From the NCBI GenBank assembly GCA_945830575.1, contig CALZZE010000025.1:1-38096 (forward strand): a stretch of 38,096 nucleotides of DNA, read 5' to 3'. Shown here piece by piece: positions 1 through 38,096 of the stretch. Source of the stretch: an uncultured Subdoligranulum sp. Its GTDB lineage: Bacteria; Bacillota; Clostridia; Oscillospirales; Ruminococcaceae. Below the pieces are notes generated by a model. That model ran no database searches. It was not told the origin of the DNA and worked only from the letters and a program-made list of their open reading frames with translations. The position numbers and the translations under genes were made by a program. Each line of letters begins with the position of its first letter. Within the stretch, counting starts at the first letter, position 1.

Positions 1-276
1 GAAGTTGGCGAATATCTGCCGGAGGGATAAAGCTCCCGGAAACAAGGTCGTGCTTAAAGATGTCATACTATGAAACGTCTCTGGAACTGGCGGCGGAGTT
101 GAAATGTAAGAGTATAGCTTTTCCGCTAATCGCCTCCGGAGTGTATGGCTTTCCAAAGGATGAAGCACTGAACATACCCCGGAAAAGGGGATTTGTACAT
201 AATGTTCCCTGTTTTGGGCGCACAAAAACACACCCTCCAATATTTTCTCAAAAAATGAATTTGAGGGTGAATCTAT
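1..276 (+). pseudogene. Decayed macro-domain protein fragment
   Basis: The frame open from the left edge reads like part of a macro domain (ADP-ribose binding or deacetylase family). The stretch [19 protein letters not shown] at about positions 115-170 fits the conserved macro core and its GVYG loop. Before it, a short GGIKLP-like stretch resembles the GYxLP segment, but the VIHTVGP-type strand normally found between the two is missing, so there appears to be an internal deletion. After KDEALN the similarity stops, and the reading frame runs on into the repeat element at 277. It is therefore probably non-functional. The left part lies outside the window. The assignment rests on motif memory only. 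Confidence 0.5.
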
Positions 277-448
277 GGCAACACCGCATAATTCTACGTG
301 CCGATACGGCGAGCGAGGTGTGCCAGCTGCTAAGCAAAAAGCGCAGATAATACTTTGTGTATTATCGAGCATTTTTGCAACGCAGATGGTGCGCCGCAGC
401 CGTCGGAGCGGTGCGTAAGGCGTCAGCCGTGAATTGTGCGGTGTTGCC
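277..448. repeat. MITE-like element, short copy
   Basis: A 172-bp non-coding element with terminal inverted repeats of about 18 bp: it begins GGCAACACCGCATAATTC and ends GAATTGTGCGGTGTTGCC. The flanking bases ctat and ttat could be an imperfect 4-bp target duplication. Its outer parts match the longer copy at 6573-6966, but two internal modules present there are missing. No transposase is encoded, so any movement would be in trans. It truncates the macro-domain frame on its left. Confidence 0.75.
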
Positions 449-517
449 TTATGTTATTTCAAAGAGGATAATCTGGAACCCTGACGCATCGGTGTTGATC
501 CGGTGCGTTTTGCATTT

Positions 518-2209
518 CTATTGGCAGAGCATCGTCCCATCCTGAAGCTGTCCGTTGGCCTCCACTTCCCAATGCAGATGATTGCCGGTGGAAGTGCCGG
601 TGCTGCCCACCAGTCCAATGGTCTGACCTGCCGCAACGGCTGCGCCCTGGCTGACTGCAATCGCGGACAGATGTGCATACCGGGTGGTGGTGCCGCCGCC
701 ATGGTCAATGACCACATAGTTCCCGTAGCTTTCCTGCACTCCCGCAGTCACCACAACACCGGGAGCGGCGGCCAGAACAGGCGTACCCAGCGGGGCGGGA
801 ATGTCGGTGCCGCGGTGCGGCGCTCCGGTGATGGCATCCGGCTCTCCGAAACGGCAGGAGATCTCGCTATATCCAGGCAATGGCCATTGGAATACACCGC
901 CCCATTCTCCGGGGACAACAGGCGTACCGCTTCCCGCTACACACAGCCGCTGGAGCATGGGATACAGCGGTTCCTTCATCATTCCCTGCAGAATATCCAG
1001 TTGGTCACCGGTCAGATGGTTTTGCCCGGCCAGATCCTCCGCATACAGGCGGGTAATGGTTACAATCAGCCTTGTGCGGGTCACTTCCACCAGTTCCGGC
1101 TCCGCAGGTTCTTCTGATTCCCCATTGTCCTCGTCGGGGATTTGTTCTACCCATTCGGTGTAGGTTTCGGTGTGGGTGTCGATTTCATTGGCGGAGAAAT
1201 ACAATGTACGCAGGCTGTCCAGTGCAGAATCGTCCAGCACCGTCATATCTTTGCCTAAGTCCATATTTTGCTGAATGGCAAAAACCGCCACCACATCGCA
1301 CCAGTTGTCTGTGAAAGCAGCTTCGCCAGACTCGTTGACATACTCAATTATGCTGCTGTCTGCATCGGAGTGTTCCTGAATGGCCTGCGTCAGCCGGTCA
1401 AACTGCTCTTGATTGATTTGCGTAATCAACTGCGAAATGGGAACGCCCTCGGCCCGCTCGCCGGAGAATAGGATTCCCAACGGGGACGCAAACAGTGCGG
1501 CGGCTGCGGCCACAACGACCAGCAATACCAGCGCCCACCCGGAGGACGCCAGCAATGCGGCCAAATACACCAGCCCCCGCCAGACGGTCTTGGCAGTCGC
1601 TTTGATTGCGTTGACAAGGGCTTTCCGGGCGTTCTTTTGTGCCTCTTTGACTGCGGTATCCCGCATGGCCTTTTCGGCCATCTCCATCTGTTTTTTTGCA
1701 GAGACGGTCTGGGCTTGCCGGGTAATGGCGTTTCCCTGACGGGTTTTGCAGTGCAAAAATGCGGTGTTGTCCTTTAATTTCAGTGCGCTCCCTTTTTCCG
1801 GTAGCGCACTGGTTTTGGACAGCGCAGCTTTTTGTCTGGCTTGGACGTATTGTGCTTTGGTCTGCCGGAGGTCTGCTTTTGCAGTCTGGTATCGCTGGTT
1901 CGCGTGGGGAAGTTTGCGAAATGTTCGCCCGACCGCAGCCCCACTTCCCGCTGCGGTGCCGGTCAAGGAATCGGCCAGCCGCTGGGCGGCCTGACCTTCC
2001 GGGCTGGTTTGTTCGGCGCTCTCCTCACCGCATTGACTTTCCTTTTCCGCCATAGTCTGTCTGGGCTTTTCAGCAGCGGCGCGGCCCGCCTGTCGGGTCT
2101 TTTGCCGCAGAATGGCCCCGCCATCAGGGGCGCGGGCCTTCGGCGCATTCCACACGGTGGATTTGGTTTTCACCTGCGCGGCGGCTTCCTTAGTTTTTGG
2201 CTGTTTCAA
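518..2209 (-). CDS. M23-family cell-wall hydrolase of the conjugation machinery
   Basis: Membrane-anchored LytM/M23 metallopeptidase of 563 aa that would cut peptidoglycan cross-links to let the transfer channel through the wall, a VirB1-like role. The N-terminal 200 residues are polar and Ala/Gln/Lys-rich. A hydrophobic segment lies at about 212-248, followed by an extracellular linker. The catalytic domain fills the last 120 residues, with zinc ligands in HRGTD (H465, D469) and HLHWEV (H546). The start is a TTG preceded by GGGAGG. It overlaps the TGA of the DUF6075 gene by four bases, so the two are translationally coupled. It is the last backbone gene on this side. Function is inferred from the domain and the neighbours. 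Confidence 0.88.
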   Translation of the reverse strand: MKQPKTKEAAAQVKTKSTVWNAPKARAPDGGAILRQKTRQAGRAAAEKPRQTMAEKESQCGEESAEQTSPEGQAAQRLADSLTGTAAGSGAAVGRTFRKLPHANQRYQTAKADLRQTKAQYVQARQKAALSKTSALPEKGSALKLKDNTAFLHCKTRQGNAITRQAQTVSAKKQMEMAEKAMRDTAVKEAQKNARKALVNAIKATAKTVWRGLVYLAALLASSGWALVLLVVVAAAAALFASPLGILFSGERAEGVPISQLITQINQEQFDRLTQAIQEHSDADSSIIEYVNESGEAAFTDNWCDVVAVFAIQQNMDLGKDMTVLDDSALDSLRTLYFSANEIDTHTETYTEWVEQIPDEDNGESEEPAEPELVEVTRTRLIVTITRLYAEDLAGQNHLTGDQLDILQGMMKEPLYPMLQRLCVAGSGTPVVPGEWGGVFQWPLPGYSEISCRFGEPDAITGAPHRGTDIPAPLGTPVLAAAPGVVVTAGVQESYGNYVVIDHGGGTTTRYAHLSAIAVSQGAAVAAGQTIGLVGSTGTSTGNHLHWEVEANGQLQDGTMLCQ

Positions 2210-2595
2210 CGGCAATCCTCCCTGACCCAATCACGACAATATTCCGGGTATCGCAGCCGAATCCCCTCCAGCATATAGGGCGCAAACCCGCAGTCAAAGC
2301 ACCAATAGGGGCTGCTGTCCCGCTCGGAGCCCGGCTCGGTGTAACCGTTCCACAAGTTAAAGGCCAGCCGGGTCAGGCGCGTAGTACCGCCCGTCTGCCA
2401 GTCTGCGTGCAGGCCCTCCGGACGGATCCGATTTTCCTCAAAATCGAACAGCTCCTCAATATAGCAGCGGGTATCGGGGCTGACTCCCAGCGTGTAAAAC
2501 AGAACCTGATGGTATAAATCGGTGCTGCCGGACCTTTTCAGGCAGTCATAGAAAAAGCGGCGATGTTCCTCGCCGCTGAAATGAAATTCCGACAT
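2206..2595 (-). CDS. DUF6075 family protein
   Basis: Soluble 129-aa protein that I recognise as DUF6075, a family of unknown function that regularly sits after virB4 in Tn1549-like ICEs. Features typical of it are the aromatic start (EFHFSGEEHRRFFYDC), the centre AFNLWNGYTEPG and the end FDCGFAPYMLEGIRLRYPEYC with conserved cysteines. The start has an AAGGAG site eight bases upstream. The gene begins 12 bp after the virB4 stop, and its stop overlaps the TTG start of the M23 gene, so it belongs to the same operon. No catalytic motif is visible. Confidence 0.8.
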   Translation of the reverse strand: MSEFHFSGEEHRRFFYDCLKRSGSTDLYHQVLFYTLGVSPDTRCYIEELFDFEENRIRPEGLHADWQTGGTTRLTRLAFNLWNGYTEPGSERDSSPYWCFDCGFAPYMLEGIRLRYPEYCRDWVREDCR

Positions 2596-2607
2596 CTTTT
2601 TTGCTCC

Positions 2608-4953
2608 TTACTCCGGTATGATCGCTTCGCCGGGCTTTGTGGTAATCAGTTTATAAATCTTGCTGTCCTTGGGAATGGGATTCTCAAAGGGAACAATGGC
2701 GCCGCCGCACTTGATCAGGCCGCTGCCAGCGGGCGCGTTGGTGACGTAATCCATCTGGGTGGAAGAAATGTTCAGCAGTCTGGCAAGCTCGTCCCGGTCG
2801 GTGGGAGCCTGATTGAGCAGCATCAGAAACTCCGAGTTTGCCAGCATCAGCCGTGCCTGATCGTTGCGCAGAAGTTCGTCCACGTTCTGTGTAATGCCGG
2901 TAATCAGTCCGTTGTATTTGCGGATACGCTTCCACAGTCGGTAGAAAAACTCACTGCTGTACGATGATTTCAGGAGAAGGTAAAATTCGTCCACGAAAAT
3001 CCAGGTGCGGCGGCCCTGCTTCCAGTTGGTAATGACCCGGTTGAGAATGGCGTCCAGCGTGGCCAGCATTCCCACTGGCTTTAGCTGGTCGCCCAGACTG
3101 CGGATATCATAGGACAGCAGCCGGGACTTGGTGTTGACGTTGGTCTGATGGGCAAATACGTTCAGAGGCCCGGTGGAAATCAGCTCCGCAGACAGCGCTA
3201 AATCGTGCGCCTCCTGTTCCGGCTGGCTGCGCATGACCTTGTACAAATTCTGCAAGGTGGGCGGCACAATGGTGTAGTTGGAACGCATATAGTCCTTGTA
3301 CACCTCGGTCAGACAGCGGCCCACGATGGAACGCATCTGAGAGGTCACATTGCCGCTGCCCATCAGCTGGTCGAACACAGACAGCACAAACTCGGTCTTT
3401 TCTGGCAGAGGACGGTCGTTCTCACCGTAGTCCCGGTCCATATCCAGCAGGTTGATGTGAACATCGGACGTGGCCGACACCGTAATGACCTCGCCGCCAA
3501 AGGCACGAACCAGCGGGATATATTCCGACTCCGGATCCAAAATGAGAATATCATCGTGGGTGCGCATCATAATCTGGCTGATGGTGTTCTTGCAGGCGGT
3601 GGATTTGCCGCCGCCGGACGCCGCCAGAATCCAGCCGTTGCCGTTGAGCAGTGCGGTGCGGTCCGCTACGATGATGTTGTGGCTGACCGCGTTCTGGCCG
3701 TAATACAGCCCGCCCGGCATGACGATTTCCTGTGCATGGAACGGCAGCATGACGGCGGCGCTTTCGGTGGTGAGGGTGCGCACCGCCAGAATCCGGCGCG
3801 GGCCATAGGGCAAAGCGGTGTTCAGGCCCTCCAACTGCTGGAACGTCAGCGGCGTCAGTTGGCAAAGCTGCTTGCGGGCCACCGACTGCACCTGTTCGGT
3901 GGCTGTGTCCAGTTGCCTGAGGCTGTCGGCGGTGAGGACCACCGTCAACAGGCCAAAGACCAGCCGCTGGTCGCGGGAGGTCAGGTCGCTCAGCATCTCT
4001 TTTGTTTCGGTGCGCTGCTGTTCCATGTCAAAGGGAACCATGGCCGAGAAGTTGTTGGCAGCGTTCTGGCGGCGCTGCCAGGAGGTGATGTTTGTTTCCA
4101 CCCCCAGCAGCCGGTTCTGAATTTCCCGCACCGCCTCGTCGGTGGGAATGGGCAGCAGGTCCAGCGAGACCATCATCTCACAGGGCAGCTCGTACAATTC
4201 CGAAATGAGTTTATCTTCGATGAAATTGGCGTAGTCCTGCAAATACAGCGTCCGCACATACAGGTCGTCCAGTTTGAGGAAGCCGGGCTTGATCTCCACC
4301 GTTTGGGGGCAGAACCAGTCCTTGAAATGGTGGCCGCGCCGCATGGTTCTGGAAAAGTCGAAGGGGGCGGCGGCAGGCTGACCGGATTTGTAGAAATCCC
4401 GCAAAAGTGCCAGCCGGTCAGCCCCGTCCAGCGGCGTGGCCTGCGAGGATAGCTGTGCAAAATGCGTAGCCAGGTCGGTGCCGACACGGGCAAAATACTG
4501 GCGGGCTTCTGCGATGTTGCGGCGCACCACCGTGATGGTGATGTAGCGCTCGGTGTGGTAGCCGTGGTTGGACTGCATGATGCGGCTGGCAATCAGTTGG
4601 TTGTATTCTTTCCGGTAGGCGTTCAGGCCGTCCTCCTGCGGCGGCGAAAGAAGCTGGGACACTGCTTCTTCCGGGCTGGAACACAGCCGGTTGTTGATGG
4701 TGATTTTGGCAGATACCCCGGAATCCAGCGCATTGAGCAATTTGCAGTAGTCCATAAACATGGCAAGCTGATCTTCGGGGCTGGAGATGGCATAATTGAT
4801 GTCGGAGAACTGCCAGCTTTTGGAGAACTGCTCTCCGCACTGGAAAATTCCGTCCGGCCAGATGCGGTCCACCGGCAGGATGTCCTGGGCGCTGCGGGGA
4901 ATCCTGAATTTGGTTTTCGCCTGTTTCTGCGATGTTTCAAGGGTCTTAATCAT
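2608..4953 (-). CDS. virB4: VirB4/TrbE-type conjugation ATPase
   Basis: Cytoplasmic hexameric ATPase (781 aa) that powers assembly and substrate transfer in the type IV secretion channel. The Walker A motif ASGGGKST lies at about 445-452, followed by ILDPESEY (471-478). The Walker B motif IFVDEFYLLL lies in the C-terminal third, and the protein ends in the LITTKPGE-type tail seen in ICE VirB4 proteins. The chosen ATG has AGGAGG six bases upstream. A longer frame exists but would start inside the prgI coding region. The start overlaps the end of prgI by eight bases. A short remnant of a second, different VirB4 lies at 10663-10818. Confidence 0.93.
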   Translation of the reverse strand: MIKTLETSQKQAKTKFRIPRSAQDILPVDRIWPDGIFQCGEQFSKSWQFSDINYAISSPEDQLAMFMDYCKLLNALDSGVSAKITINNRLCSSPEEAVSQLLSPPQEDGLNAYRKEYNQLIASRIMQSNHGYHTERYITITVVRRNIAEARQYFARVGTDLATHFAQLSSQATPLDGADRLALLRDFYKSGQPAAAPFDFSRTMRRGHHFKDWFCPQTVEIKPGFLKLDDLYVRTLYLQDYANFIEDKLISELYELPCEMMVSLDLLPIPTDEAVREIQNRLLGVETNITSWQRRQNAANNFSAMVPFDMEQQRTETKEMLSDLTSRDQRLVFGLLTVVLTADSLRQLDTATEQVQSVARKQLCQLTPLTFQQLEGLNTALPYGPRRILAVRTLTTESAAVMLPFHAQEIVMPGGLYYGQNAVSHNIIVADRTALLNGNGWILAASGGGKSTACKNTISQIMMRTHDDILILDPESEYIPLVRAFGGEVITVSATSDVHINLLDMDRDYGENDRPLPEKTEFVLSVFDQLMGSGNVTSQMRSIVGRCLTEVYKDYMRSNYTIVPPTLQNLYKVMRSQPEQEAHDLALSAELISTGPLNVFAHQTNVNTKSRLLSYDIRSLGDQLKPVGMLATLDAILNRVITNWKQGRRTWIFVDEFYLLLKSSYSSEFFYRLWKRIRKYNGLITGITQNVDELLRNDQARLMLANSEFLMLLNQAPTDRDELARLLNISSTQMDYVTNAPAGSGLIKCGGAIVPFENPIPKDSKIYKLITTKPGEAIIPE

Positions 4954-5353
4954 GGGGAACCTCCTGTTTTCTGGATTTCTGATTTCTGGGAGTGCGGTAC
5001 TTTCTGCCTTTCCTGCGCCCTTTTTCGATGCCGGGCGCAAGGCTGTCCCAATACAGGTTGGTGGGCCGGAGAATCAGCCGTTTGGAATAGAGGAAGGTCG
5101 TGCGGAACCATGCCGCCGCAAACTGCTCAAAGGTCATGCCATGGTAGCGGAAGAACCCTGCAAACGCAAACGGCGCGGCGGCCAGCACACAGACCCAGCT
5201 GACGGTTTCCAGCCCCAGCATGGGCTGCAGCAAAACAAAAACGGCCACCGCAACCGCGATGGCCAGCGCGCCAAACAAGCATTGACGCAGGAATAAGCCG
5301 AGGAAGAAGCCTTCCTCATATTGACGGATTTCTTTGGGGATTTTGATTTCCAT
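4946..5353 (-). CDS. PrgI family (VirB3-like) membrane protein
   Basis: Protein of 135 aa with the PrgI family opening KIPKEIRQYEEGFFLGL and two adjacent hydrophobic helices at about 25-45 and 50-68. A basic tail follows. PrgI proteins take the VirB3 position in Gram-positive conjugation systems, binding VirB4 at the membrane. AGGAGG lies eight bases before the ATG. A hairpin with a T-run ends shortly upstream of that ribosome binding site. The first 70 or so codons are duplicated in the chimeric frame at 8731-9015. This copy is the complete one and is coupled to virB4. Confidence 0.88.
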   Translation of the reverse strand: MEIKIPKEIRQYEEGFFLGLFLRQCLFGALAIAVAVAVFVLLQPMLGLETVSWVCVLAAAPFAFAGFFRYHGMTFEQFAAAWFRTTFLYSKRLILRPTNLYWDSLAPGIEKGRRKGRKYRTPRNQKSRKQEVPHD

Positions 5354-5372
5354 AGGGTTTCCCTCCTAAACA

Positions 5373-5398
5373 AAAAATACCGCCCCATCAAGAGGCGG
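5373..5398 (-). terminator. Terminator-like hairpin in front of prgI
   Basis: On the minus strand CCGCCTC pairs with GGGGCGG (7 bp, loop of five) and is followed by TATTTTTTGTTT, then by the prgI ribosome binding site. It has the form of an intrinsic terminator but lies inside the conjugation operon, so it more likely sets a partial stop or is overcome by read-through. The same structure with an 8-bp stem precedes the duplicated prgI fragment (9034-9060). Confidence 0.75.
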
Positions 5399-5428
5399 CG
5401 TTCGTAAAATAGTTATAATACCGAAACT

Positions 5429-5462
5429 CCCCGAACATTCAGTTGTCCGGGGTGTTCAGGGG
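5429..5462 (-). promoter_or_regulatory. Mutually exclusive stem-loops upstream of prgI
   Basis: In minus-strand sense TGTTCGGGG (5429-5437) can pair either with CCCCGGACA (5444-5452) or with CCCCTGAACA (5453-5462), so two hairpins compete for the same arm. This is the layout of an attenuator, followed 30 bp later by the hairpin with a T-run at 5373-5398. An 18-codon frame beginning MPGKTHLHALE (5495-5439) reads into it but has no ribosome binding site. The regulatory role is inference. Confidence 0.4.
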
Positions 5463-5587
5463 TTCCAGAGCGTGCAAATGGGTTTTGCCCGGCATAAGGG
5501 CGTTTTTGGTTTGATAAACTGGAATTATTATAAGTAATTTGATGAGCGGTAAGAGTTTTTTGAGAAGTGGTCCGGAGCAAGCTGGCG

Positions 5588-6370
5588 CTACAGAAGTGCT
5601 GCCAGAGAAAGTATCAGCATATGCACCGGGTAAAAGGCGTAAAAAGCGGTTTGGATGATTTTGTTGTGCGATCCCTGTTTCCCCTTGTACAGCCAGATAG
5701 GGACGAGTGCCAGACATGCCATTGACTGTTGTACAATGAATATTTCGTGCCCAAAGATTTGTACCGGAACGGAGAGACCTCCGATCAACACTGCGTTGAT
5801 CCAGTACAATCCCACAAGTTGTCCCAGAAGGCACCACCAGCTTCTTCCACGGAACAGGTAGAAAAGCAGTACCATCCATATTCCATATCCAAAATAATCT
5901 GCCATGGCAAGGAAACCCAGCACATAGCCTGCGATTACTGAAAGCAAAAAGACGATCACCGTCAGCAGAGGCTTTCCTTTTTGGCGCGCTTTTTCAATGC
6001 CGGCAATCAACAAAAGCCCCAGCAGAAAAGTCCACAATACATTTTGGTGGTAGGGGTAGAACAGACCTCCCCCGTACATCAGATTGAAAGGAATCTCCGA
6101 TACAATCGCCCAAAAGAGAAGCCGTCCCAGATACTTTTTCAAATTGCGGGTGTGGAAATAGCCTTCCACCAGCAGAAAGGCAAAGACGGGGTAAGCAAGC
6201 CTGCCTACCCAGGTGAGCCAGGCGTATCGGGAAAGAACAGTCGCCCAAAGATGGTCGCACAGCATCAGAAGCATGGCGATGATATGGAGTGTAAAGGAAC
6301 TGACGCCTTGAAAAGTATCCTTTTTTTGTTGAGATGATGGGCTGTGGTGAAATATCCGACTTAACTGCAT
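5588..6370 (-). CDS. TraX family membrane protein
   Basis: Polytopic membrane protein of about 260 aa with roughly eight hydrophobic segments. The opening FTLHIIAMLLMLCDHLW, the stretch VGRLAYPVFAFLLVEGYFHT and the segment IPFNLM are typical of the TraX family. The founding member acetylates F pilin; Firmicute members are of unknown substrate. The ATG at 6370 has AGGAGA upstream. The frame is open further upstream but only to a TTG without a good site. It lies between the chromate operon and prgI, in a segment inserted into the virB cluster. Whether it modifies the transfer apparatus or is plain cargo cannot be told. Confidence 0.8.
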   Translation of the reverse strand: MQLSRIFHHSPSSQQKKDTFQGVSSFTLHIIAMLLMLCDHLWATVLSRYAWLTWVGRLAYPVFAFLLVEGYFHTRNLKKYLGRLLFWAIVSEIPFNLMYGGGLFYPYHQNVLWTFLLGLLLIAGIEKARQKGKPLLTVIVFLLSVIAGYVLGFLAMADYFGYGIWMVLLFYLFRGRSWWCLLGQLVGLYWINAVLIGGLSVPVQIFGHEIFIVQQSMACLALVPIWLYKGKQGSHNKIIQTAFYAFYPVHMLILSLAALL

Positions 6371-6476
6371 GACAGAGATTTTCTCCTTGAACTTTTTGTA
6401 TTCTTCCTCTTTCGGTGAAAAGTCGGTGAAAAGTTGCCTCTCCAAACCGAAATTTGACTGAATGAAGTCAACTATC

Positions 6477-6508
6477 AACACTTGTGAAATTTTTCTTCCG
6501 CAAGTGTT
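6477..6508. repeat. Inverted repeat between divergent traX-like and arsR units
   Basis: AACACTTG and CAAGTGTT form a perfect 8-bp inverted repeat with a 16-bp spacer. It lies between the TraX-family gene (minus) and the plus-strand promoter at 6519. It may be an operator or a weak hairpin; the sequence alone does not decide. Confidence 0.4.
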
Positions 6509-6518
6509 TGCTTTAGTA

Positions 6519-6547
6519 TTGACTTAAACAAATAAGCAAGATATAAT
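6519..6547 (+). promoter_or_regulatory. Sigma-70 type promoter of the arsR-chromate operon
   Basis: TTGACT and TATAAT separated by exactly 17 bp on the plus strand. The only downstream plus-strand operon is arsR plus the chromate transporter pair, whose first ATG now lies 430 bp away because a 394-bp repeat element has entered the leader. AAGCAA occurs twice around the -10 box and could be part of an ArsR operator. Confidence 0.75.
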
Positions 6548-6572
6548 TAAGCAAATGCTAAAATAAGTAGAG

Positions 6573-6966
6573 GGCAACACCACATAATTCTACGTGCCGA
6601 TATGGCGGGCGAGGGGCGCCAGCTGCTAAGCAAAAAGCGCAGATAATACTTTGTGCTGCGAAGGTGAGCGCCGCCTGCGGCGGATGCAGCGAACCGGAGC
6701 AGGGGCAGCGGTCGCAGAGTGCAAGCAGAGCGCAGCACGATGCGGGCACCGCAACCCGTCATTATCGAGCATTTTTGCAACGCAGATGGCGCGCATCGTT
6801 CGTCGGAGCTTTGGGTTTTGGCGCGTGGGGCCACATTTGAGCGCAAGCGAAAATGGGGAGCGCCAAATGCAAGCCGCACGCGGCTTGCAACCAAACGAGT
6901 ATGCCAGCTTTGCTGGCTGGCGGGCCTTACGCGTAAGGCGTCAGCCGTGAATTGTGCGGTACTACC
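6573..6966. repeat. MITE-like element, long copy, in the arsR 5' leader
   Basis: A 394-bp non-coding element with the same ends as the copy at 277-448 (GGCAACACCACATAATTC at the left, GAATTGTGCGGTACTACC at the right). It is bordered by AGAG on both sides (6569-6572 and 6967-6970), a clean 4-bp target duplication. Relative to the short copy it has two extra internal GC-rich modules. The duplication recreates the ribosome binding site (AGAGGAAAAATT before ATG), so the gene remains translatable, but the leader is now long and structured. Confidence 0.8.
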
Positions 6967-6978
6967 AGAGGAAAAATT

Positions 6979-7302
6979 ATGGAATTAGACCGTGTATTGA
7001 AGGCGCTTGGGGAACCAATGCGTTTGAAAATTTATCAAAGTCTTTTGGAGAGGAAGCACTGTGTCCGTTCTCTTTCCAAGAAGTTCGGAATCTCAGAGTC
7101 CGCAATTTCTCAGCACTTAAAGGTCATGCGAGAAGCAGGCTTAGTCTACGGTGAAAAATACGGATACCATACACACTATATGCCTACACAAGAAACTCTT
7201 GATTGCCTTCTGGAAATCTTTACGCAGATGCAAAGGCAATCTGCTAATCTGAATAGGGATATGTCTCTATGTCAATGCGAGTTCAGAATGGAGGAAAAGT
7301 AA
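6979..7302 (+). CDS. ArsR/SmtB-family transcription regulator
   Basis: Winged-helix repressor of 107 aa. The motif FGISESAISQHLKVMREAGLV is the helix-turn-helix with its recognition helix, and a basic wing region GEKYGYHTHY follows. Cysteines at KHCVR, LDCL and a C-terminal CQCEF are candidates for an inducer-sensing site. The ATG follows AGAGGA. The stop is one base before the start of the first chromate transporter gene, so it very probably regulates that operon in response to an oxyanion or metal. Which ligand it senses is not known. Confidence 0.87.
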   Translation: MELDRVLKALGEPMRLKIYQSLLERKHCVRSLSKKFGISESAISQHLKVMREAGLVYGEKYGYHTHYMPTQETLDCLLEIFTQMQRQSANLNRDMSLCQCEFRMEEK

Positions 7303-7303
7303 A

Positions 7304-7882
7304 ATGAACATTCTGATTGATTTATTCCTTACCTTTGCCAAAATCGGAATGTTTACCTTTGGCGGCGGATATGCCATGATTCCCGTGATTGAAAATAACT
7401 GTGTAGAAAGAAAACAGTGGATTACGCATGATGAAATGATGAATGTGACTGTCATTGCAGAATCAACACCTGGTCCTATTGCCATTAACTTTGCAACATT
7501 CACTGGGTATAAAAAAGCAGGATTTATGGGGGCGCTTGTGGCAACCGTTGGCATTGTCCTTCCGTCTTTCGTTGTAATCTATTTAATTTCAATGCTTTTG
7601 GATAACTTCCTTGAACTGACCATCATTGTGAATGCATTCAAAGGAATCAAAATCGCGGTTGGCCTTTTGATTCTCGATGCGGCGATTGCAATGCTAAAGA
7701 AGATGCACAAGAAGAAATTGCCGAGAGCAATTATGATTTGTTCCTGTATTGCAATGCTGTGCATCAATATCTTTGCGCTTGATTTTTCCCCTATCTCCCT
7801 GATGATACTTGCAGCCGTTGTTAGTCTGACCATTTTTGTTATAAATGACGCACCAGAACAGAAAGGCAGTGCAAATAGATGA
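7304..7882 (+). CDS. chrA: Chromate transporter, first half
   Basis: Short-chain CHR-superfamily protein of 192 aa with about five to six membrane helices. The diagnostic first helix reads FLTFAKIGMFTFGGGYAMIP, followed by a TPGPI stretch and GALVATVGIVLPSF. Short CHR proteins come as tandem pairs that together make a functional antiporter exporting chromate. The second half follows with a 4-bp overlap (ATGA). Base composition is clearly more AT-rich than the ICE backbone, which marks the operon as cargo. Confidence 0.9.
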   Translation: MNILIDLFLTFAKIGMFTFGGGYAMIPVIENNCVERKQWITHDEMMNVTVIAESTPGPIAINFATFTGYKKAGFMGALVATVGIVLPSFVVIYLISMLLDNFLELTIIVNAFKGIKIAVGLLILDAAIAMLKKMHKKKLPRAIMICSCIAMLCINIFALDFSPISLMILAAVVSLTIFVINDAPEQKGSANR

Positions 7883-8442
7883 TTTATCTTGATTTGTTCC
7901 TCGGATTTCTGAAAGTTGGGTGCTTTGCGTTTGGTGGTGCCTATGGAGCAATCCCCCTGATTCGTGATGTGATCATGTCCTATGCTTGGTTGAGTGATGA
8001 AACGCTGACTTATATGATTGCGGTTAGCGAAAGCACTCCTGGCTCCATCATGGTAAATCTGGCGACCTATGTCGGCAGTAATCAAGCAGGGTTTTGGGGG
8101 GCAGTTGTTGCAACCGTGGCGGTAGTCTTACCATCGTTCTTTATCATTCTACTGGTGACAGCATTTCTGAAATCGGCCTTGAAGAACAAATATGTGCAGG
8201 CAGTTTTAAGCGGTTTGAAACCTTGTGTGATTGGTTTTGTTTTAGCAACGGGTGTTTATTTGATAGTACAAAACTGTTTATCTGGAAGCAACGGCATGAA
8301 TATAGATATTATTTCACTGGTCATCACCTTGGCTCTTGCAATCATAATGATCGTATATAAACATATCTCCAAGAAAAAACTGCCTCCAATTATGCTGATT
8401 ATTCTTTCTGCAATTGTCGGAATGACTGTGTATGCTGTTTAG
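7879..8442 (+). CDS. chrA: Chromate transporter, second half
   Basis: Second CHR-domain protein of the pair (187 aa). It opens with FLGFLKVGCFAFGGAYGAIPLIRD and has ESTPGSIMVNLATYVG and GAVVATVAVVLPSFF, matching the first half. It overlaps the first half by four bases, so the two are co-translated and presumably form a heterodimer in the membrane. It is the last gene of the arsR operon. Actual chromate resistance is an inference from the family. Confidence 0.9.
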   Translation: MIYLDLFLGFLKVGCFAFGGAYGAIPLIRDVIMSYAWLSDETLTYMIAVSESTPGSIMVNLATYVGSNQAGFWGAVVATVAVVLPSFFIILLVTAFLKSALKNKYVQAVLSGLKPCVIGFVLATGVYLIVQNCLSGSNGMNIDIISLVITLALAIIMIVYKHISKKKLPPIMLIILSAIVGMTVYAV

Positions 8443-8574
8443 ACGATAGGAATAGACAACTTCCGATTTGATTTCATGTTATCACACAGCTATATATAAT
8501 GCAAGAACAATCACAATAGAGTACGCCGCAATGACAATGACTGCCTTTTGAATGCTCCGCTTTGGGAAACCACT

Positions 8575-8606
8575 CAAAAAATAGGGGACCGGCCGAAGCC
8601 AGTCCC
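8575..8606 (-). terminator. Intrinsic terminator with a UUCG tetraloop
   Basis: On the minus strand GGGACTGGC and GCCGGTCCC form a 9-bp stem (one G-T pair) closed by a TTCG loop. The sequence CCTATTTTTTG follows. It lies only about 30-60 bp beyond the minus-strand promoter at 8642-8670, so the transcript it ends would be very short. Confidence 0.75.
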
Positions 8607-8637
8607 TTGAAAGTCGTGTTGACTTTTGTTCTGCATG
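8577..8637 (-). ncRNA. Possible short transcript between promoter and terminator
   Basis: A -35/-10 pair at 8642-8670 and an intrinsic terminator at 8575-8606 define a possible transcript of about 60 nt. It contains a second small hairpin (AAAGTC and GACTTT around 8611-8626). A 20-codon frame starting MQNKSQHDF also fits it, without a clear ribosome binding site. It could be a small RNA, a leader left over from a lost gene, or an attenuator peptide unit. No family was recognised. Confidence 0.35.
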
Positions 8638-8641
8638 GACA

Positions 8642-8670
8642 ATCATAGCATTTTCAAAAGGAAAGGTCAA
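8642..8670 (-). promoter_or_regulatory. Minus-strand sigma-70 type promoter
   Basis: TTGACC and TATGAT with a 17-bp spacer on the minus strand. It has no complete gene behind it, only the short terminated unit at 8577-8637. Confidence 0.55.
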
Positions 8671-8702
8671 GTTTATTGTTTCGGCGGTTTCCGGCGGGCA
8701 AC

Positions 8703-8792
8703 TATCAAATCAAAGTGTACTGTGCGTACTTCATAACCCCAGCATATCCTTCACAATGTGGTCGCTGGCCTTGATAGTTCCCACCAGCACAA
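8703..8792. repeat. Duplicate of the virB6 3' end
   Basis: 90 bp nearly identical (about three mismatches) to 10820-10909, the last codons of virB6 plus its downstream bases. It ends at a CAA microhomology (8790-8792), where it is joined to a prgI fragment. Confidence 0.85.
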
Positions 8793-9015
8793 AGGTCATG
8801 CCATGGTAGCGGAAGAACACCGCAAACGCAAATGGCGCGGCGGCCAGCACACAGACCCAACTGACAGTTTCCAGTCCCAGCATGGGCTGCAGCAAAACAA
8901 AAACGGCCACCGCAACCGCGATGGCCAGCGCGCCAAACAAGCATTGACGCAGGAATAAGCCGAGGAAGAAGCCTTCCTCATATTGACGGATTTCTTTGGG
9001 GATTTTGATTTCCAT
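8731..9015 (-). pseudogene. Chimeric prgI'-'virB6 frame
   Basis: A 94-codon frame whose first 75 or so residues equal the start of PrgI (through FRYHGMTF). Its last 19 residues are the C-terminus of VirB6 (VLVGTIKASDHIVKDMLGL). In the operon virB6 precedes prgI, so this order is the signature of a tandem-duplication or unequal-recombination junction, with a 3-bp microhomology at 8790-8792. The upstream hairpin and ribosome binding site are also duplicated. The product would keep both PrgI membrane helices but lose the cytoplasmic part, so it is probably a relic. Confidence 0.85.
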
Positions 9016-9033
9016 AGGATTCTCCTCCTAAAC

Positions 9034-9060
9034 AAAAATGCCGCCCCTTCAAGAGGCGGC
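9034..9060 (-). terminator. Terminator-like hairpin before the prgI fragment
   Basis: GCCGCCTC and GGGGCGGC (8-bp stem, loop TTGAA) followed by ATTTTTG on the minus strand. It is the counterpart of the structure at 5373-5398. The two differ in sequence but both keep the stem and T-run. Confidence 0.7.
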
Positions 9061-9211
9061 GTCCGTAAAATGTTGATGTGATCCATCTGAAAGCCAACGC
9101 CCTGGACGGTAAAGGTTCGAGGCGTCCAGGGTGTGCAAATGGGTTTTGCCCGGCATAGAGGGACAGGCTGGAAGTTGTTTACAGGATTGGTATCTCCATC
9201 ATATTCTGAAC

Positions 9212-9244
9212 ATCTCCATCATTCTTGATGAAAATGATGGAGAT
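9212..9244. repeat. 33-bp palindrome downstream of the Fic gene
   Basis: Arms ATCTCCATCATT and AATGATGGAGAT in a 33-bp imperfect palindrome that lies six bases beyond the Fic stop codon. It is the same size and has the same arms as the palindrome over the Fic promoter (10322-10354). A further half-site ATCTCCATCAT is at 9192-9202. No T-run follows on either strand, so a protein-binding site is more likely than a terminator. Confidence 0.75.
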
Positions 9245-9250
9245 ATTGCA

Positions 9251-10297
9251 TTAGATACGGACATAGGCTGTGGCGGGACCAGCACCCACCTTGGCGATAT
9301 ATCCACTTTTCACCAAGTCTGTCAGAGTTCTTTCAACTGTCACCTTGCTGATATCCGGGCAAAGTTCCATAATCTCCTTTTTTGTGATTTTCCCCACTCT
9401 TTTGTCAATCACTGCTTTGATTCTATCCGGCTTGGAGAGACTGCGATGTTTCAGATGTTCGACCCGACTTTCAAATTCATGATATGCTTTCAGAATGATG
9501 CCAAGATAATACTTTACAAACGGCTCATAACTGTTTTCTCCCTCGTGCCAGCCGATCGAACTTTCTTGCAAGACTTCATAATAGGTCTCTTTTGTCTTTT
9601 CAATCAGCATTTCCATACTGACATATTTCCCAACGATATATCCCGCTTTGTAGAAGAGAAGCAGTGTCAGCAGGCGGCTCATTCGACCATTTCCATCGTT
9701 GAAAGGATGGATGCAGAGAAAATCCAAAATGAACATCGGAATCAGTACGAGCTTATCCATGCAATCAGCTTCCCATGCTTCTAAAAAACTGGCACACAGT
9801 TCATCCATGGCTTTCGCTGTCTGGAACGCTGGAACTGGAATGAAACGTGCTTTCTGATGTCCTTCCGTATCCGTTTCTGCAATGACATTATCAGAGTTTT
9901 TATAGCTGCCGCCAGAAGCGCCTTGGGAGTAAGAATATAAATCCCGATGGAGCTGCAAGATGACGTTGGGGCTCGGGTTGATATATTCATAGCTTTCGTG
10001 AATCGTTGCAAGGACTTCACGATAACCTGCAATTTCCTGCTCGGAACGATTGCGGGGTTCCGCTTTCTGGCTTACCAGTTCTTCCAGACGCTTATCACTT
10101 GTAAAGATGCCTTCAATTCTGTTGGATGCACCGGTACTCTGAATTAGAGCAACCTCTAAAAGAGTTTTCAGCTCATCAATATTCGCTTCAAGAAACAGCT
10201 CCTGCCGGCCTTTGTGTTCGTGGATACTTCCAATCATTTGAACAATCTCAGATGTCAGGAGTTTTTCGGGAGCTTTATGATAATCGAAATCTCGCAT
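9251..10297 (-). CDS. Fic-domain adenylyltransferase with built-in inhibitory motif
   Basis: Fic protein of 348 aa that would transfer AMP (or another nucleotide) to a target protein. The catalytic motif HPFNDGNGR is complete at 197-205. An N-terminal inhibitory motif S-N-R-I-E-G at 58-63 fits the (S/T)xxxE(G/N) consensus, which makes it a self-inhibited class II Fic protein. The last 60 or so residues look like a winged helix that could bind DNA. The ATG at 10297 has AAGGAG seven bases upstream. The gene is flanked on both sides by the same 33-bp palindrome, and it diverges from the 68-aa gene at 10422. It is AT-richer than the backbone, so it is cargo. Confidence 0.88.
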   Translation of the reverse strand: MRDFDYHKAPEKLLTSEIVQMIGSIHEHKGRQELFLEANIDELKTLLEVALIQSTGASNRIEGIFTSDKRLEELVSQKAEPRNRSEQEIAGYREVLATIHESYEYINPSPNVILQLHRDLYSYSQGASGGSYKNSDNVIAETDTEGHQKARFIPVPAFQTAKAMDELCASFLEAWEADCMDKLVLIPMFILDFLCIHPFNDGNGRMSRLLTLLLFYKAGYIVGKYVSMEMLIEKTKETYYEVLQESSIGWHEGENSYEPFVKYYLGIILKAYHEFESRVEHLKHRSLSKPDRIKAVIDKRVGKITKKEIMELCPDISKVTVERTLTDLVKSGYIAKVGAGPATAYVRI

Positions 10298-10321
10298 GGG
10301 AATCTCCTTCATTTGTGGATT

Positions 10322-10354
10322 ATCTCCATCATTTTATCATAAAATGATGGAGAT
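10322..10354. promoter_or_regulatory. 33-bp palindromic operator over the Fic promoter
   Basis: Arms ATCTCCATCATTTTAT and ATAAAATGATGGAGAT around a single central base. It covers the -10 box and spacer of the Fic promoter and touches the -35 box of the divergent promoter, so a bound protein could control both. The winged helix of the Fic protein is a candidate ligand (inference). Confidence 0.7.
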
Positions 10355-10359
10355 TTCAA
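10331..10359 (-). promoter_or_regulatory. Fic gene promoter
   Basis: TTGAAA and TAAAAT with a 17-bp spacer on the minus strand, upstream of the Fic start. The -10 and spacer are inside the 33-bp palindrome, the layout expected for repression. Confidence 0.65.
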
Positions 10360-10388
10360 TGGACTTTTTTTCTTTACTGTGGTATAAT
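10360..10388 (+). promoter_or_regulatory. Promoter of the 68-aa gene
   Basis: TGGACT and TATAAT with a 17-bp spacer on the plus strand. Its -35 box adjoins the -35 box of the Fic promoter, so the two units start back to back. Confidence 0.65.
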
Positions 10389-10421
10389 CGGCAGGAACAA
10401 AAAACAAAGAGGACGCACACA

Positions 10422-10628
10422 ATGAATTTGTATATCAGCGCAGCGGACTATGATTATCACACCTTGCTGAAGGTAGCGGAAATGGCGGGGCTTGCGGGAA
10501 TCGTGGGATTCCATGAGGCCGAGGGCGGCTATCTGCTGTCCTTCCCGAAGGGCGAAGGCTCGGAAAAGCTCATTGAAGATTACAAGTCCCGGCTGCGCGA
10601 TTTGGAAAATAATATCTGGATGCACTAA
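10422..10628 (+). CDS. Small protein of unknown function, divergent from Fic
   Basis: A 68-aa soluble protein (MNLYISAADYDYHTLLKVAE at the N-terminus, YKSRLRDLENNIWMH at the C-terminus) with a helix-rich centre. I do not recognise its family. It is a real transcription unit on its own: a good promoter 34 bp upstream, an AGAGGA ribosome binding site, and an intrinsic terminator that begins right after the stop codon. It shares its control region with the Fic gene. It lacks the (S/T)xxxE(G/N) motif of FicA-type antitoxins, so an antitoxin role is not supported by motif. Confidence 0.7.
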   Translation: MNLYISAADYDYHTLLKVAEMAGLAGIVGFHEAEGGYLLSFPKGEGSEKLIEDYKSRLRDLENNIWMH

Positions 10629-10650
10629 AGAGGGCTGCGGCCCTCTTTTT
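10629..10650 (+). terminator. Intrinsic terminator of the 68-aa gene
   Basis: AGAGGGC and GCCCTCT form a 7-bp stem with a TGCG loop, followed by TTTTT. It begins directly after the stop codon. Confidence 0.85.
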
Positions 10651-10662
10651 CTGTTGGGGAAG

Positions 10663-10818
10663 TCACTCCATTTCACCGGGCTTGGTGGTCAGCAGCCGAT
10701 AGGTTTTGCTGTCCTTGGGATAGTCGTTGAGGAAAGGAATCAGGTTATTCCCCATCTTGAGGATGCCTTGTCCGGGCTGAGCCAGCATCAGATAGCTGCG
10801 CTGGGGCGTGGATAAGCC
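10663..10818 (-). pseudogene. C-terminal remnant of a second VirB4
   Basis: 52 codons in minus sense ending in a stop, reading LSTPQRSYLMLAQPGQGILK and then PKDSKTYRLLTTKPGE. This matches the C-terminus of VirB4 proteins and resembles, but is not identical to, the end of the intact copy here (IPKDSKIYKLITTKPGE). It lies directly behind virB6, with prgI and most of virB4 missing in between. It is evidence that a related but different ICE once contributed this junction. No start or upstream part is present. Confidence 0.8.
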
Positions 10819-10819
10819 G

Positions 10820-10909
10820 TATCAAATCAAAGTGTACTGTGTGTACTTCATAGCCCCAGCATATCCTTCACAATGTGGTCGCTGGCCTTGATGGTTCCCA
10901 CCAGCACAA
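10820..10909. repeat. virB6 3' end, original copy of the duplicated block
   Basis: This is the partner of 8703-8792. It covers the last 20 codons of virB6 and 28 bp after the stop. Confidence 0.85.
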
Positions 10910-11684
10910 GCTGACCAAACACCACCTCGCTCACATAGCCCCAAGTGGCCGTAATGGGGGTGGCTCCCGCGCTGACCGCAGGCGTAACAGCGATGGAGGA
11001 ATAGATGGTGCAGGCCAGCGCGATGATGGCCCCCTCCAGACAAACGCCGAGATAGGACCGCACAAAGGCTTTGGCGCTGCGGCTGGTGGTTTCGCCTGCA
11101 AAGGCAGATAGCGGCACCGGTGCAATGGCCGTGTACATGAACAGCCGGAAAAAGCGACCGTAGACCGTCAGAATCATAATAAAGGACATGACAGTGATGA
11201 ACAGGCTGCCCAGCAGCGTCACCGCCCACAGCGGAATACTCTCCCAAAACCCGCAGGCATTGATGGTGTCAATCAGCTCCTGCGGCAGACTTCCGCCGTT
11301 CGGCCCGGTCAGACCCGCTGTGCCGATGATCTGCGCCACAATACCCTGGGCAATGGTAAACAGTGAGGTCAGCAGCTCCATGCAGTAGGTGACAGCGGCT
11401 TTGGCCAGAGCAAACCGGATAAACAGGCGCAGTGCGTGTTCGGGACGCTTGATTTCCGTCAGGCTGCCGCAGGTCTTGCATACGCTCATGGCAAAAAACA
11501 GCACCAGAAGCCCATACGCAATCGGCAGCAATGCGCTGTTGATGCTGGTCACAATGCCCCAAACGCCGCCGCCCTTAAAGCTCTGCGGGCTGACGGTGAG
11601 CAGCGTCCAGATTTCGTTCAGTTTACCGTTCCATGTGGTGAGGGCGTTTTTCAGGTTGTCTACCACCCAAGATTGATCGTCCAA
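10848..11684 (-). CDS. virB6: VirB6/TrbL-type inner-membrane channel protein
   Basis: Polytopic membrane protein of 278 aa with about six hydrophobic segments and the sequence FFRLFMYTAIAPVPLSAFAG typical of the ICE VirB6 group. It would form the inner-membrane part of the DNA transfer channel. The start is taken as the TTG at 11684, because GGGAGGTGAGAA lies directly upstream. An ATG 14 codons further up would lie inside the virB2-like gene without a site. The gene follows virB2-like by 28 bp. Its last 20 codons are duplicated at 8703-8792. Confidence 0.88.
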   Translation of the reverse strand: MDDQSWVVDNLKNALTTWNGKLNEIWTLLTVSPQSFKGGGVWGIVTSINSALLPIAYGLLVLFFAMSVCKTCGSLTEIKRPEHALRLFIRFALAKAAVTYCMELLTSLFTIAQGIVAQIIGTAGLTGPNGGSLPQELIDTINACGFWESIPLWAVTLLGSLFITVMSFIMILTVYGRFFRLFMYTAIAPVPLSAFAGETTSRSAKAFVRSYLGVCLEGAIIALACTIYSSIAVTPAVSAGATPITATWGYVSEVVFGQLVLVGTIKASDHIVKDMLGL

Positions 11685-11712
11685 ATTCTCACCTCCCTTG
11701 CGGCGGCGGGCA

Positions 11713-12081
11713 TCAGCCTGCACCAAGAATCAGATCAAGGATTTCTTTGGCAAAGGTGATGATGATTCCGCCCGCCAGCGTCAGAAAACCATTGGAGCGC
11801 TGGGACGGGTCGTGGCTCTGGAAGGAAAGTCCAACCTGTACAATGCCCCAGCCCAGCAGAATCATGCCCACGGCGCGAATGACCGAAAAAATGAAGGTGG
11901 ACAGGTTGTTGATGACGGTCAGCGGGTCGCCCTCGGCCAGTGCGGGCGTGGCAAAGCAGAGCAGCAGAACCACCAGCACGGCGAACAGCGCAAACAGCAG
12001 CTTGCCTTTCCGGGTCAGCCGCGCGGGATTCAGGCGGGGCATATCGGGGGTATTGCGGGTAAAAAGGGGATTGAATTTCAT
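11713..12081 (-). CDS. VirB2/TrbC-like small membrane protein
   Basis: A 122-aa protein with a signal-peptide-like segment (RKGKLLFALFAVLVVLLLCF, probable cut after ATPALA) and two further hydrophobic helices in the mature part. This is the topology of VirB2/TrbC pilins. The position directly before virB6 fits. The ATG at 12081 has AGGAG at a good distance. A 240-nt structured leader precedes it. The family call is from topology and position more than from a residue motif. Confidence 0.7.
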   Translation of the reverse strand: MKFNPLFTRNTPDMPRLNPARLTRKGKLLFALFAVLVVLLLCFATPALAEGDPLTVINNLSTFIFSVIRAVGMILLGWGIVQVGLSFQSHDPSQRSNGFLTLAGGIIITFAKEILDLILGAG

Positions 12082-12326
12082 GGTATATTCTCCTTCAAAA
12101 TAGAAATGCGCTTCTGACTCAAGCAGAAGCGCACAAGATGTTTGGATAAATTGGAACGGGGAGCCATCTTTCGACAGTTCCCCTCGGTAGCATTTGACGG
12201 GTGTGCCCTTTCCCGTATTTCTTTTGGCCCATAGGGCGCGTAGCAGCACATTCTCTACTTCAAATGCTATTGATTTCGGAATTGTTTTTCATGTAAAGCA
12301 AATTATGCTTTTGTATTATCTATAAT
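12082..12326 (-). promoter_or_regulatory. Structured leader of the virB2-virB6 operon
   Basis: About 240 nt lie between the promoter at 12327-12355 and the virB2-like ATG. In minus sense it contains a hairpin GGGGA...TCCCC closed by a GAAA tetraloop (12151-12182 region). Further down it contains a perfect 10-bp stem TGCGCTTCTG / CAGAAGCGCA (12107-12133), followed by ATTTCTATTTT and then directly by the ribosome binding site. It looks like an attenuator or an unknown cis-acting RNA. I recognise no named riboswitch. Confidence 0.45.
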
Positions 12327-12355
12327 AGTATACCACACCCGTATTTCAGTGTAAA
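12327..12355 (-). promoter_or_regulatory. Promoter of the virB2-virB6 operon
   Basis: TTTACA and TATACT separated by 17 bp on the minus strand. The -35 box lies in the last codons of virD4, so the channel genes have a start of their own besides read-through from virD4. Confidence 0.65.
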
Positions 12356-14142
12356 GTATTGTCGAAAAACACCTCCAGTTCTTCATTGGTAAACGCTGCG
12401 GCATCGTCCGGGTTCATACCAGCGGGCGGATGCTGTTCATCCCACACCTGCGGCGCGGCAACCGCTGTTTGCCGCGGTGGTCGGGCGTCGTAGGGCGGCG
12501 CGCCGCCCAGCGTGGTCTGCTTTACATTGGGGTGGCGCAGGGTATCAAATTTCAGATCCATCACAGGTCGTTCCCCGCGAATGAACAGCAGTGCATAGCG
12601 GTTGTCCAACTGGCGAACCTCGTCCGGCATCAGCAGTTCCCGGCCCGAAAGCTGCCAGTTGGTGGAATAGCTGCCGCTGCGGCCCTTGCTCTGGCCGTAG
12701 GTATTCAGGTCGATGGTGGCCTTGCCCAGCAGTTTGGACACATACTCGTGGCTGCTTTGCTCGTTGCCGCCGAGATACAAAAACTCGTCGGCGTTGCCCA
12801 TGATGGATTCCCATTGCTTTTCAAACAGGGCTTTCAGCTGTGAGATGTTTTGCAGCACGATGGACACTGAAATATTACGGCTGCGCATGGTGGCCAGCAG
12901 CTTGTCAAACTCGTCCGGCAGCGCCACATTCGCAAACTCGTCCATCAGGAAATGCACCGGCACAGGCAGCGCGCCGCCATGGACGAAGTCTGCCTGATAA
13001 TACAGCTGCTGAAACAACTGCGTGTACAGAATTCCCACGATGAAATTGAAGCTGCCGTCGTTATCGGGAATGACACAGTACAGCACCGTTTTTTCCTCGG
13101 CCATGCGGGGCAGCTCCAGCTCATCGGTGCGGGTCAGGTCAGCCAGCGCCTGTAAATTGAATTTTTCCAGATGGGATACCAGTGTGATCTGGATGGATTT
13201 CAGCGTCTTGGCGCTGCCGCAGCGGTAATTGCGGTAATATTTCAGGGCAATGTGGTCGGGGTCCCGCATGGCAAGGCGCTCAAACAGCTCGTCCACCGGG
13301 CTTTGGTAATCCGGCATATCCTCGTTCACATCGGCAGCGCGCACCATCTCCATGACCATGGCAAAGTTCTGTTCTTCCGGCGGCGCTTCGTAGTGCAGAT
13401 ACAGCACCAGCGCCATCAAGAACATCTCCGCCGCCTGGTCCCAAAACGGGTCGGCGGGCTTGCTGTCCTTGGGGGTGGTGTTCTTGAACAGGTTGGTGAC
13501 AAGGCGCTGAATGTCATTGTCGTCCCGCAGATACACAAATGGGTTGTAGCAAAAGGACGATGCCATGTCAATCAGATTGAGAACTTTGACCCGGTAGCCC
13601 TTGGATTCCAGCAGGCGGCCTGTGCTGCGGAGCTGCTCCCCCTTGGGGTCCAACACGATAAAAGAACGGCTGCACTGCATGAGGTTGGGCAGACAGTAGA
13701 AGCGGGTCTTGCCGGAGCCGGAACCGCCCACCACAACGACGTTCAGATTCCGCATGGTGCGTCTGCAATCCAGCCGCATGGCGATGTGCTGGGTGAACAG
13801 GGCATTTTCTTCCGGGTGCCTGCGGTCCCGGTATTTCCGGTCAATGGCGGCGGGGTCGCCCCATTTGGCGGAACCATGTTCCTCTCTGCGGCGATAACTG
13901 CGTTCATTGGTCAGCAGGCAGCACACCGCCGCGCCGTACACCAACAAAAACAGCAGGACACATCGGGGCGTGTCCTGCGTGAAGGTGATTTGAAATGGCT
14001 GATTCAGCGCGGCGGGCAGTTCCGCTATGAGCTGCGGCAGTCCACCTGACAGGTACGGTGCGGCCAGAAGCGCCAGCCAGACGGTGGGCAGTACCCCCAG
14101 CACCGCAGCAAGGATACGCTGGCGGCTGTCAACGGGTCTCAT
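12346..14142 (-). CDS. virD4: VirD4/TraG-type coupling protein
   Basis: Hexameric ATPase (598 aa) at the membrane that brings the relaxase-DNA complex to the channel. There are two N-terminal membrane helices (about 10-31 and 60-77), Walker A GGSGSGKT at about 139-146, and Walker B VHFLMDEFANVA in the middle. VLDPKGEQL is the conserved motif after Walker A. The ATG at 14142 has GGAGAA six bases away; a GTG one codon earlier is too close. It overlaps the end of the 67-aa gene by 14 bp. Confidence 0.93.
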   Translation of the reverse strand: MRPVDSRQRILAAVLGVLPTVWLALLAAPYLSGGLPQLIAELPAALNQPFQITFTQDTPRCVLLFLLVYGAAVCCLLTNERSYRRREEHGSAKWGDPAAIDRKYRDRRHPEENALFTQHIAMRLDCRRTMRNLNVVVVGGSGSGKTRFYCLPNLMQCSRSFIVLDPKGEQLRSTGRLLESKGYRVKVLNLIDMASSFCYNPFVYLRDDNDIQRLVTNLFKNTTPKDSKPADPFWDQAAEMFLMALVLYLHYEAPPEEQNFAMVMEMVRAADVNEDMPDYQSPVDELFERLAMRDPDHIALKYYRNYRCGSAKTLKSIQITLVSHLEKFNLQALADLTRTDELELPRMAEEKTVLYCVIPDNDGSFNFIVGILYTQLFQQLYYQADFVHGGALPVPVHFLMDEFANVALPDEFDKLLATMRSRNISVSIVLQNISQLKALFEKQWESIMGNADEFLYLGGNEQSSHEYVSKLLGKATIDLNTYGQSKGRSGSYSTNWQLSGRELLMPDEVRQLDNRYALLFIRGERPVMDLKFDTLRHPNVKQTTLGGAPPYDARPPRQTAVAAPQVWDEQHPPAGMNPDDAAAFTNEELEVFFDNTLH

Positions 14143-14332
14143 CACGGCTTCTCCATTTGTCGATCAGGCGTTCCCGTTTGGAGGGCGCGTCGATGACCTT
14201 CAACAACAGGTCATCCACCGCATCGGTGGGCCGCCCCTGCTCCAGTTGGTCGGTGCGCATCTGGTTCAGTGCGTTGATCAGGGTGCCCTGCTCCAAATGG
14301 TCCATTTCCAGACATTTCGGTTCATCTTTCAT
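14129..14332 (-). CDS. Small ICE protein with GRxTDAxDxLLLK motif
   Basis: A 67-aa soluble protein of unknown function, overlapping both neighbours (ArdC-like upstream by 11 bp, virD4 downstream by 14 bp). Its centre MRTDQLEQGRPTDAVDDLLL closely resembles the end of the 52-aa protein at 33923-34081 (KKQQAEGRYTDAIDELLL), so the element carries two members of one small family. The ATG has AAGGAG upstream. No DNA-binding motif is evident. Confidence 0.75.
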   Translation of the reverse strand: MKDEPKCLEMDHLEQGTLINALNQMRTDQLEQGRPTDAVDDLLLKVIDAPSKRERLIDKWRSRDETR

Positions 14333-15149
14333 CGTGGTCTCCTTTCTCCGCCTGCCGCAGATGGGCAAGCTGTTTTTCCACAGCCGCCATGCAGCCGCTG
14401 GTCAGCCGGCGAACGGTTTCCAACTCTCCCCGCAGAGCCTTGGCGTCCAGCGCCTTTTGCCGGTCCGACAATTCCGGCTTTTGCATCGGCAGACCATATC
14501 GCTGGCAGAGCATGAACAGGGCAAGGTCCCGGTTGGCCTGCGGGTCAGCGGGAGGGTCGTGCAGCTCGGTATCCATGCGGGCCTCCACGATGGCGGCCAG
14601 TACCCCGGTACAAAGCTGCTGGGGTGTGCGGTGTCTGGCAACGCGAAGCTCCTTTTCGGCGGGGTCGTAGCGTGCCACAAAATCTCCCGGAGAATCCACC
14701 GCCCGAACCCGAACCGGCGAAGAGCTGACAATGGCCCGCGCCAGCGTTTTGGGGTCGGGTTTGGCGGGGCTGGTCTGCGGTGCATTGGTTTGCCCGATGT
14801 CAAACAAATGTTTGATGTTGAAGGAGCGCCCTACGCTGCCATCTGCCCGGTTATAGCTTTTGCCCGGCTCCAGAATGGAGATGGACTGCGCTCCGCGGCA
14901 GACTGATATACCGCGCTGCGCCCAGGTTTCATAATCCGCCAACCGGGTGGCGGTGGGACATTGTGCCGCTACCAGCAGCGCGTTGGAAACGGTATACCGG
15001 TCGAACCGCTGCTGAATCGTGAGATATTCCCACAGCTTTGCCGGGTCGGAAAGCTGTTGCGTGGCCTGCTCCACCATGGCGAATACCCGCTGGCGCTCCG
15101 CTTTCTTTTTGGCAGCCCATGCGCCTTTATCGAAATTGTCCTGCTTCAT
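14322..15149 (-). CDS. ArdC-like domain protein
   Basis: A 275-aa soluble protein. Residues about 35-100 (WEYLTIQQRFDRYTVSNALL, then a TWAQRGISVCRGAQSISIL stretch) resemble the N-terminal ssDNA-binding domain of ArdC-type antirestriction proteins. The same fold appears at the start of the giant helicase. The rest is helical without a clear protease HExxH motif. It starts with a 4-bp ATGA overlap after DUF3801 and sits in the relaxase-virD4 operon. A role in protecting or handling single-stranded transfer DNA is inference. Confidence 0.65.
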   Translation of the reverse strand: MKQDNFDKGAWAAKKKAERQRVFAMVEQATQQLSDPAKLWEYLTIQQRFDRYTVSNALLVAAQCPTATRLADYETWAQRGISVCRGAQSISILEPGKSYNRADGSVGRSFNIKHLFDIGQTNAPQTSPAKPDPKTLARAIVSSSPVRVRAVDSPGDFVARYDPAEKELRVARHRTPQQLCTGVLAAIVEARMDTELHDPPADPQANRDLALFMLCQRYGLPMQKPELSDRQKALDAKALRGELETVRRLTSGCMAAVEKQLAHLRQAEKGDHDER

Positions 15150-15919
15150 CTGGTGACCTCCTTGGGTTTGCGGTAAATGGTCTTGTCCCCGCGGGTTCTG
15201 GGGGCGCGATGAAGGATTTTCTGCTGTACGGCGGCCTGTTCCGCCTTGATTTCCTCCAGTTCTTTTTTGACCGAGGGTTTCTCCCTGGGCTTTCGGCTGC
15301 GCCGGGAATGGGATTCAGAAACCTCCAGTTCGCCGCTGGGCGTTTTGGAGCCACGCCCGGACGGAAGTGGTTCCGGCTGCTGCGGCTCCTGCGTAGGGTT
15401 TTGCTGAATCGGTTTGGGCAGTTCCTCCGGCTCCAGCTCATCAAACAGCTTGTCAATGTCCTGCTGGTCGCTGGCGGCGGGCGGCTCACCCCCTGATTTG
15501 GCGCTCTGCTCCCGGCTGCGCACGATTTCCGCCTTGATGCTGGCCGCGTCCACCGCCGCCAGCCGGAACCGTTCACAGACCCGGTTGATTTTGGAGGCGT
15601 CCTCGGCGCGGACCATAAGGTCCACAATGCCGTCCTTGTTTTTATCGCGCAGAACACAATACAGAACGCCGTAGCGCTTGGCTTCCCGGCAGAAAACCTG
15701 TAAATCCTGCTTGCGCAGCGTGAAAACCTTCAGCTCCTTGCCGCTGCGCAGCATATTTTCCAGCCTTGCGCGCCCTTTGGTTTTCTTTTCCTGTTTCAGA
15801 ATGGTGTAAATCAGCACCGCCACCTGTTTGGCAGCTTCGCCGGAGAGCCTGATGGCATACTCGGTGCCTTGCAGGCCCATGCGGACCAACTGGTCCGCGG
15901 ATTCACTGGATGCGCTCAT
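15146..15919 (-). CDS. DUF3801 (PcfB family) protein
   Basis: A 257-aa protein with the PcfB/DUF3801 core in its first 130 residues (AIRLSGEAAKQVAVLIYTIL, GKELKVFTLRKQDLQVFCRE, AKRYGVLYCVLRDKNKDG). A charged, disordered C-terminus rich in Pro, Glu and Lys follows. PcfB-type proteins are accessory to the relaxosome and coupling protein. The ATG has AGGAGG upstream. It overlaps the relaxase stop by 17 bp and the ArdC-like start by 4 bp. Confidence 0.85.
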   Translation of the reverse strand: MSASSESADQLVRMGLQGTEYAIRLSGEAAKQVAVLIYTILKQEKKTKGRARLENMLRSGKELKVFTLRKQDLQVFCREAKRYGVLYCVLRDKNKDGIVDLMVRAEDASKINRVCERFRLAAVDAASIKAEIVRSREQSAKSGGEPPAASDQQDIDKLFDELEPEELPKPIQQNPTQEPQQPEPLPSGRGSKTPSGELEVSESHSRRSRKPREKPSVKKELEEIKAEQAAVQQKILHRAPRTRGDKTIYRKPKEVTR

Positions 15920-17255
15920 GGTGTTTATCCTCCTTGTTGTGAGATTGTTTTTCCTCCCGTTCCGCCTCCCGCAGCCGCTGCGGCAATTCCCCGGAGCGTA
16001 CCGCGATTTCATCGCACAGCCCGCGCTCCCGGCGCAGCCGGGAAAGCTGCCGGGTCAGGGCGGCAATCTGCGCCTGAATCTGTTCCGGGGTGTCCGCCCC
16101 TGCCCGGCGCAGGGCATTGCGCAGCGTCCGGCGCTGGTCAGTAAGCTCCCTGATTTGGCCTTGGACAGACGAACGGTATAAAGAAAGCTGCTCCTGGGTG
16201 TCAATGGAATGTTCCCAGAGCAGCACGGTTTGGGCCGCAATGCGGTCCATTTTGATGATGTCCGCCCGCAATGCGCGGGCCGGTTTGCGGGGGCGCTGCC
16301 GCGGCAGAACCCCCAGCAGATACAGATATTTGAAATACAAAGCCCGCAGCCCGGTGATGCACTTTCCCTTTTGGAAGGAATGACGCAGACGGCTGCGGGT
16401 TCTCTTTCTCGGCTGTTCCGGCAAAGCGGCGGTCCGGGACTGCTTTTGCAGGATTCGCCCATAGATTGCCTCCACTGTATAGGCGTCGCCCAGATTGTTC
16501 AGCCGAAAAAACCGGCTGTGACCCGGTGGGCGGATGGCAGGATACTTCACACCGGTCAGTTTCCAGGCGTAACCCCGTTTCTGCATTTCCCGCCAGAAGC
16601 CGCTGGCGGTGGCGCTGGCGGCAATGGCCGCGTCAATGTCCTCCCGAATCAGACTGCGCACTGTAGGCTTTCCCTGCTGTTCGGCCCACCATTCGGCATG
16701 GCTCCGGCTGCGCCCCGGCTGGGAATTTTCAATCACAGACAGCCGGTTTTGACGGCACAGTGCGTCGGATACTTCCCGCATTCTGCCGTAGCTGGCCCGG
16801 TTATCGTAATAGCGCTTGCCGTCCAGAAAGCTGACGGAATTCAGCACAAAATGGGTATGAACATGGCCTGTGTTCAGGTGCGTGGCCACAATGACCTCAA
16901 AACGGTCGCCCCACAGGGTTTGCGCCAGCTCCACACCGATGCGGTGCGCCTGCTCTGGCGTGACCTCGCCAGCGGCAAAGGACTGGTAGCCGTGATAGGC
17001 GATGATCCCGCCCTCCTTGCGCCAGCGCTGTTTGGTCTCCTGCATCTGGTCGCGGGCAAATTCCGGGTTGCAGTTGATGCCGGTCACAAACAGTTGACGC
17101 TCGGTTTTGAAATCGTTGGTGGCATAATCCATCACGTCCCGCAATGCCTGTAAATCCCCCGGTGTAAAGGGCACCTCGGTTTTGTCTGGATTTTTGGCGT
17201 AGGTCAGCACATGGTCCAGACGGCCACGCACGTCCCAGATTTTGGTGGTTGCCAT
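15903..17255 (-). CDS. MobA/VirD2-type relaxase
   Basis: DNA relaxase of 450 aa that nicks oriT and stays bound to the 5' end. The metal-binding histidine motif is complete: H126-LNTG-H131-V-H133-THFVLNSVSF. The catalytic tyrosine is probably Y19 (VLTYAKNPDKT) or Y44. The C-terminal half is basic and helical, ending in a coiled-coil-like stretch. AGGAGG precedes the ATG by five bases. It follows mobC by 9 bp. The family is MOBP-like by the histidine motif and MobC partner. Confidence 0.9.
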   Translation of the reverse strand: MATTKIWDVRGRLDHVLTYAKNPDKTEVPFTPGDLQALRDVMDYATNDFKTERQLFVTGINCNPEFARDQMQETKQRWRKEGGIIAYHGYQSFAAGEVTPEQAHRIGVELAQTLWGDRFEVIVATHLNTGHVHTHFVLNSVSFLDGKRYYDNRASYGRMREVSDALCRQNRLSVIENSQPGRSRSHAEWWAEQQGKPTVRSLIREDIDAAIAASATASGFWREMQKRGYAWKLTGVKYPAIRPPGHSRFFRLNNLGDAYTVEAIYGRILQKQSRTAALPEQPRKRTRSRLRHSFQKGKCITGLRALYFKYLYLLGVLPRQRPRKPARALRADIIKMDRIAAQTVLLWEHSIDTQEQLSLYRSSVQGQIRELTDQRRTLRNALRRAGADTPEQIQAQIAALTRQLSRLRRERGLCDEIAVRSGELPQRLREAEREEKQSHNKEDKHHERIQ

Positions 17256-17264
17256 GGTTGCCTC

Positions 17265-17573
17265 CTATTGCAATCCGGCGCACAGGAGTTTTTCTGTTTC
17301 TCTCAACTCCAAAATAGTTTCGTGCAGTTGTGTTTCGTTGAGAAAACCATGGATATGCGCCAAAACCGCCAGTTGGTTGAGGTTGTTGCCCACCGCCCGC
17401 AGTTCCCGGATCAGCAAAGGATACTCCAGCGGAGGCGCTTCCCGGATTTGAATGCCGGAGATAGCATCCCGGATGACGCTCTCTCTGGAACGTCCTGCTC
17501 TGTGCGCAATCTGATTGAGCGCGACCAGTTCTTCATCGTTCAGCCGCACCTTGATTTCATGAGTTCTTTTCAT
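17265..17573 (-). CDS. mobC: MobC-family relaxosome protein
   Basis: A 102-aa protein beginning RTHEIKVRLNDEELVALNQ, a ribbon-helix-helix type DNA-binding start. A C-terminal MobC segment LIRELRAVGNNLNQLAVLAH follows. It would bind oriT and open the strands for the relaxase. The ATG follows GAGGT. It is the first gene of the mob operon, directly behind the candidate oriT. Confidence 0.9.
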   Translation of the reverse strand: MKRTHEIKVRLNDEELVALNQIAHRAGRSRESVIRDAISGIQIREAPPLEYPLLIRELRAVGNNLNQLAVLAHIHGFLNETQLHETILELRETEKLLCAGLQ

Positions 17574-17650
17574 AGCACCTCGTATCTGTTCGGACGAATT
17601 TGTTGGGGTTGTCGTATCCTATTGTCAGACAGCCTTGACAATGCGAAATG
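17574..17650. other. Candidate origin of transfer
   Basis: The gap between mobC and the terminator of the rhuM-like gene has the position expected of an oriT. It contains the inverted repeat ATTGTCA / TGACAAT (17621-17627 and 17636-17642, spacer eight bases) and a GT-rich tract next to it (17600-17618). The nick site cannot be placed from sequence alone. Confidence 0.4.
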
Positions 17651-17690
17651 AAAAAGAGTCTGAACCGCTGCATTGCGCAGGGGTTCAGAC
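17651..17690 (-). terminator. Intrinsic terminator of the DUF4160-RhuM operon
   Basis: GTCTGAACC and GGTTCAGAC form a 9-bp stem, with additional pairing inside the loop (CTGC and GCAG). TCTTTTT follows on the minus strand. It lies 30 bp beyond the rhuM-like stop. Confidence 0.8.
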
Positions 17691-17719
17691 CCATTTGGTG
17701 GTTAATTCTCGATTAAGGC

Positions 17720-18766
17720 TTAGTTCTTTGCGTTTCCTTCTAATTCCATCAGGTATCTATCGAAGTCAGAAACAAACAGCCTGTCTTGAACGACCCGATA
17801 CTTTTCAAATTCCATCTCTGCTTTTGCTTTGGCGATCTCTGCGGTGATTTTCCCGGAATCCTGAAGGATTTCCCGGTCATCGGCCATCAGAAACAAATCA
17901 AGACGCTTCGACCAATCTTCCATGGTCATGGGAATATGACGTTCCGCACGATCTTCTGCCAAATCCAGATAGGCAGACACGATTCGTTCCAATGACCGCA
18001 TTTCCTGTTCGGTAAGATAGTTCTTTGCAATGGTCACATCGCTTTTTACAATTTTTCCGTCAGGGGCTGACTGCCATGTGGTAAGGCCCATGTGCGGTTT
18101 GTCTGCATCCGAACGTTCATAAATCAGTTCTGCCGCGGTGTGTCCATGAACAGCATAATGCATCTTGTTCTGCACCTTGGCAAAAAACTGTTTTGTTGTT
18201 TTCGCAGTGCGGTCATAATCCATTGACGTGGCGTAAATATCCGTGATTTTCTGGTAAAACCGGCGTTCAGACAAGCGGATTTCCCGAATCTGCTCAAGCA
18301 GGCGGTCAAAATACTCTGTGGTCAGCACCGAACCGCCGTTTTTCAGACGTTCATCATCCATGGCCCAGCCTTTGATGGTATAGTCTTTCACGATGCCATT
18401 AGCCCACTTGCGAAACTGCACTGCGCGCTCATTGTTCACTTTGAAGCCCACCGCAATAATCATTTGAAGATTATAGTGCGCTACTTCACGGCTCACCTGG
18501 CGGGAACCTTCGGTTTGAACAATTCGGAATTTCCGAATCGTTGAGGCTTTTTCCAATTCACTGTCTGCGTATATTTTTTTGATATGCTCGTTAATCGTTG
18601 GAAGCCCTACATCATACAATGCCGCCATCATCTTCTGTGTCAGCCAGATGTTTTCGTCCTCATAGCGCATTTCGATGCTGTCCTGCTGGTCACCAATGGA
18701 AGCAACGTAGGTCAGGTACTCCGCCGCACTGGAACGGATGGTGATTTCGTCTTTCTTCTTGTTCAA
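17720..18766 (-). CDS. rhuM: RhuM family protein
   Basis: A 348-aa protein of the RhuM family (named after a Salmonella pathogenicity-island gene; function unknown). Diagnostic stretches are IEMRYEDENIWLTQKMMAAL at about 30-50, SREVAHYNLQMIIAVGFKVN and FRKWANGIVKDYTIKGWAMD. The N-terminal part is a Bro/KilA-like DNA-binding type region. The start is taken as the TTG at 18766 with AAGGGGG upstream. The frame extends 19 codons more to a GTG inside the preceding gene. It is the last gene of a three-gene cargo operon and ends before a strong terminator. Confidence 0.87.
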   Translation of the reverse strand: MNKKKDEITIRSSAAEYLTYVASIGDQQDSIEMRYEDENIWLTQKMMAALYDVGLPTINEHIKKIYADSELEKASTIRKFRIVQTEGSRQVSREVAHYNLQMIIAVGFKVNNERAVQFRKWANGIVKDYTIKGWAMDDERLKNGGSVLTTEYFDRLLEQIREIRLSERRFYQKITDIYATSMDYDRTAKTTKQFFAKVQNKMHYAVHGHTAAELIYERSDADKPHMGLTTWQSAPDGKIVKSDVTIAKNYLTEQEMRSLERIVSAYLDLAEDRAERHIPMTMEDWSKRLDLFLMADDREILQDSGKITAEIAKAKAEMEFEKYRVVQDRLFVSDFDRYLMELEGNAKN

Positions 18767-18809
18767 GCAGGATTCCCCCTTAGTAACAGAGTTGGATTGG
18801 CATGGCTGG

Positions 18810-19241
18810 TCATGCGGGATCACCGTATTCCCGTTTCATGGCATCCATGGATACCACCCACTGCTTGCCAAATTTGCACACATCCACACCATTGACCAGC
18901 TTGCCGTAAGCAATCGCTTTGCGCAGTGTGCTTTCGTTAAGGCCCCATAGCTCAGTGGCATCACTGAACGCCATCAAGCCATCAAACGCGGTGCAGACAC
19001 GGACGCCGTGTTCCCACAACTCATCGCAGGACAGGTCCAACGCATCGTTCCAGACGATGCCATATCCGCCTACATCTACGCAGACGCAGCCGAATTCCTC
19101 CGGGTGGTCACGCAAATAGGAGAAGGCAGGGAGTTTCTCAAATAACGGCTTGACATCGTAGAGTTTGACAACGCCTTCGCTGAATTGTACGCTGAGACGG
19201 AAATCCGGCAGGGGTGATACAGATTTGATCTTGTGAAACAT
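18810..19241 (-). CDS. DUF2442 domain fused to a helix-turn-helix
   Basis: A 143-aa protein. Residues about 5-80 are DUF2442 (VQFSEGVVKLYDVKPLFEKL, then YGIVWNDALDLSCDELWEHG). The rest is an excisionase-like HTH (DATELWGLNESTLRKAIAYG, then GKQWVVSMDAM). DUF2442 proteins usually accompany DUF4160 proteins, an arrangement proposed as a toxin-antitoxin pair. The HTH would make this the DNA-binding, self-regulating partner. The ATG has AAGGAG six bases away. It starts 10 bp after the DUF4160 gene. Confidence 0.8.
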   Translation of the reverse strand: MFHKIKSVSPLPDFRLSVQFSEGVVKLYDVKPLFEKLPAFSYLRDHPEEFGCVCVDVGGYGIVWNDALDLSCDELWEHGVRVCTAFDGLMAFSDATELWGLNESTLRKAIAYGKLVNGVDVCKFGKQWVVSMDAMKREYGDPA

Positions 19242-19251
19242 AACAGTCTCC

Positions 19252-19506
19252 TTACTCCAACGGCGGAATTTTTCGGAATTCCTTCGTTTCCCAGATTTCC
19301 TGCAGTGTATCCCTGTGCATCCCGATCCATTCTCTCACCAATGCCAACGCTTTGGGCGGAAGGTACCCTTCCAGCACGTCGCCGGTCATAAAGTCGATTG
19401 CTGCCACATCATCGTTGTAAATGGCGTGAATATGCGGCGGATTATGTTCGCTTTGCAGAAAGTACATACGAATGATGATTCCATAAAACCTTGCCAACAC
19501 AGGCAT
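19252..19506 (-). CDS. DUF4160 family protein
   Basis: An 84-aa protein with the DUF4160 signature (MPVLARFYGIIIRMYFLQSE, HNPPHIHAIYNDDVAAID). The ATG at 19506 follows AGGAGG by eight bases. It is the first gene of the DUF4160 / DUF2442-HTH / RhuM operon. Its small size and DUF2442 partner fit the toxin-antitoxin hypothesis for this pair, which I cannot test here. Confidence 0.85.
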   Translation of the reverse strand: MPVLARFYGIIIRMYFLQSEHNPPHIHAIYNDDVAAIDFMTGDVLEGYLPPKALALVREWIGMHRDTLQEIWETKEFRKIPPLE

Positions 19507-19526
19507 ATACAACACCTCCTGTATAT

Positions 19527-19555
19527 ATAGTATCACGGTATCGTGATTCCGTCAA
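19527..19555 (-). promoter_or_regulatory. Promoter with palindromic operator for the DUF4160 operon
   Basis: TTGACG and TACTAT with a 17-bp spacer on the minus strand. The spacer contains the inverted repeat ATCACG / CGTGAT (19532-19547), directly between the two boxes. That is where a repressor such as the DUF2442-HTH protein would bind. Confidence 0.75.
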
Positions 19556-19986
19556 GTGGGTTCTTGTATCAGTCCGGATAGTTTAGAATGTCCCCACGGA
19601 TGTAGAGCGTTGTTAGATAGGAACATAGCCGCCGGTATCCAAGCCAGGGGATACCGGCGGTAGGGAGTTTTCATTGGTATTAAGAAGATGTTTCGTTTTT
19701 TCGTTCATCTTACCACAAAATCGGTCTCCTATCAAGTTTGCGGGAGAATGGGGTTTCAGGGGCCTTTCCCCTGACAAGCGAATTTTGGCCCCAAAATTCA
19801 GTGCTTGCTAAGACAACGCGATTCCTGCGCTACCGCGCACAGCGACGGCAAAACGCCGACCATACCGGAAGATATAGTCGGCGTTTTGTGAGATGGGACA
19901 TGATTCAGCCCAGCAAATGTACCCTGCCCATATTATTCTGTCAAGAATAATTCTTTGAAGAATAATGTCATCTTGAGTGGACAACG
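19556..19986. other. 430-bp non-coding stretch dense in palindromes
   Basis: No supported gene. Five inverted repeats occur in order. CCGCCGGTATCC / GGATACCGGCGG is a perfect 12-bp arm at 19629-19660. CAGGGG / CCCCTG is at 19757-19773. AATTTTGGCCCCAAAATT is at 19781-19798. AAAACGCCGAC / GTCGGCGTTTT is a perfect 11-bp arm at 19850-19887, possibly a two-way terminator. A cluster of AT-rich arms, ATTATTCT / AGAATAAT and TTCTT / AAGAA, is at 19932-19962. This may be an alternative oriT, a second-strand origin or a regulatory region beyond the primase gene. Confidence 0.5.
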
Positions 19987-20934
19987 CTACCGCACATCCC
20001 TGTCGGTACGCTGTTGGCTCAAAAGATGCCGGAGCGTGTCGTTGACGTCCTTGCCGTACCGGGGCGGTGCGTCCAGAACCTCATAGCAGTCGGATAATTC
20101 CTCCTGCATGGCCGCCACCGCGGTGCGTCCGGGGGTGTCGTTGTCATAGTGGAGAACCAGTGTTTTTGTGTCGGGGTGCGCTGCCAGAAACTGGCGGAGG
20201 GCCAGCGGCAGCGCGATGCTGCCGTCTTTGCGCGGCGGAGCCACGCCGTCCTGAGAGAGCAGGTGTTCCTGCCGCCAGTCGCCGGTTTCCATGTACCGGA
20301 GGGTCGCATAGGACAGCAGATCAATGCTGCCCTCGAACAAGTGGACAGTCGGGCATTCCGACCGGGCCGGGAGAAAGAAGCTGTACCGCTTGTCACAGCC
20401 GGGGGCGTCCCGGAAAAACTTGGTGGAGCCGGTACCGCGCAGCGAAGCCGACCGGGGAACGCCCTGTTCATCAAAGCCCACAAAGACCACATTGTGAAAC
20501 CGGGCCTCCTCATAAATCAGGCCTTTCTCCAGACAGTCCTTCAGAACCGCACGGCAGATGCCGCGCTGTGAGAGATACTGCACGGCCCGCTGGTTGTTGG
20601 GCGCGGCTTTGGGCAGCAGTAGCTGCTGCCGTTTGGGCGGCGGTTTGGGGGTGACAGCGGACGCTGGACAGGCGGAAACTCCTTCGACCACCTCCACCGC
20701 TTCCGGCAGGCTCAGGCCGCGCACCGCCGTCAGGTAGTCCAGTGCGCTGCGCCCGCCGATGCCCCGCGACCACCAGTACCATTTGCCATGGGACAGTTTC
20801 AGGCTGTCATGGGTCCGGGTGCAGTAAACGCCGTTTCCGCAGGAGACCAGCTCGTCCGGCTCCCGGCATTGCAGATATTCCAGTAGATCCAGCTTTCGTG
20901 CCTGGACGATGCGCTCCTTGCTGACGGATTTCAT
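19987..20934 (-). CDS. DUF3991/Toprim primase-like protein
   Basis: A 315-aa protein. The N-terminal 100 residues (DLLEYLQCREPDELVSCGNG, then YWWSRGIGGRSALDYL) resemble the DUF3991 and zinc-ribbon-like part of ICE primases. The C-terminal part is a Toprim domain with the acidic motif VHLFEGSIDLLSYATL and TLVLHYDNDTPGRTA. It may prime the second strand after transfer. The ATG at 20934 follows GGGAGG. It overlaps the preceding gene's stop by four bases. Confidence 0.85.
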   Translation of the reverse strand: MKSVSKERIVQARKLDLLEYLQCREPDELVSCGNGVYCTRTHDSLKLSHGKWYWWSRGIGGRSALDYLTAVRGLSLPEAVEVVEGVSACPASAVTPKPPPKRQQLLLPKAAPNNQRAVQYLSQRGICRAVLKDCLEKGLIYEEARFHNVVFVGFDEQGVPRSASLRGTGSTKFFRDAPGCDKRYSFFLPARSECPTVHLFEGSIDLLSYATLRYMETGDWRQEHLLSQDGVAPPRKDGSIALPLALRQFLAAHPDTKTLVLHYDNDTPGRTAVAAMQEELSDCYEVLDAPPRYGKDVNDTLRHLLSQQRTDRDVR

Positions 20935-21530
20935 CGCTGTTTTTCCTCCCTTCGTCTGGCCTGAACCGCCGCCAGCTTTTCGGACACCCATGGGGGCGTA
21001 CATTCCGGGCGCAGCGTTCCCAGCACATCGGACCGGAAAAACACCTCGTTTCTTCCGTGGTACAGATTGGTGCAGAACACCTTTCTGCCTCTGGCATTGC
21101 CCTGCGCACCGAACCCGCCGGTCACCAGAAACACCTGACAATCCGGGCGCTGAAACTCTGCCCGCAAAATCTCCGGGCGCATGACAACGACCTTGCCCAC
21201 AAGGCTGTTGGCCGGGTCGTCCGGTACGCATTGCTCCATGGTGATGGGTTCCACGGAAACGCCGCTGGCTCTCAGTTGTTCCACTTCCTTTTGCAGGGCG
21301 CGGGTTTCCTCCACCATGCGCTGTCCAAACAACTGTATGATTTCTGCGTAGTCATCGCTGACCATGCAGTCCACATAACGGGAGAACAGCTCGTTGGTTT
21401 CGTGATAGGCGCAAAGATAGCGCTGGCCCGGCCCGGCGCTGGGATTTTCGCCCCAGACCAGTTCTTTGTGGCCGATGGTGACTGAGCCGCAAATCCGATA
21501 GTTTCCGGCATCTTGTTGTGGTTTTTTCAT
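20931..21530 (-). CDS. Conserved ICE protein of unknown function
   Basis: A 199-aa soluble protein lying between the helicase-methylase and the primase and overlapping both by four bases (ATGA), so all three are coupled. The N-terminus (YRICGSVTIGHKELVWGENP, then RYLCAYHETN) is a compact domain. A coiled-coil-like helix follows (MVEETRALQKEVEQLRASGV). The end is basic. I recognise it as a regular neighbour of these helicases but cannot name its family. Confidence 0.75.
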   Translation of the reverse strand: MKKPQQDAGNYRICGSVTIGHKELVWGENPSAGPGQRYLCAYHETNELFSRYVDCMVSDDYAEIIQLFGQRMVEETRALQKEVEQLRASGVSVEPITMEQCVPDDPANSLVGKVVVMRPEILRAEFQRPDCQVFLVTGGFGAQGNARGRKVFCTNLYHGRNEVFFRSDVLGTLRPECTPPWVSEKLAAVQARRREEKQR

Positions 21531-23406
21531 CGTTCGTTCCTTTCTCCTGCCCGAATGGGAGCAGCCTCCTCCGGCGCATACTCCAAAACAGCAGGTTCCT
21601 TCTTATCAAGATTCAATAGGGCGTTCAGGTTGGCAAGGCGGGTCAGTTTTTCCTGCAATTCCGCCTCCTGCGCAAAGGGCTGCAGGACCTGCTCTCTGGC
21701 ATCGGCAAGCTGCTGCCGGGCCGTTTCCAGCACTTCCCGCTGCTGGGCCAGCAGCTTCGGCAGGTTCTCCAGCGCGTTTTCCGCACGGACGATGTTGCCC
21801 ACCTCGTCCACGCCCAGCCATACCCGGACGGTGCTTTGGCGGCGCAGGGTAAGCTGAAATTTCTTCTCCCATGCGTCATAGCCCAAAGACAACGCAAAGC
21901 CCCGAAAGCTGCCGATTTCGCCGCCTTCCGGGTCTTTCAGCTCCTTGCACAGCTTCAGAAGCTGAATGCCCGCGTCCCGGCGTTCCTCATACACAAGGCC
22001 CTGCAGGGTCATGCCGGGGAAGGGTGCGTTTTCTTCGGGCTTTCCCAGCACGGCAAGGTCACTCTCGTAGGCCGCAATTTTCTGCTGTGCCGCGCTGATT
22101 TTCTCAGGCAGCACTTTGCTGATTTGATCCTCCATCGCGTATTTCTGGCTCAGATAGCTGCTTTTCAGCAGTTTCAGCTTGGACACCTGAATGTCCAGGT
22201 CCATCTTCTCCTTGATGTGGGGATTGCCGGTGGCCAGCGCCTTGACCTCGGCATAGGACAGAACGGCGTCGTCCACATCCTCGGCCACGCGCACCGGCGT
22301 CCGGCTGGTGAAGATTTGTGAGATGAATTTCTGCTTGGTTTCCACCAGCTGATACAGGTAAGCGTCAAAGGTGTCCTTGCTGACGTAGGTGGTCAGACGC
22401 ACCTCCGGGTTCTCGTTGCCCTGCCGCACAATGCGTCCATGCCGCTGCTCCAAATCAGCGGGCCGCCACGGGCAGTCCAGATCATGCAGGCGGATCAGCC
22501 GCTGCTGAACATTGGTACCTGCGCCCATCTTGAAGGTGGAGCCAATCAGGACACGCACCTCACCGGCGCGGACCTTCTCAAACAGGGCTTCCTTCTGGGC
22601 CTCGGTTTTGGCGGAGTGAATGAAGGCGATCTGCCCGGCAGGCATTCCCAGCGCCATCAGCTTGTTTTTGAGATCGTCATACACATTGAAGCTGCCATCG
22701 AATTTTGGCGTGGATAAGTCGCAGAAGATAAGCTGGGTGCTTTTCCGGTCGGTGGTTTCCAACCATGTCTGATAGGTCTCCTGCGCACAGCGGGAGACTT
22801 TTCCTTCCGGGTCATCGGGCAGGTCGGGGTCAATCAACCGCTGGTCCAGCGCCAGCTTGCGGCCATCGTTGGTCACAAGCAGCATATTGTCCTGCTTGGG
22901 GTCTACCTCACGGCTGTGAATCCGCTCGGCCCGGTCAGACAGGCTGGCCACCAGCTTTTTCTGATAGGAGGACGGCTCCAGCGCGATGGTTTCCCGGATG
23001 GCCATGGGAACGTCCAGCGCAAGCTGGTCCGCCATCTTGATGTCTGCCACTTCCTTGAACAGGCTCATCAGCTCCGGCAGGTTGTGGAACCGGGCAAAAC
23101 GGGTCTTGGCACGGTAGCCGGTTCCTTCCGGGGACAGCTCGATGGCCGTAACCGTCTCGCCAAAGCAGGAGGCCCATGCGTCAAGGCTGTCCAGCCCCAG
23201 TTCCTGCAGACGGACATATTGCAGATACCGCTGGAAGGTGAACAGCTCCACCATGGAGTTGGTCACCGGGGTGCCGGTTGCAAAGATCACGCCCTTGCTG
23301 CCCGTGACCTCATCCAGATACCGGCATTTCAAAAACAGGTCGGTGGCTTTCTGTGATTCCGTCTGGGCAATGCCTGCCACATTGCGCATCTTGGTGGCAA
23401 AGAACA
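21527..23406 (-). CDS. SNF2-type helicase-methylase, second exon (C-terminal part)
   Basis: This is the 3' exon of the gene that starts at 31684. Joined to 31684-26245 after loss of the intron, the frame continues without a shift (1813 codons plus one base, then two bases plus 626 codons). The junction reads [20 protein letters not shown], as expected for the family. This part carries helicase motif III (GVIFATGTPVTNSM) and the C-terminal RecA-like domain. Motif VI, EQRHGRIVRQGNE, lies at about residue 2140 of the joined protein. A long coiled-coil region follows. It ends with a 4-bp overlap into the next gene. Confidence 0.87.
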
Positions 23407-26244
23407 ATGACGATAGGTAATCCTTTGGACGTGATGTGCGGCGAAGCCGCACATCCGTTTCCTCCGGATTTTCCCCCGTCTCACGCCGGGCGTGCACCTT
23501 TCAGCGCACCCGGCGTTCCATCAAATTGATTTACTTTCTACTGATTTCATTGCATCTGTACCCTCACAGGTACAGCGCACTTGTAAATTTCACATTTTGA
23601 GTTTTTCTCTGTATTTCTGGATTTTGCGTACCACCTTGGCATCAAGCCCCGGCGGTATTGGACTGTTGTGAACCATGCGATGACACGGTACACATAGCCA
23701 TGCCAAATTTGGAACTTTGTTGATTCGTTCAAGTGGAAGTCGGTTGTTCACATGATGACAATGCCTCGGAACCCATTCAGAGAAGTATTTACCACAACAT
23801 TTGCATTTACCCTTATCCCGGTTATACGCATATTCCCGGTTCATAAAATACTCAAAATTCGCTTTCCAACCTTTACCGCTGGCATAGAGCGAAAGGGCAA
23901 TATCTTCCGGTGTATTTATGGATGGGCGGTCACAGGGTAACGGTTTATGCTTGGTACGGTAATTTACATATCGCCTGCGCCCGTCCTCCGTGTAAGGGGT
24001 CATTTTCTGGTCAAATGGTTTGCTTTCATAACGACTGTGTGTAATAAACGCATAGGTTATTCCAAACCATTTTCCATCAATTTGAATTGCAAATGTTTTG
24101 CTATCATAACCATTGTGCCGATGCGGTAGATTACAAAGTAACTTCAGAGGCACCTGCATTTGGTTGTACTGCTTCGGGAATAAGTTTTTCCAAACCTCCA
24201 AAGCTGTATTGTTCACTCTGCGATCTATGGCATGGTAGGCATGAGAACAGATAGAGGGTTGTAAATATTGTGCCAGTCCCATAATCATGGAATTAACGTA
24301 CTGGATTTGCGCCGCCTGTGTATTAGGTTGCGTGTACCATCCAATCTTCCTAACCTCTGCTTGCAGGGCATGGATTTTCTTCGTTAATCGTTCCATATCT
24401 GGAAATGGTTTCCCAACTAAATTGTCTGACCATGTGGCAGGGTCTGGTGTTTTTCTTTTGCGTTCTGCCTTGACTATGTAGCCGAGGAAATGGATTCCAT
24501 TCTTCCTCAAATCGGTTACATAGGTCTTTTCCTGTGATAGTTCCAACTTCATTCGATATTTGAAATACTTTGTTAGTTCCTGCTTCATGCGGTGGGCTTC
24601 CTGTTCCGTGGAGGTCAGGATTACCCAATCGTCCGCATAGCGGTAGTTGTATTTCGGAGTGATTCCAGACCATTTCAGCCTTCTGGTATCGTTGCATTTA
24701 TGTTTGCATTGGCGATGTGGCTCCATATAGCAGCGCCCCACATACCAGTCAAAGTCATTGAGATACACATTGGACAGCAACGGAGATAATATACCGCCCT
24801 GTGGTGTTCCCATTTCTGTTGCATGGTATAAGTCCTGGTCAATATATCCGGCTTTCAGCATTTGACTGATGATTTTCAAAACCCTCTTGTCGTGGATGCC
24901 GATTCGCCATAGCTTTTTCAACAGCAACCGATGGTTGATGTTGTCAAAACACCCTTTAATATCACCCTCAACTGCCCATACAGGTTGGTCTTTAGACCGA
25001 GTTCCTGCATTTATGACATTGACAATATCCCGAATGGCGTGCTTTTGAGCCCGGTAAGGGCGAAAGCCATAGCTATGCGGATAGAATCTCGCCTCGCATA
25101 TTGGCTCCAGTATCAATCGCATACATTCTTGAATAATCCTGTCCAAAACAGTTGGGATTCCAAGAGGTCGCTTTTTGCCGTTGGCCTTTTCGATATATTT
25201 CCGTCTGGCTGGCTTCGGCTTGTAATTGGAGAAATTTGCTTGAATCAACTGAAATAGTTCTTCTTTTGGCATTTGCAGATATCTGTCCATTTTTATCCTG
25301 TCAACACCAGCTGTTTTACTGCCTTTGTTGGACTTGATATTATGAACAGCGGTTACAATGGTTACTTCGCTGACCATCGCTTCCAACAGTCCCGTGAACG
25401 AAACACCTTGACCTGACTTTTCGTACAGGAGGTCTTGGAATTTCTTCAACTCTGTTTCTGTTGAAAATCTGACGCTTAAATGCACAAGGTTTTCACCTCG
25501 CAGTTCGTCACCCATCTTTCAGGGAGTTATTGGATTTTCTTTTGTGAAATTTACAAATCAATTTGACTCGTGCCCTTCGCCGTGAAGCATTTCAGCTCCG
25601 TGTGATTGAAATTACCCAATCGCAGACTACTATGGCACGGCTGACTTCCTGTATCCTTCATTGTGCTGTAACACTCCAAATACAGGCCCTCAAACGTTCC
25701 CAAATCTCTATCCTTGTGGTCAATAGACCGTTGAAACCCTTAGGCCGCTACCTTACACCGGGAGAATCTAACCACACTTTGAATCACAGTTATTGTGTGG
25801 TTCCGCATGAATATTTCATTTCATGGGGCATATACGGAAAAACCAGCCGTATCTGCTTTCTCCAATCTTCATCCTTTCGGATGCCGAGTACTCTTACGAT
25901 GCTGCATAGCTTTCCCTTACGGATAGCCATAGGTTTCGGAAGCCCGCACCATTATTATCCATGCCTTTCGGTTTAGGTTTTCAGGTTACGACTTCACCAC
26001 GCTTTGTACCCTGTCTATTTACAGATAAACAGCGCACAGTGGAGTATTAGCTCTCGTACTGCCTGCGGTTTGACAGACCGCTGTGGGATTTCTCCTTTCC
26101 GGCATTGATTCTGTACGGCAGAGGAATTTCGCCTCTGAATTTGAGGTTTGAGTTCTCTACGATATTTTCTTGATATATCAAGTGCTATCGCATGGTGCTT
26201 TTCGTCATAGCTGTCTGCTACGACTTATGCACAACGTTTCGCAC
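23407..26244 (-). mobile_element. Group II intron with reverse-transcriptase gene
   Basis: 2838-bp group II intron in the same orientation as its host gene. The 5' end is GTGCGAAACG, a canonical GUGYG start. The 3' end is ...ATCGTCAT, agreeing with the AY rule. A domain V-like hairpin (GGAACGCCGG...CCGGCGT with the GAAA stretch) lies at about 23482-23518, and a domain VI-like segment follows. About 730 nt of ribozyme precede the ORF and 180 nt follow it. Both ends were placed by requiring the host protein to be restored. IBS/EBS pairings were not worked out. Confidence 0.88.
23590..25485 (-). CDS. ltrA: Group II intron reverse transcriptase/maturase with HNH endonuclease
   Basis: Intron-encoded protein of about 631 aa. 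It has RT domains with GTPQGGILSPLLSNVYL and the catalytic YRYADDWVIL. A maturase (X) region follows. A C-terminal HNH endonuclease has a zinc-binding part (CKCCGKYF, HCHHVNN, CVPCHRMVH). It would promote splicing and retrohoming of the intron. The start is uncertain: a GTG at 25485 has GAGGTGA upstream, while an ATG at 25515 has no clear site. All catalytic motifs are intact, so the intron may be active. Confidence 0.92.
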   Translation of the reverse strand: MHLSVRFSTETELKKFQDLLYEKSGQGVSFTGLLEAMVSEVTIVTAVHNIKSNKGSKTAGVDRIKMDRYLQMPKEELFQLIQANFSNYKPKPARRKYIEKANGKKRPLGIPTVLDRIIQECMRLILEPICEARFYPHSYGFRPYRAQKHAIRDIVNVINAGTRSKDQPVWAVEGDIKGCFDNINHRLLLKKLWRIGIHDKRVLKIISQMLKAGYIDQDLYHATEMGTPQGGILSPLLSNVYLNDFDWYVGRCYMEPHRQCKHKCNDTRRLKWSGITPKYNYRYADDWVILTSTEQEAHRMKQELTKYFKYRMKLELSQEKTYVTDLRKNGIHFLGYIVKAERKRKTPDPATWSDNLVGKPFPDMERLTKKIHALQAEVRKIGWYTQPNTQAAQIQYVNSMIMGLAQYLQPSICSHAYHAIDRRVNNTALEVWKNLFPKQYNQMQVPLKLLCNLPHRHNGYDSKTFAIQIDGKWFGITYAFITHSRYESKPFDQKMTPYTEDGRRRYVNYRTKHKPLPCDRPSINTPEDIALSLYASGKGWKANFEYFMNREYAYNRDKGKCKCCGKYFSEWVPRHCHHVNNRLPLERINKVPNLAWLCVPCHRMVHNSPIPPGLDAKVVRKIQKYREKLKM

Positions 26245-29200
26245 GGTTTTTATAATAATGCGCTTCATCGACGAAAATCCTGTCCACGCCCAGCGCTTCA
26301 AAGTCAATCACATTGTCCTTGCGGGTCTGGTCGTTCAGCTTTGCCAGCTTTGCTTCCAGCGATTTGCGGGTGCGCTCCATGGCCTTGATGGTGTAGCGTT
26401 CGCCTTTTTCCGCTTTGGCTTGCGTGATGGCAAGAATCATGTCGGCAATCTGATTTTGCAGCAGCCGCCGCTGACGGTCCGGGCTGATGGCGATTTTCTC
26501 AAACTGGCTGTGGCCGATGATGACCGCGTCGTAGTCGCCGGTGGCGATGCGGGCGCAGAATTTCTTGCGGTTTTTGGTTTCAAAGTCCTTCTGGCGGGCC
26601 ACCAGCAGATTGGCAGAGGGGTACAGCGTCAGGAACTCGCTGGCCCACTGGTTGATGATGTGGTTGGGAACCACGAACAACGGTTTTTGGGCAAGCCCCA
26701 GCCGCCGCAGTTCCATGGCGGCAGCGGCCATTTCAAAGGTTTTGCCAGCGCCCACACAATGGGCCAGCAGCGTGTTGCCGCCGTACAGAATATGAGCGAT
26801 GGCGTTTTTCTGGTGGGGGCGCAGCTCGATTTCCGGGTTCATGCCGGGGAAGGTCAGGTGACTGCCGTCGTATTCCCGCGGCCGGATACTGTTGAACCGT
26901 TCATTGTAGAGTTTGCACAGCCGGGCGCGGCGCGCCGGGTCCTGCCAGACCCATTCGCCAAACCTGTCCCGGATCAGTTGCTGCTTCTGCTGGGCCAGAA
27001 TGGTTTCCTCCCTGTTCTGGATGGGGTGCCGCTTGCCGTATTCATCTTCCTCATAATCAAAAATGACGGTATCCCGCAGATTCAGGGCGTCCTCCACCAG
27101 ACGGTAGGCGTTGGCCCGCCTGGTGCCGTAGGCGCTGGTGGCCTGTAAATTGGAACGGTCGGCGCTTTTGCCGGAGATGGACCACTCGCCGGAGATGCCG
27201 TTGTACCGCACCTTGATCTGGTGGCGCAGATACATGGCGGGATGCAGAAGGTCCATGACGAACTGCTGCACCACCTCCTCCGGCACCCATGTGGAGCCGA
27301 GACGCACGCTGATTTCGCTGGCGGTGAGGTCGGTGGGCTGCACCTGTTCCAACGCTTTCACGTTGATTTCAAACTTTTCCGGCAGAATGGCTGCCGCGGC
27401 TCTTGCGGTGGCCAGCTTTTTGCGCACGTTGCCGGACAGGTATTCGTCCGCCGTCACGAGGGGCAGGCTGTCCGCAGAAAAGAACGCTTTGGGAATGTCA
27501 TTGGGGTCCAGACCGCTGGTGTCCCGGAAAATAACGCCTTGCAGCTCGTTTTCCAGCTGCTCTGCGGGTTTGCCGGACAGCAGGCTCATAAAGTCCAGAT
27601 CCACGCGGGCTTTCTCGTTGAGAGAGACCGTCAGCGCTTCGCTGGCGCTGTCAGCGTGGGTGACTGGCTGGGGACGGCGGACGGTGCGCTTGGTGAAGAT
27701 GTCGCTTTTGCGTTCCAGCCTGCCCTCGTTGTCCAGCACCTCCAGCGAACACAGCAGGAAATAGGAGGAATCCTCGCTGAATGCCTGTTCATTGCCCCGG
27801 CTGTTGATGAGACCGTATTGTTTGGTAAAGGCATCATACTGGCGGTTGAGGTTGGCCTGCTGTTGCTGAATCAGCTTGTCGTCCACATCGTCCATCTGGT
27901 AGTCCAGCAGGGTGCGCAGCGTATCCCGCAGCCCGATGAGGCCCTTGATGCGGCTCTGTGCGGTGGCGGAGGCTGTGACGGGAACCATGCGGCTGTTCTG
28001 CCGGTAATAAATCGATCCTTCCACGAGGGTGTAGCTGAAGTTTTTCACATCCGGGTCGGCGGGAATACTGGCGTCCAGTTCTTCGTCCGGGTCCTCGGTC
28101 TCCCGTTCGGTGTAAACCGGCCGCAGGCCAGCCAGCGCCCGGTGCAGCGCCTCTCCAAGGTTCGTGCCGGGACGCGGCTTGCAGACGCTTTCCATGCCGT
28201 ACCGGCCGCTTTCCAGCACCATGTCACCCAGCACCATGTCCGGGTGCTCCACAAAATAGTGGTTCATGGTGATGCCGGTGGAATCGTCCAGATACACCCA
28301 TGCCGGGTCGGCGTCGATGATGTGGTCCCGCCTTTGCAGAAAAAGAATGTCGGTGGTGACCTCGGTGCCTGCGCTGCGGGCGAAGGTGTTCTCCGGCAGA
28401 CGGACCGCGCCCAGCAGCTCCGCCCGCTGTGCCAGATACCGGCGCACCTCCGGGCTGGCCTTGTCCATGGTGCCTTTGCTGGTGATGAACGCCACAAGGC
28501 CGCCCGGACGCACTTTGTCCAGCGTTTTGGCGAAGAAATAGTCATGGACCAGAAAATTGTGCTTGTCATACCGCTTGTCGGGAATTTTGTACTGTCCGAA
28601 CGGCACGTTGCCAACGGCGGCATCGAAAAAACTGTCGGGGATGGGGGTACTCTCAAAGCCCTGAATGGCGATGCTGGCATTCTGGTATAGCTGGCGGGCA
28701 ATACGCCCGGAGACCGGGTCCAGCTCCACGCCGTACAGCCTGCTTTCGCGCATTTCCGGCGGCAGCATTCCAAGAAAGTTTCCCACACCGCAGGAGGGTT
28801 CCAGAATGTTTCCGGCCTGGAAACCGAGGGTTTGCAGTGCGGTGTAGATTTCCCGGATAACCACCGGCGGCGTGTAAAAGGCGTTCAGCGTGCTGGCGCG
28901 GGCGGCCTCAAATTCAGCAGCCGTCAGCAGCCCGGACAGCTCGGTATAAGCAGAATGCCACTCGGCATTGTCCGGGTCAAACACCTGCGGCAGACCGCCC
29001 CAACCCACATACCCGGCCAGAATGCTCTGCTCCTCTGCGTTGGCAAGGCGGTTTTCCTGCTCAATGGCCTGCAGGGTACGGATGGCGGCCACGTTGGCCG
29101 CGTATTTGGCCCGCGCACCGCTGGGGGCAAGCTCATCCGTCTGAATGTGATAGGTCAGGCGCTGGTCGGCGGGAATTTCCGGGTACAGAATGTTATCCTG

Positions 29201-31684
29201 CATCCGGGGGCGGTGCTGTGGTTTGGGTTTCGGCGGCGGAGCAAGAGCCGATTGCTGTTCCGGCTCTTTTTCCGGTTCGGTGTGCAGGCGTTCCACGACA
29301 ATGTCATAGGGCAGGCCCGTTTGCCCGGCGGGAAATGTGATGGAGTCCCCGGTGTTTTCTGCGTTGCTGTCCAGCGGTTCTGGTGCTGTCAGGTGGCTGT
29401 TTTTCGGGTTGGCGGCCATCAGCCGGGCAAATTCGCTGCGGCTCACGGCGCGGCTGATGAGGGATTCGCCCTCCTCATGGAGCCGGATATCCGCCAGCCC
29501 GATGTTCTCCACCGTAAACGGCTTGTCATCTTCCAGATAAACGGTATCCCCCACAGCCAGAGGGCGGAGCGGCTGTTCCGTTTTGGAATGCGCCTGCTGG
29601 TAGAGATCTTCGGCGCTGGCAATCATCGTATCGAAATCCAGATTGCCGAGTTGGCCGTTCAAATCCTCCGGCGTATCACAGACGATTTCCATGATGGTTT
29701 TATCGTCAACCTGATACACCAGCTTTCGCTCGATCAGGTCGGCAAAGACTTGAACGGAATGTTCGTGGTCGGATGTGGTGCTGAACGCGAGATTCACATG
29801 GTGCAGATCGGTGAAATCTGCGTCGCTGTCAAACTCATCCTGACAGTATTCGTTGATCAGCCGGATGGACTCCTCGATCTCAGTGGACAATTCCGCTGCC
29901 TTGGCTTTTTGAGCCGGATGCCGCAGGCTGTCATTGAGAGGATTTTCCCGCAGCCTGCGCTCAAATTCTTCGCGGGGCAGTTCGGTATCCACCAGAGGAA
30001 AGGTCTCATCGTGCAGGCGCATGATGTCCCCGATGCCGGATATGGTGTATGTGTCGCTGCCAATGTGAACGGTATCCCCAAGCGTATAGACGTATTCCGG
30101 CGCGTCGGTTTCTTTCCCGGCCCGGTATTCCCTGTATTGGCGCTGCTCGTCGGAGTTCAGGTAACGGTCTGCGGTAATCAGCTCTCCAATTCGCTTGGCG
30201 GCTTTGTTCCAGCTCAGCTTGCAGGAAGGCTCCCGGAAATTTTTGCGAAGCAGAATCCCTTTGCCGTCATAGGTCAGATCCCAATCTTCCATGATGGGGA
30301 ACCGCCCGCCGTTCCCGTATTCTTTTTTGAGAAAGGCGGCGTTTTCAGCGGTGGAGGCGTTCTTTTGGAACTGCTCATAAATGCGCAGCTTGCCTTTCGC
30401 AAATCCGCTGCCGTCCAGCAGTACCTCGTCAATCATCTCCTGCGGCACAACAAAAGCGGAGGATTGTTCATCCTCCGCCTGCAGGATCTGTTCTTTCTGG
30501 TCGGCTTCACTCAGCAGCAGATTACGTCGCTGAAAATCACTTCCTCCGCCGCCTGCCGGATGTTGTTCATCCGGCGTGTCCACGCCATCGGGTCGCGGGC
30601 TTTCAGGCTCTCGGTCACGCCCTGCTTCTGTGCCATCTGTGTTGTCAGATTCCGCATCATCTCGCCGGCCTGCTCCTGCACCCGCATCAGATGCGGCATC
30701 AGCTGGCCGCCGGCCTGCATCGTCAGATACAGCGGGCGCTTGTTCTCCTTCAGGTACTCCCGGCGCTGTATCGCGTATTTGCCCAGCGTCGGCTGGCTCT
30801 CCAGCGTCAGGTCGGGCAGCAGATACTCGCCCTGTTTCGTGTACGTCAGTTCCATGGGTCTGGCTCCTTTCTTCGGTTGGGTGGGATTCCTTGTCCCCAT
30901 TATCTGTCACAATGGGAGTTTTTGCAAATGTGCGGATTCGCTGTTTTTGCGCCGCCCGCACAGTGGACTCGATTTCCCGCAGCCCCATCCCGGCAATGTC
31001 GCAGACGGCGGCTCCCAGCAGGGAAGCGGTTTCCGGCGTGCTGAACAGCGGCAGATACTGCCTGCAATCGTTCAGCAGGCCGGTGCTGTCGATTCCGGCG
31101 CGCTCCCACAGCACCGCTGTGATGGAGCGCTGCACCAGATAGGTGTATACGCGGTTCAAATCCTCCGCAGAATACCGCGCCAGCAAGGTGCCTGCGGTAC
31201 ACGCGGCAAGCTGGTCACTGTAATCCGTCAGGTTTTCGTCGGCCAGAATGACGGCGGTATCCGCAAGGATCTGTGCAAAGGAATAGTCTGCGGCGTCTGC
31301 GCCATAGGTATTTGCCAGCGTTTCGCGCACTGCGGGAACGTCCTGCTCCGTCAGTTCCCACAACCGGGGCGGGTTTCCTTGGGAACTGTTGGTGTCGGCT
31401 ACATCAAACACATACCGCAGCCGGGGGCGGTTGCCGGAAGTATCCAGAAGCGCAATGCCGCGGGAGCCAGCGTTGACCCACCGCCCGATTTTGTTCCATG
31501 TCTGCATCTGTGCGCAGGCGATGGCATTTGGCCGCTGTGCGTGAATGAGCAAAATGTTCTCAAACGGATATTTGTAATGGCGGGATACGCTGCGCAGATA
31601 CCCGCGCCACGCAGGCACATCCCGCACCATCTTTTCCAGCGTGTCGCGCTGAAGCTGTTCCAGCGTCTGCTGTTTGTTGGGCAA
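26245..31684 (-). CDS. SNF2-type helicase-methylase, first exon (N-terminal part)
   Basis: First 1813 codons of a giant (2439-codon) ICE protein. Order of parts: an ArdC-like domain (residues 1-150, [16 protein letters not shown]); a hydrophilic low-complexity linker (about 277-392, the same DNA that encodes TnpV in another frame); several small LPD-type modules; a DNA methyltransferase fold near 980-1130 ([25 protein letters not shown]). The catalytic NPPF of the methyltransferase reads NVPF, so its activity is doubtful. The helicase ATPase follows (GAGKT at about 1645, DEAH at about 1806). The start is a TTG with AGGAGG eight bases upstream. It likely protects or remodels incoming ICE DNA (inference). 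The continuation is 23406-21527. Confidence 0.88.
30511..30855 (-). CDS. tnpV: TnpV protein, nested in the helicase gene in another frame
   Basis: Complete 114-aa protein with the TnpV family pattern: [40 protein letters not shown], then [20 protein letters not shown]. It lies on the same strand as the helicase, shifted by one base, wholly inside helicase codons 277-392. It has its own AAAGGAG site eight bases before the ATG. The helicase frame over the same DNA gives a Pro/Asp/Glu/Gly-rich linker with no fold, so TnpV is the older, constrained frame. The function of TnpV is unknown; the name comes from its occurrence on transposons. Confidence 0.8.
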
Positions 31685-31705
31685 ACTCGCTCCCTCCTTT
31701 CGGGG

Positions 31706-32404
31706 TTATCGCTCCTCCCTGTGTTTCGCAGTTCGGGACGGACTGAGCAGGCTCTCCTGCATGGGAGTCACCTTGCTGCCGCACCGATCCATGCACTCGG
31801 CAAATTCGCAGATATGGTAAAGGCCATTCCCGACTTCCAGATGGTAGTCATCAATGTACCGGCAGGTTCTTACCGTTTTCCCGCCGTCCGGCTGCGTGAT
31901 GCAGATTTTTCCGCCATCCTGAATTCGGAACTGTTCCTGATAATCCGGCGTGATAAAGCGGATGCCGCGCTGGGCCTTGGCCATGTGAAGCTCCAGCCAG
32001 TCGCGGCGATAGCAGTAAAGGTAAGAGTATTCGCCCCTGTGTGGATTCAACCGAAGCATGAGAGAGTAACGCTCGGAATCTGCACGGAATCCATATTCCC
32101 GGTCGGTGATTTGGCTGTCCGGCTGGGAATAACAGCAGGATGCCATGTCAGAACGGCTGCGGAGAATGCCGCGATACTGCGCGTCACTGCGCAGCGCGTT
32201 GACGGCATCATCAAAGAAGGCTTTGAATTCAGGGGTGTTCAGATTCCTTGAATGGTCGTCCCATGAGGTATAAAAGTCCTTTCCATCGGGGCCGCAGTCC
32301 AAACGCAAATGGCCAATACAGCCGATTTGCGCCATGATTTGCTGGCTCTGCGTGTAGCAATAAAGGGATTCAGGCCCCGTCATGGGGCGCAGGGTCATTT
32401 CCAT
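31706..32404 (-). CDS. Conserved ICE protein of unknown function
   Basis: A 232-aa soluble protein, opening MEMTLRPMTGPESLYCYTQS. It contains GFRADSERYSLMLRLNPHRG, YCYRRDWLELHM and a C-terminal CEFAECMDRCGSKVTP. I recognise it as a usual neighbour upstream of the helicase-methylase in these ICEs but cannot name its family. The ATG at 32404 has AGGAGA upstream. The longer open frame would include the duplicated tail of the 52-aa gene and is not used. A 11-bp-stem hairpin lies just before the ribosome binding site. Confidence 0.75.
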   Translation of the reverse strand: MEMTLRPMTGPESLYCYTQSQQIMAQIGCIGHLRLDCGPDGKDFYTSWDDHSRNLNTPEFKAFFDDAVNALRSDAQYRGILRSRSDMASCCYSQPDSQITDREYGFRADSERYSLMLRLNPHRGEYSYLYCYRRDWLELHMAKAQRGIRFITPDYQEQFRIQDGGKICITQPDGGKTVRTCRYIDDYHLEVGNGLYHICEFAECMDRCGSKVTPMQESLLSPSRTAKHREER

Positions 32405-32531
32405 GTTGTTCTCCTGTAAATTGATACCCGGCAGACGGTGAAGCCTGCCGGGTATGGTCAGTGTTGTAATTTCAGCAGAAGCTCGTCGATGGCGTCGGTA
32501 TAACGCCCCTCGGCCTTCTGTTCTTTTCGCA
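32398..32531. repeat. Direct repeat, left copy, beside the DUF4143 ATPase
   Basis: 134 bp matching 33863-33996 with about ten differences, mostly at the far end. In minus sense it contains the last 20 codons of a protein like the 52-aa one (ending AEGRYTDAIDELLLKLQH), the hairpin, and the start of the 232-aa gene. It is the truncated copy. Confidence 0.85.
32424..32455 (-). terminator. Hairpin before the 232-aa gene
   Basis: ATACCCGGCAG and CTGCCGGGTAT pair perfectly (11 bp) with a 10-base loop. Only ATCAATTTACAGG follows, so the T-run is weak; it may act as a partial terminator or processing site. The duplicated copy at 33889-33920 has a 12-bp stem. Confidence 0.55.
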
Positions 32532-32552
32532 CCTATATCTTTGCGCGAAATG

Positions 32553-32575
32553 TTTTGCGGTTTATAACCGCAAAA
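32553..32575. promoter_or_regulatory. Palindrome upstream of the DUF4143 ATPase promoter
   Basis: TTTTGCGGTT and AACCGCAAAA around TAT, a perfect 23-bp palindrome. It lies five bases upstream of the -35 box. The core TTGCGGT occurs again in the promoter spacer, so a regulator-binding site is likely. Confidence 0.55.
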
Positions 32576-32579
32576 TAGA

Positions 32580-32608
32580 TTGATTTTCGCATCGTATTGC
32601 GGTATACT
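32580..32608 (+). promoter_or_regulatory. Promoter of the DUF4143 ATPase
   Basis: TTGATT and TATACT with a 17-bp spacer on the plus strand, about 24 bp before the GTG start. Confidence 0.7.
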
Positions 32609-32631
32609 ATACAAAACTGGAGGTGGTCAGC

Positions 32632-33843
32632 GTGATTTACAGACCTGTCTATGTAGATAAGATGATGGCTTATGCGGACACGCCCTTCGTCAAAATCCTT
32701 ACTGGTGTCCGCCGCTGTGGAAAGTCAACAATTCTGAAAATGATTATGGAGACGCTTCAAAAGGAGCGTGGCGTTCCCATGGAACAGATTGTCAGCTATC
32801 GCTTCGATTCCATGGAATACGAGGACATGACTGCGAAGCAGATGTATCAGGAGCTGAAAGGCAGACTGTGCCCCAATGGGAGGACCTACCTCTTTCTTGA
32901 TGAAGTGCAGGAAATCAAAGGGTGGGAAAAGGCAGTCAATTCTCTGGCTTCAGATTTTAACGTAGACATTTATGTGACGGGTTCCAACTCCCGCATGATG
33001 TCTTCTGAGATTTCCACCTATCTGACCGGGCGGTATGTGTCATTCCGAATCTACACCTTGTCCTTCCGGGAGTATCTGACATTCAAAAGCCAGTACGCGG
33101 TGGTGGAGGATGTTCATAAAGAGCTTGCCAACTACATCCGATTGGGTGGTTTCCCTGCAACACATTTACGGGCGTATGGGCAGGACGAGGTTTATACCAT
33201 CGTCCGGGATATTTACAATTCCACGATTTTCTCGGATATTGTCAAGCGTAATCAGATCAGAAAAATCGATCAGTTGGAGAGAGTTGTCCGGTATACATTC
33301 AATAACGTAGGCAACACCTTCTCGTCCAAGGCAATCTCCGACTACCTGAAAGCAGAGCACCGATCTCTGGACAACGAAACTGTATACAGCTATCTGGAAA
33401 AGCTGGAGAAAGCGTATCTTCTGCATCGGTGTTCCCGGTACGATCTGAATGGCAAGGAGATTCTGAAAACGCAGGAGAAATTCTACCTGGCCGACACCTC
33501 TCTTCGCTACAGCGTTCTTGGCTATAACGATGATACGGTTGCAAGCAGTCTGGAAAATATCGTCTACCTTGAACTGTGCCGTCGGGGATATACCGTCTAT
33601 ATCGGCAAGACCGGAGATGGCGAGGTGGACTTCGTTGCAACCCGGCAGAACGAGAAGCTTTATGTTCAGGTCACGCAGCGTATTGAATCCGAAAAGACGG
33701 AGAAACGCGAGTATGAACGTCTGTTGGAGATTCGTGACAATTATCCCAAATATGTTCTGCGTACCGACGAGTTTGTCGGCGGCAATTACGAGGGCATCAT
33801 CACCATGCACGTTGCGGATTTCCTGCTGAGTGGGGCATACTGA
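32632..33843 (+). CDS. AAA ATPase with DUF4143 domain
   Basis: A 403-aa protein of the AAA_14/DUF4143 group. Walker A is GVRRCGKST near residue 29, Walker B is TYLFLDEVQEI, and a sensor-like DIYVTGSNSRMMSSE follows. The C-terminal DUF4143 domain carries the restriction-nuclease-like stretch GEVDFVATRQNEKLYVQVT (D...VxV, a PD-(D/E)xK-like arrangement). Its cellular job is not known; such genes are common mobile cargo. The start is a GTG seven bases after GGAGGT. It is on the strand opposite to the backbone and is bracketed by a 134-bp direct repeat. Confidence 0.87.
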   Translation: MIYRPVYVDKMMAYADTPFVKILTGVRRCGKSTILKMIMETLQKERGVPMEQIVSYRFDSMEYEDMTAKQMYQELKGRLCPNGRTYLFLDEVQEIKGWEKAVNSLASDFNVDIYVTGSNSRMMSSEISTYLTGRYVSFRIYTLSFREYLTFKSQYAVVEDVHKELANYIRLGGFPATHLRAYGQDEVYTIVRDIYNSTIFSDIVKRNQIRKIDQLERVVRYTFNNVGNTFSSKAISDYLKAEHRSLDNETVYSYLEKLEKAYLLHRCSRYDLNGKEILKTQEKFYLADTSLRYSVLGYNDDTVASSLENIVYLELCRRGYTVYIGKTGDGEVDFVATRQNEKLYVQVTQRIESEKTEKREYERLLEIRDNYPKYVLRTDEFVGGNYEGIITMHVADFLLSGAY

Positions 33844-33862
33844 GCGCAGCGCGTTGACTTTG

Positions 33863-33996
33863 TTTCCATGTTGTTCTCCCGTAAAATGATACCCGGCAGG
33901 CGGTGGAGCCTGCCGGGTATGGTCAGTGTTGTAATTTCAGCAGAAGCTCGTCGATGGCGTCGGTATAACGCCCCTCGGCCTGCTGTTTTTTGCGCA
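33863..33996. repeat. Direct repeat, right copy, beside the DUF4143 ATPase
   Basis: This is the partner of 32398-32531. In minus sense it runs from the 3' part of the intact 52-aa gene through a 12-bp-stem hairpin (33889-33920) to the first bases of a truncated copy of the 232-aa gene (ATGGAAA), after which the sequence changes. Confidence 0.85.
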
Positions 33997-34081
33997 GGGC
34001 CATCAGGGCGTCCCACGCCAGACGATACTCCGTTCTGGTAAGGGAAACCATGACTTTCTTTTCCTTTGTGAGTCCGAACAT
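33923..34081 (-). CDS. Small ICE protein with GRxTDAxDxLLLK motif
   Basis: A 52-aa basic protein (MFGLTKEKKVMVSLTRTEYR, ending GRYTDAIDELLLKLQH). It is related to the 67-aa protein at 14129-14332. The ATG follows AGGAGG by nine bases. Its 3' end is duplicated on the far side of the DUF4143 ATPase. The function is unknown; its small size and basic N-terminus would fit a DNA-binding accessory protein, but no fold is evident. Confidence 0.7.
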   Translation of the reverse strand: MFGLTKEKKVMVSLTRTEYRLAWDALMALRKKQQAEGRYTDAIDELLLKLQH

Positions 34082-34145
34082 AGGGTGCCGCCTCCTTTTT
34101 TGTCTTATGGTAGCGCAGATGGCTTGCCGACGCAAATGTGCGGAT

Positions 34146-34889
34146 TCACAGTAGAAAATCATTCATACTCAGCTGCCTGTCCTCCCATCGGAACATTTCA
34201 TCAATTTCCGAAAACGTCATCACCCGGTTGAACCTCTCGGTGGCCTTGTTGGGAAGCGCCTGCAAGGCCAGCATACGGTTCCACAAATCCGGGTGATGGT
34301 CGTACAAATGGCGTAGCTCCTTGGTTTTTGCATTGGGGCAAAACCAGCACCCGCCGCGGGGCGCAAAATCGTAGATGGGAGAAAGAAGCCCCGCTTGCTG
34401 ACATAGCTGTAAAGCCGCCCTTTCGTTGATTTTGTATTTCTCCAGCAGAGAAATCTGGTTTTCTTTCAGGCGCTTCAACCGTTTTGACTCATCCCATGCG
34501 ATGCCAAGGTATTGGACGGTGTCGGTGGGAAGCTGTTTTTTGTAGGCAGTCAGCGGCGGGATTTTGCAATCCCGCTGGATGATACAGCGCCCGGTCAACG
34601 GGAAGGATTTCAGTTTGTTTTTTCCTTTCCCACGGCTCACGGTTTGACAGAAGCAGGACACATAGGTTTCGGACGAGTGCAGAATGACGGTGGGCAGGCC
34701 GCGCTCTGCAAAATATGGAATCGCCTTTTCATAAATGAATTGCCGGTGTTCCGGGTGTTCGCCGGAGCAGGTTTCGTCAAACATCACCTCACAGTAAATC
34801 AACTGGTCCAGAGGTTCATGGTACTGCAATGCGGTCAGCGCTGTGGCAATGCTGTCTTTACCGAAACTGCACGATAAGATATGTGACAT
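34146..34889 (-). CDS. PAPS-reductase-like PP-loop ATPase
   Basis: A 247-aa protein of the phosphoadenosine-phosphosulfate reductase / N-type ATP pyrophosphatase superfamily. The PP-loop SFGKDSIAT is at residues 8-16, EVMFDETCSGEHPEH follows, and a cysteine motif CWFCPN near the C-terminus probably binds metal. In mobile elements this superfamily includes DndC-like enzymes, but no dnd partners are seen here, so the substrate is unknown. The ATG comes right after the T-run of a terminator hairpin and has no ribosome binding site, so translation may be weak or coupled. Confidence 0.78.
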   Translation of the reverse strand: MSHILSCSFGKDSIATALTALQYHEPLDQLIYCEVMFDETCSGEHPEHRQFIYEKAIPYFAERGLPTVILHSSETYVSCFCQTVSRGKGKNKLKSFPLTGRCIIQRDCKIPPLTAYKKQLPTDTVQYLGIAWDESKRLKRLKENQISLLEKYKINERAALQLCQQAGLLSPIYDFAPRGGCWFCPNAKTKELRHLYDHHPDLWNRMLALQALPNKATERFNRVMTFSEIDEMFRWEDRQLSMNDFLL

Positions 34890-34890
34890 A

Positions 34891-34926
34891 AAACAAAAAA
34901 GCGGCACAGCCGATGTTGGCTGTGCC
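34891..34926 (-). terminator. Terminator hairpin touching the PP-loop gene start
   Basis: GGCACAGCC and GGCTGTGCC (9-bp perfect stem, six-base loop) followed by GCTTTTTTGTTT on the minus strand. It lies between DUF3846 and the PP-loop ATPase, whose ATG begins one base after the T-run. Confidence 0.85.
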
Positions 34927-34928
34927 GG

Positions 34929-35348
34929 TTAGCGGGAAGGTTCATGGTGATGTGGTTGTTTCTGAGATTTGGCTACCATGAACCGTTGGTATTCTTCCGG
35001 TGTGGTGCGCATACGAAGTAAGCCAAAAGGCGTTTGCGCGAACACTTCCGGGGCGCGGAACTTCTGCAGATAGCGGGCCGCCTGTTCTTCTGTAAGACTG
35101 CAAAAGTTTTCACCGGAAATTCCACAGATGAAGAATGTCCCGGCAATCACATCGTAATCTTCCAGAGCGCGGTTGAGGGGCAGCCCATTGAGCTTTCCTT
35201 CATCGTTGCAGACAAGGGCAGCCATGTCATTGGGCCAGGGATAGACACAGTCAATCAGGCCGCCAACAATCTCCTGCTCAGCTTTCAGCGTTGGCTCGAT
35301 TTCGGCAATGCGGGCATACTGGCCCGGCTCACAGATCACGACTTTCAT
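34929..35348 (-). CDS. DUF3846 family protein
   Basis: A 139-aa soluble protein with the DUF3846 pattern: IVGGLIDCVYPWPNDMAALV, CNDEGKLNGLPLNRAL, then DYDVIAGTFFICGISGENF. The function is unknown; it is a regular ICE backbone member in Firmicutes. The ATG follows GAGGTGAAAGACC and overlaps the end of the SpaA-like gene by 20 bp. A strong terminator-like hairpin begins two bases past its stop. Confidence 0.87.
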   Translation of the reverse strand: MKVVICEPGQYARIAEIEPTLKAEQEIVGGLIDCVYPWPNDMAALVCNDEGKLNGLPLNRALEDYDVIAGTFFICGISGENFCSLTEEQAARYLQKFRAPEVFAQTPFGLLRMRTTPEEYQRFMVAKSQKQPHHHEPSR

Positions 35349-38096
35349 GGTCTTTCACCTCATACTGCGGGTCGTTTTCGGGCGGCAAATCTTTGGTTTT
35401 ATGACGATGCCGCCAGTAAAGCAGGACTGCCAGCATAATGGCAGACAACCCGGCCAACACAACCAACAGCGCCAGCGGAGAATCATCGCCAGTCTGTGGA
35501 ATGCGGCGCACCACCGGAGTCGGTACGGGTGTGGGTTCCGGCGTGGGCTGTGGTTCTTCCGGCTTGGAGACAGGTGTGGGCGGAAGCAGCTCATCCACCA
35601 TGGTCAAATGGTTGGAGTCTACAAACTGCCACTGTTCGTTGGAATTGGCGCGGTAATAAACCGTCAGCTTGTTTTCGGGGGTGCGCAATACCTTGAACTG
35701 GATGTCCTGCGCCAGCCGGTAACCAGCGGGCGCGGCATCTTCGTGCAGAATGTATACCCGTTCGGTGGTTTCACTCGAAAGCACAATGCCACCGGGAAGC
35801 GTGTCATCCGGGCCGGTCACCGGCAACTGTTTGGGCTGACTGGTGCTGGTCCATGTGACAATACAGGTACCTGTTTCATCGCGGATGCTCAATGTGGCTC
35901 CCGGCAGTTCTTTGCCGCCCACATCGGTCTTGTGGATGTAGAGGGCAGGCGTATCCTTCATGGTGACAGTTTGGATTTCGCCGGTAGGCAGGACTTCAAA
36001 CGAGACCTTTTCCGCAATGCCGTACCCTTCCGGCGCGGTGAGCTCCAACAGTGTGTAACTGCCAGCGGGCAGGCGGTCAATGCGGTGCGGGGTGTCAGTG
36101 GAAACCCATTGCTCCACCAACTGTCCCTCGCTGTCGTAAATTTGCAGCGTGGCGCCGGGCAGTTCCTCCCCGGTCACGATGTCGGTTTTGGAGATGTCGA
36201 CCTTGATGATGTCATCCTGCATCACGACCGTCTGGCTGTCACAAATCTGCCAGTCACCATTCTCGTCCTTGTAGAACACTTCGTTTCGCTGTTCATTTCC
36301 GTTCTGTGTCAGCTTGAAGATAATGCTTTCGGCAAAGGCATATCCAGCGGCAGGTTTTGCCTCGGTCAGTGTGTATTCCTTTTCCAGTTCCAAGCCACGG
36401 ATGGTGTGCGGAACATCGGTGGAGGTCCACTTTTCCACTTCGTTTCCATCGGAATCGGTAATCGTCAGTTCTGCGCCCGGCAGCTCGGCACCGATGGTAA
36501 TATCCGTTTTGGAAATATGGACAGTGGTGCGCAGGTTGGTGTTGGTGGCGCTGACCACCTGATACGCCACATTCTGGCCGGGGTAGGTAAAGCTGATGTT
36601 CATCGGAGTGCTGTCCAATAGATACCCGGCAGGCGCTTTTATTTCCACAATGGTATATTTGCCGCTGTTGTAGGCGGCGGTCCAGACGCCATTTTCTGGC
36701 GCGATATGGCCTGCGGCATATTGTTCGCCGCGCATGGGAACGTCCATCGGGAACCAAACAAACCCGCTTGCATCGGTGGGGAAGCTCTCAGCCAACAGGT
36801 CACCGGCGTTGGCCAGCTTGCTGCCGTGGGTATCGTAGATGTCATCCACCGTGAAAAGTTGGTACACGGCACCGGCCAGCATGGTGTCGTTCTCCCTGTC
36901 TTTCTTGTAAATGCCCACACCGATTTTACCGGGCGCATCGGGAACAGGAATCACACGCTCGTTCGTGAACAGCAGTACCTGTTCTTCTTTCTGTTGGTCG
37001 GCGGCATCCTTCACGTTGAAGATGCCGTATTCTTTGGTTTCGTCACCTGTCGTAATGGATTGCGCCAGCACAAGGTCATTGCGCTGGTTATCCCATCCAA
37101 GGGTCACGGTGTAGACCTGTTCCGAGAGGGTGAAACCATATGGCGCGGTCACTTCCCGAATCTCATAGGTGCCGAGGGGCAGCGTGATGCTCACCTCACC
37201 AGCAGCGCCATTGTGAGACACAGAGAGGAAATCATACGTCGCCTCAGTGCCGTTAGGGGCAAAGGCGGTGCTGTCGATCTGGCCGTCCCTGCCGGTGGTG
37301 ACAGTGGCCACAAGGTCGCCGTCCCGGTACCAGAAGGTACCCTGCCGATCCGGCGTGGCAATGTCGCCTTTGGCGCGAATCTCAAAAGTGGCTCCGGCGA
37401 GATTTTCTGTGGTGTAGATAAATTGTCCATCCGAATAGCCTGTCAGCACCTCGCCCTGCTTGCGGATGGTGATCTGGCCCAGCGTTTCGTGGTTGAAATA
37501 CTGCTCAGTCACGATGTAATCGTCCATATCGTCATAGGCATTGTCGATGACCTGATACACCCGCTCGGAGGTGATTTCAAACTCCACATAATATGCGGAA
37601 TCGTTGTAGTACCCCTCCGGCCCATGAACCTCCACCACACGGTAGCGGCCCAGAGGCAGCTTTTCCGGCGTTTTCAGAAGGCCGTTTCCGTCCGTGTAGA
37701 ACACACTGGTTTTGGCGGTGGCGCTGCCATTTCGCGGGTCGGTCATTTCCACCAAATCCGCCCGACCATTTTCGACAATCCGGTAAATGGAGAAAGCGGT
37801 ATCAGCAATTTTCACGGCTTTTCCTGTTTCCACATCCGTCTTAATGAGCCGCAGGTACCCCTCCAGTTCCTCATCCAGCACATGGAAACTCATGTAGCTG
37901 TTGCTGGCGGCAGTGACCGCTCCGTAGGGCGTGCAGAACACACTCTGAGGGGCCTTGGAATCCACAGTCACGATGAACGGGTCTGCCTGAAATACGTCCT
38001 TGGGAACGGTGGTTTCCACCACAAGATACTGCCCATACGGAAGGCCCTGCACCCGGAATTTTCCGTCCTCGTTGGTGAAAATTTCTCCCAGCCGGT
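35329..38096 (-). CDS. SpaA/Cna-B repeat surface protein with IPQTG sorting signal (partial)
   Basis: The last 920 or so residues of a cell-wall-anchored adhesin or pilin-like protein; the frame is open to the window edge, so the start is missing. It is built from at least six Cna-B/SpaA-type modules, each opening with a lysine strand such as HISKTDITIGAELPGAELTI, DISKTDIVTGEELPGATLQI or YIHKTDVGGKELPGATLSI. Each module carries a Glu in a TEAKPAAGY- or LELTAPEGY-like strand, the residues of internal isopeptide bonds. A Pro-rich stalk, IPQTGDD, a membrane helix and a charged tail close it, as for sortase substrates. It may help mating contact (inference). Confidence 0.9.
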   Translation of the reverse strand, partial: RLGEIFTNEDGKFRVQGLPYGQYLVVETTVPKDVFQADPFIVTVDSKAPQSVFCTPYGAVTAASNSYMSFHVLDEELEGYLRLIKTDVETGKAVKIADTAFSIYRIVENGRADLVEMTDPRNGSATAKTSVFYTDGNGLLKTPEKLPLGRYRVVEVHGPEGYYNDSAYYVEFEITSERVYQVIDNAYDDMDDYIVTEQYFNHETLGQITIRKQGEVLTGYSDGQFIYTTENLAGATFEIRAKGDIATPDRQGTFWYRDGDLVATVTTGRDGQIDSTAFAPNGTEATYDFLSVSHNGAAGEVSITLPLGTYEIREVTAPYGFTLSEQVYTVTLGWDNQRNDLVLAQSITTGDETKEYGIFNVKDAADQQKEEQVLLFTNERVIPVPDAPGKIGVGIYKKDRENDTMLAGAVYQLFTVDDIYDTHGSKLANAGDLLAESFPTDASGFVWFPMDVPMRGEQYAAGHIAPENGVWTAAYNSGKYTIVEIKAPAGYLLDSTPMNISFTYPGQNVAYQVVSATNTNLRTTVHISKTDITIGAELPGAELTITDSDGNEVEKWTSTDVPHTIRGLELEKEYTLTEAKPAAGYAFAESIIFKLTQNGNEQRNEVFYKDENGDWQICDSQTVVMQDDIIKVDISKTDIVTGEELPGATLQIYDSEGQLVEQWVSTDTPHRIDRLPAGSYTLLELTAPEGYGIAEKVSFEVLPTGEIQTVTMKDTPALYIHKTDVGGKELPGATLSIRDETGTCIVTWTSTSQPKQLPVTGPDDTLPGGIVLSSETTERVYILHEDAAPAGYRLAQDIQFKVLRTPENKLTVYYRANSNEQWQFVDSNHLTMVDELLPPTPVSKPEEPQPTPEPTPVPTPVVRRIPQTGDDSPLALLVVLAGLSAIMLAVLLYWRHRHKTKDLPPENDPQYEVKDHESRDL

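Follow-up and report, generated by a model that had tools for sequence, protein, structure and literature searches.

The window analyzed here, i.e. the whole stretch of 38,096 nucleotides, carries on its minus strand a methylase-SNF2 helicase gene interrupted by a group II intron, and a tnpV gene located entirely within the helicase ORF, in another frame. The features are the following:

26225..31684, minus strand: host ORF of 1819 codons, the N-terminal part of the methylase-SNF2 helicase, a DarB-like polyvalent protein
30908..31684, minus strand: N-terminal domain (N-domain) of the helicase, upstream of the linker; query of the homologue search
30864..30870, minus strand: AAAGGAG, Shine-Dalgarno-like, read from the sequence; such sites are enriched in homologues
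30511..30855, minus strand: tnpV, nested gene of 114 codons plus stop, ATG at 30855 (PF14198 match)
30511..30855, minus strand: linker, i.e. the tnpV DNA read in the helicase frame; neutral amino-acid change in homologues
28019..29158, minus strand: host methylase domain, named for its homology to DarB-like proteins of phages
23407..26157, minus strand: group II intron within the helicase gene, first to last RNA model match (Rfam RF02004, RF00029)
25515-23590, minus strand: reverse transcriptase ORF of the group II intron
21527..23497, minus strand: ORF encoding the C-terminal part of the helicase (Helicase_C), whose first codons overlap the last RNA match of the intron

The first-pass annotation had described a full tnpV gene overprinted on the same strand within helicase codons 277-392, shifted by one base and preceded by its own AAAGGAG site. 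Our analysis confirms this description and adds the strand, which it had not given. The nested product matches the TnpV family over its full length (PF14198, 128.1 bits, E 1.8e-37, cut-off 27, profile positions 1-111 of 111), the helicase frame is open across the whole tnpV stretch, the offset of tnpV is phase +1 and the AAAGGAG lies 8 nt before the ATG. The 128-bit match and the low probability of an open helicase frame after recoding (mean 0.005, see below) indicate that the TnpV frame is beyond chance. Two further TnpV copies from the source genome both adjoin helicase N-domains, in phase 1. A search of NCBIfam with TnpV gave no match.

In the host ORF, Pfam detected ResIII above its cut-off and SNF2-rel_dom slightly below its own; the Helicase_C match sits in the ORF that follows the intron, which interrupts the helicase close to the end of the host ORF. 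The same search gave no match for the N-domain and no methylase match. The methylase domain is so named because profile A4 also matches DarB of phage P1, annotated as an N-6 DNA methylase (117.9 bits), and phage genes annotated as DarB-like. The host therefore combines an adenine methylase and an SNF2-type helicase in one polypeptide, as do DarB-like methylase-SNF2 proteins, the helicase gene being here split by the intron. The same methylase-SNF2 arrangement appears in the available passages on DarB-like polyvalent proteins (PMC5512222); since the N-domain has no Pfam match, likeness to these proteins through ArdC-N is not supported. By our assignment, the host also corresponds to the COG4646/SNF2 proteins found, according to passages of PMC7168690, in ICEs of the Tn1549 and Tn5252 types. 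A passage of PMC9815147 describes an ICE snf2 gene from S. suis that also carries a group II intron.

On the opposite strand, an open frame of 1139 codons (window 28832-32251, plus strand) spans a part of the helicase that includes tnpV.

Distribution of the overlap in ICE-type elements, plasmids and phages

A single helicase protein used as query gave no matches in viral or genome contigs, and an alignment-based search was needed. Within the family, 80 genomes gave 12 helicase N-domain matches at E <1e-30, each of which adjoins a PF14198 match on the same strand. The overlap had been supposed to be old and general, and the wider survey bears this out: the TnpV profile matches at the site in 90 of the 93 ORFs having both N-domain and methylase, and the 151 assembled pairs (135 distinct) are all in phase 1. 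These pairs were selected for both frames being open, and their loci were gathered mostly through the N-domain and in a few cases through TnpV. The 45 lowest-scoring of the 93 ORFs were inspected individually; 42 have a match, each in phase 1. Seventeen more loci with an N-domain above 100 bits were left out of the pair set: four are cut by a contig end, nine have a closed or broken helicase frame, three have no TnpV (L259, L262 and L263) and one is too weak (L247).

Nine of the 90 matches score below 35 bits (lowest 17.2). These weak matches (17-34 bits) could be decay, the TnpV frame being then a dead relic fallen into the linker of a gene in which only the helicase matters. We give this reading a next to negligible probability: TnpV has a dN/dS of about 0.2 while the linker is neutral, a start codon and a Shine-Dalgarno sequence are retained, and two loci, L042 (at 8873) and L193 (minus strand, at 2367), have a helicase frame broken by a stop inside an intact tnpV. 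In L042, a downstream ORF picks up again in the same frame after this stop.

Homologues with equally long linkers and no TnpV frame, which by the first-pass annotation would have spoken against its reading, were not encountered among 20 helicases examined, 19 of them chosen for having no strong listed TnpV neighbour. Seventeen have the frame, and the three TnpV-less ones all have short linkers, with about 130-230 nt from the N-domain to the next domain versus about 410-660 nt in L244, L249, L260 and L261, which have TnpV. The long linker disappears together with tnpV. These homologues make the overlap a natural system for studying the origin, persistence and loss of overlapping genes.

It had further been suggested that many tnpV annotations are nested genes, which holds for a good part of them. 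In 391 genomes of the class, at least 46 of 150 listed PF14198 matches have a listed helicase N-domain 5' of them on the same strand, no more than 700 bp away, a lower bound as the first 91 helicase matches were entered. The 104 others are not beside a listed helicase N-domain and, hence, TnpV does not need the host gene. Named carriers of the overlap include Pelotomaculum, Desulfosporosinus, Thermotalea, Acetivibrio, Roseburia and Blautia. It is also carried by plasmids of Streptococcus suis, Cohnella, Monoglobus, two Enterococcus and Ruminococcus albus (the last with 24 bits only). Over the overlap, the S. suis record lists the helicase alone; the Cohnella and Monoglobus records list TnpV and lack the overlapping part of the host, their gene table being itself incomplete. 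The overlap would explain why these three annotated records show helicase or TnpV, never both. According to part of PMC8665328, standard annotation programs disallow long overlapping genes.

For phages, the best 80 of 443 relatives found by a methylase-domain search of viral contigs were kept. The first 20 contigs (L342-L361, ICE-like ones among them) are outside the phage counts, which concern the 60 others (L362-L421). Many of these 60 contigs show a TnpV-like pattern in the +1 frame directly 5' of the methylase. Comparison of TnpV and phage frames by hhalign gave 97% and E 1e-10 over 70 columns. Pfam TnpV matches nine of ten phage frames (E 2.5e-15 to 0.11); only L412 passes the PF14198 cut-off (56.9 bits), eight of the ten being below it and L399 having no TnpV match. 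The phage profile (A5) was seeded with 33 of 57 candidates, picked for a visible pattern. These 57 had been chosen by their Shine-Dalgarno sequence and are hence biased; therefore, phage counts, rates and Shine-Dalgarno scores were taken from profile hits instead. Picking the longest +1 stretch missed many phage frames: the nested frame is the longest one in only 10 of 58 loci, which makes a longest-frame test uninformative.

The 71 loci searched in all six frames with the phage profile comprise the 60 viral contigs, ten named phages and P1. They yielded 62 hits, all of them in phase 1 and on the same strand as the host, with 58 at the site and four elsewhere. Of the 58 loci, 25 had no part in the profile: the 10 named phages and 15 viral contigs, some of the latter being near-copies of its rows. 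With a TnpV profile that includes none of the phage loci, there were 35 hits, 34 of them at the site, in 31 loci. In total, 48 of the 60 viral contigs have a hit at the site and 12 have none there; the profile search also found no TnpV-like frame in darB of phage P1. The named phages with the frame are Pavtok, PEp14, Stean, VvAW1, Atu_ph08, Itty13, LASTA, SopranoGao, PBC5 and POI1126; these ten, of 12 matched, were taken because of their match and give no rate. In none of the ten regions is the TnpV-like frame annotated as a gene of its own.

Selection on the two frames and start signals

Substitutions were classed by their effect in each frame with a simplified OLGenie-like estimator of our own making, the pairs compared sharing ancestry. 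In 307 nested pairs from 102 loci (75-98.5% nucleotide identity), NN/NS is 0.20 [0.14-0.26] for TnpV and NN/SN is 1.17 [0.93-1.46] for the linker. Forty-five disjoint pairs gave 0.19 [0.15-0.22] and 1.09 [0.86-1.29], respectively. In the methylase domain, used as a control, a sham +1 frame gave 0.72 [0.63-0.83] versus 0.11 for the real helicase frame (129 pairs, 64 loci). In simulations, a neutral linker yields NN/SN of 0.74-0.75 and a neutral TnpV yields NN/NS of 0.67-0.75. TnpV is therefore strongly constrained as a protein, and the amino acids of the linker, a stretch rich in G, R, D, E and S, are without detectable constraint. We read the linker ratio above the simulated neutral value as a limit of the simulation and of the estimator, not as positive selection. 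The frame-wise test proposed at the outset thus finds strong selection on the TnpV frame. The idea that the alternative frame serves as a linker stands loosely, as a spacer between domains, and is not upheld for its amino acids, which look neutral.

When the TnpV protein is kept and codons are redrawn from helicase usage, the helicase frame is open with a mean probability of 0.005 (distinct loci); in the reverse recoding, with the helicase protein kept, the TnpV frame is open with a probability of 0.26. Stops number 1841 among the 15040 codons of the third forward frame of the nested pairs, and none of the 135 pairs has this frame open. Free tnpV genes provide a natural control: of 68 distinct ones, a single gene has an open helicase-phase frame, and 497 of the 7643 codons in that phase are stops. 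For comparison, the zero stops in the helicase frame of the nested pairs result from the construction of the pair set. Two marks of an overlapping gene pair, openness of both frames beyond chance and purifying selection on the nested frame, are thus found; for translation of the two products, start signals were scored. A reading of the locus as a split helicase was rejected on the basis of phase and recoding openness, frame-wise rates and the stops in free tnpV.

The single free tnpV with an open helicase-phase frame (L276, 2410-2799, minus strand) has in that phase an ORF of 162 codons that weakly resembles the helicase linker (E 0.001). It is possibly a recent escapee.

In phages, dN/dS is 0.33 [0.24-0.44] for the nested frame and 1.46 [1.13-1.86] for the host (51 pairs, 25 loci), these pairs being more diverged, with NS rates near saturation.

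Start signals were found in both groups. A Shine-Dalgarno sequence of at least 5 nt precedes 73% of 126 distinct nested starts; among the 18123 other start codons of that phase in these ORFs, 4% have one. For phage starts, the corresponding values are 54% of 56 and 4% of 12755. An ATG lies near the model start in 125 of the 151 nested pairs and in 50 of 56 phage frames, and the annotated free TnpV of Campylobacter coli begins at the same residue. The computations show that both frames are kept open, that selection acts on TnpV at the protein level, that start signals are present and that a single phase is used.

Shine-Dalgarno-like sequences can stimulate frameshifts. TnpV could also be made by ribosomal frameshifting, as a fusion of the N-domain and TnpV, with the purine-rich AAGGAG acting as stimulator. 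In phage PBC5 (L436), the darB frame is split, through either a sequencing error or a real frameshift, and the annotated gp22 runs on from its upstream part into the TnpV-like frame, in which it ends; phrog_938 has the same end. The start codons at normal spacing after the Shine-Dalgarno sequence, the identical first residue in C. coli and the lack of a constant slippery site, by eye, in 25 upstream stretches speak against such a fusion, which we consider highly improbable.

Age, origin and possible role of the nested gene

We propose that tnpV is a genuine gene lying in phase +1 within a DarB-like methylase-SNF2 gene, with two products per mRNA, and that the pair travels as a unit; we hold this very probable. 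The giant methylase-helicase would be translated from its own start on the shared mRNA, and TnpV, which an AlphaFold model predicts to be a small, mostly helical protein (hairpin and five helices, mean pLDDT 90.9, pTM 0.69), would be made from the internal Shine-Dalgarno sequence and ATG. To the host, the tnpV DNA would be a flexible spacer of almost indifferent amino-acid sequence, provided that it is stop-free and in frame. The pair would move together in ICEs, plasmids and phages, and TnpV would act with the methylase-helicase as its partner or brake. Translation of both products, inheritance as a unit and joint action with the methylase-helicase are what we infer from the computed results.

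The phage DarB-like genes with TnpV-like frames adjoin virion genes, which suggests that TnpV is a companion of the methylase-helicase; of the possible roles we favour that of partner or brake, at a little less than an even chance. Antirestriction methylase-helicases of phages and ICEs would thereby gain an unrecognised companion protein. Nested TnpV could instead be an accessory of recombination. For Tn4451, a role of TnpV in excision has been postulated from its likeness to lambda Xis, according to a passage of PMC3158075, and two of the three free tnpV regions examined adjoin recombinase genes. A neighbourhood of virion genes is ill-suited to an excisionase, and a PDB sequence search with TnpV found no relative with a meaningful score, the best one (E 0.018) being a designed protein. 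An Xis-like role of the nested gene seems unlikely, while keeping appreciable weight, and the remaining probability goes to other functions.

Concerning age, nested rows are found on both sides of the deepest split of the methylase tree (93 representatives, midpoint root). The 21 rows without a nested frame are scattered in this tree (14 changes, five of them forced); some of them may have frames too diverged for the profile or be cut before the site. In the TnpV tree (midpoint root, long branches), nested and free rows cluster by label: there are 8 changes, versus 38.9 when labels are shuffled. Its deepest rows are nested, TnpV being short and the root a midpoint. The position of nested rows in both trees suggests that nested tnpV is maybe as old as the host family. 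The first-pass annotation had viewed the locus as a captured tnpV gene whose DNA then came to encode two proteins: the DNA is indeed kept open in two frames, but capture does not follow, since the nested state occurs on either side of the deepest methylase split and in the deepest TnpV rows. Conversely, some free copies of tnpV may be escapees. The free tnpV L303 branches inside a nested clade and shares DNA with the nested L209 of the same genome (G088) only over tnpV, with 74% identity. This indicates movement of tnpV, in a direction that the comparison does not give.

The overlap could also have arisen repeatedly, with tnpV-bearing mobilizable elements targeting ICE snf2 genes and depositing tnpV in the linker on separate occasions. 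Passages of PMC7168690 report that IMEs with serine recombinases insert in ICE snf2 genes of S. suis, part of PMC9815147 mentions TnpV among the cargoes of such IMEs, and on the TnpV tree the nested or free label has at least four changes. Fewer origins are suggested by the single phase, by the constant position behind the N-domain in ICE-type loci and by the presence of nested rows on either side of the deep methylase split, although the argument from phase is weakened by the known excess of long phase-1 same-strand overlaps (PMC2542354, in part). Repeated origin thus appears doubtful, and we favour an old single origin of the overlap, in which capture and escape are both possible. More specifically, a nested TnpV-type gene could be ancestral and near-constant in DarB-like methylase-helicases and predate the split between conjugative elements and these phages, the free Tn4451-type tnpV having escaped from it; we put this forward tentatively, at somewhat less than an even chance. 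If so, Pfam TnpV would be a family that lived, and maybe was born, as an overprinted gene.

With respect to known systems, the annotated free tnpV genes examined are separate genes, whereas the tnpV of the window lies wholly in the second frame of another gene. Same-strand nested genes of bacteria and viruses, as described in parts of PMC7531306 (OLGenie) and PMC8227390, have in common with it the use of two frames and a gene within a gene. Here, constraint falls on the small nested protein, the host frame being a neutral spacer, and the overlap spans ICE-type elements, plasmids and phages. In the text of PMC5512222, 'overlapping' and 'linker' have 0 occurrences and the available passages name no overlapping gene. 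DarB is named in part of the paper on the Bcep22-like phage JC1 (PMC9144972). Among the matches listed from the open-licence literature, whose texts were available in part, we found no published description of the tnpV/methylase-helicase overlap. As judged from comparative sequence data, this overlap appears to be a case of dual coding that is old and widespread. It is directly testable, with nearly 200 distinct copies (135 + 56) and with constraint on the nested protein but neutrality of the host frame.

Finally, the window contains an ORF at 34146-34907 (minus strand) which, from its sequence, presumably encodes a protein resembling those of the phosphoadenylylsulfate-reductase type.
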